From: Pseudomonadota bacterium
Lineage (GTDB): Bacteria; Pseudomonadota; Alphaproteobacteria; GCA-2731375
NCBI GenBank assembly: GCA_027623205.1
Contig: JAQBYC010000015.1
Location: 1-56,424 of the forward strand
Direction of reading: 5' to 3'
Length of the DNA stretch: 56,424 bases
The notes beneath the pieces were generated by a model that ran no database searches, was not told the DNA's origin, and saw only the letters and a program-made list of their open reading frames with translations. The position numbers were made by a program, and so were the translations under genes. This document shows positions 1 to 56,424 of this stretch, one piece after another. Position 1 is the stretch's first letter, and each line of letters starts with the position of its first letter.

Positions 1-109
1 CAAAGGCGGCCGAAATCAATGAGGTGAAGGCGCTGATCGCCAGCAAAAGCAACGCGACCCACGGCGCCAGCTCGCCGGGCAGCAGAATGGCCCAGTCAAA
101 TTCGCTCAA
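1..109 (-). CDS. TauE/SafE-type sulfite exporter family permease, N-terminal fragment
   Basis: This is the first ~36 codons of a gene that runs off the left edge. The translation (TTG start, complement of 107-109) begins with Ser-Glu-Phe-Asp-Trp-Ala, followed by a hydrophobic segment ending TSLISAAF. That resembles the first transmembrane helix of TauE/SafE (DUF81) permeases, where the text usually continues into GIGGG. An in-frame TAG just upstream, at the border of repeat copy 1, limits the start to this TTG. The call rests on one helix and could be another small-molecule permease. Confidence 0.55.
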   Translation of the reverse strand, partial: MSEFDWAILLPGELAPWVALLLLAISAFTSLISAAF

Positions 110-120
110 CCGAACGTCCT

Positions 121-223
121 AGAGCAATTCTCAATCAAACGGATTCGCTTTAGGGATCCAAGGGATTGGTTCAATTTCTCTTTTCTCAAGAATCCGAGCA
201 TGTTTAGAAGAAACATGCTCTAG
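121..223. repeat. Dispersed ~103-bp intergenic repeat, copy 1
   Basis: It starts AGAGCAATTCTCAATCAAAC and ends with a perfect 10-bp stem (196-205 with 211-220, loop AGAAG) followed by TAG. The ends AGAGCA and TGCTCT are mutually inverted. It fills almost the whole gap between the two flanking minus-strand genes. The stop codon of the downstream-reading amidohydrolase (complement of 220-222) lies in its GCTCTAG end. Copies 2-4 are at 15147, 32182 and 39132; copies 1 and 2 form one subtype. Confidence 0.9.
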
Positions 224-1254
224 GCGGTGCCATCAAGGCGATAAATCCGGGTGGCCGTGTCATGAAACAGCTTGGCTTTTTCGTCGGCCGAGAAGTCGGC
301 GGTCAAGCGCTTGAAACTGTTCCACAGGACATTGTAGCTGCAGGAAACCATATCCACGGGAAAATTGGACTCGAACATGCAACGATCCGGGCCAAACTGC
401 TCGATGGTATGGTCGTAGTATTGTCGCGTCGCCAGCATCAACTCTTCCGAGTTCGGCGGCCGGTCCTGTTCGTGCCAGGCAAAGCCATTCAACTCCATAT
501 TGATGCCGCCCAGCTTGGCCACCACGTTCTCGCAACGGGCCAGCGCCGTAATATCCTGTTGCCATTGGGCGAAATCCGCATCCCGCCTGCCTGCGTAAGG
601 GCCGATGCCAAGGGGGCCGCCAAAATGATCCAGAATGATGCTGGTGTCGGGAAAGGCCTGGGCCAATTCCGTCAGTTCACCGATTTGCGTGTGGTAGCAC
701 CAGCCTTCAAAGCTCATGTCATGGCGCGCCAGATGGGCGAAGCCTTGGCGGAAATTATCCTGTTGGTACAGATGTTGCGGCGGATTGCAGCGGGCATTGG
801 GTACGTCGGCGGAGGCATCCCAGGTACAGGAGTGGCGAATGCCGCGAAAGCGCCCGCCGCCCGCAATGGTATGCGCGGCCAGCACCGGCGCCACGTCATC
901 GCCCAGGCACAGATCCGCATGGCCGACGATACCGGCGGCGATACGGGCCTTGCCATATTGTCCGCTGGCGCTCATGGCCGCGATGCCGTTGACGAATTCG
1001 GTCTCGCCAAGCATCCGCAGGGGTGCCGGGCCATCGGCCTTGACCATGGCGCCGCATTCGATGAAGACGGTGGAAACCACGTTATGGCCGCAATTCACAT
1101 CGGCCAGGATCTCGTCCAGCAGATAGCGGTGGGCGACCCGGCTGTGCACGAAATCCCAAAGATGATGATGCGGATCGCAGATTGGCAGTTCCGGATCCAG
1201 AGTCTCTTCCGCAACCTGTGCCAGCCAATCGGCATTCGTTGATTTCGTCGCCAT
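220..1254 (-). CDS. Amidohydrolase-2 family metal-dependent hydrolase
   Basis: 344-aa TIM-barrel hydrolase of the amidohydrolase-2 group (relatives include 2-pyrone-4,6-dicarboxylate lactonase and ACMSD-like enzymes). The N-terminal metal motif is seen as DPHHHLWDF at residues 27-35. Later metal/catalytic regions are ILDHFGGP (about residue 207) and CMFESNFPVD near the C-terminus, where the Asp-containing loop is expected. There is no signal peptide, so it is cytoplasmic. It probably cleaves a lactone or C-C bond of a carboxylated compound; the substrate is not readable. The ATG at 1254 is preceded by a GGAG-type ribosome site (complement of 1262-1267). Its TAG stop is supplied by repeat copy 1. 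Confidence 0.85.
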   Translation of the reverse strand: MATKSTNADWLAQVAEETLDPELPICDPHHHLWDFVHSRVAHRYLLDEILADVNCGHNVVSTVFIECGAMVKADGPAPLRMLGETEFVNGIAAMSASGQYGKARIAAGIVGHADLCLGDDVAPVLAAHTIAGGGRFRGIRHSCTWDASADVPNARCNPPQHLYQQDNFRQGFAHLARHDMSFEGWCYHTQIGELTELAQAFPDTSIILDHFGGPLGIGPYAGRRDADFAQWQQDITALARCENVVAKLGGINMELNGFAWHEQDRPPNSEELMLATRQYYDHTIEQFGPDRCMFESNFPVDMVSCSYNVLWNSFKRLTADFSADEKAKLFHDTATRIYRLDGTA

Positions 1255-1426
1255 CGCAATTCTCCTCCCAAGCGCAGATACAGAACGGCAAGTTTGGCCA
1301 GTGGGACGGTTTGGTCAAGCGATTTGGCAACGCAGCCGCCGTCCGGTTGTTATCGAATGGCCCGCAAGCGTACAATATTGTCTCGTCCGGCGCGCTGGCC
1401 CGGACGCAACGGTCGCCAGGAATGCC

Positions 1427-2536
1427 ATGCCGCAAGATCACGAAACCAACGCCGCCAACGACGCGTTAATCGATGCCATCGGCAATCTGCTGTCGCCATT
1501 GCTGAACGCCATGGAAGCGCTCAGCTATATCGGGCGGCACTTTCATCCGCCGCAACTGGCCGAGCTGGTGGCAGGCGTGGCCGCGGTGGATGCGCCGTTG
1601 CGTCAGGGCCTGGAGCAATTTCGCGGCATCACCTGGCCGGAGCATCTGCGGGCTTTTGCGGCGCGCATGGAAGCCGCGGCGGCTGCGGCCTGCCTGGGCT
1701 TCGACGGTCTTCGGGCCGCCGTCGAGGCGCCCGACGGCACCTTGCAAGCCTATCGCGGCATCCGCCAGAACAATAGGGCCTTTGCCGCCCTGTACCCCCT
1801 GGCGGATAAGCTGCCCCCCATCAACCGGTTTTTCCTGGATGATGCGGGGCGGTCGGACGAGGCCTTGGTGGAAAAACTGGCGGCGGCCGCAAGCGGGCGG
1901 GAGAACGTCGGCATCATGCATATCAATAACGAGAGCGGCAGCCGTGGCGGTTGTTCCATCTACGTGCCGGAATATTATGACCCCGGCGTTACCTATCCCC
2001 TGATCGTCGCCCTGCATGGCGGCAGCGGCCATGGCCGTGATTTCCTGTGGGCCTGGTTGCGGCAGGCGCGCGGTCGGGGCGCCATCCTGATCAGCCCCAG
2101 TTCCCTGGCCGGCACCTGGTCATTGACGAGCCCGGACGCGGACAGCGCCAATATTGAACGGATGCTGTCATTCGCCAAGGCGCAATGGAATATCGACCCC
2201 GCCCGCCTGTTGCTGACCGGCATGAGCGATGGCGGCACCTTCACCTATGTCTCGGGCCTGCAAGGCGCTTCGCCTTATACCCACCTGGCGCCCATCGCCG
2301 CCTCGTTCCATCCCCTGCTGTTGGAGATGATGGACGCAGAGCGCATCAAGGCGCTGCCGGTCTATCTGACCCACGGGGCCCTGGATTGGATGTTTCCCGT
2401 CGATATCGCCCGCGGCGCCAAGGAGGCCCTGACCAGGGCCGGGGCTGATCTGTGCTACCGCGAGATCGCCGATCTGTCCCATACCTATCCCAGCGACGAA
2501 AACCCCCGCATAATGGATTGGTTCCTGGATGGGTAG
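1427..2536 (+). CDS. Alpha/beta hydrolase, esterase/phospholipase-type
   Basis: 369 aa from ATG 1427. The frame is open further upstream, but that stretch lacks family similarity. The C-terminal half is an esterase: oxyanion HGG at 198-200, nucleophile elbow GMSDGG with Ser267, Asp320 in HGALDW and His352 in LSHTY, a complete triad. The first ~185 residues are a helical, alanine-rich region unlike the catalytic fold and may be a lid or accessory domain. No signal peptide is seen. It is similar to plant-type/PHB-depolymerase-like esterases; the substrate is unknown. It stands alone on the plus strand, divergent from the amidohydrolase at 1254. Confidence 0.8.
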   Translation: MPQDHETNAANDALIDAIGNLLSPLLNAMEALSYIGRHFHPPQLAELVAGVAAVDAPLRQGLEQFRGITWPEHLRAFAARMEAAAAAACLGFDGLRAAVEAPDGTLQAYRGIRQNNRAFAALYPLADKLPPINRFFLDDAGRSDEALVEKLAAAASGRENVGIMHINNESGSRGGCSIYVPEYYDPGVTYPLIVALHGGSGHGRDFLWAWLRQARGRGAILISPSSLAGTWSLTSPDADSANIERMLSFAKAQWNIDPARLLLTGMSDGGTFTYVSGLQGASPYTHLAPIAASFHPLLLEMMDAERIKALPVYLTHGALDWMFPVDIARGAKEALTRAGADLCYREIADLSHTYPSDENPRIMDWFLDG

Positions 2537-2614
2537 GCGGTAGCGCCAGCGGATAAGTTCCACTAGCATTGAGTAGGTCTAATTAATCAAGCAACAATTT
2601 GGGGAGAAAGACGC

Positions 2615-3043
2615 ATGTCGGATTCACATACCGGTAAGTGTTTCTGTGGAGCGGTGGAGTTTGAAGTCTCCGGTGAGCCCGCCGCCATGGGTTATTGTCA
2701 TTGCGTGGATTGTACGACGTGGGCCGCCTCGCCGATCAATTCCTTCAGCTTGTTTCCTCTGGGCAGTGTTACGGTTACCAAAGGCGAAGACAACATCGGC
2801 ACCTTCAGCAAGACCGAGAACTCCGACCGCAAGTTTTGCAAGACTTGCGGCGGCCACTTGTTCAGTGATCATCCCGGCATGGGTTTGGTCGATGTTTACA
2901 GGAACGTTGTGCCGGGCTTAAAGCACGAACCGGCCGTGCATGTATTCTATGCCGACAAGACCATTTCCGTGAAAGACGGTCTGCCCAAGTTCAAGGACAT
3001 GCCGGCGGACTTTGGCGGCTCGGGCGAAACCCTGCCAGAATAA
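2615..3043 (+). CDS. GFA/CENP-V family zinc protein
   Basis: 142-aa member of the glutathione-dependent formaldehyde-activating (Gfa) / CENP-V fold. The expected cysteines are present: Cys9 and Cys11, then Cys28, Cys30 and Cys33, then Cys75 and Cys78, which bind structural and catalytic zinc. The length matches the family. The start ATG follows a GGGGAG ribosome site at 2600-2605. The biochemical role of most Gfa-like proteins is unproven; S-hydroxymethylglutathione formation is only the family archetype. The SDR gene begins 26 bp downstream, so the two are probably co-transcribed. Confidence 0.85.
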   Translation: MSDSHTGKCFCGAVEFEVSGEPAAMGYCHCVDCTTWAASPINSFSLFPLGSVTVTKGEDNIGTFSKTENSDRKFCKTCGGHLFSDHPGMGLVDVYRNVVPGLKHEPAVHVFYADKTISVKDGLPKFKDMPADFGGSGETLPE

Positions 3044-3069
3044 ATCTTCCCATACAGAGGGATCGCACC

Positions 3070-3852
3070 ATGACCATAGGACCACGATTGCCGGGCAAGG
3101 TCGCGCTTGTTACGGGCGGCGCATCGGGGATCGGCGCGGCGACCGCCACCGCCTTTGCCGAACACGGCGCCTCGGTGGTGGTGACGGATATAAATGACAA
3201 TCTGGGCCATGCCGTGGTGGACAAGATCACGGCGAATGGCGGCGAAGCGATCTATCTGCGCCTCGATACCGTTGATGAGGATCTGTGGATCGCCGCCGTG
3301 GCGGAGACGATGGAAAAATATGGCGGTCTTGATGTGCTGGCGAACATCGCGGGCGTCACCGACCGCCGGCCCGACAACAAAGGCATCCTGAAAATCGAAG
3401 ACGCCACGCTTGAAAGCTGGAACAAGGTCTTTGCGGTGAACGCCACCGGGGTCTTTCTGGGGGTCAAGCATGTCATTGCCCCCATGCGTGCGGGGGGCGG
3501 CGGCTCGATCATCAATATCTCGTCAATCTACGGCATCGTGGGTTCGGGGGGCGGGGCGGCCTATCATTCGTCGAAGGGCGCGGTCCGGACCTTCTCCAAA
3601 TCGGCGGCCATGCAATATGCCGCCGACAAGATCCGCGTCAACTCGGTGCATCCGGGGTTCGTTGATACCCCCATGACCGCATCGACCCATGAAAGCGCGG
3701 AAAGCGCCGCCCCGCGTCTGGCCGCCACACCCCTGGGCCGTTTCGGGGTGCCCGAGGATATCGCCATGGGCTGCCTGTTCCTGGCCTCGGACGAAAGCGC
3801 CTGGATGACCGGCTCGGAACTGGTCATCGACGGCGGCATGTTGGCGCAGTAG
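3070..3852 (+). CDS. Short-chain dehydrogenase/reductase (SDR)
   Basis: 260-aa classical SDR. The cofactor motif is TGGASGIG (15-22), and Asp40 at the end of beta-2 points to NAD(H) rather than NADP(H). The catalytic residues are Ser151/152, Tyr165 and Lys169 (YHSSK). The C-terminal part, with the family's PGFVDTPM and LASDE..WMTGSELVIDGG motifs, is intact. It oxidises or reduces an alcohol/ketone of unknown identity. It lies directly downstream of the Gfa-like gene and converges on the CaiB gene at 3865 with only 12 bp between the stops. Confidence 0.9.
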   Translation: MTIGPRLPGKVALVTGGASGIGAATATAFAEHGASVVVTDINDNLGHAVVDKITANGGEAIYLRLDTVDEDLWIAAVAETMEKYGGLDVLANIAGVTDRRPDNKGILKIEDATLESWNKVFAVNATGVFLGVKHVIAPMRAGGGGSIINISSIYGIVGSGGGAAYHSSKGAVRTFSKSAAMQYAADKIRVNSVHPGFVDTPMTASTHESAESAAPRLAATPLGRFGVPEDIAMGCLFLASDESAWMTGSELVIDGGMLAQ

Positions 3853-3864
3853 CGGGGCAAACGG

Positions 3865-5109
3865 TTAAATCACGCCGTCTTCCCGCAGTTTGTCCACCGC
3901 CGCGCTGTCCAGGTTCAGCCAACGGCCAAACACATCCTCGGCATGTTCGCCCAACAGCGGCGCAGGGGCCAGCGCCGGCGTGGCGCCGTCGTGGCGCACG
4001 GGCCAACCGGGCATTTTGAAGTCGCCGTTGGTCGGATGCGCCATGGTCTGCATGATGCCCCGCGCCGCGAAACTTGGATCATTCTGCAGTTCTTCCGTAT
4101 CCAGCACCGCGCCCGCGGGAATGCCGGCGGCGCCCACCAGCCGCATGGCCTCGTGCTTGTCGTGCTGCCGGGTCCATGCGGCAATCATGACATCGATTTC
4201 TTCCTCGCGCTCGGCCCGGACCGGCCCGGTCGCGTAGTGCGGGTCGCCGATCAGGTCCTCCCGCCCGATCAGTTCCAACAGCCGTTGCCAATGCAGCGGG
4301 TTGGCCCGGCTGGTATAGATATAGACATAGTCGTTGGGCCCGCCGGGCTTGCACGGATAAATCCCACAGGGCGGATTGCTGCCTGACAGCAGTTTGGCGC
4401 CGGCCCTTGGCGCGGCCTTGCCAAAGCTGGCCTGGGTGGCGAAGGCGACGCGGATGTAATGCAGCATGGCGTCCTGCATCGCCAGCTGCAGGCGCTCGCC
4501 CTTGCCCGTGCCCTTGCGGCGGTACAAGGCGCCAAGGATCGAGATCGCCAGCAACATGCCCGTGCCGGTATCGCCCAGGGTGGCGCCTGGTTTGAGCGGC
4601 GGTCCATCGGCCTCGCCGGTGATGCTCATGACGCCGCCGCAGGCCTGGGCGATCATGTCGAAAGCCAGGTTGTTCTCATACGGACTGCCGTCGCCAAAAC
4701 CCTTGACCTGGGCATAGATGATCGAGGGATTGACCGCCCGCATGACATCATAGCCAAGGCCCAGGCGTTCGATGGCGCCGGGCGCAAAATTTTCAATCAC
4801 CACGTCCGCCGAACGGGCCATATCCTTGACCAGTTCCACCCCGCGCGGGTCCTTCAAATTCACCGTGACGGATTTCTTGGAGGCATTGAACAGCAGGAAA
4901 TACCAGGAATCGAGACCGCCAGGTAAGGCGAACGCACCACGGCCCGGGTCCCCGCCCGTTGGATTTTCCACCTTCACCACCTCGGCCCCCAACCAGGCCA
5001 GCGCCTCGGTGCACGACGGCCCCGCCTCGAACTGGGTCAGGTCAAGAATGCGTACGCCGCTCAGACAGCCCGCGTCAGGATTGTCGCCATTGTCACTCGT
5101 TACACTCAT
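3865..5109 (-). CDS. CaiB/BaiF family CoA-transferase
   Basis: 414-aa family III CoA-transferase. The N-terminus reads ILDLTQFEAGPSCTEALAWLGAEVVKVE, the usual opening of the family, and Asp151 in AFDMIAQACGG corresponds to the catalytic aspartate that forms the acyl anhydride. It should move CoA between a thioester and a free acid in the cytoplasm. No partner subunit or decarboxylase is adjacent. The ATG at 5109 faces the NIPSNAP gene at 5215, and the 105-bp gap probably holds divergent promoters. The physiological acid is unknown. Confidence 0.9.
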   Translation of the reverse strand: MSVTSDNGDNPDAGCLSGVRILDLTQFEAGPSCTEALAWLGAEVVKVENPTGGDPGRGAFALPGGLDSWYFLLFNASKKSVTVNLKDPRGVELVKDMARSADVVIENFAPGAIERLGLGYDVMRAVNPSIIYAQVKGFGDGSPYENNLAFDMIAQACGGVMSITGEADGPPLKPGATLGDTGTGMLLAISILGALYRRKGTGKGERLQLAMQDAMLHYIRVAFATQASFGKAAPRAGAKLLSGSNPPCGIYPCKPGGPNDYVYIYTSRANPLHWQRLLELIGREDLIGDPHYATGPVRAEREEEIDVMIAAWTRQHDKHEAMRLVGAAGIPAGAVLDTEELQNDPSFAARGIMQTMAHPTNGDFKMPGWPVRHDGATPALAPAPLLGEHAEDVFGRWLNLDSAAVDKLREDGVI

Positions 5110-5214
5110 CGTCTCTGGCTCCCGGGTTTGCTCAAGATATTCCCATTTCTACAATAACAGGATAGAAAGGCAGTGGCATATTAATGCCATGATGCATGGG
5201 AGAATTGAAACCAG

Positions 5215-5541
5215 ATGATCTACGAACTGCGCGTTTACCACTGCATGCCGGGCCGCCTGCCGGACCTGTTGAAGCGTTTCGATACCATTACCCTGCCGCT
5301 CTGGGACAAGCATGGCATTCGCCAGGCCGGTTTCTGGACCACGATGATCGGTGAATCGAACCAGGATCTAACCTACATGCTGGCCTGGGACTCCCTGGCC
5401 GAGCGCGAAGAGAAATTCGGCGCCTTTGCCGCCGATCCGGAATGGCTGGCCAAACGGGCCGAGACCGAGGCCAATGGCCAGATCGTCGCCTCGTTGAGCA
5501 GTCAGTTCCTGGCCCCGACCAGTTTCTCGTCCGTGAAGTGA
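5215..5541 (+). CDS. NIPSNAP family protein
   Basis: 108-aa protein beginning MIYELRVYHCMPGRLPDLLKRF, the characteristic start of bacterial NIPSNAP (dimeric ferredoxin-like alpha/beta barrel) proteins. The conserved W/DxLAEREEKFGAF segment is also present. These often sit beside catabolic acyl-CoA genes, as here beside the CaiB gene, but have no agreed function. The stop codon (5539-5541) directly abuts the convergent stop of the methyltransferase at 5542, leaving no intergenic base. Confidence 0.85.
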   Translation: MIYELRVYHCMPGRLPDLLKRFDTITLPLWDKHGIRQAGFWTTMIGESNQDLTYMLAWDSLAEREEKFGAFAADPEWLAKRAETEANGQIVASLSSQFLAPTSFSSVK

Positions 5542-6048
5542 TTAGCGTCGATCTTGCAGGGCCGCGTTCTCGACCCGAATGCGATGGACCAGCAACAGGG
5601 CGTTGAGGATCGAAAAAGTGATGGCGATGGCGTAGGCGGAAAACGCCAAGGGTAAAACGGCGATTTCCCCAATGACCAATAAATAGTTGGGATGGCGCAG
5701 CCAGCGGTAAGGCCCGCTGCTGATCAGAGGTGCTGCCGGCACGGTAATGATACGGGTGCACCAATAGGGACCCAGGCTGCCCAGCACCCAGATCCGGGCA
5801 ATCTGTAACAGCGCGAACAGGCCGAGCCACCACCAATTGATGGCCGGACCCCGGGCCACCCAGAACGCCAGGGCGGCCAGCCAGCCGCCATGGACCAGAA
5901 AGAAAAACGGATAGTGTCCGGCCCCGGCCTCGACCCCGCCCATGGCGCGCAGCCGCGCCTCGTTGCGGCGGCTGTGGAACAGCTCGCCCAGACGCTGGGC
6001 CACGACAAGGGCCAGGATGATCCCGGGCAAATTAAGCGCCGGATTCAA
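5542..6048 (-). CDS. Isoprenylcysteine carboxyl methyltransferase-like membrane protein (polyketide O-methyltransferase candidate)
   Basis: 168-aa multi-pass membrane methyltransferase of the ICMT/phospholipid-methyltransferase family. About four hydrophobic segments are visible, and the SAM-binding C-terminal motif YRWLRHPNYLL is followed by a cytosolic RVENAALQDRR tail. It begins with TTG (complement of 6046-6048), and the T-T-G-A overlaps the synthase TGA stop, so translation is likely coupled. Pairing with a type III PKS is the arrangement of Streptomyces srsA-srsB, where SrsB methylates alkylresorcinols. By that analogy it methylates the polyketide made by the upstream gene (inference). 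Confidence 0.8.
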   Translation of the reverse strand: MNPALNLPGIILALVVAQRLGELFHSRRNEARLRAMGGVEAGAGHYPFFFLVHGGWLAALAFWVARGPAINWWWLGLFALLQIARIWVLGSLGPYWCTRIITVPAAPLISSGPYRWLRHPNYLLVIGEIAVLPLAFSAYAIAITFSILNALLLVHRIRVENAALQDRR

Positions 6049-7103
6049 ATGGTTTCCAACAAGGCGAAAGCGGCGGTGAAGCCGGGGCCCATGCTGGTCA
6101 ACAACAGGCGGCGGTCCGGGTCCAAGCCTGCCTGGCGCAGTTCCTGCAATACGAAAAGCACGGTGACGGCGGACATGTTGCCATGCCGGCGCATGACGTC
6201 CCGCGCTTCCACCAGGCCGCCGGGGGGCAGGCCGAACACGCCTTCCAGGGCATCCAGTACCTTGGCCCCGCCGGGGTGGGCGACAAAATGGTCGATCTGC
6301 GGCCGCGTCAGGCCATGGCGGGTCAGAAATTCGTCCAGGGCCTGACGAAAATCCTGTTCGACAATGGTTGGAATATCGCGGGAAAATATCACCCGCAGGC
6401 CATCGTTGCCGGCATCCCAGCCCATGACGTCCAAGGTATTGGCCCAGGTATGTTCGCCCCAGGCGGTGATCGCCGGGCCGCTGCCCGTTGTCGATATGAC
6501 GGCGGCGGCGGCGCCGTCGCCAAACAATGCGGTGGCGATAATATTACTTTTGCTGCGGTCACCGTGGCGCAAGGTCAGGCTGCACAATTCCACCACCAGC
6601 AACAAAACCGTCGCCCCCGGCTGGCCACGGGCCAGGGCGGCGGCGCGGGACAGGCCCTGCACCCCGCCGGCGCAGCCCAGGCCAAAGACCGGCAGCCGCT
6701 GCACATCCCGGCGAAACGGCATGCGGTCGACCAGCAAGGCATCCAGGCTGGGCGTGGCAATGCCGGTGGAAGATATGGTGACGATGATATCGATGTCAGC
6801 CGGGGTCAAACCCGCCTCGCCCATGGCCGCACCGGCGGCCTGCTGCAGCAGCGCGCTGGCATGTTGCAGATAAAGCCCGTTGCGCTCGGAAAAATCGTGC
6901 GGTTGCAGATACCAATCCAGCGGCTGGCAGGTATTCCGGGTTTCGATGGCCGTATTGCCAAATATGCGCGCTAGCCGTTGCGGGCCCATGGTCGCGGCCT
7001 GCCTGGAGAATAGCCGGGCCGCGGCGGGCAGGGCATCCGCCTGCCGCATCAGGTGTTGCGGCACCGCCGTGGCCAGCCCATTCAGCCTTGCCGGTGTGGC
7101 CAT
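6045..7103 (-). CDS. Type III polyketide synthase (chalcone/stilbene synthase family)
   Basis: 352 aa from the ATG at 7103; the same frame stays open far upstream antisense to the LeuB-like gene, but that part is not family-like. The Cys-His-Asn triad is complete: Cys144 in GLGCAGG, His276 in FVAHPGG, Asn309 in RHGNMSA. The length matches bacterial type III PKSs. The enzyme extends an acyl-CoA starter with malonyl-CoA to alkylresorcinols or alkylpyrones. It forms a two-gene operon with the overlapping ICMT-like methyltransferase. No dedicated fatty-acid starter gene or hydroxylase (srsC) is next to it. Confidence 0.92.
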   Translation of the reverse strand: MATPARLNGLATAVPQHLMRQADALPAAARLFSRQAATMGPQRLARIFGNTAIETRNTCQPLDWYLQPHDFSERNGLYLQHASALLQQAAGAAMGEAGLTPADIDIIVTISSTGIATPSLDALLVDRMPFRRDVQRLPVFGLGCAGGVQGLSRAAALARGQPGATVLLLVVELCSLTLRHGDRSKSNIIATALFGDGAAAAVISTTGSGPAITAWGEHTWANTLDVMGWDAGNDGLRVIFSRDIPTIVEQDFRQALDEFLTRHGLTRPQIDHFVAHPGGAKVLDALEGVFGLPPGGLVEARDVMRRHGNMSAVTVLFVLQELRQAGLDPDRRLLLTSMGPGFTAAFALLETI

Positions 7104-7337
7104 GAAGTTTCCTTCTTGCTGGATCAACGTGTTCCCGGATCGATGGCTACCTAACGCGGTGGGCCGGCGGGAGGCAAGTAAATTGACCGTGCTCGTTTTG
7201 CCTCGGCCCATGTCGCCTTGCAGTATTATCAACCCATTTTGCCGTTTTGCCCTGATGTGGGTATTCTTAATCTGCTGTTGGTCTCGCCAGCCGCCATACC
7301 GGAAAGATGCGGCGGTGATGGCTTGATCGGGGAGGAT

Positions 7338-8453
7338 ATGGGTTTGTCCTATCGGATGATTGTATTGGGCGGCGACGGCATCGGACCGGAAGTCACGGCG
7401 GAAGCCGTGCGTGTCATGGACTGGTTCGGTGAACATCGCGGCCTGGACATCACCGCCCGGCATGAACTTTATGGCGCCGCCGCCTATCGCGCCCACGGGG
7501 CCGTGATTGGGGAAGCGGTCATGGCTGATCTGCGCGAGGTGGACGCGGTCCTCTTCGGCGCCACGGGCGGACCGGATTATGATGAAATTCCCCTTGAAAT
7601 CCGACGCCGGGACAGCCTGTTGCGTATTCGCAAGCATATGGCGGTGTTCGCTAATCTGCGCCCGGTGATCGGCTATGACGAACTGGCGGATACGGTCTCG
7701 ATGAAGGCGGAGGCGATCAGCGGCGTCAATATGATGATCGTCCGGGAACTGAACGGCGGGATCTATTTCGGCCAGCCGCGGGGCGTCACGGTATCCGCCA
7801 ATGGCCTGGAACGCGGCGTCAACACCCTGGTCTATGAAACGCCGGAGATCGAGCGCATCGCCCGCTTTGCCTTTGACTTGACAAAACAGCGGGGCGGCCA
7901 TTTGCATTCCATCGACAAATCCAACGTCCTGGAATGTCATCAATTGTGGCGCAGGATCGTCACCCGCATCGGGGCCGAGGAATATCCGGCTGTTTCCCTG
8001 ACCCATATGATCGTAGATAATTGCGCCATGCAGATCATCCGCGATCCGAAACAATTCGATGTGGTTCTGGCCGATAATATGTTCGGCGACATTCTGTCCG
8101 ATCTGGCCGGCGCCATCTCCGGTTCCTTGGGCATGTTGCCCTCGGCTTCCCTGAGCCTGCCCGATGATAGCGGCCGCCGCCGGGCCCTGTATGAACCGGT
8201 GCATGGCAGCGCGCCCGATATTGCCGGCCAGGGCATCGCCAATCCCCTTGGCGCCATCCTGAGTTTCGGGCTGGCCCTGGAGCTGTCGTTCAATAGCCCC
8301 GGCGAGGCCGAAATGTTGCGCCAGGCCGTACATGGCGCCCTGGCCGCGGGTGTGCGTACCCCCGATATCATGGCCGGGGGCGGCACAGCCGCCTCGACGG
8401 CCGAAATGACCGATGCCGTGCTGGCTGAATTGCAGCGCCTGCATGATGCATGA
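7338..8453 (+). CDS. Isopropylmalate/isocitrate dehydrogenase family protein (LeuB-like)
   Basis: 371-aa beta-hydroxyacid oxidative decarboxylase. GGDGIGPEV lies near the N-terminus. The substrate-arginine region RRRDSLLRIRKHM resembles LeuB, and the Mg/NAD segments DNMFGDILSDLAGAI and EPVHGSAPDIAGQGIANP are intact. Start ATG 7338 follows a GGGGAGG site. The absence of leuC/leuD/leuA nearby, and its position ahead of an amidohydrolase and an acyl-CoA ligase, suggest a catabolic 3-substituted malate or tartrate rather than leucine synthesis (inference). It is divergent from the polyketide synthase, with a 234-bp shared upstream region. Confidence 0.85.
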   Translation: MGLSYRMIVLGGDGIGPEVTAEAVRVMDWFGEHRGLDITARHELYGAAAYRAHGAVIGEAVMADLREVDAVLFGATGGPDYDEIPLEIRRRDSLLRIRKHMAVFANLRPVIGYDELADTVSMKAEAISGVNMMIVRELNGGIYFGQPRGVTVSANGLERGVNTLVYETPEIERIARFAFDLTKQRGGHLHSIDKSNVLECHQLWRRIVTRIGAEEYPAVSLTHMIVDNCAMQIIRDPKQFDVVLADNMFGDILSDLAGAISGSLGMLPSASLSLPDDSGRRRALYEPVHGSAPDIAGQGIANPLGAILSFGLALELSFNSPGEAEMLRQAVHGALAAGVRTPDIMAGGGTAASTAEMTDAVLAELQRLHDA

Positions 8454-8483
8454 ACCCATCCCATGGAGGTGAAAGGCCATACA

Positions 8484-9629
8484 ATGACCAATGCAGTGAT
8501 TTCCGCGGATTGCCATCTCGACCTGATCTGGATGCCGCCCGATCTGTTCACCGCCAATGCACCGGCGGCGATGAAGGATCGCATGCCCTTTGTCACCGAT
8601 GGTCCGAAAGGGCCGATCTGGGTATCGAACAATGGCAGCCAGTTTGGTCTGCAGAACGGCATGGGTTCCGCCGGCCGCGAATATGTTCCCGGCGTGATCC
8701 ACCGCTCTGACCGCATGGCGGAACAGGGACTGTACGAGGATGGCAAGAAAGGTATCCGGCGTTTGACCGATCCGGATTTACGCATCAAGGATCAGGATCT
8801 GGATGGCGTCGTGGGCGAAGTGCTGTACGGCATTCTGGGCGCGTCGGCCCGGCTGAACGATCCACCGGCCGCCATCGTGATGATGCAAATCTACAACGAC
8901 TGGCTGGCGGATTTTTGCGCCACACACCCGCATCGCTTTGCCGGCATCGCCTCGATCCCCGGCCATGATATCGACGCGGCGGTGGCGGAGATTGAACGGG
9001 TCGCCAGGCGCGGCGCCGTCAAGGGCCTGGAAATTCCCTCCGTCGCGGGTGACAGGCCGCTGTATCACGAGCATTGGGAACCGGTATGGGCGGCATCGGC
9101 GGCGTCCAAACTGCCCCTGCATTTTCACACCGTTGGCAGCAACGCGCCAGACTTCGCGGCAATGGAACCGTTGGAGGGGCGGCGCGCCTTTGCCGTCTTC
9201 ATTACCGCCTTTCAAATGCAGATGGCCTACAAGCTGATGGAGATCATCTATGGCGGCGCCTTGGAGGCGCACCCCGATCTGAAGGTGGTTATCGGGGAAA
9301 GCGGCGTCGGCTGGATTCCCTATATCCTGGATCATATGGATCTGGAATGGGAGGATCAGTTCAAGGATCTGACCCTGACCATGAAGCCGTCGGCGTATTG
9401 GTATCGCCAATGCCATGCCACCTTCCAGAGCGATCCGGTCGGCATGCGTCTGGTCGACCTGCTGGGCGAGGACAACATCATGTGGGGCTCGGACTTCCCC
9501 CACCCCGATGGCATCTGGCCTGATAGCCAGGAATTTATCGAGCGGGAAATGAACCATTTGCCCGACGGCATCCGCCACAAAGTGACCTATGGGAACGCGG
9601 CCAAACTGTATGGTTTTCCACAGCCATGA
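8484..9629 (+). CDS. Amidohydrolase-2 family protein
   Basis: 381 aa from ATG 8484, preceded by AAAGG; an in-frame ATG at 8463 would add seven residues. The N-terminal metal site reads SADCHLD, so the second ligand of the usual HxH is Asp. Later motifs fit the family: LPLHFHTVGS, VIGESGVGWIPYILDHMD and MWGSDFPHPDG with the catalytic-loop Asp. It is cytoplasmic. Relatives act as decarboxylases or hydrolases on aromatic or cyclic acids. It sits 30 bp after the LeuB-like gene and runs into the acyl-CoA ligase, so the three form an operon. Confidence 0.85.
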   Translation: MTNAVISADCHLDLIWMPPDLFTANAPAAMKDRMPFVTDGPKGPIWVSNNGSQFGLQNGMGSAGREYVPGVIHRSDRMAEQGLYEDGKKGIRRLTDPDLRIKDQDLDGVVGEVLYGILGASARLNDPPAAIVMMQIYNDWLADFCATHPHRFAGIASIPGHDIDAAVAEIERVARRGAVKGLEIPSVAGDRPLYHEHWEPVWAASAASKLPLHFHTVGSNAPDFAAMEPLEGRRAFAVFITAFQMQMAYKLMEIIYGGALEAHPDLKVVIGESGVGWIPYILDHMDLEWEDQFKDLTLTMKPSAYWYRQCHATFQSDPVGMRLVDLLGEDNIMWGSDFPHPDGIWPDSQEFIEREMNHLPDGIRHKVTYGNAAKLYGFPQP

Positions 9630-9639
9630 GTCCCGCGCG

Positions 9640-11301
9640 GTGAACCTAACGCCTTGGGATGAAACCACCACCCTGGGCGAACTGCCGGGCCTTGCGGCCG
9701 CGCGCTGGGGTGAGCGCAAGGCGCTGAAGTTCAACGCTGAATGGGAAACCTTCAGCGACCTGTCGGCGCGGGTCGATCAGGTCGCCCGCGGCCTGATCGC
9801 GGCCGGCGTCGGCCAGGGCGACAGGGTCGGCGTCTGGCTGAACAATTGTCCCGAATGGATCCATTTGCTGTTCGCCATCGCCCGGATCGGCGCCATTCAG
9901 GTGCCCATCAACACCCGCCTCAGGACCGCGGATGCGGCCTATATCATTGGCCAGGCCGAATGCAGCACCCTGATCACCCACGATACCTGCGGCCCCATCG
10001 ACTATTGGGCCATGGTGCGGGAGATGGTGCCTGATCATGAGAGAGGCGCGGGCGGCGTCATCGCCTCCAGGGCGTTTCCGCAATTGGATCGGATCATCAT
10101 CAAGACCGCCGATGGCAAGGGCGAAGCCGCCACGGGCACAGGCACTTGGCGCGACCTGGGCAAGGTTCCCGAAGGCGACCTGGATGCCGAACTGGCCGCC
10201 CGGGCTGCCGCCGTTCGTCCGGCGGACCCGGCCTTTATCATGTACACCTCCGGCACCACCGGATTTCCCAAGGGCGTGGTGCGCGGCCATGGCTTTCTGC
10301 GCAATCAGGCGGACCGGGTCCGCATCCTGGGCACCACCGAGCGGGATGTGATGTACAACTACCTGCCGCTGTTTCATATCTTCGGATATCTGGATGGGCC
10401 CATGCTGTCCATGGCCACCGGGAACAGGCAGATTTTGAGCGAGACCTTCGACCCCGAAGCCTGCCTGGATGCCGTCGAGGCCGAGGGCGTGACGCAGATA
10501 TCGGGCTTTGAAACCCATATGATGGCGTTGATGGCGGCCCAGGAACGCCGGCCCCGGGACCTGTCCTCCCTGCGTACGGGGATCTTTGGCGCCGGCACCA
10601 ACAGCGCCGCGCCCATATTTCGCAAGGCCTTGAAAGTCATGGCGCCGCTGCGCCCCCTCACCGCCTACGGCATGACCGAGATTGGCGGCAATGCCTGCCT
10701 TTCGTTCCTCGACTCCACGGACGAGCAGATCTGCGAGAGCTCCGGCCACCCCTGCGATGGCTTTGATTTTCGCGTCGTTGATCCCACTTCGGGCCGGGAC
10801 CAACCCTTTGATACGCCCGGCGAGATCATCGTCAAGTCATACAACCTGATGCGCGGCTACTACAAGAAGCCCGAGGAAACAGCCCGGGCCTATACTGCCG
10901 ATGGTTGGTTTTTAACCGGCGATATGGGTTGCCTGCGGGCCGATGGCTACCTGCGTTTTCTCGGCCGTTACAAGGATATGCTGAAAATTGGTGGCGAGAA
11001 TGTGGATCCCATGGAGGTTGAAGCCTTTCTGCAAAGCCACCCCGAGGTGGCGCAGGCGGCGGTAATTGGCCATCCCGATGAACGTCTGACGGAGATGGCG
11101 GTCGCCTTTGTCGCGCCACGGCCGGGGCGGAATCCCAGCGAAGCAGACATTTTGGCCTATTGCCGGGGCCGGATCGCGTCTTTCAAGATACCCCGGCATA
11201 TCCTGTTCGTTCCCAGCCTGCCGATGACCTCCACCGGCAAGGTCCGGAAGGTGGAACTGCGCCAGCGGACCCAGCAAGGTCTGCGGAATAAAAAGCGGTA
11301 A
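9640..11301 (+). CDS. Acyl-CoA synthetase (AMP-dependent ligase)
   Basis: About 553 aa of the ANL superfamily. The P-loop YTSGTTGFPKG is near residue 201, adenine-binding YGMTEIGG near 341, GWFLTGDMG and GRYKDMLKIGGENV mark the hinge, and the C-terminal catalytic Lys lies in TSTGK near 530. It activates a carboxylic acid to its acyl-CoA through an acyl-adenylate. The start is uncertain: GTG 9640 falls just after the upstream stop, while ATG 9610 or 9589 would overlap the amidohydrolase gene. None has a strong ribosome site. The substrate is not readable. Confidence 0.88.
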   Translation: MNLTPWDETTTLGELPGLAAARWGERKALKFNAEWETFSDLSARVDQVARGLIAAGVGQGDRVGVWLNNCPEWIHLLFAIARIGAIQVPINTRLRTADAAYIIGQAECSTLITHDTCGPIDYWAMVREMVPDHERGAGGVIASRAFPQLDRIIIKTADGKGEAATGTGTWRDLGKVPEGDLDAELAARAAAVRPADPAFIMYTSGTTGFPKGVVRGHGFLRNQADRVRILGTTERDVMYNYLPLFHIFGYLDGPMLSMATGNRQILSETFDPEACLDAVEAEGVTQISGFETHMMALMAAQERRPRDLSSLRTGIFGAGTNSAAPIFRKALKVMAPLRPLTAYGMTEIGGNACLSFLDSTDEQICESSGHPCDGFDFRVVDPTSGRDQPFDTPGEIIVKSYNLMRGYYKKPEETARAYTADGWFLTGDMGCLRADGYLRFLGRYKDMLKIGGENVDPMEVEAFLQSHPEVAQAAVIGHPDERLTEMAVAFVAPRPGRNPSEADILAYCRGRIASFKIPRHILFVPSLPMTSTGKVRKVELRQRTQQGLRNKKR

Positions 11302-11496
11302 CTTGAGACCGTAGACCAAAGCGACCGCGATATCCCGCATGATTGCAGCCAATCGACTTCATCTGCCGCCTGTGCGCCAAAGTATCAGCTTGACTCCAAC
11401 CCGGCTCCACTCAATCATCGAACCATACGCTGGGTCTTCTGCCTGACCGAACAAGGCGACATTGGAAAAGAAATTCAGGGATATAGGGAGCACATC

Positions 11497-12507
11497 ATGA
11501 ATATCACGCGAATGATCAGCAGATCCTCGCTTGCGGGCGCGCTTGGTGCGATCGTATGGGCCACATTGTCGGCGCTGCCGACAGCCGCCCTCGCGGATTG
11601 CCCGCGCGGCGACCTGGACAAACGTTTTTGCGACGCTGACGGCGATTTGACGGCGGATTTGCCGACAGATGAAAGCAAATGGCTGAATCCCAGCACACTG
11701 ATCTTCGCCTATACACCGGTCGAGGATCCGTCGGTTTATAAAACGGCCTGGTCCGACTTCATCGCCCATATGGAAAAGACCACGGGCAAGAAGGTGGTGT
11801 TTTTTCCGGTCCAGTCGAATGCGGCGCAAATCGAAGCCATGCGCTCCGGCCGTCTGCACGTGGCCGGGTTCAACACAGGCTCGAACCCGCTTGCCGTGAA
11901 TTGCGCCGGTTTCGTGTCGTTCACCATCATGGCCAGCCTGGACGGGAATTTCGGCTATGAGATGGAGATCATCACCCACCCGGCCAGCGGCATCAAGAAA
12001 ATTGAGGATATGAAGGGCCGCAATCTTGCGTTCACGTCGCCGACCTCGAATTCCGGCTTCAAGGCGCCGTCGGCGATTCTCAAGGCCGAATTCAACATGA
12101 TCAAGGATCGCGATTTCAAGGCAGTGTTTTCGGGCAAGCACGACAATTCGATCCTTGGTGTCGCCAACAAGGACTATGACGCCGCTTCGATTGCCAATTC
12201 GATCAAGGCGCGCATGATCAAGCGCAATGTCATCAAAGAAAGCGATGTCATCACCATCTACAAATCGCAGACTTTCCCGACCACGGGTTTCGGGCATGTT
12301 TACAACTTGCATCCCGATCTCGCGGCCAAGGTCCGGGAAAGCTTCAGGACTTTCCAATGGATCAAGGCGGACGGCAGCAAGACATCGCTGCAAATCGAGT
12401 TTGAAAAGTCCAACGAGGGCAAATTTATTCCAATCACTTACAAGCAACATTGGGCGGTCATCCGGACCATCGACAAAGCCAACGACGTCTCCTACGCCTG
12501 CAAGTAA
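11497..12507 (+). CDS. phnD: Phosphate/phosphite/phosphonate ABC transporter substrate-binding protein (PhnD-like)
   Basis: 336 aa with a Sec signal peptide ending near ALADC. The oxyanion-binding region FTSPTSNSGFKAP matches the Ser/Thr-rich P-loop of PhnD/PtxB-type proteins, and the periplasmic binding fold continues with GKHDNSILGVANKDYDA. The mature N-terminus carries an extra segment, CPRGDLDKRFC followed by acidic DADGDLTAD, not found in canonical E. coli PhnD; it looks like a disulfide plus a calcium-type loop. It delivers its ligand to the PhnC-E-E complex encoded downstream. Ribosome site TAGGGAG precedes the ATG. Confidence 0.88.
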   Translation: MNITRMISRSSLAGALGAIVWATLSALPTAALADCPRGDLDKRFCDADGDLTADLPTDESKWLNPSTLIFAYTPVEDPSVYKTAWSDFIAHMEKTTGKKVVFFPVQSNAAQIEAMRSGRLHVAGFNTGSNPLAVNCAGFVSFTIMASLDGNFGYEMEIITHPASGIKKIEDMKGRNLAFTSPTSNSGFKAPSAILKAEFNMIKDRDFKAVFSGKHDNSILGVANKDYDAASIANSIKARMIKRNVIKESDVITIYKSQTFPTTGFGHVYNLHPDLAAKVRESFRTFQWIKADGSKTSLQIEFEKSNEGKFIPITYKQHWAVIRTIDKANDVSYACK

Positions 12508-12546
12508 GGCAACGTATGGCTCTGATCATGACGGAAGGGGACGTTC

Positions 12547-13416
12547 GTGCTACGCCTTGATGGGCTGGTGAAGACTTACCCGACTGGCGACAAGGCGCTG
12601 AAGAGCGTCACCCTGGAGGTGCCAAGAGGCCAGGTCATCGGCCTGATCGGCCCTTCGGGGGCCGGCAAAAGTACGCTGATCCGATGTATCAACCGGCTGA
12701 TCGAGCCTTCTTCAGGTTCGGTTACGCTGGAGGGTGTGGAGTTGACCACGCTCCGCCCGAGGGCCTTGCGCGCGCAGCGCCGCCGCATGGGCATGATCTT
12801 TCAGGAATACGCCCTGGTCGAACGCCTGTCGGTGATGGAGAACGTACTGTCGGGGCAACTCGGTTATGTCGGTTTCTGGCGCAGTTATTTCCGCAAATTC
12901 CCCCAAGCCGCAATTGATGAAGCGTTTCGACTGCTGGACCGGGTCGGCCTGGTCGATATGGTCGATAAACGCGCCGACGAACTGTCGGGCGGGCAGCGCC
13001 AACGGGTTGGTATTGCCCGCGCCCTGATCCAGAACCCAGCGATTCTACTGGTCGATGAGCCCACCGCAAGCCTGGACCCCAAGACCTCGCGCCAGATCAT
13101 GCGGTTGATCTGCGAGTTGTGCGAGGAACGGGGCCTTGCCGCCATCATCAACATCCATGACGTCGCCCTGGCGCAAATCTTCGTGCGCCGTATTGTCGGT
13201 TTGCGGGCCGGCGAAATCGTGTTTGACGGTCTGCCCAATAGCATGACCGCCGCCACCTTGACCGAGATTTATGGCGAAGAAGACTGGTCAGCAACGATCC
13301 GTGAGGCCGATGGAGATGATGACACCGACATCGACGATGCCCCTCGGCGTGCCGCGGGCGCCGCACCGCAGCATATACCTGAGATTGACCGCGACCGTCT
13401 CGCCGGGTTGACCTGA
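12547..13416 (+). CDS. phnC: Phosphonate-type ABC transporter ATP-binding protein
   Basis: 289-aa ABC ATPase starting at GTG 12547 after GGAAGGGG. Walker A is GPSGAGKST (35-43), the signature LSGGQ lies near 146-150, Walker B ILLVDEP near 167, and the switch histidine follows in INIHDV. The [13 protein letters not shown] stretch between Walker A and the signature is typical of PhnC. The last ~45 residues are an acidic, low-complexity tail. It energises import by the two permeases that follow 6 bp downstream. Confidence 0.9.
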
Positions 13417-13422
13417 CGTCTC

Positions 13423-14244
13423 ATGCCCGCCGCCGCCGATGCCGAGCTTATCCCCCTGCCACGACGCTGGAAGCGGCCGCCGCTGATCAAATCGGCGCGT
13501 TTACGATGGTCGCTTGGGATTTGCGCGGCGCTCTATCTCGCTGCGGCCTTCGGTACCATCGAGGTCAACTGGCTCCGCGTATGGGCAGGTCTGGACCGTG
13601 GCTGGGCCTTTGTCCTGGGCTTCATGAACCCGGACTTCGTCAGCCATTGGGCTGACATCAAGGAAGGCATATTGGAGAGCCTGGTCATGACCGTGACGTC
13701 GACGGCGATCGGTATCTTGATCTCCGTGCCGATCGGGCTTGGCGCCGCGCGCAATATCGCGCCCTTGCCGGTATATCTTTTCTGCCGCGGTATCATCGCG
13801 CTTTCGCGCAGTTTCCAGGAAGTCATCATCGCTATTCTGTTCGTTGCGATCTTCGGCTTCGGGCCGTTCGCGGGCGTCGCGACCCTGTCTTTCGCCACCA
13901 TTGGTTTTCTGGCCAAACTGCTGGCCGAGGATATAGAGGATTCCCGCGCCGACCAGTTGGAGGCTATCCGTGCGACCGGATCAAGCTGGCCGCAACTGAT
14001 GAACTATGCCGTGCAACCGCAAGTCATGCCGCGTCTGATTGGCTTGTCCATGTATCGGCTGGACATAAATTTCCGCGAATCGGCGGTGGTCGGCCTGGTC
14101 GGAGCGGGCGGTATTGGCGCGACCCTGAACACCTCGTTCGACCGGTACGAATTCGGCACCACGGCAGCCATTCTCATCACCATCATCGTGATTGTTATAC
14201 TGGCCGAATACGCCTCCGGCATGATCCGCGCGAGGTTACAGTGA
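13423..14244 (+). CDS. phnE: Phosphonate-type ABC transporter permease 1
   Basis: 273-aa inner-membrane permease with about six hydrophobic segments. The EAA coupling loop is visible in QLEAIRATGSSWPQLMNYAVQPQ. FRESAVVGLVGAGGIGATLN is the conserved C-terminal PhnE motif. It forms the translocation channel together with the next gene, as is usual for phnE1-phnE2 systems. Its TGA overlaps the start of the second permease. Confidence 0.9.
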   Translation: MPAAADAELIPLPRRWKRPPLIKSARLRWSLGICAALYLAAAFGTIEVNWLRVWAGLDRGWAFVLGFMNPDFVSHWADIKEGILESLVMTVTSTAIGILISVPIGLGAARNIAPLPVYLFCRGIIALSRSFQEVIIAILFVAIFGFGPFAGVATLSFATIGFLAKLLAEDIEDSRADQLEAIRATGSSWPQLMNYAVQPQVMPRLIGLSMYRLDINFRESAVVGLVGAGGIGATLNTSFDRYEFGTTAAILITIIVIVILAEYASGMIRARLQ

Positions 14245-15059
14245 TGCCGGTTTCCAGCGTCGGCGAAATTCAGGTCTGGCACCGCCGCGCGCGCGGCAAA
14301 CAGCTTGCCATCTGGTTCGGCTGGCTCTGTGGTGTCGCCCTGTTCATGTTTTGCTGGAATATCATCTCCGAGAAGACGACCTGGTTTTTCGTCTTTGATG
14401 CGCCGCGCATCGTCGGTGATATATCATCGCGCATGTTCCCGCCACGCTGGTCCTATGCCGAAAAACTTTGGCTGCCGATCTGGGATACCATGAACATCGC
14501 CACGCTGGGCACTATATTTTCCATTGTCATGGCGGTGCCGGTGGCATTTCTGGCGGCGCGCAACACCACGCCGAGCGCCAAATTCGTACGCCCTGTGGCG
14601 TTGTTAATCATCGTGTCTTCGCGTTCCATCAATTCCCTGATTTGGGCCTTGTTGCTGGTTTCCATCGTCGGGCCCGGCCTGTTCGCCGGCGTCATCGCCA
14701 TTTCCCTGCGTTCGATCGGCTTTGTCGCCAAACTTCTGTACGAGGCGATCGAGGAAATCGACCAGAACCAGGTAGAGGCCATCGAGGCGACCGGGGCCAG
14801 CCGTATCCAGGTCATCGCCTTTGGCATCGTGCCGCAGATCATGCCCGCCTTCGCCGGCATCACGGTGTTCCGCTGGGACATTAATATCCGCGAATCCACG
14901 GTGCTGGGTCTGGTCGGCGCGGGCGGCATTGGTTTGCAATTGCAGGCTTCCCTCAACGTCCTGGCGTGGCCCCAGGTGACATTGATCCTGATGGCGATCC
15001 TATGTTTCGTGCTGGCCAGCGAGTTGGTCAGCGCCCGGGTCCGCAAGGCGATTATTTGA
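14244..15059 (+). CDS. phnE: Phosphonate-type ABC transporter permease 2
   Basis: 271 aa from the ATG at 14244, whose A is the last base of the upstream TGA; GTG 14241 is an alternative. It is a multi-pass permease with the coupling loop NQVEAIEATGASRIQVIAFGIVPQ and the conserved IRESTVLGLVGAGGIGLQLQ. It is a paralogue of the preceding gene. No phosphonate lyase (phnG-M), phnX/phnW or phosphite dehydrogenase follows. After its stop the strand enters a 308-bp gap holding repeat copy 2. Confidence 0.9.
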   Translation: MPVSSVGEIQVWHRRARGKQLAIWFGWLCGVALFMFCWNIISEKTTWFFVFDAPRIVGDISSRMFPPRWSYAEKLWLPIWDTMNIATLGTIFSIVMAVPVAFLAARNTTPSAKFVRPVALLIIVSSRSINSLIWALLLVSIVGPGLFAGVIAISLRSIGFVAKLLYEAIEEIDQNQVEAIEATGASRIQVIAFGIVPQIMPAFAGITVFRWDINIRESTVLGLVGAGGIGLQLQASLNVLAWPQVTLILMAILCFVLASELVSARVRKAII

Positions 15060-15146
15060 AAGCTGGACATTCCGTCGTGGCCTCTCCGGCGGTGCGGCGG
15101 ATGGCGGCGATCGCAGATGCGCCGCCGGGATAAACGGTCGAATGTC

Positions 15147-15251
15147 TGGCGCAATTTTCAGTCAATTGGATTCGCTTTAATGATCCAGGTGACTGGTTCG
15201 ATAGCTCTTTTCTTAAAAGTCCGAGCATGTATAGAAGAAACATGCTCTAGG
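15147..15251. repeat. Dispersed ~103-bp intergenic repeat, copy 2
   Basis: It is close to copy 1 along its full length (shared GGATTCGCTTTA, TCTTTTCT and the terminal hairpin). The terminal stem GAGCATGTAT / AAACATGCTC has one mismatch and keeps the loop AGAAG and the following TAG. It has lost the first bases of the AGAGCAATT end, which here reads GCGCAATT. It lies between the PhnE stop and the FNR-like box and touches no gene. Confidence 0.88.
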
Positions 15252-15264
15252 CCCAGGATTGGTG

Positions 15265-15278
15265 TTGACCCGGGTCAA
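15265..15278 (+). promoter_or_regulatory. FNR/FixK-type operator upstream of the HPF gene
   Basis: TTGACCCGGGTCAA is a perfect 14-bp palindrome with the TTGAC-N4-GTCAA architecture of CRP/FNR-superfamily sites (consensus TTGAT-N4-ATCAA). It lies 90 bp before the HPF start codon, a distance that allows class II activation. The binding protein is not encoded here, so oxygen or nitric-oxide control is an inference. Confidence 0.6.
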
Positions 15279-15367
15279 GGTCCTGGCGGGTGATGCGGTT
15301 AAGCTGACCCATGAAAGCGAGGCCTCGGAGAGTTTCGCCATCTGCAATTTCAGAAAAGGAGGACTGA

Positions 15368-15727
15368 ATGGCTGATTTTTCCATCGAGATCTTGTTTCGC
15401 AATATGGATCACTCCGGCGCGGTGGAGGCGGACATCAGGAAAAAGATCGCGTCCCTGGAGCGGTTTTCCGATCATATCGTCGATTGCCGCGTTGTCGTCG
15501 ATGCACCCCACAAGCATCACCACAAGGGCGGTCTTTACGATGTGCACATCAATATCTCGATGCCCGGACCGGACATCGTGATCAATCGCACGGGTTCGCG
15601 GGACCACGCGCACGAAGACGTCTATGTCGCCATCCGCGATGCCTTCGCTGCCGCGGTCCGAAAGCTGGAGGATCATGTCAGAAAGGCCCGCGGCGATATC
15701 AAGACGCATTCCACCGGCCGAAGTTGA
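15368..15727 (+). CDS. HPF/RaiA family ribosome-associated protein
   Basis: 119-aa protein with the beta-alpha-beta-beta-beta-alpha pattern of hibernation-promoting factors: an N-terminal IEILFRNMDHSGAVEADIRKKIASLE helix region, then VVVDAPHKHHHKGGLYDVHINISMPG, and a C-terminal YVAIRDAFAAAVRKLEDHV helix. The short form lacks the C-terminal dimerisation domain of long HPF. The family binds the 30S A/P-site region and inactivates or protects ribosomes. It has a strong AAGGAGG ribosome site and an upstream FNR-like box, and leads an apparent operon with the ABC/FtsX/HlyD genes. Confidence 0.8.
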   Translation: MADFSIEILFRNMDHSGAVEADIRKKIASLERFSDHIVDCRVVVDAPHKHHHKGGLYDVHINISMPGPDIVINRTGSRDHAHEDVYVAIRDAFAAAVRKLEDHVRKARGDIKTHSTGRS

Positions 15728-15799
15728 TGCCGTGCGGCGGCGCCGGTACTTTCAAGCTGCGTAGATCGGAAAAGAGGCGTTCGGCGCCCAGGAGAGCGG

Positions 15800-16537
15800 A
15801 TGGAGGAAGATGGAAAACATGCCGGGGAATCGCGGACGCCGGTGTTCCGCACGGTAAACCTGACAAAGGTCTACCGCGGTGATGGCAACGACGTTTGGGC
15901 GTTACGCGGCATCGACCTTGCCCTTCACGAAGGCGAGATCGTGGTCCTGCTCGGACCGTCGGGCAGCGGGAAATCAACCTTCCTGAATATTCTTGGCGGG
16001 CTTGACCACCCCTCGTCGGGACAGGTTTTTTTCCGCCGCCAGGAGTTGACGGCCTTCGACGACAATGCGCTTACCCTTTACCGGCGCGACCATATCGGTT
16101 TCGTATTCCAGTTCTATAATCTCATTCCCAGCCTGACGGCGCGGGAGAACGTGGCGCTGGTCACCGAGATCGCCGCCAACCCGCTAACGCCGGAGGCGGC
16201 ACTTGCCCTGGTCGGCCTGGAAGACCGGATGGATCATTTTCCAGCGCAACTGTCAGGCGGCGAACAGCAGCGGGTCGCCGTGGCCCGCTCGGTCGCGAAG
16301 CGGCCGGATGTATTGCTGTGTGACGAGCCGACCGGCGCACTCGACAGCGCGACCGGGATCGGCGTGCTGGCAGCGATCGAGGGGGTCAACCGCGAACTCG
16401 GAACGACGGCGGTCATTATTACCCACAATGCCGGCATCGCCGCGATGGCGGACCGGGTCATCGCCTTTGCCGATGGGCGGATCGCGGGCATATCGGTCAA
16501 TGAAGAGAGGCTGCCGGCTCACGCCATAAGCTGGTGA
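15800..16537 (+). CDS. ABC transporter ATP-binding protein (MacB/LolD type)
   Basis: 245-aa ATPase. Walker A is GPSGSGKST (52-60), the [17 protein letters not shown]-loop region is the hallmark of the MacB/LolD subgroup, [14 protein letters not shown] lies near 150, and Walker B reads [13 protein letters not shown]. It pairs with the FtsX-like permease that starts 4 bp after its stop. With the downstream HlyD protein it would make a type VII-like tripartite exporter or a membrane mechanotransmission system; no outer-membrane TolC is encoded nearby. Confidence 0.9.
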
Positions 16538-16541
16538 TGCG

Positions 16542-18905
16542 ATGACCTCGTTGAACAAAAAGCTATTCCGCGATCTTTGGCATATCAGGGGGCAGGCGTT
16601 GGCGATCGCGGTGGTGATCGCGGGCGGCATCGCGACGCTGGTGATGGCGCTCAGCGCCGTTGACTCCCTGCAGGAAACGCGGCGTGCCTTCAACGAACAA
16701 TATCGTTTTGCCCATGTTTTCGCGCATGCGAAACGCGCACCCAATTGGGTGGCAAAGGAAATCGCCGCCATTCCCGGCGTACAGCGCGCGGAGGGCCGAA
16801 TTGCTCAGGACATCATCATTGACGTTGCCAATATGCCGGAGCCCGCGCGCGGGCGCGTGGTCTCGCGGGAGGCGGAAGGCCAAAGCCGCCTGAACGACAT
16901 CGTGATCCGACGCGGCCGCGATCTGCGCCGCGCCCACCCGAACGAGGTGCTGGTCAACGAGGCCTTCGCCCAGGCGCACGGGCTGCAATTGGGGGATATC
17001 ATTCACGGCAATTTCAACCAACACCGCCGTGGGCTCAGGATCGTCGGCGTCGCGCTGTCACCGGAGTTCGTTTACGCCATCGGCCCCGGAGACGTGGTGC
17101 CCGATAGCCGGCATTTCGGGGTACTGTGGATGAGCCGCGAGGCGCTCGAAGCGGCCTACGATCTCAAGGGCGCCTTCAACAATTTGACCCTGACGCTGTC
17201 CCGTGCCGGGTCCCTGGCGGACGTGATTGTCCAGGTGGATCGGCTGTTGGCGCCCTATGGCGGGATCGGCGCGTACGGTCGGGCCGATCAATTGTCCGAT
17301 GCCTTCGTGACCAGCGAAATGGAGCAGCTTGAACATCTCGCAGTGGTAATTCCACCAGTCTTTCTGGTGATCGCCGCCTTTCTGTTCAATGTCGTGATCG
17401 CCCGGATCATTCAGGCTGACCGCGAGCAAATTGGGCTGCTCAAGGCCTTTGGCTACAGCTATATCGATGTGGGCTGGCTGTACTTGAAGCTGGTATTGCT
17501 GATCACGGCGCTGGGTATCTTCATTGGCTGGAGCACGGGGGCCTGGATGGGCTACGCCGTCACTGGTCTGTACAGAGATTTCTTCCGCTTTCCATTTTTG
17601 CATTTCCAGGTGGATTCCTCCACATTGGCGATCAGCGCTTGCGTGGGAATTTTCTCGGCCGTGATTGGGACTTTGTCCATCGTACGGCGGGCCGTGGCCA
17701 TTGCGCCCGCGGTCGCGATGACGCCGCCCATGCCCAGCGCGTATCAGGCGAGTATCATTGAAAATCTGGGCCTTGCCCAATTCCTCTCGCAGCCGGCGCG
17801 CATGATCGTCCGGTACATCTTTCGTTGGCCCCTGCGCGCCATGCTGACCATAACCGGGATCGCATTCTCCGTGGCAATCCTGGTCATGTCGTTGTTCTTC
17901 TTCGATGCGGTCGGCAAAATGATGGAGGTTCATTTTTTCGAGACTGAACGTCAGGACATGAGCCTGACCTTCGTCGAACTTCGCACCGACGCGCTGCGCT
18001 ACAATATCGACGATCTGCCCGGTGTGCTGTTGGTCGAGACGTTTCGCATCGCGCGGGCCAAGTTGCGCCTTGGTCACCGCGAGGAGCGGGTAGCGATCAG
18101 GGGCCTCGATGCCGACATGGAACTCAGCCGCCTGGTTGATATAAATGACCGCGTCGTCACGCCGCCGCCCGAAGGCATCATTCTCTCCAGCACGCTGGCG
18201 AAACTTCTTGCCGCCCGAGAGGGTGACATTGTGACCGTGTCGGCCCTCGAGGGCCGCCGCCGGGTCAGGCAGCTGCCCGTCGTGCGGATCATCCGCCAGT
18301 ATATTGGCCTTGGCGCCTATATGGATCGGCGGGCTCTGAACCGGCTGATGGGCGAGGGCGATATCATCTCAGGGGCGCATCTATCGACCGATCGCAGGAT
18401 CGAGCCGGCCCTGTATTCGGCGTTGAAGGGCGTTCCGGCGCTTCTCGGACTGGCGGTTCGCCGCGCCGCTCTGAAGACCTTCAGCGACATGATCGAGCAG
18501 CACCTGCATACGATGATTTTTTTCTACCTGACATTCGCGGCCCTGATCGCGGTCGGGGTCATCTACAATAGCGCGCGGATCTCCCTGTCGGAACGGGCCC
18601 GGGAACTCGCCAGCCTGCGGGTCCTGGGTTTCACCCGGCGCGAGGTTGGGGCAATCCTTGCCGGGGAACTGGCGCTCCTCACCTTTGTCGCGCTGCCGCT
18701 CGGTTGTCTGGCAGGCTATGGTCTGGCGGATTTGCTGGTCAAGCTGTTCGATACAAAGCTATACCGTTTGCCGTTGTATATTGCGGATGCGACATATGGT
18801 TACGCCGTGTTGATGGTGATTGCAGCGACCATCGGTTCGGCCTGGCTGGTGCTGCGGCGGGTCGCGGCGCTTGACCTGATCGCGGTCATGAAGACGCGGG
18901 AGTGA
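16542..18905 (+). CDS. FtsX-like ABC transporter permease
   Basis: 787-aa permease with two FtsX domains. There is an N-terminal helix (about residues 18-42), a large periplasmic region, a three-helix block around residues 265-385, a second periplasmic region, and a C-terminal block with NSARISLSERARELASLRVLGFTRREV. That C-terminal motif is typical of FtsX/MacB permeases. The duplicated architecture resembles DevC/LolCE-type exporters more than MacB, which has one domain. It uses the ATPase encoded immediately upstream. Confidence 0.88.
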   Translation: MTSLNKKLFRDLWHIRGQALAIAVVIAGGIATLVMALSAVDSLQETRRAFNEQYRFAHVFAHAKRAPNWVAKEIAAIPGVQRAEGRIAQDIIIDVANMPEPARGRVVSREAEGQSRLNDIVIRRGRDLRRAHPNEVLVNEAFAQAHGLQLGDIIHGNFNQHRRGLRIVGVALSPEFVYAIGPGDVVPDSRHFGVLWMSREALEAAYDLKGAFNNLTLTLSRAGSLADVIVQVDRLLAPYGGIGAYGRADQLSDAFVTSEMEQLEHLAVVIPPVFLVIAAFLFNVVIARIIQADREQIGLLKAFGYSYIDVGWLYLKLVLLITALGIFIGWSTGAWMGYAVTGLYRDFFRFPFLHFQVDSSTLAISACVGIFSAVIGTLSIVRRAVAIAPAVAMTPPMPSAYQASIIENLGLAQFLSQPARMIVRYIFRWPLRAMLTITGIAFSVAILVMSLFFFDAVGKMMEVHFFETERQDMSLTFVELRTDALRYNIDDLPGVLLVETFRIARAKLRLGHREERVAIRGLDADMELSRLVDINDRVVTPPPEGIILSSTLAKLLAAREGDIVTVSALEGRRRVRQLPVVRIIRQYIGLGAYMDRRALNRLMGEGDIISGAHLSTDRRIEPALYSALKGVPALLGLAVRRAALKTFSDMIEQHLHTMIFFYLTFAALIAVGVIYNSARISLSERARELASLRVLGFTRREVGAILAGELALLTFVALPLGCLAGYGLADLLVKLFDTKLYRLPLYIADATYGYAVLMVIAATIGSAWLVLRRVAALDLIAVMKTRE

Positions 18906-18909
18906 GCCC

Positions 18910-20127
18910 ATGCCCGGGTATCTAAGAAAAGCCATAATTCCCGGCGGCGGCCTTACGCTGCTGGTCGCCGGATTGCTCTTCGCGTTCTGGCCCAAGCCTG
19001 TCCCGGTCAGTCTGGCGACGGCCGAACGCCAGCCCATGCTGGTGACCATAGAGGACGAGGGGGAAACGCGGGTGAGGGAGATTTATACGATCTCGTCGCC
19101 GCTTTCAGGTCATGTGGCGCGGTTTGGGGGGCATGTGGGCGATTCGGTGACCGCGGGAGAAACCGTGGTCGCCAGTATCCGGCCGACCGATCCCACCCTG
19201 CACGATGTCCGCACCCATTCCGAGTTGGCGGCCGCGGTCAAGGCGGCGGAAGCTGCGCGGGACCTGGCCTCGGCGCAGGTGGCAAACGCCGAGGCAACGC
19301 ATGACTTTGCCCAGGCCGAATATGCCCGTGGCGTAAAGCTGGCCGAGCGGGGCACCGTGTCGCCCAGCGTGCTTGACCGCAACCGCATGGAGGTCCGCAC
19401 CAAGGAAGCGGCGTTGATGGAAGCCCGCGCCGCTTTGCGCGTGCGGGATTTCCAGTTGCAGAGGGCCAGGATGACGTTGCGCGACCCGGCGGCAGTATGG
19501 GAAGCCGCGAATGACGAACCATGTTGCGTTGAAGTCCGTGCGCCGGTCAGTGGCACCATCTTGCGCGTCTACCGGGAAAGCGAGGCTGTTGTGCAGGCGG
19601 GTGCACCCCTGGTCGAAATCGGCGATCCCACGGATCTTGAGATCGTGGTGGACCTGCTTTCCACCGATGCCGTGTCGGTTTCCCCCCGTGACGAGGTTTT
19701 GATCGACGGCTGGGGTGGTGCGCAAAGCCTCAAGGGCCGGGTACGGCGGATCGAGCCTTATGGTTTCACCAAGGTCTCGGCCCTTGGGATCGAGGAACAA
19801 CGGGTCAAGGTCATCGTCGATTTTACCGATCCGCCGGCGCTGTGGCAGCGCCTGGGTCATGGCTACCGCGTCGTGACCCGTATCGTGCGCTGGCGTCGGG
19901 CCGACGCGCTGCAGGTACCCTTGAGCGCGCTGTTTCGCGTGCGGGGGGCATGGTCGCTGTTCAAGGTCCAGGACGGGCGCGCGCGGCTGACCCGGGTAGA
20001 GGTGGGCCACATGAACCAGCGGTCGGCCGAAATTCTTTCCGGCCTCGAGGCGGGCGACAGCCTGGTCCTGCACCCCAGTGATAGCATCGAGGATGGCATC
20101 AAGGTAGTCGCCCGGGACGCTAACTGA
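18910..20127 (+). CDS. HlyD/MFP-family efflux adaptor
   Basis: 405-aa periplasmic adaptor. One N-terminal membrane helix (about residues 11-27) is followed by the membrane-proximal beta part with EDEGETRVREIYTISSPLSGHV. A long alanine/glutamate-rich coiled coil occupies about residues 98-185, and then come the lipoyl half-motif VRAPVSGTILRVYRESEAVV and a beta-barrel. It begins 4 bp after the permease stop, completing an ABC-permease-adaptor operon. Its 3' end overlaps the convergent amidohydrolase gene by 8 bp. Confidence 0.88.
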   Translation: MPGYLRKAIIPGGGLTLLVAGLLFAFWPKPVPVSLATAERQPMLVTIEDEGETRVREIYTISSPLSGHVARFGGHVGDSVTAGETVVASIRPTDPTLHDVRTHSELAAAVKAAEAARDLASAQVANAEATHDFAQAEYARGVKLAERGTVSPSVLDRNRMEVRTKEAALMEARAALRVRDFQLQRARMTLRDPAAVWEAANDEPCCVEVRAPVSGTILRVYRESEAVVQAGAPLVEIGDPTDLEIVVDLLSTDAVSVSPRDEVLIDGWGGAQSLKGRVRRIEPYGFTKVSALGIEEQRVKVIVDFTDPPALWQRLGHGYRVVTRIVRWRRADALQVPLSALFRVRGAWSLFKVQDGRARLTRVEVGHMNQRSAEILSGLEAGDSLVLHPSDSIEDGIKVVARDAN

Positions 20128-21094
20128 ATAACCTGGCCGCCGTCTCGCCCAGGATCATGTTTTTCTGGCTCTGGTTCAGATTGGCGGCCTCGACGACCTT
20201 CAGGGGTTCGGCATCGCCGATCGGGAAGGGGTAGTCGGACCCCAGCATGACCTTGTCATGGCCGCAACACGAACACAGATAATCCAGGGCATTTGGCGCG
20301 AACAGGACACTGTCGAAATACAGTTTTTTGAAGCCGGCGACGGGGTCGGCGTATTTGCCGGGATGGATCGCATGGTTCCGGGCCAGACGGCCCAGCATGT
20401 AGGGGATGGCGCCGCCGCCGTGGGACAGAATGAAGTTCATGCCGGGATATTTCAGGAAATGCCCGGCGAACAGCATCCGCGAAACAGCGGTGGTGGTGTC
20501 GCTGCCGCGGCCCACCGCGTTGATCATGTCATAGTCCAACAGGCGCGGATCGCCGCACCCAAACATGGGATGCAGATAGACCGTCGCGCCCAGGCTGTCG
20601 GCGGCTTCCCAGAACGGCTCCAGACCGGGATCGTCCAGGTTGCCTTCGCTGCCTCTGCTCTGGGTGCCGATCATGACGCCCTTGAAGCCCGCGCCCAGCG
20701 CCTCTTCCAGTACCTTCGCCGCGCGCTTGCCATCCTGCAAGGGCACGCTGGCAAGGGGTGTCAGGCGGTCCAGGCCGTCGGTGCCGTGCATCTGGAACTC
20801 GTTCAAAAACCGGCTCCAGGCTTCGCCTTCTTCGCCAGGCAACTCGTAGCCGAAACTGTCCAGCCAGCCGCCGACGATCTGGGCGTCGATGGCTTGTTGA
20901 TCCATCCAGGCCAGCCGTTGCTCGGTATCCCGCAGCTTGGGCGACAGCGGCCGGGTCGGCGCCAGACCGGCGAACACCAGTTGATAGCTGTCATCCCTGT
21001 GCAGCAGCTCGACGTTGGGGAATTGGCTGAGCTTGTTCTTCAGGGCGCCCAACAGGGACTGCGGTGTGTAGTGGGCATGGGTATCAATAATCAT
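20120..21094 (-). CDS. ACMSD-like amidohydrolase-2 family protein
   Basis: 324-aa TIM-barrel metalloenzyme. Metal ligands are seen as DTHAHY (His6, His8), LHPMFG mid-protein, SHGGGAIPYMLGR and GSDYPFPIGD near the C-terminus, all typical of aminocarboxymuconate-semialdehyde decarboxylase relatives. It is likely a decarboxylase or hydrolase of an aromatic or ring-cleaved acid. Its ATG follows the TAA of the molybdenum subunit with no intervening base, so it is the last gene of that hydroxylase operon. Confidence 0.88.
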   Translation of the reverse strand: MIIDTHAHYTPQSLLGALKNKLSQFPNVELLHRDDSYQLVFAGLAPTRPLSPKLRDTEQRLAWMDQQAIDAQIVGGWLDSFGYELPGEEGEAWSRFLNEFQMHGTDGLDRLTPLASVPLQDGKRAAKVLEEALGAGFKGVMIGTQSRGSEGNLDDPGLEPFWEAADSLGATVYLHPMFGCGDPRLLDYDMINAVGRGSDTTTAVSRMLFAGHFLKYPGMNFILSHGGGAIPYMLGRLARNHAIHPGKYADPVAGFKKLYFDSVLFAPNALDYLCSCCGHDKVMLGSDYPFPIGDAEPLKVVEAANLNQSQKNMILGETAARLFS

Positions 21095-23518
21095 TTATCC
21101 GGATCCGTCGTTTATAAGAGCTTCGATCTTGTGCATGCGCATGGGCAGTTCAAGTATGGTCAGGCCCAACGGGTGCAGGGCGTCGTTGACCGCGCTGGCG
21201 ATGGCGGCGGGCGCGCCAAGATAGCCGCCCTCGCCGGACCCCTTCTGGCCATGCGAGGTCAGGGGCGACGGCGTGCAATGTTCCACATCCTTCACATCCG
21301 GGATTTCATGCACCGAAGGCATGAGGTAGTCCGCGAAGCTGGCCGAAAGGAACTGCCCCTCTCCATCGTAGGCGAATTTCTCGTACAGCGCGGCGCCGAT
21401 GCCATGGGCCAGGCCGCCGATCACCATGCCGCGCACGATGTCCGGATTGATCACCGTGCCGCAGTCATGGGCGATGGCATAGTCCAGAACCGAGACCTTG
21501 CCGGTGCCGGGATCAATTTCCACGTAGGGTATGTGGGCCTGAAAGGAAAAGCAGGGGTAAATCTGCACCCGGTTCCGCGCGTCGGGTAGTTGCCCGCCGC
21601 CAGGCACCTGGAAAACGAACTGGGCGTGAAAGCCCGGTTCCATGCCGGGCGGCAGTTTGTGATAGGCGCGATAGGCGATAAAGCAGATCTCCGCCCAGGT
21701 CAGTTTGCGGCTGGGATCGTTGCGGTCGGAAATGGTGCCGCCGGAATATTCCAGATCTGCCGCCGGGCGATCCAGATTGAAGGCCGCGATGGCCATGGCG
21801 CGGTCCTTGATCTTCCCTGCCGCGCCCGTGGCCGCGCCACCCAGCATAATTGCCATGCGGCTGGCGACCGGGCTGCGGGTTGGCAGCGCGGACAGGGAAT
21901 CCGCATGCACGATGCGGATCTCGTCAGGATCGAATTCCAGTTCCTCGCCCAGAATGGTCGCGAACAGGGTCTCGTGCCCCTGGCCCGAGGTGGTGGTTCC
22001 CATCATGCCGGTGATCCTGCCCTGGGGGTCCACCTTGACTTCGCAGGCTTCCATGAAGGTGGTGATTTCGGCCGTGGGATCCATCAGATATTCAAAGATA
22101 TTGTTGCCGCCCCCCGGTTCCAGGCATGTGGCGATACCGATGCCGGCCAGCCGCCCCTCGGCCCGCGCCTTGTCCCGCCGTTGCAGCAATTCATCATAGC
22201 GGGCCAGATCCAGACCCTTTTGCAGCACCGTATGATAGTCGCCGCTGTCATAATCGCTGCCTGAAGGAATTCTATAGGGGAAGGCGTCACTGGGGATCAG
22301 GTTGCGCCGGCGCACCTCCAGCCTGTCCAGATCCAGATGCCGGGCCACGGCATCCACCGCCATTTCGATCATGTAATTGGTGGGCGCCTGGCCAAAACCG
22401 CGCACCGGCACCTGCCCGGTCTTGTTGGTGGCGACCGAAATGGCCTCGTATTTGACCGAGTTGATGGTATAGGGCCCGACAATGGCGCTGATGGGCTTGG
22501 CCAACTGAAACGGCGCCCGGCCCGGATAGGCGCCGGCATCATCCAGGGCGCGGATTTTCAGCGACTTGATGATGCCGTCATTGGTAAAGGCAACATCGGT
22601 GTCAAAGATGCGGTCGGGGCCGTGGGCATCGCCCCCGGCCATGTTGACCAGACGATCCTCGATCAGGCGCACCGGCATTCTGAGTTTGCGGGCGAGGTAA
22701 GCCACCAGGACGGATTGCTTGATGCCCCGCTTTACCCCGTAACTGCCGCCCACGTCCACGTCCTGGTGCAACCGGATGTTGTTCAAGGGATAGCCCAGTG
22801 TACTGGCCAGCAATTCGACAAAGTTGGGCATCTGGATCGAGGCCCAGATATCCAGGATCTCGGTGCCCGCGTCCCAACGGGCCAGGGCGCCAAAGGTCTC
22901 GATCGGCACGGTGGAGCTGCGTCCCCAGCGCGCCCGAAAGCTCAGGCTGTCATCGGCGGCCGCAAAATCGCCGTCCACGTCACCCCACAGAAAATGCCCG
23001 TGATACAGCACGTTGCTGCCATGACCGGGGTGCACCAGCAGGTCCGTCTCGGCAAAGGCCTGTTCGGGATCAATCACCGGCGCCAGCGGTTCATATTCCA
23101 CCTGGATCAATGCCAGGGCGTCTTCGGCGATATAGGCAGTATCGGCCACCACGATGGCGACCCATTCGCCGGCATAACGGGTCATATCGACCGCCAGGGG
23201 ATACCATTTCACCTCCGGCAGTTTCAGGCCCAGACGGATCGGGTTGCAATCCGCCGCCATCTGCTGTCCCGTCAACACCATGTGCACGCCGTCCAGGGCC
23301 TCGGCGGCGGCGGTATCCACGGACAGAATGCGCGCCCGCGGATAGGGCGACGGCAAGACGGCGGCGTGCCTGGTATCCGGCAGGGTGACATCCTGAACGA
23401 ATTTTCCCGTGCCGGTGACAAAGCGCCGATCCTCCCGGACCCGCCTTTTCTGGGCGACATAGTGCAGATTGCGGCCCATCGCCCCGGCATTCCCGGCATC
23501 CCCGGTTGCTGCCGTCAT
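21095..23518 (-). CDS. Molybdenum hydroxylase large subunit (xanthine dehydrogenase/CoxL family)
   Basis: 807 aa from ATG 23518. The Mo-bis-cofactor regions GQGHETLF and VPVRGFGQAPTN are present, as is the catalytic glutamate in GSGEGGYLGAP near the C-terminus. The CO-dehydrogenase active-site loop AYRCSFR is absent, so it is not a form I CODH. It should hydroxylate a heteroaromatic or aldehyde substrate, with electrons passing to the FeS and FAD subunits encoded just upstream. The TGA of the FeS gene overlaps its ATG by four bases. Confidence 0.92.
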   Translation of the reverse strand: MTAATGDAGNAGAMGRNLHYVAQKRRVREDRRFVTGTGKFVQDVTLPDTRHAAVLPSPYPRARILSVDTAAAEALDGVHMVLTGQQMAADCNPIRLGLKLPEVKWYPLAVDMTRYAGEWVAIVVADTAYIAEDALALIQVEYEPLAPVIDPEQAFAETDLLVHPGHGSNVLYHGHFLWGDVDGDFAAADDSLSFRARWGRSSTVPIETFGALARWDAGTEILDIWASIQMPNFVELLASTLGYPLNNIRLHQDVDVGGSYGVKRGIKQSVLVAYLARKLRMPVRLIEDRLVNMAGGDAHGPDRIFDTDVAFTNDGIIKSLKIRALDDAGAYPGRAPFQLAKPISAIVGPYTINSVKYEAISVATNKTGQVPVRGFGQAPTNYMIEMAVDAVARHLDLDRLEVRRRNLIPSDAFPYRIPSGSDYDSGDYHTVLQKGLDLARYDELLQRRDKARAEGRLAGIGIATCLEPGGGNNIFEYLMDPTAEITTFMEACEVKVDPQGRITGMMGTTTSGQGHETLFATILGEELEFDPDEIRIVHADSLSALPTRSPVASRMAIMLGGAATGAAGKIKDRAMAIAAFNLDRPAADLEYSGGTISDRNDPSRKLTWAEICFIAYRAYHKLPPGMEPGFHAQFVFQVPGGGQLPDARNRVQIYPCFSFQAHIPYVEIDPGTGKVSVLDYAIAHDCGTVINPDIVRGMVIGGLAHGIGAALYEKFAYDGEGQFLSASFADYLMPSVHEIPDVKDVEHCTPSPLTSHGQKGSGEGGYLGAPAAIASAVNDALHPLGLTILELPMRMHKIEALINDGSG

Positions 23519-24000
23519 TGCCCTGCCTCCCGCAGACGGCTGGCCGCCAGTTGGATCGCTTCGATAATCTGAACATAGCCCGTGCAGCGGCACAGATTGC
23601 CGCCAATGGCGTCCTTGATTTCCGCGATGCTGGGGTCGCTGTTGCCCGCCAACAGGGCCTGGGCCGAGATCAACATGCCGGGCGTACAATAACCGCATTG
23701 CAGGCCGTGGGCCTCCTGAAAGGCATCCTGCAACGGTCCGGGCGCGCCGTCCTCGTTGCACAGGCCTTCCACGGTGGTGATGGCGTGGCCGTCCGCCTGG
23801 ACCGCCAGCATCAGGCAGGATCGGATCGGAACACCGTCAAACAGGATAGAGCAGGCCCCGCAGACCCCATGCTCGCAACCCACATGGGTGCCGGTCAGGC
23901 CTGCATGATCGCGCAGAAAATCCAGCAGGGACAGGCGCGGTTCCACCGCCGCCGCATAGGTTTTGCCGTTGATGCTCAAATTTATCTCACGCTGGCTCAT
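23515..24000 (-). CDS. Molybdenum hydroxylase [2Fe-2S] subunit
   Basis: 161 aa with all eight cluster cysteines. Cys42, 47, 50 and 62 form the plant-ferredoxin-type centre; Cys102, 105, 137 and 139 form the second cluster in the four-helix domain (QCGYCTPG, LCRCTGY). It conducts electrons from the molybdenum site to FAD. It overlaps both neighbours by 4 bp (ATGA junctions), a tightly coupled operon in the order FAD, FeS, Mo. Confidence 0.95.
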   Translation of the reverse strand: MSQREINLSINGKTYAAAVEPRLSLLDFLRDHAGLTGTHVGCEHGVCGACSILFDGVPIRSCLMLAVQADGHAITTVEGLCNEDGAPGPLQDAFQEAHGLQCGYCTPGMLISAQALLAGNSDPSIAEIKDAIGGNLCRCTGYVQIIEAIQLAASRLREAGQ

Positions 24001-24881
24001 GGCGCCGCCTCGGCAACCGCTTCCAACAAGGCCCGCTCGGCCAGAACGCCCGCGACACGGCGGCGGTAGGCAGCCGAGGCATGTTGATCATCCCCCGGTG
24101 TGATGGCATCGGCAATTTCCGGCAGGACGGCCCGGACGGCATCCGGGTCGATCCTGGTGCCGCGCAACCGGGCCTCCAGCGCTGGGATACGCCGGGGCAC
24201 CCCATTCACGCCGCCGAGCGCCAGCGCGGCCTTGATGCAACGGCCATTTGCATCCAGCTGGATTTGCGCCGCCGCCGCGACCACGGCGAAATCGCCATGA
24301 CGTTCGCTGACCTCGTGAAAGGCCGTGCCCATGCGCGACCCATCAGGCCCATCAGGTTCCTCGGGAAAATGCACCTTCAGCAAAATCTCGTTGTCCGCGC
24401 GCGCCGTCATCATCGGGCCCAGGAAAAAGTCAGCCAGCGCGACCTCCCGCGTGCCGGCGACGCTGCGCAGGCTGACCCGCGCATCCATGGCCAACGCGGC
24501 CAGCGGGATTTCCGAGGCCGGATCGGCGTGGGACAGGCTGCCCCCCACGGTGCCGCGATTGCGGGTCTGTTGATGGCCGACGTGGCTGATGGCCTTCGCC
24601 AGCAAGGGCAGACGCATCTGAACCAGCGGCGAGGCAAGGGCCGTGGCCTGGCGCGTACAGGCCTTGATAACGACCTCGCCGCCGATGGCCTCGATGCCCG
24701 ACAGTTGCGCGATGTTGTTGATATCCACCACCGTCGCTGGTGTGGCCAGACGCATGGCCAGCATGGGCATCAGGCTCTGGCCGCCGGCGATGATGATGGC
24801 GTCGCCGTTTCCAGCAGCCAGAGCCGCAACAGCCTGTTCGATACTTTCGGCCAGAACATAGTCAAATTTAGCCGCCTTCAC
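23997..24881 (-). CDS. Molybdenum hydroxylase FAD-binding subunit
   Basis: 294-aa CoxM/XdhB-type subunit with the two FAD signatures AGGQSL (32-37) and TVGGSLSHADPASE (about 110-123). It accepts electrons from the FeS subunit and passes them to NAD or a quinone. It is the first gene of the operon, with its ATG at 24881. The 146-bp divergent gap to the M20 gene should contain promoters for both directions, though I cannot point to clear boxes. Confidence 0.93.
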   Translation of the reverse strand: MKAAKFDYVLAESIEQAVAALAAGNGDAIIIAGGQSLMPMLAMRLATPATVVDINNIAQLSGIEAIGGEVVIKACTRQATALASPLVQMRLPLLAKAISHVGHQQTRNRGTVGGSLSHADPASEIPLAALAMDARVSLRSVAGTREVALADFFLGPMMTARADNEILLKVHFPEEPDGPDGSRMGTAFHEVSERHGDFAVVAAAAQIQLDANGRCIKAALALGGVNGVPRRIPALEARLRGTRIDPDAVRAVLPEIADAITPGDDQHASAAYRRRVAGVLAERALLEAVAEAAP

Positions 24882-25027
24882 TGATCCACCTGTTACGCCC
24901 TTTCATCGCCCCTAAGCCTATACAGTAACCATCATAGCAGGCCTGCCAAGCCATGATTGGCGTCAAATCGCGGTTTCCCCTCCGCGATGATATAACTATG
25001 CTTGGGATTAATAGAGGATTGGTCAAT

Positions 25028-26317
25028 ATGCTTCAGAGTGACGTTGCCAAGGATATCCAGAATGCCGTGGATCGCCGGTTTGACCATCAGGTGGCGTTCA
25101 CCGCCGCATTGGTGGGGTTCCCCTCGACCCGGGGCAACGAAGCCACCGCCCAGGACTTCATGGCCACGGCCATGGGCGCGCGCGGCCTGACGGTCGACCG
25201 ATGGAAACTCAAGATCGATGATTTCAAGCATCTGCCCGGCTTTTCCCCCGGTGTGATCGACTACGACAATAGTTTCAATGTGGTCGGCGCCTGGCGGCCC
25301 GAAAGCCCAAAAGGCAAGAGTCTGATCCTGAACGGCCATATCGATGTGGTGCCGGAGGGTCCGCTTGATATGTGGGAGTCGCCGCCCTATCAGGCGCGGC
25401 GCGACGGTGACCGTCTGTATGGCCGCGGCGCCGGCGATATGAAGGCCGGTCTGGTCAGCTGTCTGTTCGCCTACGATGCCCTGTGCGAGGCCGGGTATCG
25501 TCCGGCGGGCAATGTATTCGTCCAATCGGTCATCGAAGAGGAATGCACGGGCAATGGTGCGCTGGCCTGCCTGGCGCGGGGCTACCGGGCCGATGCCGCG
25601 ATCATTCCGGAACCCTCCGGTGACACGCTTTTCAGTGCACAGACCGGCACCATCTGGATGCAGATTACCGTCAAGGGGCATCCGGTGCACGCGGCCCGCG
25701 CCACGGAAGGCTTCAACGCCATCAAGGCTGCCTTTGTTCTGATCAATGCCCTGGAAGACCTCGAAGCCAAATGGAATGGCGAAAAGGACCAGCACAGGCA
25801 TCATTGCGGGCATCATCACCCGATCAATTTCAATATTGGCAAGATCGCGGGGGGAGATTGGCCGGCCTCGGTTCCGGCATGGTGCACCTTCGATCTGCGC
25901 GCCGCCATCTTCGCGGACGACGACATTCACCAGCGCGCCAGGGAACTGGAAGATTTCATCCAGGCAGCCGCCGCGCAGGACCGCCATATGAGCAACCGGC
26001 CGCCGGAAATCGTCTATCAGGGCTTCATGGCCGAGGGTTTCGCCTTGTCCGATATGGCCAACGCCGCGGCCCCCATGGCGCTGCTGGGCGACTGCCACGA
26101 AAAGGTATATGGCACGGCCCTGCGGCAAAGCGTTATTACCGGCACCACGGATGCGCGCTTCTTTGGTCTGTACGCCAACACGCCGGGGCTGGTCTATGGT
26201 CCCCGTGCGGTGGACGTGCATGGTTTCAATGAATGGGTCGATTTGGAAAGCCTGCGCAAGTCAACCCAGGCCATTGCGTTGTTCATGGCGAACTGGTGTG
26301 GCCTGGACAAGGTCTGA
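25028..26317 (+). CDS. M20 family metallohydrolase (ArgE/DapE/ACY1 type)
   Basis: 429 aa from ATG 25028 after AGAGGA; in-frame ATGs at 24998 and 24953 lie in non-family sequence. Zinc and catalytic residues: His104 and Asp106 in GHIDVVPE, Asp137 in GRGAGDMKAG, Glu in VIEEECTGNG (170-172), and a C-terminal His in DVHGFNEW. A histidine cluster QHRHHCGHHHPIN sits in the lid region near residue 258. It cleaves an amide (N-acyl amino acid or peptide). It leads an operon with the racemase-like gene 3 bp downstream. Confidence 0.9.
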   Translation: MLQSDVAKDIQNAVDRRFDHQVAFTAALVGFPSTRGNEATAQDFMATAMGARGLTVDRWKLKIDDFKHLPGFSPGVIDYDNSFNVVGAWRPESPKGKSLILNGHIDVVPEGPLDMWESPPYQARRDGDRLYGRGAGDMKAGLVSCLFAYDALCEAGYRPAGNVFVQSVIEEECTGNGALACLARGYRADAAIIPEPSGDTLFSAQTGTIWMQITVKGHPVHAARATEGFNAIKAAFVLINALEDLEAKWNGEKDQHRHHCGHHHPINFNIGKIAGGDWPASVPAWCTFDLRAAIFADDDIHQRARELEDFIQAAAAQDRHMSNRPPEIVYQGFMAEGFALSDMANAAAPMALLGDCHEKVYGTALRQSVITGTTDARFFGLYANTPGLVYGPRAVDVHGFNEWVDLESLRKSTQAIALFMANWCGLDKV

Positions 26318-26320
26318 TCC

Positions 26321-27454
26321 ATGCCCCCCGACAATGACCCTGCCGCCCTGAGCCGACATCCGACCTGGATGGAGATTGATGCGGCCGCCTTGCGCCACAA
26401 CCTGGCTGAGGTGCGCCGGCGGGTCATGGATGGCGTGCAGATCATCGCCTCGGTCAAGGCCAACGCCTATGGCCATGGTATCCAGCCCGTTGCCCGGATT
26501 CTGGCGGCGGCGGGGGTCGATATGCTGGCAACCGGCTCCTTCGCGGAAGCCTGCGCGCTACGCGACGCCGGCGTGAGGGTGCCGGTGCTGTTGCTGGCCG
26601 GCGCCTTGCCTGAGGCGATGGGGGCGGTGCTGGCGCGGGGCTTCATCCCGACGGTCTATGACCTTGACGGCGCGCGGGCCGTCGATCAGGCGGCCGGCGC
26701 GCCCACGCCGGTATTCGTCAAGGTGGATTGTGGTCTGGGCCGGGTTGGCGTTGCCCTGGACGAGGCGGCCGCGTTGCTCGATGACATCGCCGCTTTGCGC
26801 AATATCCGGGTTCAGGGCCTGTATACCCATGTTTCGTTCAACGATAGCCAGGGCATGGCATATACCCAGGAGCGGTTGCGGCTGTTCTATGACTTGCTTG
26901 GTTCGCTGCAGGCCGCCGGGGTCAATATTCCCATCACCCAGGCGTTGGCCAGCTCGGCCTTGTTAATGGGTTGGCGGGACAATTGCACCGCCGTCTGCCC
27001 CGGTCATATCCTGTTCGGACTGTCTCCGGTGGCCCCGGATCTGGCCGGTCTGGCGCCCTTTCGCCCGGTTCTGCGCGCCATAAAAAGCCGTGTGCTGCAG
27101 GTGCGCGATCACAGCAGCGGACCGGATACGGGCACCGGCGGCTATCACCGGAACCGCCGCCAGCGACGGACGGCCGTTGCGCCCTGCGGCATGAACGACG
27201 GCTATCGCGCCCCGGTGGACGGGCACGAGGCACAGGTTCTGCATTTTGGCCGGCCGCTGCGGGTGATCGGCGTATCCCTCGAACATCTGACCGTCGAGGT
27301 TCCCGACGATGTGGAGATCGCGGTGGGCGATGAACTGGTGGTCGTGGCGGGCGATGGTCCCGTGGGGCTGCATGACGTCGCTGCCTGGCAGAAGCAGCGG
27401 CCGCTCGAGACCCTGATGACCTTCAGCGCCCGGATGCCGGTGCTGGCCGTATAA
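26321..27454 (+). CDS. Alanine-racemase-fold PLP protein with altered catalytic residues
   Basis: 377 aa with an Alr-type TIM barrel: PLP lysine 46 in SVKANAYGHG, KVDCGLGRVGV, THVSFND and the phosphate-binding PGHILFGLSP. Compared with the E. coli Alr sequence as I recall it, the catalytic tyrosine (GYGGTW) falls on Thr272 (GTGGYH). The Met-Asp of the second active-site loop falls on Glu-His in GVSLEHL, and GYGDGY becomes GMNDGY. So a PLP fold is clear but racemisation is doubtful. It lies between an M20 hydrolase and a CoA ligase, with 3-bp and 7-bp spacings. Confidence 0.8.
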   Translation: MPPDNDPAALSRHPTWMEIDAAALRHNLAEVRRRVMDGVQIIASVKANAYGHGIQPVARILAAAGVDMLATGSFAEACALRDAGVRVPVLLLAGALPEAMGAVLARGFIPTVYDLDGARAVDQAAGAPTPVFVKVDCGLGRVGVALDEAAALLDDIAALRNIRVQGLYTHVSFNDSQGMAYTQERLRLFYDLLGSLQAAGVNIPITQALASSALLMGWRDNCTAVCPGHILFGLSPVAPDLAGLAPFRPVLRAIKSRVLQVRDHSSGPDTGTGGYHRNRRQRRTAVAPCGMNDGYRAPVDGHEAQVLHFGRPLRVIGVSLEHLTVEVPDDVEIAVGDELVVVAGDGPVGLHDVAAWQKQRPLETLMTFSARMPVLAV

Positions 27455-27461
27455 GACAACA

Positions 27462-28871
27462 ATGGACACGGCAATGACCGAACAGCCGAATTACTTCAAC
27501 CGGGTCGACCTGGCCCAGTTGACCGCGCAGTTTCCCATCGGCCTGGCATTTCTGCGCCGCTTCGAGACGATCAGCCGCGATGAACTGCGCGCCCTGCAGG
27601 AGGGGCGTTTCGCAACGCTGATGCGGCAGGCCTGGAAAGTGCCGTTTTATCAACGCCTGTGGGGCGCCCGGGGGCTGGAACCGGGCGATGTCAGAGGGCT
27701 GGACGAGATCACCCGGCTGCCGACGTTCGACAAATCGGACATCATGGCCTCGATCGCGGCGCATCCGCCATTTGGCGACTTCCATGGCATGGAGACCTAC
27801 GCCGAGGGAGAGCGGCCACCGGTGATCCTGCACACCACATCGGGCACCACCGGCCGTCCGCAGGTATTGCTGTACGGGCCGCGCAGCCGCGAGATTCAAA
27901 ACCTGCTGGTTGCCCGGATCTATCTGCTGCAGGGTCTGCGCCCCGACGACGTGGTGCAGTCGGTCTATGGCCACGGCATGGTCAACGGCGGCCACTATAT
28001 TCGGGAAGCAGTGGTGCACTGGACCAATTCCATCTTCCTGCCCGCCGGCACGGGCATCGAAACCCGGTCCGCGCAGCAGGTGGCCCAGATGCGGGACTTC
28101 GGCGTCACCGTGCTGGTGGGTTTCGCTGATTATCTCAAGCGCCTGGCCGAGGTCGCCCGGGAACAGGGCCTGGAGCCGGGCCGCGATATCAAAATCCGGA
28201 TGATCTCGGGCCATATGGGCCGCGAGGACAATAGTTCCCTTTCGCGGGCCTGGGGCGGCGCCGGAATCTTCGACTGGTATGGCGTAGGGGATACCGGCCT
28301 GATCGCCGGCGAAGGCCCGGAAAAAGCCGGCCTGTACATCATGGAAGACGCCCACTATCTGGAAATCTGCGATATCGATAGCGGCCTGCCGTTACCCGAT
28401 GGGGCCACGGGCGATATGGTCAATACGGTGCTGTTCAAGGATGATATCTATCCCATTATCCGCTTCAACACCCATGATGTGTCCGCCCTGCGCACGGATG
28501 CCGCGCCATCGGCCCTGAAGCTGCGCCGGATCGAAGGGTTTCTGGGCCGCAGCGACAATATGGTCAAGCTGCGCGGCATAAACGTCTTTCCCCAGGCGAT
28601 CGGGGCGATGGTGAGCGAACGGCCGGAATTCAATGGCGAGTTCATCTGCCGGGTCCAGCGGGACGCGGAGGGCCGGGACGAGATGACGGTGACATTTGAA
28701 GTAACGGGGGGCGGCGGCAGCGAGGCCCTGGCCGGCGCCTACCATGAGATCCTGCGGCAAAAGACCGGCGTGGCGGTCGCCGTCGCCTTTGCCGAACCCG
28801 GCGCCCTGGCCGAACTGACCGGTATCGAAAGCCGGCAGAAACCGCAACGATTGATCGACGAGCGTTTTTAA
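27462..28871 (+). CDS. Phenylacetate-CoA ligase-like (PaaK family) adenylate-forming enzyme
   Basis: 469 aa; ATG 27474 is an alternative start. The P-loop is HTTSGTTGRPQ (about 122-132). VYGHGMVNGGHY, GDTGLIAGEG and the C-terminal RIEGFLGRSDNMVKLRGINVFPQAIG hinge are PaaK-like. It should activate an aryl or other carboxylate as the CoA thioester. It ends the M20 / racemase-like / ligase operon. None of the paa oxygenase genes is nearby, so phenylacetate itself is unlikely. Confidence 0.88.
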   Translation: MDTAMTEQPNYFNRVDLAQLTAQFPIGLAFLRRFETISRDELRALQEGRFATLMRQAWKVPFYQRLWGARGLEPGDVRGLDEITRLPTFDKSDIMASIAAHPPFGDFHGMETYAEGERPPVILHTTSGTTGRPQVLLYGPRSREIQNLLVARIYLLQGLRPDDVVQSVYGHGMVNGGHYIREAVVHWTNSIFLPAGTGIETRSAQQVAQMRDFGVTVLVGFADYLKRLAEVAREQGLEPGRDIKIRMISGHMGREDNSSLSRAWGGAGIFDWYGVGDTGLIAGEGPEKAGLYIMEDAHYLEICDIDSGLPLPDGATGDMVNTVLFKDDIYPIIRFNTHDVSALRTDAAPSALKLRRIEGFLGRSDNMVKLRGINVFPQAIGAMVSERPEFNGEFICRVQRDAEGRDEMTVTFEVTGGGGSEALAGAYHEILRQKTGVAVAVAFAEPGALAELTGIESRQKPQRLIDERF

Positions 28872-28872
28872 G

Positions 28873-28910
28873 AAAAAAAGGCGGCGGCCCCCTGATGGGC
28901 GCCGCCGCCT
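28873..28910 (-). terminator. Rho-independent terminator for the solute-binding-protein gene
   Basis: On the minus strand a strong GC stem (AGGCGGCGGC pairing with GCCGCCGCCT, extended by CCC/GGG across a small bulge, loop about 4 nt) is followed at once by a seven-T run (complement of 28873-28879). It ends the minus-strand gene whose stop is at 28934. The hairpin would also form on the plus strand just after the ligase stop, but without a U-tract. Confidence 0.85.
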
Positions 28911-28933
28911 GGTCGTTTAGCTCTGGTGCCGGA

Positions 28934-30430
28934 TTACTGCCAATACACCGTGCGCATGTCGTTGACGAACATGGGCGAGTTTGTCCACACACCCATCAGA
29001 TCCTTCTTCCGGACCGTGGTTTTGGCCAGCTGGAACAGAAAGCCGTTGACCGCATCGCCAGCCAATTTCTTCTGCGCCAGCTTTAGATATTCTGAACGCA
29101 TGGCGGGATCACGGGCGCCGTCAGCCTTTGCCATGATGTCATTGAATTCCTTGTTGTCATATTGGAAGTAGTAATCGGTCTGGGCATAGATGCCGATATC
29201 CATCGGTTCCACGTGGGAGACGATGGACAGATCATAAGTCTTCTGCTTGTAGACCTGTTTCAGCCAGACGGCCCATTCCACGTTCTCGATGGTGATCTTG
29301 AAACCGGCCTTGTTCAATTGCTGGGCCACGATCTGGCCACCTTCGCGGGCATATGGGACGGGGGGCAGCTTCAACGACAGGGCCAGGCCATCGGGATAGC
29401 CCGCCTCGACCAACAGGGCCTTGGATTTGGCCCGGTCCAGGGGATAGGTGCCGGTCAGGTCCAGATAATCCGGGTTGTGCGGGGCGAAGTGCGTGCCGAT
29501 TGGGATGCCCGCGCCGAACATGGCGCCGTCGATGATTTCCTTGCGGTCAATGGCGTGGGCGATGGCCTGACGCACCTTCAATTTGGCTAATGCCGGGTGC
29601 TTGTTATTGGTGGACAGGATGGTCTCGCCTTCCGTGGTTCCGAATGAAACCTCGATATCCGGGTTGGCCTGCAGCGCGCCGAGGCCCGCCGAGGCGCGGG
29701 AGAAGGGGATCAGATCCAGATCGCCCGACATCATGGCGGCAACCTGCGCCGCCTGATCATTGATGAAGCGAAACTTGACCTTATCCAGCCTGACCGAGGC
29801 CGCGTCGCGATAATCCGCGTTCTTTTCCATCAGGACGCTATCACCCTTGACCCAACTGACGAACTTGAAGGGGCCGGTGCCGATCGGCTTGGTGGCATTT
29901 GTCGCCGCTGATTCCTGGCCGACGATGACGGCGGTGCTCTCACCCATCCAGAACAGGAACATGGGCCGGGCTTCTTTCAAGGTGATGCGCACCGTGTTGG
30001 CATCCGGCGCCTCAACCTTGGCCATGTTCACGAAACGATCCTTTCGCTTATTCTTGCTGTCTTCCGCCGCGTTGGCCTCGAAGGTGTATTTCACATCCGC
30101 CGCGGTAAAATCGCTGCCGTCGTGAAATTTGACGCCCTGGACCAAATCGAAAGTAAAGACCAGGCCGTCATCGGAGATTGACCAGCTTTTCGCCAGCATG
30201 GGGCTGACCGTGGCGTCCTGGTTAATGTGGGTCAGGTTTTCATAGATGTTGTACAGCGCGATCTGGCCGATTGCCGCCGCCGCATTGGCGCGGGGATCCA
30301 GCCCGGGCGGTTCCAGGGTCATCGCGACATTGACGGAATTCTTGGCCGCTTGGGCCCCGAACGGCAAGGCGGCCAGGGCCGCCATGGCGACAACGGCCGC
30401 GGCGGCGCCAATTTTTCTAGCTATGGTCAT
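28934..30430 (-). CDS. ABC transporter substrate-binding protein, family 5 (peptide/nickel type)
   Basis: 498-aa periplasmic binding protein with a signal peptide (cleavage near GAQA-AK). The SBP_bac_5 order is clear: TLEPPGLDPRANAAA, then YNIYENLTHINQDATVSPMLAKSW, then FTFDLVQGVKFHDGSDFTAADVKYTFE. The family binds oligopeptides, glutathione, nickel or opines. No permease or ATPase genes lie within the window beside it, so it must share a transporter encoded elsewhere. It reads in the same direction as the P1 peptidase 70 bp upstream. Confidence 0.92.
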   Translation of the reverse strand: MTIARKIGAAAAVVAMAALAALPFGAQAAKNSVNVAMTLEPPGLDPRANAAAAIGQIALYNIYENLTHINQDATVSPMLAKSWSISDDGLVFTFDLVQGVKFHDGSDFTAADVKYTFEANAAEDSKNKRKDRFVNMAKVEAPDANTVRITLKEARPMFLFWMGESTAVIVGQESAATNATKPIGTGPFKFVSWVKGDSVLMEKNADYRDAASVRLDKVKFRFINDQAAQVAAMMSGDLDLIPFSRASAGLGALQANPDIEVSFGTTEGETILSTNNKHPALAKLKVRQAIAHAIDRKEIIDGAMFGAGIPIGTHFAPHNPDYLDLTGTYPLDRAKSKALLVEAGYPDGLALSLKLPPVPYAREGGQIVAQQLNKAGFKITIENVEWAVWLKQVYKQKTYDLSIVSHVEPMDIGIYAQTDYYFQYDNKEFNDIMAKADGARDPAMRSEYLKLAQKKLAGDAVNGFLFQLAKTTVRKKDLMGVWTNSPMFVNDMRTVYWQ

Positions 30431-30500
30431 TGGGTTTCCTCCCAGTGGTGACGTTTCGGTTTCAAGACTTTTACGACTTCAGTTAATTCATCCAGCCTTT

Positions 30501-31526
30501 TTAGACTGTCTTGGCCTGGTCGGCAAAGGCATCCGCGTGCCGTTGCCGATAGCTGGGGTAGTCCCCCAATGCCGCCGCGGCGAATACCGCCCTCCCGATG
30601 GCGCGGGTCAGACAGTCGGCGGCGATCGCGCCGATCCGCGCCACCGACCTCTGCGCGGGCTGCGGCAATGGCATGCGCGTGGTCGAAAGGGCAAAAATCG
30701 TGTCGCCATCGAACGGCGTATGCACCGGGCGAATGGCCCGCGCCATGCCATCGTGGGCCATCATGGCGACCCGCTTTGCCTGGGCTTTGTCCAGGGTTGC
30801 GTTGGTGGCGACCACGGCCAGGGTGGTGTTGCCGCCGATCCGCGCCTCAAGGGGTAAGTCCTCCTCCATGCCGCTGGCCGGTCCGGGCGGATGCTGATGG
30901 CCCATTTCGCGGTTCTGCTCCAGAGCCCAAGACCACAAGGTGCCGCTGTTTGGCATCACCACGGCACCGACGGGGTTCGCCACCACCAGTGCCGCCACCT
31001 GCAAGCCGTCATCGGCGACAGCCGAGGCGCTGCCCAAGCCACCCTTCAGGCGGCCGGCGCAGGCGCCCAATCCAGCCCCGACATTGCCCAATGGAAACGC
31101 CGCTCCCGCCCCCTCACAGGCCGCACGCGCCAGAGCGCCATAGGAGGGACAGCGGCCCCAGTCCGTCTCGCCGCCAATACCAAGATCAAAGATGATAGCG
31201 CCGGGCACGATGGGCAGACGCCATGAACCAAGGGCAAAGCCGCGGCCCTGGTCATGCAACCAGCTCACGACCGCGTCGCCCGCGCTCAAGCCATGTACGG
31301 ACCCGCCCGATAGGCAGATACCGTCAATTCGTTCGATCATGCAGGTGGGATCCAATAAATCGGTCTCGCGGGTTCCCGGCGCCGCGCCGCGCACGTCCAC
31401 GGACGCCACCGCGCCGTCCTCGGGCAGCACAACGGTAACCCCCGTACGAGCCCGTTCGTCCACCGCATTGCCGACTAACAGGCCGTCAACATCGGTAATC
31501 AGGTTGCGCGGGCCGGGCTGGATCAT
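30501..31526 (-). CDS. P1 family peptidase (DmpA/BapA-type N-terminal nucleophile hydrolase)
   Basis: 341 aa from ATG 31526; the frame extends to a TTG at 31574 without family similarity. The opening MIQPGPRNLITDVDGLLVGN is characteristic. The self-processing site is GGN-TTLAVVAT, with Asn233/Thr234, the position where DmpA-type enzymes cleave to expose the N-terminal nucleophile. Such enzymes release N-terminal residues from peptides, including D- or beta-amino acids. It is upstream of, and co-directional with, the family-5 binding protein. Confidence 0.88.
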   Translation of the reverse strand: MIQPGPRNLITDVDGLLVGNAVDERARTGVTVVLPEDGAVASVDVRGAAPGTRETDLLDPTCMIERIDGICLSGGSVHGLSAGDAVVSWLHDQGRGFALGSWRLPIVPGAIIFDLGIGGETDWGRCPSYGALARAACEGAGAAFPLGNVGAGLGACAGRLKGGLGSASAVADDGLQVAALVVANPVGAVVMPNSGTLWSWALEQNREMGHQHPPGPASGMEEDLPLEARIGGNTTLAVVATNATLDKAQAKRVAMMAHDGMARAIRPVHTPFDGDTIFALSTTRMPLPQPAQRSVARIGAIAADCLTRAIGRAVFAAAALGDYPSYRQRHADAFADQAKTV

Positions 31527-31626
31527 CTCGCCATCAATGTAATGTTTTGGAGAGCCGGACGGTACGCTGGCCAAATCCGCAGGTCAATGGACTGGCGGCG
31601 TCATTGACAAGATAGCCGGTTAGGTT

Positions 31627-31659
31627 TTATAACTACGACTTATTAAATCGGAGTTATAA
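31627..31659 (+). promoter_or_regulatory. Inverted-repeat operator abutting the Rrf2 start codon
   Basis: TTATAACTACGA (31627-31638) and TCGGAGTTATAA (31648-31659) form an inverted repeat with 11 of 12 positions matching and a 9-bp AT-rich spacer. The right arm contains the GGAG ribosome site and ends one base before the ATG at 31660. The position suggests autorepression by the Rrf2-family product; the binding protein is inferred. Confidence 0.65.
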
Positions 31660-32199
31660 ATGAGCCAGTATGGAAGCGCCGTCGAATGCGCCCTGCATTG
31701 TCTGTTGTATGTGGCGCGTGCCGATGAAGGCGGCGCGCGCAGCGCCCGTGATGTCGCCGCATTTCAAAAGCTGTCCGCGGATTATGTCGCGAAGCTTTTC
31801 ACGCGCATGCAGAAGGCCGGACTGGTTACTGCGACCGAAGGGTTGCACGGCGGCTTCCGCCTGGCGCGGGGGCGGGAAGAGATCTCGGTTCTGGACGTCG
31901 TCGACGCGGTTGAAGGATACAAGCCGCTGTTCGTATGCCGCGAAATTCGCGCCAACTGCGTGCTGTTCGACGGTGGCAAGCCTGCCTGGGCCGGGCGCGG
32001 CGTCTGCGCCATTCATGCGGCCATGCTGCGGGCGGATGCGGCCATGCGGGATAGCCTGGCAGAGACAAATTTGGCGCAACTTTCAGAGCATGTCGCCCAT
32101 GTGGTGCCAAAGGCGCAGCAGAAGGCGGCACAGAATTGGTTTCAGGAGCAAGGCGCCGCCCGTGGGCGCGGTGCGCGGACGAGAGCAATATTCAATTAA
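31660..32199 (+). CDS. Rrf2 family transcriptional regulator
   Basis: 179 aa. The N-terminal winged helix reads MSQYGSAVECALHCLLYVA then LSADYVAKLFTRMQKAGLV and GLHGGFRLAR, the standard Rrf2 pattern. Three cysteines, Cys93, Cys100 and Cys116, fit the Fe-S ligand set of NsrR/IscR-like sensors. It therefore probably senses NO, redox or iron-sulfur status. The last five residues (R-A-I-F-N) and the TAA are encoded by repeat copy 3. The NADH-dehydrogenase-like gene downstream is the obvious target. Confidence 0.88.
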   Translation: MSQYGSAVECALHCLLYVARADEGGARSARDVAAFQKLSADYVAKLFTRMQKAGLVTATEGLHGGFRLARGREEISVLDVVDAVEGYKPLFVCREIRANCVLFDGGKPAWAGRGVCAIHAAMLRADAAMRDSLAETNLAQLSEHVAHVVPKAQQKAAQNWFQEQGAARGRGARTRAIFN

Positions 32200-32285
32200 T
32201 CGGAGTCGCGTTCGCGGCTTAAGTAAATGGTTCAATTGCTCTAATCTTAAGGAGTCTGCGCATGTTTTTGGGAAACATGCTCTAG
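32182..32285. repeat. Dispersed ~103-bp intergenic repeat, copy 3
   Basis: It begins AGAGCAATATTCAATTAATC and ends in a stem GCGCATGTTT / AAACATGCTC (one mismatch) followed by TAG. It belongs to the second subtype with copy 4 (shared GAGTCGCG and CTTAAGTAA). Its left end encodes the last five residues and stop of the Rrf2 protein. Its right end supplies TAGGAG, the only ribosome-site-like sequence before ATG 32293 of the next gene. Confidence 0.9.
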
Positions 32286-32292
32286 GAGTTGG

Positions 32293-33492
32293 ATGATGCC
32301 GGATTTATTGATCATTGGTGGCGGCTATGCCGGCGTCTGGGCGGCCATGGCGGCCGCCGGCCGGGCCCGGGACAGCAAAGCGGCGTTGAACATTTGCCTG
32401 TTATCCAGAGATGCCTATTTGACCCATCGCCCACGCCTGTATGAATGCAGGCCGCAGGACATGCGCACGCCCCTGGTGCAGGTCTTGGAGCCGATTGGCG
32501 TCAGGCTGGCGTTGGGAGAGGTTATGGCCATTGATGCGGGGCAACGGCGGGTTCAGGCGCAAGGCGAAGATGGCGGCGCCATGATGTATGGCTACGACGG
32601 CCTGATACTGGCGGCGGGCAGTGTACCGCGCCCGGCGCCCTGGGAGCTGAGCAATGCCCGAACCTGGAACATTGATAGCTATCATGGCGCCGTGGAACTG
32701 GACCGGCACCTAAAGGACCTGTTGGCCGCGCCGGAGCCTGCGGGGCATGAGGATACCGTGGTGATTATCGGCGCCGGCTTCACCGGCATTGAGCTGGCAG
32801 CCGAAATGCGTGCCCGTCTGGCCGAACATGGCGGTGTGGCGCGGGCGGACCGGGCGCGGGTGATTTTGATTGATGCGGCTGCCAGGGTCAGCGAAGACCT
32901 GGGGCCCGGGCCGCGCCCCCATATATTGGCGGCGTTGCAAACAGCCCGGGTGGAGCTTCGCCTGAGCGAAAAAGTCCGCCGGATCGAAGGCGACCAGGTT
33001 TTTCTGGACGATGGCAGCCAAATTTCTGCCGCAACGGTGATCGTCACGACCGGTGTCCAGGCCAATGAATTGGCCGCCAGTCTTGGCCTGGAAACCGATC
33101 CATCCGGGCGATTGCTGGTGGACGCGAATTTGCGGGTCAAAGGGGTGCAAGGCATTCATGCCGCCGGCGACATGGCGCACGCACTGACCGACGCCAGCCA
33201 TGTGGCCCTGATGTCCTGCCAGCACGCCATGCCCATGGGCAAATTTGCCGGCTACAACGCCGCCTCGGAACTTTTGAACCTGCCGCCGTTACCGTATCAA
33301 CAGCCGATTTACCGGACCTGTCTGGACTTGGGCCAGTGGGGGGCGGTCTTTTCCACCGGCTGGGACCGACAGGTGGAAATGGTCAAAGAGGCGGCCAAGG
33401 CGCGCAAACGATTCATCAATACCGAGGTGATTTATCCCCCCACGAATGACCGCGAGGCAATCCTGGCGGCCGGCACCATCCAATCCGCCTAG
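32293..33492 (+). CDS. FAD/NAD(P)-dependent oxidoreductase, type II NADH dehydrogenase-like
   Basis: 399 aa (ATG 32293 or 32296). The FAD-binding motif is IIGGGYAGVWAA near residue 7, and the NAD(P)-binding motif VVIIGAGFTGIEL begins near 156. The flavin-contacting GIHAAGDMA follows near 293. Length and architecture fit NDH-2 / pyridine nucleotide-disulfide reductases, which transfer electrons from NADH to quinone at the membrane without proton pumping. It follows an Rrf2-type Fe-S regulator, consistent with respiratory redox control. Its TAG coincides with the first bases of the inverted-repeat element. Confidence 0.82.
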   Translation: MMPDLLIIGGGYAGVWAAMAAAGRARDSKAALNICLLSRDAYLTHRPRLYECRPQDMRTPLVQVLEPIGVRLALGEVMAIDAGQRRVQAQGEDGGAMMYGYDGLILAAGSVPRPAPWELSNARTWNIDSYHGAVELDRHLKDLLAAPEPAGHEDTVVIIGAGFTGIELAAEMRARLAEHGGVARADRARVILIDAAARVSEDLGPGPRPHILAALQTARVELRLSEKVRRIEGDQVFLDDGSQISAATVIVTTGVQANELAASLGLETDPSGRLLVDANLRVKGVQGIHAAGDMAHALTDASHVALMSCQHAMPMGKFAGYNAASELLNLPPLPYQQPIYRTCLDLGQWGAVFSTGWDRQVEMVKEAAKARKRFINTEVIYPPTNDREAILAAGTIQSA

Positions 33493-33590
33493 ACCATTTT
33501 CGAGGTTGACTTACCCACCCGCTCCCCCTCCCGACCACCCACAGGATTATGATCAATGGGTGGTCGGGAGGGGGAGCGGGTGGCTCTGCG
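33490..33590. repeat. Long-hairpin element, copy A (27-bp perfect arms)
   Basis: After TAGACCATTTTCGAG come two perfectly inverted 27-bp arms, 33515-33541 and 33557-33583, rich in CCACCC/CTCCCCCTCCC, separated by a 15-nt loop carrying CAGGATTATGATC. It sits between convergent genes and may act as a bidirectional transcription block. The second copy is at 56315-56424. Confidence 0.92.
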
Positions 33591-33597
33591 ACACGCT

Positions 33598-34344
33598 CTA
33601 AAGCAATTCCACCGTGCCGCCCAAGGTCAGACCCAGCTGTTGCGCGGCGCTACCCTGGTTGACCGCTATTTCCACCAGACCATTGGCATTTTCATACCAG
33701 AAGGCCTGACCCACCGGCACAGCGCCAAAGGTCCGCGCCTGTGTCAGTTCCTGGCCATTGATCCGCACGGCCTGGCCGGGTGTCAGGCCGGCTGCGCGCA
33801 GGCCGGTGATGGCGTTGCCGAAATCGTCCAGATAGATGACTTCAGCCAGATCGTCTGGCCAGTCCGGGTGGCGCCAATCCGCGTCCGGGATTGGCGCCGT
33901 CGCCAACTCGTCGCCGCGGGCATAGGCCGCTGCAACCGGGGCAAACAGATCGCGGCCATGAAACGAGGCGGATAGATGGTCGGGCCGCCAGGCGATCGCC
34001 TGGGCCCCGATCTCAACCGCCTGCCGGGCGACGAGTTCCAACAGGCCGTTGCCGGGACCGACAAAAACCCGGCCATCGGCTTGTAGAACCATGGGCTGCC
34101 GGTCACCGCCGACGCCAGGATCGACCACACAGAGAAAAATCGTACCCGCGGGAAACTCTGGAGCGTAGGCGGCCAGCAGATAACTGGCGGCCCGGGCGTT
34201 GTAGGCGGGCGCGTCGGCGAATAGATCAATGATCGGCGAGCCCGGCGCATTGTGGCGCAGGACGGCCCGCATCTGCCCCATATATGGCCCTCGAATGCCA
34301 AAATCCGTGAACAGCACGATCATTGGCTGGGAGGCTACGGTCAT
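33598..34344 (-). CDS. SAM hydrolase / DUF62 (SAM hydroxide adenosyltransferase) family
   Basis: 248 aa of the fluorinase-fold DUF62 family. VLFTDFG with Asp14 contacts the SAM ribose, VVDPGVGG (73-80) and YLDDFGNAITG are conserved. These proteins split S-adenosylmethionine with water into adenosine and methionine; true fluorinases and chlorinases are rare relatives and nothing here indicates halide specificity. The gene begins 7 bp after the histidine kinase stop, so both are one transcription unit. Confidence 0.88.
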   Translation of the reverse strand: MTVASQPMIVLFTDFGIRGPYMGQMRAVLRHNAPGSPIIDLFADAPAYNARAASYLLAAYAPEFPAGTIFLCVVDPGVGGDRQPMVLQADGRVFVGPGNGLLELVARQAVEIGAQAIAWRPDHLSASFHGRDLFAPVAAAYARGDELATAPIPDADWRHPDWPDDLAEVIYLDDFGNAITGLRAAGLTPGQAVRINGQELTQARTFGAVPVGQAFWYENANGLVEIAVNQGSAAQQLGLTLGGTVELL

Positions 34345-34351
34345 GCCGCCA

Positions 34352-35752
34352 TCACGTCCGCGCGCCGGGTAAATCCAGGCGAAAAACAGTGCCGCCCGAG
34401 TCGCTGCGCAACAATGTCAGATCGCCGCCGTGGGCGACGATGAGTTCCTTGGCGATGGCGAGGCCCAGGCCCGTGCCTCCCGCCCGTGCTGAACTGGTAA
34501 AGGGTTCGAACAGATGCCGCCGCGCCTTGTCGGGCAGGCCCGGTCCGCTGTCGGCAAATTCAACGATGACGCCGGCGCCCCCGCGGCTGGCGGTCACGCT
34601 AACCTCGCCGCCCTGGGTCATGGCCTGAACTGCGTTCCGCGCCAGGTTCAGTAAAACCCGAAATATCTGCTCCCGGTCCGCCCGCACCATGATTTCCCCT
34701 GGCACGTCATTGCGCCAGGTGATGCTGCCATCGTTGGGCAGGCCGGCAAAGGCGGAAACATCATCCACTAGATCGCGCAAGGCAAACGCAACTGGCTTGG
34801 GCGCCGCTTCATCGGCTCGGCCGAAACTCAGGGTCTGGCTGCACAATTCGATTGCGCGGTCGATGGATTGCATCAGACGCGGGGCAACCTGGCGCACGGT
34901 CGGGTCCTGCACCTCGCCCAGACGGTCTGAAACCAATTGCGCGGTAGCCAGAATATTACGCAGATCATGATTAATTTTGCTGACCGCCGCCCCGAGCGCG
35001 GCAAGGTGGGCTTTTTGGGCCAGGGCCGCGCGCACGCCATCCTGCATATGGTGCAATTCGCGCTCCGCTTTCCCGATTTCATCGCCGCGGGTACTAAAGG
35101 CGATCATCGAGTTGGCATTCTCCGGCGCCTTGCGGAATGCGACCAGAGAGGCCGTGATGCGGCGCATCGGCAACACCATCAATAGCTGCAGAGACAGGAA
35201 TACCAGGCCGGCGGTCAGCAGCGAGATGATCAGGGATAGTTTCATGATATTGGTCGAATAATCGATCATCGCGGCAAACAGCTGTCTTTCATCGACGATC
35301 ACTTCCAGGCTGCCTTCGGACTGATCGGGAAAATCGCCCACGATGCGAAGCGTGCGGTCACCTTGCCTCAGGGTCGCAAAGGCATCGGCGATCAGTTGCG
35401 GCGCCCCCGCACCGCGCAGGTCATAAGTCGCATCCACATCGGGCGGCATGTCGTCCATCAAAATCATGATCCGCGCTTCCGGTCGCTTCAGGGCGATGCC
35501 CCGCACCATGGCGTTGGACAGCAACTCCAACTCCAGCGTCCGGCTGAGGACATTGTCCGGCGTGGCCTTCAGGGCCAGGGAGGCCAGATGTGCGTCCGCA
35601 ATGCGATTTTCAAGGAACATCAGGCGAAAGCGCGCGATGGACGGCACATATATCAGCACCTCGCTGAGCATGACGAAAATCATCGTCAGAACCAGCAAGC
35701 GGGCCGAGAGGCCGCGCAACCAGCGCGGCAGATTTCTTTTGCGTTCCTGCAT
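34352..35752 (-). CDS. Membrane sensor histidine kinase
   Basis: 466 aa from ATG 35752 (preceded by GGGG). The first membrane helix is about 17-38, a ~130-residue periplasmic sensor follows, and the second helix is about 172-194. A HAMP-like linker leads to the H-box with His262 in KINHDLRN. N-box LLNLARNAVQA, G1 DSGPGLP and G2 GGTGLGLAIAKELI are all intact, so it is catalytically competent. No response regulator is adjacent, which makes it an orphan kinase. Its 3' neighbour on the same strand is the SAM hydrolase. Confidence 0.9.
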   Translation of the reverse strand: MQERKRNLPRWLRGLSARLLVLTMIFVMLSEVLIYVPSIARFRLMFLENRIADAHLASLALKATPDNVLSRTLELELLSNAMVRGIALKRPEARIMILMDDMPPDVDATYDLRGAGAPQLIADAFATLRQGDRTLRIVGDFPDQSEGSLEVIVDERQLFAAMIDYSTNIMKLSLIISLLTAGLVFLSLQLLMVLPMRRITASLVAFRKAPENANSMIAFSTRGDEIGKAERELHHMQDGVRAALAQKAHLAALGAAVSKINHDLRNILATAQLVSDRLGEVQDPTVRQVAPRLMQSIDRAIELCSQTLSFGRADEAAPKPVAFALRDLVDDVSAFAGLPNDGSITWRNDVPGEIMVRADREQIFRVLLNLARNAVQAMTQGGEVSVTASRGGAGVIVEFADSGPGLPDKARRHLFEPFTSSARAGGTGLGLAIAKELIVAHGGDLTLLRSDSGGTVFRLDLPGART

Positions 35753-35860
35753 TACCCCGAAAGATAACCGATTTTCAGCCGCCAGCCCATGCAATGCCGT
35801 TCACCGGCAGCGGGACGAGGGTGCAAGTGGCGGGGCGCTCCGATAGGGATCAGGAAAATA

Positions 35861-37144
35861 CTAGCGGTGAGCCTTGCGCCGCCCCTCGGTTGGCCAGATG
35901 AACCAGATGAAGGCTATGACCTGGGTCGCGGTCACCGCCAGAAAAGCCCAGAGGTAGGCAATTTTGGGGTAGCTGCCGTCGGCGCCCATGGGCCATTGTT
36001 CGATCACCCAGCCAATACCCCATTGATAGGCAAAGGCCATGCCAAAGACCAGGACGTTGGCTGCCGTATTGGCGCGGGCCGCCTGACTAACGGGAAAATG
36101 ATGGGAGAGGGCGGCGAAGACCAATGCCGTCAGAGCAACGACAAGACCGATATAGCCCCAAAGCAGGTAACTTGAAGGGACAATATTCGAAACCAGAAAC
36201 AACATGCCCAATATGGAGAAGGCGCCGGCAAAGCCGCAAACCCCCGCCATATCGAAACCCAACCGTTGCAGAACGGCGGCGAACAGGCCACTGCCCATGA
36301 CCCCGACAATCATGCCAACCGCCATGATGGTCAAGTGGGTCGCGGTGTCATCCTGGCTGAAACCATCCACCTCCAGCAACCAGGGTCCTGCCCACAGCCC
36401 CTGGACAGCCAGATAGGTTGAAGCGCAGGTGAACATCAGGGGCACGATTCGCCAAAAATAGGGATCCCGGTAAATCTGGCCGATTTCCTTTATCTGCGAG
36501 ACCAGGCTGCCCGTAGCGGCGCTGTTGGGCCGTTCGGGCACCACCATCAGGATCAAGGCGGCGACAACCAGGGTGACGGCCGCCAGCACCATGAACATCG
36601 CCCGCCAGTCCATGATCTGCATGGCGATATCCACGGGCCCCGTCGCGGCCAGGGCGCCAAGGCCACCAAATGCCAGATACCAGCCGTTGATGACGGCCAC
36701 GCGATGTAGGGGAAACCACATGACGATCGCCTTCAACGCCGCCATCAGCCCGCCCGAGACGCCAAAGCCGATCATCGCCCGGGCCAGAATCAGAGTGGTA
36801 ACACTGTCGCCCATGGCGAACATCAGGGCGCCCACGGCGGCGACGCCATACAGGCTGCCCTGCACCCGCCGGGGGCCATAGCGGTCCAACAAGAGGCCCA
36901 GTGGGATCTGAAAGGCCGCGAAGGTCAGAAAATAGGCTGCCGACATCAAGCCCAGGTCGGCGGGGCCCAGGCCGATATCCTGGCGCAGGTAGGGCGCAAC
37001 AACTGCGTTGACGGTGCGGTAGAAGTAGGAGAAAAAATAGCCGCAGGCAAACGGCATGAAGACGACCAGCATGGCGCGCGCCATGCTGGTCCCTGGGCCG
37101 GTCCCCAGGCTAGGTGTTATTTTATCTGTCTCGCTGACGGTCAC
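35861..37144 (-). CDS. MFS transporter
   Basis: About 427 aa from GTG 37144 (TTG 37180 is possible). Twelve hydrophobic segments are present, with the family loop LLLDRYGPRRVQG between helices 2 and 3 and a start ACGYFFSYFYRTVNAVVAPYLRQD seen in MFS proteins annotated as nitrate/nitrite- or anion-type. The substrate is unknown. A perfect 26-bp palindrome at 37065-37090 lies in its 5' coding part. Confidence 0.85.
   Translation of the reverse strand: MTVSETDKITPSLGTGPGTSMARAMLVVFMPFACGYFFSYFYRTVNAVVAPYLRQDIGLGPADLGLMSAAYFLTFAAFQIPLGLLLDRYGPRRVQGSLYGVAAVGALMFAMGDSVTTLILARAMIGFGVSGGLMAALKAIVMWFPLHRVAVINGWYLAFGGLGALAATGPVDIAMQIMDWRAMFMVLAAVTLVVAALILMVVPERPNSAATGSLVSQIKEIGQIYRDPYFWRIVPLMFTCASTYLAVQGLWAGPWLLEVDGFSQDDTATHLTIMAVGMIVGVMGSGLFAAVLQRLGFDMAGVCGFAGAFSILGMLFLVSNIVPSSYLLWGYIGLVVALTALVFAALSHHFPVSQAARANTAANVLVFGMAFAYQWGIGWVIEQWPMGADGSYPKIAYLWAFLAVTATQVIAFIWFIWPTEGRRKAHR
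37065..37090. other. 26-bp perfect palindrome inside the MFS gene start
   Basis: The two 13-base halves (ACCAGCATGGCGC and its exact reverse complement) form an uninterrupted palindrome in the region encoding T-S-M-A-R-A-M-L-V. On mRNA this could fold just downstream of the start codon. It contains the central GGCGCGCC. Confidence 0.85.
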
Positions 37145-37206
37145 GGCCTCATGACTAGAGCATGACCACGACAAGCGCAAATGCCCAAGAGCATAGGATA
37201 GGACGA

Positions 37207-38142
37207 ATGGATAAAAAGCTTTTGCTGACCGCGGAAGTCAGCGCCGCCTTGGCCGAAAACCGTGCCGTGGTGGCTCTGGAGAGCAGTATCGTGGCTCAGG
37301 GTCTGCCAGAACCGGACAATCTGCGTGTCGGCCAGGCCATGCAGGACGTGGTTCGTGAACAAGGTGCCATACCGGCGATGACGGCGGTACTGGACGGCCG
37401 CCTGCGTGTTGGCCTCGGACCGGACGACATGGCCCGCCTGGCTGCCGCCGCGGATGGCCGCAAATGCGGCGCCCGCGATCTGGGGCCCGCCATGGCCCTG
37501 GGTCTACCCGGCGCCACCACGGTTTCCGCCACGGTACGGATCGCCGCGGCGGCGGGCATTTCGGTCTTCGGCACCGGCGGCATTGGCGGGGTGCATCGAA
37601 TGATAGCGGGTCCCGCGGCAGGCCGGATCGATGTATCGAGCGACCTGCTGGCCATGTCCCAGGCGCCGGTGGCGGTTGTCAGCAGCGGCGCGAAATCCCT
37701 TTTGGACCTGCCGACCACACTGGAAACCCTTGAGTCCCTGGGCGTGCCGGTCCTGGGCTTTCGCTGCGACCAATTTCCCGCTTTCTATACCGCCGACAGC
37801 GATCTGCCCGTGAGCTACCGCTTTGACGAACTGGCGCTGCTGGCAGGCGCCTTGCGGGCCCATTGGTCCCTGCCCGGTGCGGGCGGTGTCCTGGTCTGTA
37901 ATCCACCGCCCCCGGAGCTTGCCATGACCGCTGATGCGGTGGAAGCCTTGGTTCGGCAGGCGGTCAGCGCCGCCGCCACGGCCGGCATTTCCGGCGGCGC
38001 CCTGACGCCTTTTGTCCTGTCCCATATGCGCCAGGCCTCAGGGGGCCAAACGTTGCGGGTCAACGCTGCCCTGGCTATCGCCAATGCCGCCCTGGCCGGA
38101 CAATTAGCCGTTGCTTTGGCGGCTTGTCGCAATGGCCCTTGA
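37207..38142 (+). CDS. psuG: Pseudouridine-5'-phosphate glycosidase
   Basis: 311 aa from ATG 37207, the usual family length. Catalytic Glu25 lies in VVALESSIVAQG and Lys163 in VVSSGAKSLLDLP; the signature FGTGGIGGVHR is at 121-131. It splits pseudouridine 5'-phosphate reversibly into uracil and ribose 5-phosphate, in RNA-nucleoside salvage. The pseudouridine kinase (psuK) that usually accompanies it is not adjacent; a PfkB-type kinase is 9 kb away and looks adenosine-specific. It is divergent from the MFS gene. Confidence 0.93.
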   Translation: MDKKLLLTAEVSAALAENRAVVALESSIVAQGLPEPDNLRVGQAMQDVVREQGAIPAMTAVLDGRLRVGLGPDDMARLAAAADGRKCGARDLGPAMALGLPGATTVSATVRIAAAAGISVFGTGGIGGVHRMIAGPAAGRIDVSSDLLAMSQAPVAVVSSGAKSLLDLPTTLETLESLGVPVLGFRCDQFPAFYTADSDLPVSYRFDELALLAGALRAHWSLPGAGGVLVCNPPPPELAMTADAVEALVRQAVSAAATAGISGGALTPFVLSHMRQASGGQTLRVNAALAIANAALAGQLAVALAACRNGP

Positions 38143-38187
38143 AAATAGCCCCCCGCGGTTGCGGCGGCGCCAAAATTTTGCCTTCGA

Positions 38188-39045
38188 TCAGGCGCCTGTG
38201 GCGGTCAGCGCTTGCAGATAGGGCGGCATGGCAAAGGCGCCCAGATGTACGGCGGGACTGTAGTAGCGCAAATCCAAATCCAGCGATTTCCGCCGTGCCT
38301 CCAGTACCGTCAAGGATATGGCGCCTGCATCGGTCCCTTGCGAGGCGCAGCCGAAAGCCATGCACCCGCCCATGTACATGGGTACGGCGGCGAAATAAAA
38401 GCGTGGATAGTGAAACAACGCCGCGAACGTCTTGGCGGAGGCGGAAAATTCCTCGGCCTGCATGAACGGCACGCCATTCTGGGTCACCAGGATGCCCGAA
38501 GGCTGCAGACAGCGGCGGCAATCATCATAAAATCCTCGGCTGAACAGCACTTCTCCGGGTCCCATCGGGTCGGTGGAATCGACGATGATCAGATCAAAGC
38601 GGCGGTCTGTTTCGGCCAGAAATTTGGCGCCATCCTCGATCCGCAATTCCGTTCGTGGATCATCAAAGGCCTGGCCACAGATCATGCCCAAATGTTTGCG
38701 CGCCAGATCGACGACACCGTTGTCCAATTCGATCATGGTGACCCGGTCCACCGGATGTTTCAGCACCTCTTCCAGGCAGCCGCCGTCGCCACCGCCGATA
38801 ATCAGCACTTCGCGCGGATATTCCAGCGCGAACAGGGGCATATGCGCCAGCATCTCGTGATAGATGAATTCATCGCGCTCGGTGGTCTGCACCACATCGT
38901 CCAGGATCAAAACCCGGCCTAACCGTGCATTGTCGAAAATCAGCACCGATTGAAATTCAGTGCGGCCGCGATAGATCAAACGATCCATCCGGATCTCCGT
39001 GTGCAGTTCCAGATGTAGATTTTCGCGAAACCATTCTGGCATCAT
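38188..39045 (-). CDS. speE: Polyamine aminopropyltransferase (spermidine synthase)
   Basis: 285 aa from ATG 39045 (GGCGGGG upstream); longer in-frame starts lack similarity. The decarboxylated-SAM site is GGGDGG (84-89), the catalytic Asp lies in VDSTDPMGPGEVLFS, and QSVLIFDN near the N-terminus is also conserved. It transfers aminopropyl from decarboxylated SAM to putrescine. No speD or ornithine decarboxylase is adjacent. Repeat copy 4 lies just upstream. Confidence 0.9.
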   Translation of the reverse strand: MMPEWFRENLHLELHTEIRMDRLIYRGRTEFQSVLIFDNARLGRVLILDDVVQTTERDEFIYHEMLAHMPLFALEYPREVLIIGGGDGGCLEEVLKHPVDRVTMIELDNGVVDLARKHLGMICGQAFDDPRTELRIEDGAKFLAETDRRFDLIIVDSTDPMGPGEVLFSRGFYDDCRRCLQPSGILVTQNGVPFMQAEEFSASAKTFAALFHYPRFYFAAVPMYMGGCMAFGCASQGTDAGAISLTVLEARRKSLDLDLRYYSPAVHLGAFAMPPYLQALTATGA

Positions 39046-39131
39046 TGTCGCCCCGCCATTCCATTTTGCTCCCATGCAATCATGATGGGCCAACATAGCG
39101 TAGCGCACGCACGGATCATACAGGGGTATTT

Positions 39132-39234
39132 AGAGCAATTTTCGACTAATTAGAGTCGCGGGCGCGACTTAAGTAATTGACTCTATTGCTGTTTTTTAAA
39201 GATTCTGAGCACATTTAGATTAAATGCGCTCTGG
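39132..39234. repeat. Dispersed ~103-bp intergenic repeat, copy 4
   Basis: It begins AGAGCAATTTTCGACTAATT and ends in the hairpin 39207-39216 / 39222-39231. Against copy 1 the stem shows two paired (compensatory) substitutions and one mismatch. It is of the same subtype as copy 3. Its right end encodes the last three residues (E-R-I) and the TAA of the DUF2336 protein on the minus strand. Confidence 0.9.
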
Positions 39235-40425
39235 TGGCGGAGCGAAACCATTCGATGGCGTCGGGGGGGCGGCTTTTGCCGTTGTCTCGACGTCTGCTTG
39301 GGGTTGGTTGCGAATGGCCCAAAACCGCATGGCGCGCTGTGCGTTCTCGATGGGAATTTGATTGTACAGATCCAATAGAGTGGCCACTTCTTCCGGCCGG
39401 CGCAGTTGTTTTTTCACGGCGCCGGTGGCGCTGATTTCAGAGCTGCCGCCTTCCGTTGCGCCTTCCAGCAATAGCACGATGGTAGAAAACGTGGAGAGAT
39501 CAAAGCGTTTGGCCCGGCAGGCCACGGCAACGGCCTCATGACCCGGGTTAAGGACGATGCGCCTGGCCGTTTTCTGATCGATATCCGTCAAATAGCCCAG
39601 GGCGGCGATAAACTCCGGCACCTGGCCTCGGCGCAAATATTGCACCAGGGAATCCTGGTTCAACTGGCCCAGGCGCATGCGCCGGCGCACTGTCCGTTCC
39701 ACCCGGTTCAGGCTTTCCTCATCTTCTTCATTCGCCCCCATCATGCCGCGTTCGGCTTCCACCAGCATCTGATCGACCAGCTTTTCGTCAATATCCGCGT
39801 CGGTCATGATCTGTCTCTTTAGCGCGGCGCTGACCCACCAGAACATATCGTGCATCAAGTCGGGGGGTAAATCCTTGCGGCTCAATAGCGGTTCCCATAG
39901 CGCCGCGCCCGATTCCGAGCGGCCAACGATGGATTCCATGGCGCCGCGCGAAATCTTGGCGTGATCATTGCTGACCAGCGATAGCACCACCTCATCATCG
40001 CCCTTGGTAACCAGGGCATCGGCCACTTTCGCGCTGACTTCGGATCGGATCGAAATCGATAGCTGGTGGTCCTTGCCATGTTTGTTGACGATGTCGATCA
40101 GATCCTGATCGCTCAACCCGCCGTTGCGCTCCAGCAAGGGCCGGGCGACCTGGATATCGTCGTTGGCAAGCTGGCGAATAAGCGCGACGGGCGCATTATC
40201 GAGGTCTGCCAGGCGATTGCTCAAACGGGCGCGAACTTCGCGTTCAACCTCTGTCGCAACCCGGCCCAGGATATCGGCTGCGATCTCCGCTTCCTGTTCA
40301 TTCAGCACCGGACCGCCGTCGAGAAACAGGTCCGCGACACCTTCCAGCAGTTCGCGCCGCTTGTCCGACGAGGTCTCTTGGGCCACATCGATAAGATTTT
40401 CAAGTTTGCTTGTGCGTGGCGACAT
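39220..40425 (-). CDS. DUF2336 domain-containing protein
   Basis: 401-aa soluble, acidic, helical-repeat protein. The N-terminal section (RRELLEGVADLFLDGGPVLNEQEAEIAADILGRVATEVEREVRARLS) is the hallmark of DUF2336, a family of alphaproteobacteria with no firm function and suggested links to signalling. No catalytic motif is visible. The final three residues and stop codon fall inside repeat copy 4. It stands alone between speE and tRNA-Gly. Confidence 0.85.
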   Translation of the reverse strand: MSPRTSKLENLIDVAQETSSDKRRELLEGVADLFLDGGPVLNEQEAEIAADILGRVATEVEREVRARLSNRLADLDNAPVALIRQLANDDIQVARPLLERNGGLSDQDLIDIVNKHGKDHQLSISIRSEVSAKVADALVTKGDDEVVLSLVSNDHAKISRGAMESIVGRSESGAALWEPLLSRKDLPPDLMHDMFWWVSAALKRQIMTDADIDEKLVDQMLVEAERGMMGANEEDEESLNRVERTVRRRMRLGQLNQDSLVQYLRRGQVPEFIAALGYLTDIDQKTARRIVLNPGHEAVAVACRAKRFDLSTFSTIVLLLEGATEGGSSEISATGAVKKQLRRPEEVATLLDLYNQIPIENAQRAMRFWAIRNQPQADVETTAKAAPPTPSNGFAPPPERI

Positions 40426-40865
40426 GCCTTGGTCAGGCTCACAAAATTATCCGCGTGCTGACTTGAAGATTGGCCCGAACTGGTTAAAAAACAGTGATTT
40501 TGAGGTGAGCAGCGCCGCTGATTTCCCGATGATATCGCCGCTTTACAGCACTGATGGCAGCCGGGGGCATGTCCTGGCGGCACGGCGCGCCGGCTCATCG
40601 TAAATGCATTTACCCCTCAAGCTTGAGGGGGCGGATAGAGACGGATGGCTTTCAACGCGCGCCCAATATCAGCGACAGCTTGAGAACCTGATAGATGGCG
40701 CCCATCTTGCTGCTTATTGTCAGATCACATACAGATCCGCATTTGTTCACGCTGTCTGACTGCTGGCGGGGGCGGATGCCCATGGTCCGCGCGATTGCCA
40801 TATTCCGGCAGCGCTCACAAAGCTATTGACCAGCGCTTTCGAAGACACCGATATCGCAAAAAAAT
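40426..40865. other. 440-bp non-coding region with adjacent palindromes
   Basis: I find no convincing gene here. Two perfect palindromes touch each other: GTAAATGCATTTAC (40600-40613) and CCCCTCAAGCTTGAGGGG (40613-40630). The rest holds no recognisable RNA or repeat. The right border carries seven A residues (40858-40864), which on the minus strand give a T-run directly after the tRNA. Confidence 0.6.
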
Positions 40866-40940
40866 TGGAGCGGGCGATGAGATTCGAACTCACGACTTCA
40901 ACCTTGGCAAGGTTGCGCTCTACCCCTGAGCTACGCCCGC
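40866..40940 (-). tRNA. tRNA-Gly (anticodon GCC)
   Basis: The minus-strand product opens GCGGGCGTAGCTCAGGGGTA and its anticodon stem CAACC/GGTTG encloses TTGCCAA, anticodon GCC. The T-arm contains GAGTTCGAATCTC, and the acceptor strand CGCCCGC pairs with the 5' end. The discriminator T and CCA are encoded. A seven-T tract follows the 3' end and could serve as terminator. Confidence 0.97.
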
Positions 40941-40975
40941 GCCTGGATAGGCCCAGCGTCTGCCGGGCGGCCAGA

Positions 40976-41003
40976 TATATACGCCATTCCACCGATCTTG
41001 CAA
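40976..41003 (-). promoter_or_regulatory. Sigma-70 promoter of tRNA-Gly
   Basis: On the minus strand TTGCAA (40998-41003) and TATATA (40976-40981) are spaced by 16 bp, close to the housekeeping consensus. The -10 box lies 35 bp before the mature tRNA 5' end, leaving a leader of about 28 nt for RNase P removal. Confidence 0.6.
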
Positions 41004-41078
41004 GTGCCTAAGCCGATCTTTAAACCATCGGCAAAACCATAATGTTACAGCCAACTTCCCTGCACGGAGGATAGCCCC

Positions 41079-41567
41079 ATGCCCGCCAGTCCGGACGCAT
41101 TGTTCCAACGCCTGGATGATTTAGCGATTTCCCATGAAACCACCCATCACCCGGCGCTGCATACGGTCGCCGAAAGCCAAGCCGTGCGCGGGCAGATTTC
41201 GGGCGCCCACAACAAGAACCTGTTTCTGCGGGACAAGAAAAAACAGACCTGGTTGGTTTGCACCCTGGAAGACAAGAAAATTGAGATGAAACAACTGCAT
41301 GGCCAAATCGGCGCGGCGCGTCTCAGCTTTGGTTCAGCCGACCGGTTGGCGGAATTCCTGGGTGTTTTGCCTGGTTCGGTAACGCCATTCGCGCTGATCA
41401 ATGATCCCCAGTGCCGGGTCAGGGTGGTTTTGGACGCAGCGATGCTGGCCCACGAGCAGGTCAACTTCCACCCGTTGGTCAATACCATGACCACCACAAT
41501 TTCCACCGCCGACCTGTTACGCTTTGTGCGCGCCTGCGGCCACGAACCTCTGACGCCGTGGCTTTAA
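41079..41567 (+). CDS. YbaK/ProX-type aminoacyl-tRNA deacylase
   Basis: 162-aa editing-domain protein. THHPALHTVAESQAVRGQISGAHNKNLFLRDKKKQTWLV is the characteristic N-terminal half, with the substrate-contacting Lys in NKNLFLRDKK, and the C-terminal NFHPLVNTMTTTIS is conserved in free-standing ProX/PrdX proteins. It hydrolyses mischarged alanyl- or cysteinyl-tRNA(Pro). It is monocistronic, with a GGAGG ribosome site. Confidence 0.9.
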   Translation: MPASPDALFQRLDDLAISHETTHHPALHTVAESQAVRGQISGAHNKNLFLRDKKKQTWLVCTLEDKKIEMKQLHGQIGAARLSFGSADRLAEFLGVLPGSVTPFALINDPQCRVRVVLDAAMLAHEQVNFHPLVNTMTTTISTADLLRFVRACGHEPLTPWL

Positions 41568-41708
41568 CAAAAGTTCCGAGCGTATATGGCTATTTGATGG
41601 TACCCATGTGGGCCGAAGCGCTTGACGCCGGACGCTGCCTGTCCTTGTATGCGCATTCACGCAGGACATTATTCATATACACTGCCAGATTAAATACAGG
41701 AACGACCC

Positions 41709-42611
41709 ATGGAACCAATCATTGGAGAGATATCCGCGCCTGCCGATGCGGTGAAGGACGGCGATACCGCCAGCTTTGCCCAGGATGTGATAGAGGCGAG
41801 CCGCGAGGTCCCGGTCATTGTCGATTTCTGGGCGCCATGGTGCGGCCCGTGCAAGACCCTGGGTCCGACCATAGAAAAGGCGGTCAAGGCCGCCGGTGGC
41901 CAGGTCAAGCTGGTCAAGATCAATGTTGATGAGAACCAGCAACTGGCGCAGCAACTGCGCGTGCAATCGATCCCAGCGGTTTTTGCCTTTAAGAATGGCC
42001 AACCGGTTGATGGTTTCGTCGGCGCGCAGCCGGAGAGCCAGATTAAGGCCTTTATCGGTCGCCTGACCGGGGACGCCGGCCCCTCGCCGATCGAAAGGGC
42101 GGTGGAACAAGGCGAAACGGCACTGGCGGCCGGAGATATTGAAACCGCGGCCGATATTTTTGGCCAGATTTTGCGCGCGGACGCGGAAAACGCCCGTGCC
42201 ATCGCCGGACTGTGCCATTGTTTGATTGCAAGTGGCGAGCGAGAGGAAGCTCGGCAGATGCTGGACGGCCTGGAGGGTAAGCTGGCCACCGACCCGGCCA
42301 TCCAGTCGGTCCGCGCGGCCCTGGATCTTGCGGAGCAATCGGTTGATGTGGGCGATGTCTCGGCTTTTCGCGCCCGCTTGGAGGCGGATGGCAACGATCA
42401 TGAAGCGCGCATGGAGTTATCCAAGGCCCTGCTGGCGGCGGGGCAGCGCGAGGAAGCGGTGGAAGAGCTGCTTGAGTGCATTCGCCGCGACCGCAATTGG
42501 AATGACGAAGCCGCGCGCAAGCAACTGCTGACCCTGTTCGAGGCCTTTGGCCATGCGGACGAGTTGACCGCCACGGCTCGGCGGCGGCTGAGTTCAATGC
42601 TGTTTTCCTGA
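41709..42611 (+). CDS. Thioredoxin-TPR co-chaperone (CnoX/YbbN-like)
   Basis: 300 aa. The thioredoxin domain has an intact WCGPC redox motif near residue 44 and cis-Pro SIPAVFAF. It is followed by a helical TPR-like C-terminal half (SPIERAVEQGETALAAGDIETAADIFGQIL onward), the arrangement of CnoX, which hands unfolded proteins to chaperonin. Unlike E. coli CnoX the active site retains both cysteines, so redox activity is likely. It heads a co-directional cluster with the Lon-N and Trm112 genes. Confidence 0.9.
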   Translation: MEPIIGEISAPADAVKDGDTASFAQDVIEASREVPVIVDFWAPWCGPCKTLGPTIEKAVKAAGGQVKLVKINVDENQQLAQQLRVQSIPAVFAFKNGQPVDGFVGAQPESQIKAFIGRLTGDAGPSPIERAVEQGETALAAGDIETAADIFGQILRADAENARAIAGLCHCLIASGEREEARQMLDGLEGKLATDPAIQSVRAALDLAEQSVDVGDVSAFRARLEADGNDHEARMELSKALLAAGQREEAVEELLECIRRDRNWNDEAARKQLLTLFEAFGHADELTATARRRLSSMLFS

Positions 42612-42632
42612 TCCGGATGGGCGGGTAGACCG

Positions 42633-43331
42633 GTGGCCGGCGACAGTGAAGATGATGGGAGCGTGGCGGACGCGCTGCCCGTGCGGATTCCAATCTTTCC
42701 CTTGAGCGGCGTGCTGTTGCTGCCTGCTGCCAAACTGCCCTTGAATATCTTTGAACCGCGTTATCTGGATATGGTCCGTGACGTCATGGCGGGCGATCAG
42801 ATCATCGGCATGGTCCAGCCCCTGCACAAGACTGAAAACAGCGCGCACCCCGCTGTTTATGATATTGGCGGCGCCGGACGCATCACCTCCTTTGCGGAGG
42901 CCCCGGACAACCGGTTTCATATAACCCTGACCGGGCTGTCACGCTTTGCCATCATCAAGGAACTGACGGTGACCACCCGTTATCGCCAGGTTGTCGCAGA
43001 TTGGGACCGCTTTGCCGCCGACCGCTGGGCGGAGGATGAAGGCTCCGGCGTCGATCGGGACCGGCTGCTGACCGCCCTGCGGGCCTATTTGGCGTTGGCC
43101 CAGATACCGGCCGAATGGGGGACCATCGTCAAGGCGGAAATAGGCCCGTTGATTACCTCCCTGGCGATGATATGCCCCTTTGGTCCGGCCGAGAAACAAG
43201 CGTTGCTGGAGGCCCGTGACCTGTTCGAACGCAGCCGGATCATGACCGCGCTGGTCGAAATGGCCTTATTGCAACGCACCGGCGGCGGTGGCGCCGAGGA
43301 CGAGAATGACGATGATCACCAAATACACTGA
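42633..43331 (+). CDS. Lon N-terminal (substrate-binding) domain protein
   Basis: 232 aa from GTG 42633. IPIFPLSGVLLLPAAKLPLNIFEPRYLDMVRDVM is the classic start of the LON/PUA-like substrate-binding domain. It contains no ATPase or protease domain. Such stand-alone proteins are common in alphaproteobacteria between a thioredoxin gene and a Trm112 gene, exactly as here. Their role is unproven; substrate recognition for proteolysis is inferred from Lon. Confidence 0.88.
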   Translation: MAGDSEDDGSVADALPVRIPIFPLSGVLLLPAAKLPLNIFEPRYLDMVRDVMAGDQIIGMVQPLHKTENSAHPAVYDIGGAGRITSFAEAPDNRFHITLTGLSRFAIIKELTVTTRYRQVVADWDRFAADRWAEDEGSGVDRDRLLTALRAYLALAQIPAEWGTIVKAEIGPLITSLAMICPFGPAEKQALLEARDLFERSRIMTALVEMALLQRTGGGGAEDENDDDHQIH

Positions 43332-43367
43332 TCTTCGGAGCACGGATCATAGGAGAATAATGGCGCC

Positions 43368-43586
43368 ATGAGCGATGAAAGCCCCAACGATGGCCGCGAC
43401 GGGACAGCGGCTGACAGCATTGATCCCAAATTATTGGAAATCCTGGTCTGCCCCTTGACCAAAGGACCCTTGCGCTATGACCGCGAGGCACAGGAGCTGG
43501 TCAGCGAGCAGGCGCGCCTGGCCTATCCTATTCGGGAAGGCATTCCCATCATGCTGGTTGACGAAGCCCGCAGCCTGGATGATTGA
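43368..43586 (+). CDS. Trm112 family small protein
   Basis: 72 aa with [21 protein letters not shown] and [17 protein letters not shown], the canonical Trm112/YcaR pattern. It is a zinc-ribbon relative in which only one cysteine remains, as in most proteobacterial members. Eukaryotic and archaeal homologues activate methyltransferases; the bacterial role is unsettled. It follows the Lon-N gene by 36 bp and ends the cluster. Confidence 0.9.
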
Positions 43587-43614
43587 CAACCGGCGGGCGT
43601 ACCTGCGCCGGTTG
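43587..43614 (+). terminator. Stem-loop after the Trm112 gene
   Basis: CAACCGGCG (43587-43595) and CGCCGGTTG (43606-43614) form a perfect 9-bp stem with a 10-nt loop, starting one base after the Trm112 stop codon. Only a short CCATTT follows, so as an intrinsic terminator it is weak. Confidence 0.5.
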
Positions 43615-43670
43615 CCATTTGCGGACGGGCGCGCGAGTGGCTCGGCAACTCGGATTATTTGAAAATTGCG

Positions 43671-44228
43671 CTAGCCGGCCTGATTTTGTGCCATGGCACG
43701 GTGCAGCACGCGGCCGAAGCATTCTCGTTGGATAGAATCGTCCGAGGACCCGATGGTATGAATGGTGCGTTGCTGCCGGCGGACGGCTTCCACATGAGAG
43801 ACCAGATAGCGGCCCTCGTCGGTATCTTTATATAGAAACACGTGCAGGATACATTGTGACGCTCTGTATTGCCAAACCTCCGCCGGCGGTTCGCGGCGCC
43901 ATTGGGTAGGTTTGCCCAACAACCCACTCAATCCGCCACGATTCATGCCGACTAACTGCTGCAAATCAGGGGTCGGGCGCGGCGGTGTCTTGGGAGCCGG
44001 TTCGGTTCGCGCCGCGGGCCGGTTTCGCGGCGCGGGATGCGGCACTGCGGTATCGTCAGGGTTCACGATGGCCGGTGCGCTGGTAGGGGGCGGCTTGACG
44101 GGTTCGTTTGATGGCACCGGCAATGCAGCTTGCTCAAGCCCTTGATCTCCGGCCTGACCGGCAACGCAAGCCGTCAGCCACAATGCCGCCAACAGGCAGC
44201 ATAGGACCCCACGCGGTCGGCCAGCCAT
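43671..44228 (-). CDS. Predicted lipoprotein, function unknown
   Basis: 185 aa from ATG 44228; a TTG at 44246 whose T-T-G-A overlaps the bactofilin stop would add six residues. The signal peptide ends in a lipobox LTAC with Cys21, then comes a long Pro/Ala-rich spacer (to about 85). A small C-terminal domain has LVGMNRGGLSGLLGKP and WQYRASQCILHVFLYKD. The Gly-Leu-Leu-Gly-Lys-Pro piece recalls SmpA/BamE-like folds, but I would not assign it. Its position directly after bactofilin suggests an envelope role. Confidence 0.7.
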   Translation of the reverse strand: MAGRPRGVLCCLLAALWLTACVAGQAGDQGLEQAALPVPSNEPVKPPPTSAPAIVNPDDTAVPHPAPRNRPAARTEPAPKTPPRPTPDLQQLVGMNRGGLSGLLGKPTQWRREPPAEVWQYRASQCILHVFLYKDTDEGRYLVSHVEAVRRQQRTIHTIGSSDDSIQRECFGRVLHRAMAQNQAG

Positions 44229-44242
44229 CAATTGCCGAATTG

Positions 44243-44737
44243 TCAATTATCGTCTCCGCCCGTTGGGGCCGGAGCTATGCCGACAACGCCCGTACCGCCA
44301 GCAGGCAGAGCTTCGATCGTACCTATGATTTGTCCGCCAGATTCAACACACAGTTTGCCGTAACGGACCTCCCCCTCGATCCGGCCCTTAGCCTTGACGG
44401 TCAACTCGCCACGCACGGTCAGATTGCCTTCGAATTGGCCACTGATGGTGGCCTCCTCAATCACCGCGGAGCCCTTGAAATAGCCAGTTTCGGATATTTC
44501 GATGGATTTTGAGTTCTCCAAAGCGGCTTCAACCCGGCCTTGCACCACCAATTGATCGCAGGCGGTGATTTGACCATTAAGTACGATATCCTGGCCAACG
44601 ACCAGTTTCTTGCTGCTGTCGCCCACGTCGGTGGACGGGGGGTTACGCAAGGGGCTGCCTGGCAGGTCGGGCAGACGGCGGGTAATTTCGGGCCGAAATG
44701 CCGATGTCGTTTGCGGGTTTCTATCTTCGTTGGCCAT
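44243..44737 (-). CDS. Bactofilin (polymer-forming cytoskeletal protein)
   Basis: 164 aa. A disordered N-terminal tail of ~45 residues precedes a DUF583 right-handed beta-helix whose repeats are readable: GQDIVLNGQITACDQLVVQG, then SKSIEISETGYFKGSAVIEEATISGQFEGNLTV, then KGRIEGEVRYGKLCVESGGQIIGTI. A short proline-rich tail follows. Bactofilins polymerise without nucleotide and scaffold envelope or stalk enzymes in alphaproteobacteria. It overlaps the lipoprotein gene and lies 58 bp after the EI24 gene. Confidence 0.92.
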   Translation of the reverse strand: MANEDRNPQTTSAFRPEITRRLPDLPGSPLRNPPSTDVGDSSKKLVVGQDIVLNGQITACDQLVVQGRVEAALENSKSIEISETGYFKGSAVIEEATISGQFEGNLTVRGELTVKAKGRIEGEVRYGKLCVESGGQIIGTIEALPAGGTGVVGIAPAPTGGDDN

Positions 44738-44795
44738 GGTCTGCTTCCTGTTCCTAACGTTTTAAATCCCGCGGGCACATGACGATACCGTCCCG

Positions 44796-45500
44796 TCAGG
44801 ATACAATTTCGGTTGTCTGCGCGGTCTGCAACGACTTGAAGATATGCAGCATAAAGGCTGTCGCCATAATAGGCACGACAAGGTTAACGATCGGTACCGT
44901 GATAAAAAACGCGATAATGACACCACCCAAGAAAACCTTGGTTCCGTTCGCCTTGCGTAACTGTCGAGCTGCTTTTCCATCCTGATGTCTAAGACTTACA
45001 AGCTCAAAATACTCTCGGCTCAGAAGATAACCGTTTAAGCCATAGAAAATACATGCAAAAAGTGGAGGAAACAATAAGGCGATCAAATAAAAGGGCAGTG
45101 CCAGGATATTCAGCAATATGGTTACGCCAATAAAACGCATGGAGACGGCGAAGGTCTTGGAAAAATCCGCCGAACGGCCTGGTGGATTACCCGCATAATG
45201 GCGCTTTTCCACGGCTTCGGCGACATCATCGAGAAAAATGCCGCCGATCAGGGTCGCCGTGGCGGAAAATGTCAGCACCAGAAGTGCGAAAAACGCCAGG
45301 CCACCGCCCACTTCAAGGACACTGTTCAGCCATTGCAGCCAAGCCGATTGAAAAACCTTGACCTCGGGCGCAGCCCAATAAAACAACAGGCTTAAACCAA
45401 CGAATAGGACCAGCGTGAGCAGAAGGCTCTTGATCAATACGCCGCGGAAGACGGGGTCGGCGATCTGCCCCAGGGTCAGCGAGAAGGCGCGCAGCAGCAT
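44796..45500 (-). CDS. EI24/CysZ family membrane protein
   Basis: 234 aa with about four to five strongly hydrophobic segments and the family core FPPLFACIFYGLNGYLLSREYFELVSLRHQ. It belongs to the EI24 domain group, which includes the sulfate permease CysZ. Its base composition looks somewhat more AT-rich than its neighbours, partly because of the membrane codons. No sulfur-assimilation gene is nearby, so transport of sulfate is only a family-based guess. Confidence 0.82.
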   Translation of the reverse strand: MLLRAFSLTLGQIADPVFRGVLIKSLLLTLVLFVGLSLLFYWAAPEVKVFQSAWLQWLNSVLEVGGGLAFFALLVLTFSATATLIGGIFLDDVAEAVEKRHYAGNPPGRSADFSKTFAVSMRFIGVTILLNILALPFYLIALLFPPLFACIFYGLNGYLLSREYFELVSLRHQDGKAARQLRKANGTKVFLGGVIIAFFITVPIVNLVVPIMATAFMLHIFKSLQTAQTTEIVS

Positions 45501-45598
45501 GTTTTGACCTCTGTCCTAGACGTTGCCATTGCCCATTGATGTAGGTGGTGCCGCCACAATTAGAAGAGCGACGCCAGCATTGGCCGGAAAATCAGCCG

Positions 45599-47026
45599 CT
45601 AATTCACCCGTGGATCAATCGGTGTATGCCATTCCAGACGGCAGTTCGCTTCAAAGGCCGCGGCCGCCGAAAGCAGCGCCGCTTCTCCCCTGGGCGGCGC
45701 GACCAGTTGCAGACCGACCGGCAGGCCGTCCTTGGTAAAGCCGCAGGGCAGGGATACGGCGGGACAGCCGGTGGGCGTGATGACAAAGGTGTGCATCAGC
45801 CAATCTACATAATTGCTGAATTTCACACCGGCGACTTCGTCCAGGTAACGGGTTTCGGCCGGAAATGGCGGAGTCATCACGGTTGGGGTCACCAACAGAT
45901 CGTACGACTCGAAAAAGCTGCACATGTTGCCATGGATACGCCCACGAGTCCGTTTTGCCTCGGCTATATCCAAGGCGGACAAGGAAGCCCCATGTTCGTA
46001 ATTCCAGATCACTTCCGGTTTCAGCAAATCCCGGTGTTCGGCCATGTGAGCGCGGTGCGCGGCGACAAAACTGACGCCCCGCAGGGTATGAAACATCTCG
46101 CTTGCGCCACTAAAATCCGGACAGGCTTCTTCGACCACGGCGCCAAGATTGGCAAACGACTGCGCTGCCGCGGCGCAAATACTGGCTACTTCGGGCTCCA
46201 CCGGCGCGATGCCCAGGGTGGCACTCCAACCGATCCGCCGGGGCGGCCTTGCGGCTGTTGCGGCAACCTGGAAAGCTTCGTTCGGCACCGGCAACGAGAT
46301 CGGGTCGCGGGCGTATTGCCCCACCATGGCATCCAGCATCAGGGCGACATCACCGACATTGCGCGCCATGGGTCCGACCACGGCCATATCGTCGAACAAC
46401 ATCAGGGAGGCAGAAGTGCCCCGGGGACAACGCCCAGGGCTGGGACGAAAGCCGACGATGGAGCAAAAGGCGCCGGGGATGCGCAACGATCCGCCGAGGT
46501 CACTGCCCGTGGCCAGCCAGGTCTGTCCGGTCGCCAGATTGACCGCCGCCCCGCCAGAGGAACCGCCGCAGTTCATCCGGGTATCCCATGGATTGCGGGT
46601 GGAACCAAAAACCTCGTTGAAGGTATTGGCGCCAGCCCCAAATTCCGGGGTATTCGATTTGCCAATGACAATGGCGCCGTTTGCTTCCAGGGTCTGCACC
46701 AGCAAATCGGATTCGGTGGAAATGCGGTCAGCGTATATTGGTGAGCCTTCCGTACAGCGCACGCCGGCCACATGGTTTAAATCCTTGACCGATATGGGAA
46801 GACCGTAGAGATAGCCTGGCCCCGGTTGCGCGGGATGTCCTTGCGTCTCCAGACGGCTGGCCGCGTCCATCGCGCGCTCGACACACAGGGTGACCATGGC
46901 ATTAACCGCCCCATTGGTTGCTTCGATGCGCTGGGCCGCAGCTTCCACCGCCTCGACTGGCCGCACCTCGCCCCTGGCCAGAAAATCCACCATTTCACGC
47001 GCGGTTTTGCGCCACAACTCGGTCAT
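45599..47026 (-). CDS. Amidase signature family enzyme
   Basis: 475 aa with a full Ser-cisSer-Lys triad: Lys81 in PISVKDL, cis-Ser at 156/157 in CGGSSGGA, nucleophile Ser180 in TGSDLGGSLRIP. No signal peptide or GatB/GatC partner is adjacent, so it is a catabolic amidase rather than the tRNA amidotransferase. It hydrolyses a carboxamide of unknown identity. It is divergent from the adenosine-kinase-like gene with a 103-bp gap. Confidence 0.9.
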   Translation of the reverse strand: MTELWRKTAREMVDFLARGEVRPVEAVEAAAQRIEATNGAVNAMVTLCVERAMDAASRLETQGHPAQPGPGYLYGLPISVKDLNHVAGVRCTEGSPIYADRISTESDLLVQTLEANGAIVIGKSNTPEFGAGANTFNEVFGSTRNPWDTRMNCGGSSGGAAVNLATGQTWLATGSDLGGSLRIPGAFCSIVGFRPSPGRCPRGTSASLMLFDDMAVVGPMARNVGDVALMLDAMVGQYARDPISLPVPNEAFQVAATAARPPRRIGWSATLGIAPVEPEVASICAAAAQSFANLGAVVEEACPDFSGASEMFHTLRGVSFVAAHRAHMAEHRDLLKPEVIWNYEHGASLSALDIAEAKRTRGRIHGNMCSFFESYDLLVTPTVMTPPFPAETRYLDEVAGVKFSNYVDWLMHTFVITPTGCPAVSLPCGFTKDGLPVGLQLVAPPRGEAALLSAAAAFEANCRLEWHTPIDPRVN

Positions 47027-47129
47027 GCGCTCTCTCCCTAATTTTGTCCAATTGCGCCAGCACGGCTTGCGCCCTGCGAAGCGGCTTCTATACTGCCCCA
47101 GCTTATCATCGCAATGGCGAGAAACTGAA

Positions 47130-48122
47130 ATGGTGGAAATTCGTTACGACGTGCTTGGCATCGGCAACGCGATCGTCGATGTCCTTGTGGCTGCGGAAGA
47201 CGCCTTTCTGGACGAACACGGACTGGTCAAGGGAGCCATGACGTTAATCGACGCGGAGCGTGCCGAGCAGCTTTATGCCAAGATGGGCGCGGGCACGGAA
47301 AGCTCCGGCGGTTCGGCGGCGAACACGGTGGCCGGGGTGGCGGCCCTGGGTGGCCGCGCCTGTTTTATCGGCAAGGTGCGCGATGATCAGCTGGGCAGCA
47401 TCTTCGCTCATGACATTCGCGCCGTTGGGGTCGATTTTCATTCAATACCCGCGACAGGAGGCGCCTCGACCGCACGCTGCCTGATCGTCGTCACGCCGGA
47501 TGCGAAACGCACCATGAACACGTTTCTGGGCGCCTGCATTGAGCTGGGGCCGGAAGACGTTGACGAGGATCTGATTGCGGCCTCGGCCATAACCTATCTG
47601 GAAGGTTATTTATGGGACCCTCCCGGCGCCAAGGAAGCCTTTATCAAGGCCGTGGGCGCCGCCAGGGCGGCAGGCCGAAAAGTTGCCCTGAGCCTGTCCG
47701 ATAGCTTTTGCGTTGAGCGGCACCGCGAGGAGTTCCTGGATTTGGTGCAGCATCATGTTGATATTCTGTTCGCCAACGAGCAGGAAATTACCTCGCTTTA
47801 TCAGGCCGACAGCTTTGATGCCGCCATGCAGGCGGTTCGTGGACACTGCGAGATTGCCGCTCTTACCCGTTCGGAAAAAGGCGCGGTAATCGTTACCGAT
47901 GATGAATTTCACATCATCGACGCCGAGCCGATTGATCAGGTGATTGATACCACGGGGGCCGGTGATGTCTATGCGGCCGGTTTCCTGACTGGATTAGCCG
48001 AGGGACGCAGTCTGCCCGAATGCGGGCGCATGGCGGGGATTGCCGCAGCCGAGGTAATCTCCCACATGGGGGCCCGGGCCGAAACGGATCTGAAAACCTT
48101 GATGAAGGAAAAACTTGGCTAA
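47130..48122 (+). CDS. PfkB family sugar/nucleoside kinase (adenosine kinase-like)
   Basis: 330 aa from ATG 47130. The N-terminal YDVLGIGNAIVDVLV and GGSAANTVAGVAALGG motifs and the C-terminal DTTGAGDVYAAGFL with catalytic base Asp279 define PfkB. The overall pattern is closest to alphaproteobacterial adenosine kinases. It phosphorylates adenosine or a related nucleoside/sugar with ATP. It could conceivably serve the orphan psuG, but it is 9 kb away and not operonic. Confidence 0.88.
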   Translation: MVEIRYDVLGIGNAIVDVLVAAEDAFLDEHGLVKGAMTLIDAERAEQLYAKMGAGTESSGGSAANTVAGVAALGGRACFIGKVRDDQLGSIFAHDIRAVGVDFHSIPATGGASTARCLIVVTPDAKRTMNTFLGACIELGPEDVDEDLIAASAITYLEGYLWDPPGAKEAFIKAVGAARAAGRKVALSLSDSFCVERHREEFLDLVQHHVDILFANEQEITSLYQADSFDAAMQAVRGHCEIAALTRSEKGAVIVTDDEFHIIDAEPIDQVIDTTGAGDVYAAGFLTGLAEGRSLPECGRMAGIAAAEVISHMGARAETDLKTLMKEKLG

Positions 48123-48158
48123 TCCAGTCCAAAGCCAAGAGGATAAGAGGTACTAGTC

Positions 48159-49745
48159 ATGCGTGATTTCCAGCTTCCCGGCCGGTCCACCGTCCATTCC
48201 ACCAACGGCATGGCGGCTACCTCTCATCCCCTCAGCACCCTGGCCGCGCTTGATGTATTGCGCCGGGGCGGCAACGCGGTTGATGCCGCCGTCAGCGCCT
48301 GTGCCGTGCAATGCGTGGTGGAACCCATGTCCACCGGCATCGGCGGCGATTGCTTTGCCCTGCTGGCCCCTGGCGGCGGACCCGAAGTCATCGGCATGAA
48401 CGGCTCCGGCTGGGCGCCCAAGGCGTTGACGGCGGAACATTTGCTGCAACAGGGGATTTCCAGCATTGATGTGCAGTCGCCCCATTCAGTATCCGTACCC
48501 GGAGCGATCGATGCCTGGGACACGCTATTGCGGGATCATGGCACCATCGATCTGGATCAGGCTTTGCAGCCGGCCATCGGCTATGCCGAGGATGGCTGGG
48601 CGGTGACGCCGCGTATTGCCAATGATTGGGCCCGCAACGTAGCGAAACTGTCGGTGGATGCGTCATCTGCAGCGAAGTATCTGGCTAATGGGCAGGCGCC
48701 GAAAGCGGGCGAAACCTGGCGCCTGCCAGAGTTGGCGGAAACCTTGCGCACCATCGCCAGGGTGGGCCGGAGTGGTTTCTACGAAGGCTGGGTCGCCGAG
48801 GATATTGTGGAACATCTGGGCCGCCTGGGTGGTTGTCATGCCCTAGACGATCTGGCGGAAATGCGCGGTGAATACGTCACCCCCATTTCGACCGACTACC
48901 GTGGCCATACAATGCTGCAAATCCCGCCCAACGGTCAGGGCATCACCGCTCTTATGATGCTGAATATTTTGGCGGAATACGATCTGGCCAGCATGGACCC
49001 GCATGGTGTCGCGCGCCTGCATTTGGAGACCGAGGCATCCCGCATGGCCTATGCCGCCCGGGACCGCTATGTCGCCGACCAGCGCCAGGCGGACGTTCCC
49101 GTCGAGCATCTGCTGTCGGCGGCATTCGCGGCCGAGATGCGGGCCCAGATCAGCCCCGACCGCGCCGTTACCGCACCGGAGGCGACCGGTCCGGCGTATC
49201 GCGACACCATTTACTTGAGCGTGGTGGACAAGGACCGCAATGCTTGCTCCTTTATCAACTCGCTCTATATGCCGTTCGGGTCCGGCCTGACGGCGCCGCG
49301 TTCGGGCGTGCTATTGCAAAATCGCGGCGCCGGTTTCCGGGTCGAACCAGGTCATCCCAACAATGTCGCCCCGCGTAAACGGCCCCTGCACACGATTATT
49401 CCCGGCATGTGCATGAAGGACGGCAAAGTCGCCTACGCCTACGGCGTCATGGGCGGCGGCTATCAGCCCGTTGGCCACGCTCACGTTCTCACCAACATGA
49501 TCGATTTTGGCATGGATCCCCAGGAAGCCCTGGACAGCCCACGGGTTTTCCACATTGCCGGGCGCCTGGACGTGGAAAGAGGTCTGGGCGAGGACGTGAT
49601 GGCCGGACTGGCGGCGCTTGGCCACGCAGTAGGCCGGCCGGAAATGCCCTGGGGCGGCGGTCAGATCATCGCCATCGATTGGGAAAACGGCACGCTGATT
49701 GGTGGCTCTGACCCGCGCAAGGACGGCTGCGCCCTGGGTTATTAG
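48159..49745 (+). CDS. Gamma-glutamyltransferase-like N-terminal nucleophile hydrolase
   Basis: 528 aa. STNGMAATSHPLSTLAALDVLRRGGNAVDAAV is the family start. The autoprocessing nucleophile is Thr350 in RDTIYLSVVD. Compared with the E. coli sequence as I recall it, the neighbouring TTHYS has become TIYLS. The glycine-rich GVMGGGYQPVGHAHVL follows. No signal peptide is seen, so the protein is predicted cytoplasmic, unlike classical periplasmic GGT, and may cleave another amide (as in acylase-type paralogues). It begins 36 bp after the kinase gene. Confidence 0.88.
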   Translation: MRDFQLPGRSTVHSTNGMAATSHPLSTLAALDVLRRGGNAVDAAVSACAVQCVVEPMSTGIGGDCFALLAPGGGPEVIGMNGSGWAPKALTAEHLLQQGISSIDVQSPHSVSVPGAIDAWDTLLRDHGTIDLDQALQPAIGYAEDGWAVTPRIANDWARNVAKLSVDASSAAKYLANGQAPKAGETWRLPELAETLRTIARVGRSGFYEGWVAEDIVEHLGRLGGCHALDDLAEMRGEYVTPISTDYRGHTMLQIPPNGQGITALMMLNILAEYDLASMDPHGVARLHLETEASRMAYAARDRYVADQRQADVPVEHLLSAAFAAEMRAQISPDRAVTAPEATGPAYRDTIYLSVVDKDRNACSFINSLYMPFGSGLTAPRSGVLLQNRGAGFRVEPGHPNNVAPRKRPLHTIIPGMCMKDGKVAYAYGVMGGGYQPVGHAHVLTNMIDFGMDPQEALDSPRVFHIAGRLDVERGLGEDVMAGLAALGHAVGRPEMPWGGGQIIAIDWENGTLIGGSDPRKDGCALGY

Positions 49746-49975
49746 AGCAGATTCGGATGCTATCGCCAAAGCGTGCACTATCCTGCCGCTGACAACATTC
49801 GGCATGCGCTAGAAAGCGGCAAACAGCCTCATCGCGTTGGCGCCTATGGGCGAAGCAGGCAGCGCCGATCATTGGATCGATCGATACCATCGGCGCGGCC
49901 ATTCGACCAAGAGGCGGTATTTATTTCATTGTCTGAGGGAAGCTGGAGCGACGTCCGTTTTTCAGAAGGGTTCGC

Positions 49976-51292
49976 ATGACCGAAAACGTGACACTCCGCA
50001 TCGCCTATCGGTTCTTCGTGCCGCTCATCTTCATGACCGAGCTGAACATGATTTCAAAATCGGTCATCAATGCCGCGCTGGCGCGCTCGCCCGATCAGAA
50101 CGTCACACTGGCGGCCTTTCACGTCGCCTTTACACTCTATTTCGCGCTCTCCAGCAGCACCGAGGTCTGCGCAGTTCTGACGCTTGCTTTCCTGAAAACC
50201 AGACGGGCGCTCGGTCGGCTGGCGCGGTTCATGGTCCTGATCGTGGCGGTGCCCTGGATGCTGGCACAGGCAATCTCCTTCACGGCGCTGGGCGATTGGG
50301 CGTTCGGCGGGCTATTCGGCGCCTCCGACGCGGTTGTGGCGCAGGCGAAATCAGCAACCTTCCTATTATCGTTGAGCGCGCCGGTCTTGATCACGCGGTC
50401 GATCTGTTTCGGCCTTATCCTGATGCACCATCGTACGATTTTTATCACCTATGCCACGCTCGTACGTCTTGCCTCGCTTGGCGGATCGTTGGTTTTGCTG
50501 CCAAAATTTCTGGCGGGCGCCGCAGTCGGCGCGGCGGCTTTGGTTATCTGCATGACACTGGAAACGGCGGTGGCACTGGCCTTTGCCCAGGGCATCTTCC
50601 GAAAATTGCCTATCGACACGGAGCCGGGTTCCGAGGCGCCGCCGAGTTTCCGCCAGCAATGGCGGTTTTCCTGGCCATTGATGATGAATACCTCGGCCGA
50701 GATGGGGGTGGTGACCGCGATCAGCATTTTTCTTGGCCTGTCGGCGCAACCGGATTTGGCATTGGCCGCCTTCAGTATTGTTTATGGCTTGGTCAGCCTG
50801 TTGATGAGCCCGATGCGCAATCTGGTCGCAACAGCACAGACCCTGGTAAAGACGATAGCCGATCGTCGGCCGATCTTCATCTTCGCCTTGCATCTTATTG
50901 GGTTCTTCGGACTCCTTGGTTTCATACTGTTTCATTCGCCCCTTGAAGATTTGCTTCTTGCCGATGCAATGGGCTTGCAAGCGGAGCTTAGAAACTATTG
51001 CCTGCCGGCCCTCAAGCTCGCCTTCCTGATGTCGGTGGCCTGGGCCTACTCCGCGCTCTTTCGCGGCCTGCTCGCGGGGGCCCGGAACACCACCATGTTG
51101 GCCGCTACTGGGGTCACCAGGATTGGGGTTGCCGCATTGATTTCAAGCACATCTCTGCTTTTCGTGACAGCCAACGGCGCCGTTATTGGCATCGTCGGTT
51201 GGATGGCGGGTTATGGAGCGGAAGCCGGGCTTTTGGCGCTTCGACTTAGACGTCTGGATGCGGGGCGGGCGGGAGGCAAGGATGGCGCATAG
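49976..51292 (+). CDS. Multi-pass membrane protein of the MOP/MATE superfamily (possibly ANK-like)
   Basis: 438 aa with about twelve hydrophobic segments arranged in two halves separated by a polar loop near 215-225 (PIDTEPGSEAPPSFRQQW). RIAYRFFVPLIFMTELNMISKSVINAALARS and FRQQWRFSWPLMMNTSAEMG resemble the start of each half of MOP flippases; the text also recalls the progressive-ankylosis (ANK) family. The ATG has a GAAGGG site. The preceding 230 bp are non-coding. It reads into the BVMO gene 134 bp later. Confidence 0.65.
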   Translation: MTENVTLRIAYRFFVPLIFMTELNMISKSVINAALARSPDQNVTLAAFHVAFTLYFALSSSTEVCAVLTLAFLKTRRALGRLARFMVLIVAVPWMLAQAISFTALGDWAFGGLFGASDAVVAQAKSATFLLSLSAPVLITRSICFGLILMHHRTIFITYATLVRLASLGGSLVLLPKFLAGAAVGAAALVICMTLETAVALAFAQGIFRKLPIDTEPGSEAPPSFRQQWRFSWPLMMNTSAEMGVVTAISIFLGLSAQPDLALAAFSIVYGLVSLLMSPMRNLVATAQTLVKTIADRRPIFIFALHLIGFFGLLGFILFHSPLEDLLLADAMGLQAELRNYCLPALKLAFLMSVAWAYSALFRGLLAGARNTTMLAATGVTRIGVAALISSTSLLFVTANGAVIGIVGWMAGYGAEAGLLALRLRRLDAGRAGGKDGA

Positions 51293-51426
51293 CACGGCCC
51301 GATGGCATGCCGCGGATTGGGCGGCGGCATCAGGCATGGCCACTGCGCCATCTTCGCTATACTGTTATAGTAAGATCGATTGTAATATGGAACGCCGCAG
51401 CGAATTCCGCCCGAAGGAGTCGAAAC

Positions 51427-53094
51427 GTGTCCAGTCAGGTATCCAGTTCATTCAACCGCGACCAGTCGAGTCCAAGCGCGGTTGACGTTGTCGTCGTCGG
51501 GGCGGGATTTTCGGGCCTTTACCTGCTGCATAAACTACGTGCGCTGGGAATGCGGACACGGGTGTTCGAAGGCGCAAGCGATGTGGGCGGTACCTGGTAT
51601 TGGAACCGCTACCCGGGCGCACGCTGCGATGTCGAGAGTATGCAGTACTCGTATTCGTTTTCCGACGACCTGCAACAGGAATGGCGATGGAGCGAGCGTT
51701 TTTCCGCTCAACCGGAAATTCTGCGCTATGCGGAACATGTCGCGGATCGCTTCGACCTGCGCCGCGACATCCAGTTCGACACTCTGGTCACGACCGCGCA
51801 TTTCGACGAAGAGAGCCGTTGCTGGAATATCGAGACAAACCGCGGCGACCGGGTTTCGGCGTCTTTCCTCATCATGGCGACGGGGTGCCTGTCGTCCACG
51901 CGCTTGCCGGATTTCAAGGGTCTGGAAAAATTTTCGGGAAAGACCTACCACACCGGCAATTGGCCGCATGAAGAGGTGGATTTCTCGGGGCAACGGGTCG
52001 GCGTCATCGGTACGGGTTCCTCGGCCATTCAGGCTATTCCAGTGATTGCCGAGCAGGCTGCGCAGTTGACCGTGTTCCAGCGCACGCCCAACTACTCCAT
52101 CCCGTCCCGCAATGATGCGATGACGCCCGATTACGAGCTGCAGTGGAAATCGGATTATGCCGCGCTACGCGCCGAGGCGCGCAAAAGCCGCAATGGCGTC
52201 CTGACAAATCCCAATGATGTCTCCGCCTTGGCCGTTCCGGATGCGGAACGGCAGAGGGTTTACGAGGCGCGTTGGGAGGTTGGCGGCACCTATTTCATGT
52301 CGGCTTTCAACGATCTGGCGACGAACCAACAATCAAATGACACGGCGGCCGCATTTGTGCGCGACAAGATCCGCTCTATCGTGCGCGATCCTGAAGTGGC
52401 CGAGCTGCTGGCGGCGAAAGACTATCCCATTGGCACAAAGCGTATTTGCGTCGATACCAACTATTTCGAGACCTTCAATCGCGATAATGTCACTCTGGTC
52501 GATGTCAGGGACGCGCCGATTGAGGAGATCACCGAAACCGGCCTTGTTACCGGCGGGCGAAGCTTCGCGTTTGACGCCATCGTCTTCGCCACGGGCTTCG
52601 ATGCCATGACCGGCGCCTTGCTCAAAGTGGACATTCAGGGGCGCGGCGGCCTCGCGTTGGCTGAGAAATGGCATGCCGGGCCACGAACCTATCTTGGATT
52701 GATGTCGGAAGGCTTTCCGAACATGTTCATGATCACCGGGCCCGGTAGCCCGTCGGTTCTCAGCAATATGATGGTTTCCATCCAACAGCACGTTGATTGG
52801 GTGGTTGATGGCCTCGCCTACCTTCGTGCGGGGAATCTTGACACCATCGAACCAATGCGCGAGGCCGAGGACAATTGGGTCGAGCATGTCAACGATGTTG
52901 CCCATCAGACGCTTTTTCCACAAGCCAACTCCTGGTATATGGGCGCGAATATTCCCGGCAAACCACGCCTGTTCATGCCCTATATCGGGGGTGTTGGGAC
53001 CTACCGCGAGACCTGCGATGAGATCGCCGCCAATGGCTATAAGGGCTTCTACCTGGAAGCAGCCAAACAGCGGGAAGTCACGGCCGCAGAGTAG
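51427..53094 (+). CDS. Flavin-containing Baeyer-Villiger monooxygenase
   Basis: 555 aa from GTG 51427 after AAGGAG; the open frame continues upstream but without family sequence. The FAD motif GAGFSG is at 25-30, the Baeyer-Villiger fingerprint FSGKTYHTGNWP at 169-180, and the NADPH motif GTGSSA at 195-200. The C-terminal domain with NANYP-type GPGSPSVLSNM is intact. It inserts oxygen next to a ketone to give an ester or lactone. The alpha/beta hydrolase 63 bp downstream would cleave that product, a common catabolic pair. Confidence 0.92.
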   Translation: MSSQVSSSFNRDQSSPSAVDVVVVGAGFSGLYLLHKLRALGMRTRVFEGASDVGGTWYWNRYPGARCDVESMQYSYSFSDDLQQEWRWSERFSAQPEILRYAEHVADRFDLRRDIQFDTLVTTAHFDEESRCWNIETNRGDRVSASFLIMATGCLSSTRLPDFKGLEKFSGKTYHTGNWPHEEVDFSGQRVGVIGTGSSAIQAIPVIAEQAAQLTVFQRTPNYSIPSRNDAMTPDYELQWKSDYAALRAEARKSRNGVLTNPNDVSALAVPDAERQRVYEARWEVGGTYFMSAFNDLATNQQSNDTAAAFVRDKIRSIVRDPEVAELLAAKDYPIGTKRICVDTNYFETFNRDNVTLVDVRDAPIEEITETGLVTGGRSFAFDAIVFATGFDAMTGALLKVDIQGRGGLALAEKWHAGPRTYLGLMSEGFPNMFMITGPGSPSVLSNMMVSIQQHVDWVVDGLAYLRAGNLDTIEPMREAEDNWVEHVNDVAHQTLFPQANSWYMGANIPGKPRLFMPYIGGVGTYRETCDEIAANGYKGFYLEAAKQREVTAAE

Positions 53095-53157
53095 GCGCGA
53101 AGACCGCGTTGGACGCCGATACGCTCCGGCGGCAATCAAGTAGAGGATAAAGACGGT

Positions 53158-54036
53158 ATGAGTGCAGGGGAACGTTTGCCCGGGACGCCGGAGCCTATGC
53201 ATCGGTGGGAATCGGTGGGCGGCGTCATGATTGCCGGCGATACATGGGGCGATCCAGACGGACCGCTGGTCGTGCTGTTGCATGGCGGCGGCCAGACGCG
53301 CCACGCCTGGAAGGGCGCTGGGGAGACGCTTGGTGGATCCGGTTATCACGCCGTGGCCTTCGATGCCCGGGGGCATGGGGATTCCGACTGGGCGGACCCG
53401 GAGGCTTACGGGCCGGACTTCATGGTCGAGGATCTGTGCTGCGTCATTCGCGCACTCGGCGCGGAGTCGCCCATACTGGTTGGCGCATCCATGGGCGGTG
53501 GTGTCAGCCTTGTGTCCATCGGTACGGGCAAGGTGGATGCGAAAGCCCTGGTCCTGGTCGATATGGCGCCACGCATAGAGCCCGAAGGGTCGCGCCGCAT
53601 TCAGGAATTCATGAACCAGAAGCCGGGCGGCTTCGACAGCCTGGAAGAGGTGGCCGAGGCCATCGCCAACTACCAGCCGCACCGGCCACGCCCACGAAAT
53701 CTCGACGGCCTTGCCAAGAATGTCCGGCGCGCCGCCGACGGCAAATACCGCTGGCACTGGGACCCGGTGCGCCGCCAATTCCAGAACGCCAATACGCCCG
53801 CCTACCGGCAGCGGCTGCACGAATGTGCGGACACCCTTACCTTGCCGACGCTGCTGGTCCGGGGCGGCCTGTCCGACGTCTTGAGCGAGGCGGGCGCGCA
53901 AAGTTTTCTCGAACAATGCCCACACGCCGAGTATGTCAGCGTCAAGGACGCGGCCCATATGGTTGCCGGCGACCGGAACGATATCTTCGCCGGTTCCGTA
54001 ATCGAGTTTCTCAACCGTGTCGCGCCGGCACGATAG
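53158..54036 (+). CDS. Alpha/beta hydrolase
   Basis: 292 aa. The oxyanion-region LLHGGGQTRHAW is followed by FDARGHGDSDW. The nucleophile is Ser111 in VGASMGGG, the acid lies in LVRGGLSDVLSE, and the histidine is in VKDAAHMVAGD. It is a cytoplasmic esterase/lactonase fold, close in order to epoxide-hydrolase and ester-hydrolase groups. Ribosome site GAGGATAA precedes the ATG. Placement after the BVMO gene suggests it hydrolyses the Baeyer-Villiger ester (inference). Confidence 0.9.
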   Translation: MSAGERLPGTPEPMHRWESVGGVMIAGDTWGDPDGPLVVLLHGGGQTRHAWKGAGETLGGSGYHAVAFDARGHGDSDWADPEAYGPDFMVEDLCCVIRALGAESPILVGASMGGGVSLVSIGTGKVDAKALVLVDMAPRIEPEGSRRIQEFMNQKPGGFDSLEEVAEAIANYQPHRPRPRNLDGLAKNVRRAADGKYRWHWDPVRRQFQNANTPAYRQRLHECADTLTLPTLLVRGGLSDVLSEAGAQSFLEQCPHAEYVSVKDAAHMVAGDRNDIFAGSVIEFLNRVAPAR

Positions 54037-54081
54037 AGGCAATGCGGGTGCCGGAAACTGATCGGCACACATTGGCGTGAC

Positions 54082-54816
54082 TCAATTCAAGCAGGCAGCC
54101 CGTAATGCGAGGAGCGCGGACGCGTCGAGCCCGAGGACCTCTGTCAGGTAATTTTGAACCGTCCCGCATTGGCCTTCTATCGAAGAAAAAGCCGCCTGCA
54201 GGTATTCTTCGCGGGCGGAGAAGACACTCGCGACCGTTTCCGCAGCCATGCCCGGGCGTTCGCGGCCGCCGCGGTCCCAATAGCGGTTGGTGAGCAGATA
54301 ATCCTCAAATACCGTTTCTCGCGGCACGCCCAGGGCCGCCAATACCAAGGCTGCCGCGGTGCCCGCACGATCCTTCCCGGCAGTGCAATGCACGATAACC
54401 CGCTCTCCGCCAGCGAGCCGGCGCATCAATGTGCCATAGGCATCGGCGTAGAGAAACGGGTAGTTCCGGTAATTCTGTGTCAGATAAAACCGCCCCGATT
54501 CCGCAGCATCGGGGATCGATTCGAAGGAATCGAGGAACGAAGCACCCGGCCGCTCATCCAGCCCCAGTTCCAGCACCTCAACCTGATCATGGCCAAGAAG
54601 ACGGGAGGGCTCGAGCCGTCGTTCATCGCCATACCGGAGGTCGACGGCCGTATTCACACCCAGCCGGCAAACCGTTTCGACATCGGCATCCGTGAGCGAC
54701 GACAAGGTATCGGAGCGAAAAATGGTCCGCCATTTCACCGTATCGCCGGCAATGGTTTTATAGCCGCCCAGATCACGGAAGTTCGAAACGCCTTCGAGTT
54801 CTATGCGCCGGTTCAT
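54082..54816 (-). CDS. Tyrosine/dual-specificity protein phosphatase (Y_phosphatase3)
   Basis: 244 aa from ATG 54816; the adjoining TTG 54819 is possible, given AGGAG upstream. NFRDLGGYKT near residue 12 is typical of the bacterial group related to PtpB. The active-site loop HCTAGKDRAG contains Cys144 and Arg150 (CX5R). It dephosphorylates phosphotyrosine, or phosphoinositides in some members. No kinase partner is adjacent. It converges on the hydrolase gene. Confidence 0.9.
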   Translation of the reverse strand: MNRRIELEGVSNFRDLGGYKTIAGDTVKWRTIFRSDTLSSLTDADVETVCRLGVNTAVDLRYGDERRLEPSRLLGHDQVEVLELGLDERPGASFLDSFESIPDAAESGRFYLTQNYRNYPFLYADAYGTLMRRLAGGERVIVHCTAGKDRAGTAAALVLAALGVPRETVFEDYLLTNRYWDRGGRERPGMAAETVASVFSAREEYLQAAFSSIEGQCGTVQNYLTEVLGLDASALLALRAACLN

Positions 54817-54972
54817 CAAGATCGAATTCTCCTATTCCGCGGTTCGCAAGCACAAAATTCATTCCGGTTTTTGCCCCGTCCATCAAGGGCCATTGCTATT
54901 ATCTGGCCGCCATGCCCTTACGCCCAGGAAAGCTGGCGTCCAGGATATTGCGATGAGTGCGGCAGGCGGCGC

Positions 54973-56184
54973 TTAAAACAGGTCCCGAATGGTCCGCCGG
55001 GCCAGTTGCGACATGTGGACCTCGTCCGGTCCATCAGCGACCTGGCAGAATCGCGCCGTCATGTAAATATGGGCAAGCGGTGTATCCTGGGTGAAGCCCG
55101 CGCCGCCGTGGGCCTGGATGGCCCGATCGGCGACATCGAGCGCCATTTTCGGTGCGATGATCTTGACCATGGAGATATAGTCACGCGCCTCCTTGGGCCC
55201 GTACTTGTCCATCTTGTCGGCGGCGGCAAGGACCAGCATGCGGCATTGCTCAATCTCGCAGCGGGAGCGGGCGATGTCGTGCTGGATGCTGGTTTTCTGC
55301 GATAACCGTTCACCGAACGCTTCGCGTTCCTCGACCCGGCGGCACATCAGTTCCAGGCAGCGGGATGCCATGCCGACGAACATCATGGCGTACTGGAAGC
55401 GTCCCGGACCGAGGCGGCCTTGCGCGATCTCGAAACCGCGCCCTTCGCCCAGCAATAGGTTTTCCGCAGGAACCCGGGCATTGTCGTAATGCACCTGGGC
55501 ATGGCCACCCGGTGAATGCACACCGCCGAACACCCGCAACGGCCGTTCCAGGATCACGCCGGGCGTGTCTTTGGGCACCAGGATCATCGAGAACTGCTTG
55601 TGGCGGACGGCCTCCGTATCGGTCTTGCCCATCACAACAAAGACCTTGCACAGGGGATTGTAGGCGTTCGAGGTAAACCACTTGCGCCCGTTGATGACAT
55701 ATTCGTCACCGTCGCGGATGATCGTGGTCTGTAGGTTGCCGGCATCGGAAGAGGCGACAGCCGGCTCGGTCATCGAGAACGCGGAACGGATCTCACCGGC
55801 CAGCAGCGGCCGCAACCATTGATCCTGTTGTTCAGGGGTGCCGAACCGGGCCAGCACCTCCATGTTGCCGCGGTCCGGGGCGCTGCAGTTGAAGACTTCC
55901 TGGGCCCAGGGGACCCGCGCCATGCGTTCCATGATCGGGGCAAATTCGAGGTTGGAGAGGCCCGGACTGAATTCGTCATACTCCTTGGACAGGAACCAGT
56001 TCCAGATGTCGGCGGCTTTCGCCTTGTCCTTCAGATCCGCGAACCAGGGCGGGTACTGCCATTGGTTGGCGCTGTCATCCACCCATTCCCAGTAGTCCAG
56101 TTCGCGCGGATAAATGTGCTCCTTCATGAACAGCTCAACCCGGGCAATCATTTCAGCAACCTGATCGCTGTAATCCAAATCCAT
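54973..56184 (-). CDS. Acyl-CoA dehydrogenase (ACAD10/11-like)
   Basis: 403 aa from ATG 56184 (GGGAG upstream); the open frame extends to 56244 without similarity. FAD/acyl motifs FSMTEPAVASSDAGNLQTTI, INGRKWFTSNA and QAHGGAGFTQDTPLAHIYMTARFCQVADGPDEVHM are in the expected order. It oxidises an acyl-CoA to the 2-enoyl-CoA, passing electrons to ETF. It is monocistronic in the window and transcribed away from the long-hairpin element. Confidence 0.92.
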   Translation of the reverse strand: MDLDYSDQVAEMIARVELFMKEHIYPRELDYWEWVDDSANQWQYPPWFADLKDKAKAADIWNWFLSKEYDEFSPGLSNLEFAPIMERMARVPWAQEVFNCSAPDRGNMEVLARFGTPEQQDQWLRPLLAGEIRSAFSMTEPAVASSDAGNLQTTIIRDGDEYVINGRKWFTSNAYNPLCKVFVVMGKTDTEAVRHKQFSMILVPKDTPGVILERPLRVFGGVHSPGGHAQVHYDNARVPAENLLLGEGRGFEIAQGRLGPGRFQYAMMFVGMASRCLELMCRRVEEREAFGERLSQKTSIQHDIARSRCEIEQCRMLVLAAADKMDKYGPKEARDYISMVKIIAPKMALDVADRAIQAHGGAGFTQDTPLAHIYMTARFCQVADGPDEVHMSQLARRTIRDLF

Positions 56185-56314
56185 GACACGCTCCCGCTTG
56201 AATTTCGCTCTCCCGCGCCATGGTCGGAAAGATGGCAGGGTCAAGTCAATACCTCATTCACCCCCGGGCCGCATTCAGGCGCGGCCGGCTCGAACCGCCA
56301 AGGCCGCTGCCCGC

Positions 56315-56424
56315 TAGACCATTTTCGAGATTGACTTACCCACCCGCTCCCCCTCCCGACCACCCCCAGCAGCTCTTGGGATCATAATCCTGTGGGTGGT
56401 CGGGAGGGGGAGCGGGTGGCTCGG
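56315..56424. repeat. Long-hairpin element, copy B (26-bp perfect arms)
   Basis: It has the same flank as copy A (TAGACCATTTTCGAG) and the same arms (56340-56365 and 56394-56419). The loop is 28 nt and carries GATCATAATCCTGT, which is the reverse complement of the loop sequence in copy A. The right border runs to the window edge. Confidence 0.92.

Follow-up and report, generated by a model that had tools for sequence, protein, structure and literature searches.

A repeat of about 101 bp, without a transposase gene but present at high copy number in the genome of an uncultured alphaproteobacterium, repeatedly occupies the 3' ends of genes. Typically the element inserts into a TAG or TAA stop codon that is already there and rebuilds it with its own first base, and does not donate a new C terminus to the neighboring gene. 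We consider it very likely that the repeat is a nonautonomous, IS630/Tc1-mariner-like MITE whose fixation at gene 3' ends reflects YTAR targeting, rebuilding of stop codons, and purging selection.

Results

Four copies of the repeat lie in the window, the whole stretch of 56,424 nucleotides that was analyzed, at positions 120 to 222, 15147 to 15249, 32181 to 32284, and 39131 to 39233 (all given on the plus strand and numbered here as copies 1 to 4). A first look at the 5.0-Mb genome produced 245 to 305 candidates. A profile search of 1.47 Mb of the same genome returned 126 copies, 104 of them full length, and 29 copies were present in 447 kb of contigs that had not been selected for carrying one. 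The repeat occurs in all 11 searched genomes of the genus, its own included, and in none of the 50 more distant genomes searched.

Alignment of 30 copies defined the core (GAGCAATTTTCAATCAATTGGATTCGCTTTAGCGATCCAAGTGATTGGTTCAATTGCTCTTTTCTTAAGAGTCCGAGCATGTTTAGAAGAAACATGCTC), with a flanking TA on each side, C or T usually preceding the left one and G or A following the right one. Both ends read GAGCA inward, and the terminal inverted repeats, GAGCAATTTTC and GAGCATGTTTC, match at 9 of 11 positions. Most copies are flanked by TA on both sides, a 2-bp target duplication, and because the flanks follow both a CTA...TAG and a TTA...TAA pattern, the duplicated target is the TA inside a YTAR palindrome, of which CTAG is the preferred form. 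Duplication of a 4-bp CTAG is ruled out by the TTA...TAA flanks. The repeat strand folds as two hairpins, at approximately -42 kcal/mol for each subfamily consensus. Two subfamilies, one young and one old, show compensating changes in their stems, with base pairs counted on the consensus fold, and old copies have lost both pairing and fold energy. Copy 1 in the window is of the young type, and copies 3 and 4 resemble the old subfamily. RNAalifold returned no structure for the set of 104 copies, and a search of Rfam with copy 3 found no family. This is the anatomy of an IS630/Tc1-mariner-type MITE, and the TA duplication points away from REP/BIME elements mobilized by RAYT.

Genes in the 1.47-Mb sample were called with our own hexamer-based script and not with a standard annotator. 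On these calls, 103 full-length copies could be classified, and 47 of them overlapped a gene by exactly 3 bases, which were the stop codon (TAG in 45 cases, TAA in 2). All 45 TAG codons are composed of the TA of the target and the first G of the element. A gene was ended at some other length, by 2 to 32 bases, in 8 copies, while 45 copies were intergenic and 3 overlapped a gene start. Despite approximately 1,960 YTAR sites internal to genes in this own-genome sample, no copy lay wholly inside a called gene. On the far side of exact-stop copies, the base beyond an intact TA was G in 15 cases, A in 7, and C in 1, so that the old stop, TAG in the first group and TAA in the second, is still there. 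Eight congener species gave the same picture, with 35 of 62 copies exactly at a stop, the far side reading TAG in 23 and TAA in 9, and two of these exact-stop copies serve two convergent genes at once. One congener copy (L246) was assigned two classes, internal to a weakly scored open reading frame and at the stop of a gene that scored well; the former frame is probably spurious. As a separate observation on the 1.47-Mb sample, TAG was the commonest stop codon (495 of 1,284 called genes), which is unusual for a bacterium of 60% GC, and insertion of the repeat explains only a small part of this excess.

The first-pass annotation, made from the letters of the window, had named a lack of enrichment of copies at stop codons as a refuting outcome and had suggested that insertion near stop codons may be targeted or selected. 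The enrichment was borne out by the counts above and by a null model: 23 of the 37 copies with intact junctions lie at stops, compared to 9.7 expected when target 4-mers are matched, and none of 200,000 simulations, which ran on the same gene calls as the observed counts, reached 23. Measured against other intergenic YTAR sites, the target-weighted rate was 4.8 at stop codons (95% interval, 2.9 to 8.8), 4.65 in the first 30 bases downstream, and 3.1 at 31 to 100 bases. The suggestion of targeting or selection near stops stands for this 3' zone but not for the stop codon as such: the target-weighted ratio of stop codons to the first 30 bases downstream is approximately 1.0 (95% interval, 0.6 to 2.1), so that it is the zone that is favored. 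Equal occupancy of the two led us to reject special targeting of stop codons themselves, which instead provide most of the good targets within the zone. Intergenic copies are also overrepresented between convergent genes, a setting that holds 9 of 41 copies versus 81 of 1,099 sites.

Within the window, copy 2 (15147 to 15249) is intergenic, 87 bases downstream of the gene at 14244 to 15059, and the other three copies overlap genes, as the first-pass annotation had stated. Copy 1, intact from TA to TA, was said to give the stop codon of an amidohydrolase gene (Amidohydro_2 in Pfam; 220 to 1254, minus strand). Literally it does, its right-hand TA and the element G forming the TAG at 220 to 222, but in element-free orthologues the stop falls at this codon as well. 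In ten congeners that lack the repeat, the protein ends at, or within a few residues of, this position; the tail reads ...IYRLDGTA TAG here, compared to ...IYRLDASA TAG in G010 and ...IYRLDNTA TAA in G007, both free of the repeat. At two exact-stop genes outside the window (C169 and C193), element-free orthologues also end at the same residue. These comparisons of filled and empty sites, made at the species level, indicate that at all three genes the stop was regenerated and not donated.

Copies 3 and 4 are old, decayed copies that altered the last few residues of their genes. Copy 3 (32181 to 32284), whose left TA has decayed to GA and whose right TA is intact at 32283 to 32284, does encode the terminal R-A-I-F-N and the TAA (32197 to 32199) of an Rrf2-type regulator gene (Pfam; 31660 to 32199, plus strand), as had been claimed, since the gene runs 17 bases into it. 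In Rrf2 orthologues, ...RGARNRG is followed by a TAG or TAA immediately ahead of the downstream gene, and this natural stop aligns with the TA+G at the right end of copy 3. The simplest reading of the alignment is that copy 3 inserted in the Rrf2 stop and that the left junction later suffered a small deletion, through which five extra codons came to be read. The same copy had been credited with the TAGGAG ribosome site (32283 to 32288) of the downstream NADH-dehydrogenase-like gene (Pyr_redox_2 in Pfam; 32293 to 33492, plus strand). Here the claim failed: the TA alone belongs to the target duplication, and because copies differ in what follows the TA, the GGAG (32285 to 32288, plus strand) is host DNA outside the repeat.

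Copy 4 (39131 to 39233) contains the codons for E-R-I and the TAA (39220 to 39222) of a minus-strand DUF2336 gene (Pfam; 39220 to 40425), also as first described. When the copy is removed in silico, the tail becomes PP-LNTPV, compared to PP-VTSSV in G002, and the sequence suggests that copy 4 replaced the last few codons after Pro-Pro and that PP-LNTPV was the former tail. The general proposal that the repeat supplies C termini is thus left with the few terminal residues changed by copies 3 and 4, as the genes at copy 1, C169, and C193 have the same C termini without it.

A second TA-bounded repeat family, marked by a long, near-perfect, GC-rich hairpin, occupies the overlapping stops of two convergent genes (33490 to 33600, plus strand). 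Both genes now end in a TAG formed at the repeat ends, the NADH-dehydrogenase-like gene at 33490 to 33492 and a gene of the SAM hydroxide adenosyltransferase type (SAM-HAT; Pfam; 33598 to 34281, minus strand) at 33598 to 33600. The flanks of this copy join to GCCTAAAGCAATTCCACC; G002, whose orthologous site is free of the element, has GCCTAAAGCAACTCCACC there, with the two stops overlapping. Further copies of the family also end genes with TAG. Another, at 56315 to 56424, runs to the end of the contig, several more sit at contig ends, and the family probably breaks assemblies. Matches to Rfam microRNA families were weak, below the cutoff, and confined to the hairpin of this second repeat. Elsewhere in the window, a gamma-glutamyltranspeptidase gene ends with TTAG followed by AGCAGATTCGG...CATGCGCTAG (49743 to 49815), apparently one more short, TA-bounded repeat placed at a stop codon. 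Several genes have TAG stops at which a third sequence begins, opening with TAGAGCGTGTCGCGGCTAATCTGA, for example near position 16580 of L052 (C216) and near 6190 of L058 (C33); this sequence is similar to an IS630 end in L160.

Discussion

We propose that the element inserts at the TA inside YTAR, best of all CTAG, and duplicates that TA, with both of its ends reading G-A-G-C inward. When the target TA opens a TAG or TAA stop codon, TA plus G restores TAG from either side and leaves the protein unchanged. CTAG is common at stop codons in this genome and rare inside genes. Selection would purge insertions in genes or near their starts, and those at stops and just downstream would survive. Later decay of a copy, by loss of a TA or a small indel, could extend a gene by a few codons of the element, as at copy 3, and an insertion a few codons early would replace the tail, as at copy 4. 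Target choice and purifying selection together probably explain most of the bias toward 3' ends, with purifying selection as its likely main cause.

The probable mover is a transposase of the IS630 type. In a congener, an IS630-type DDE_3 element of about 1.05 kb (L151) shares the setting of the repeat, C-TA-GAGCATTTCC ... C-TA-GAGCGTTTCC, and IS630 elements of G008 are bounded by C-TA-GAGC...GCTC-TA-G, with ends that match the repeat over about the first 5 to 6 bases only. Congener elements L151 and L160 resemble the repeat in their CTAG/TA target, with duplication of the TA inside CTAG, and in ends that begin GAGC, but they are about 1.05 kb long, carry a DDE_3 transposase, and match the repeat ends only in part. 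In its own genome, none of five DDE_3 (IS630) matches has the ends of the repeat, and a search of the 1.47-Mb sample for an autonomous element with its exact 11-base ends yielded chance pairs only.

It is possible, though doubtful, that beyond its TA target the transposition machinery is actively drawn to where transcription units end, with terminating polymerase, supercoiling, or hairpins as conceivable attractants. Occupancy does drop with distance, from 11% at the stop to 7 to 10% within 30 bases, 5 to 7% at 31 to 100 bases, and about 2% elsewhere, and this gradient persists after removal of sites in weak open reading frames and weighting for target sequence. At intergenic sites distant from all starts and stops, occupancy is only 1.9%, which is below the prediction of simple purifying selection unless such regions hold regulatory sequences or missed genes. 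However, purging of insertions from promoters and unannotated genes should produce such a gradient as well, and the excess between convergent genes also occurs in the pneumococcal repeats of Croucher et al. 2011, who describe a 3'-side bias too and read both as relaxed selection (PMC3049150). A more ambitious scenario, also unlikely in our judgment, is that a lineage of small transposons has evolved stop-codon-neutral integration, combining a preference for CTAG targets, active recruitment to gene 3' ends, and a terminal G by which TAG is restored at either end, including where convergent genes share a stop, making stop codons a genome-wide safe harbor.

A benefit to the host, in which the hairpins serve as terminators or stabilizers of mRNA 3' ends and are kept by positive selection, seems improbable. 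The strong two-hairpin fold, with its compensating changes between subfamilies, would suit such a role, as would the TTTTCTT that follows hairpin 1 in one orientation, but a T-run terminator works one way and the copies at stops have no orientation bias, with 47 genes entering the left end and 37 the right. An intrinsic terminator, which would take a fixed orientation to the gene, was rejected on these counts. The decay of pairing and fold energy in old copies likewise argues against such a benefit.

Domestication of copies as coding sequence that adds useful C-terminal residues, in the manner of Rickettsia palindromic elements, is very hard to sustain and as a general role of the repeat is largely refuted: copies 3 and 4 do contribute a few C-terminal codons, but only the 8 copies noted above end a gene other than exactly at its stop, and the affected tails lack conservation across orthologues. 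Scarcely credible, too, is an artifact of gene calling in which the TAG of the element happens to terminate spurious frames; it does stop every frame that enters in the first register, but the null used the same gene calls, the Pfam domains of the named genes in the window reach close to the stop, and repeat-free orthologues end at the same codon.

The repeat we interpret as an IS630/Tc1-mariner-like MITE has relatives in kind among described elements. The RUP of Streptococcus pneumoniae, a 107-bp MITE related to IS630-Spn1, is similar in length, hairpin fold, TA target, proposed IS630-like mover, and excess between convergent genes, but differs in having stops in all frames and in being reported near or in IS elements, and the excerpts of its reports do not describe exact-stop insertion with regeneration (PMC2229807, PMC3049150). 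Coxiella QMITE1 and QMITE2 are likewise TA-bounded MITEs, with overlaps of gene 3' ends of 1 to 50 bp, including 2-bp and 3-bp cases, and a listed C-terminal extension of EnhC; their overlaps, however, are of mixed length and left uninterpreted, and the excerpted report gives no stop-codon mechanism or enrichment (PMC5896051). Enterobacterial RU-1, RU-2, and RU-3 (ERIC-type) share TA duplications, hairpins, and some fusions to gene 3' ends, but long in-frame fusions dominate there (PMC2759123), whereas here the contacts nearly all span one codon. Correia-type elements are comparable in size, hairpins, and TA targets. Rickettsia palindromic elements are also palindromic alphaproteobacterial repeats that meet coding sequence, but they lie in frame inside genes, whose interiors the present repeat avoids; no coding insert of that type turned up, with 0 of 103 copies falling wholly within a called gene.

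The open-access literature yielded no account of an element of this kind regenerating a stop codon, which is weak evidence of absence. Size, hairpins, and TA target are already known from elsewhere, and exact insertion in stop codons with regeneration appears to be undescribed. The rule that emerges is that a CTAG target combined with an element starting with G turns each TAG or TAA stop into a protein-neutral insertion site. It predicts the same pattern for TA-targeting elements with a terminal G elsewhere, which can be tested in any genome with such repeats, as well as conversion of TAA to TAG upon insertion and change of gene 3' tails mainly through the decay of such copies. The repeat shows how such a parasite can multiply through a gene-dense genome without harm, with genes normally keeping both their stop and their protein.
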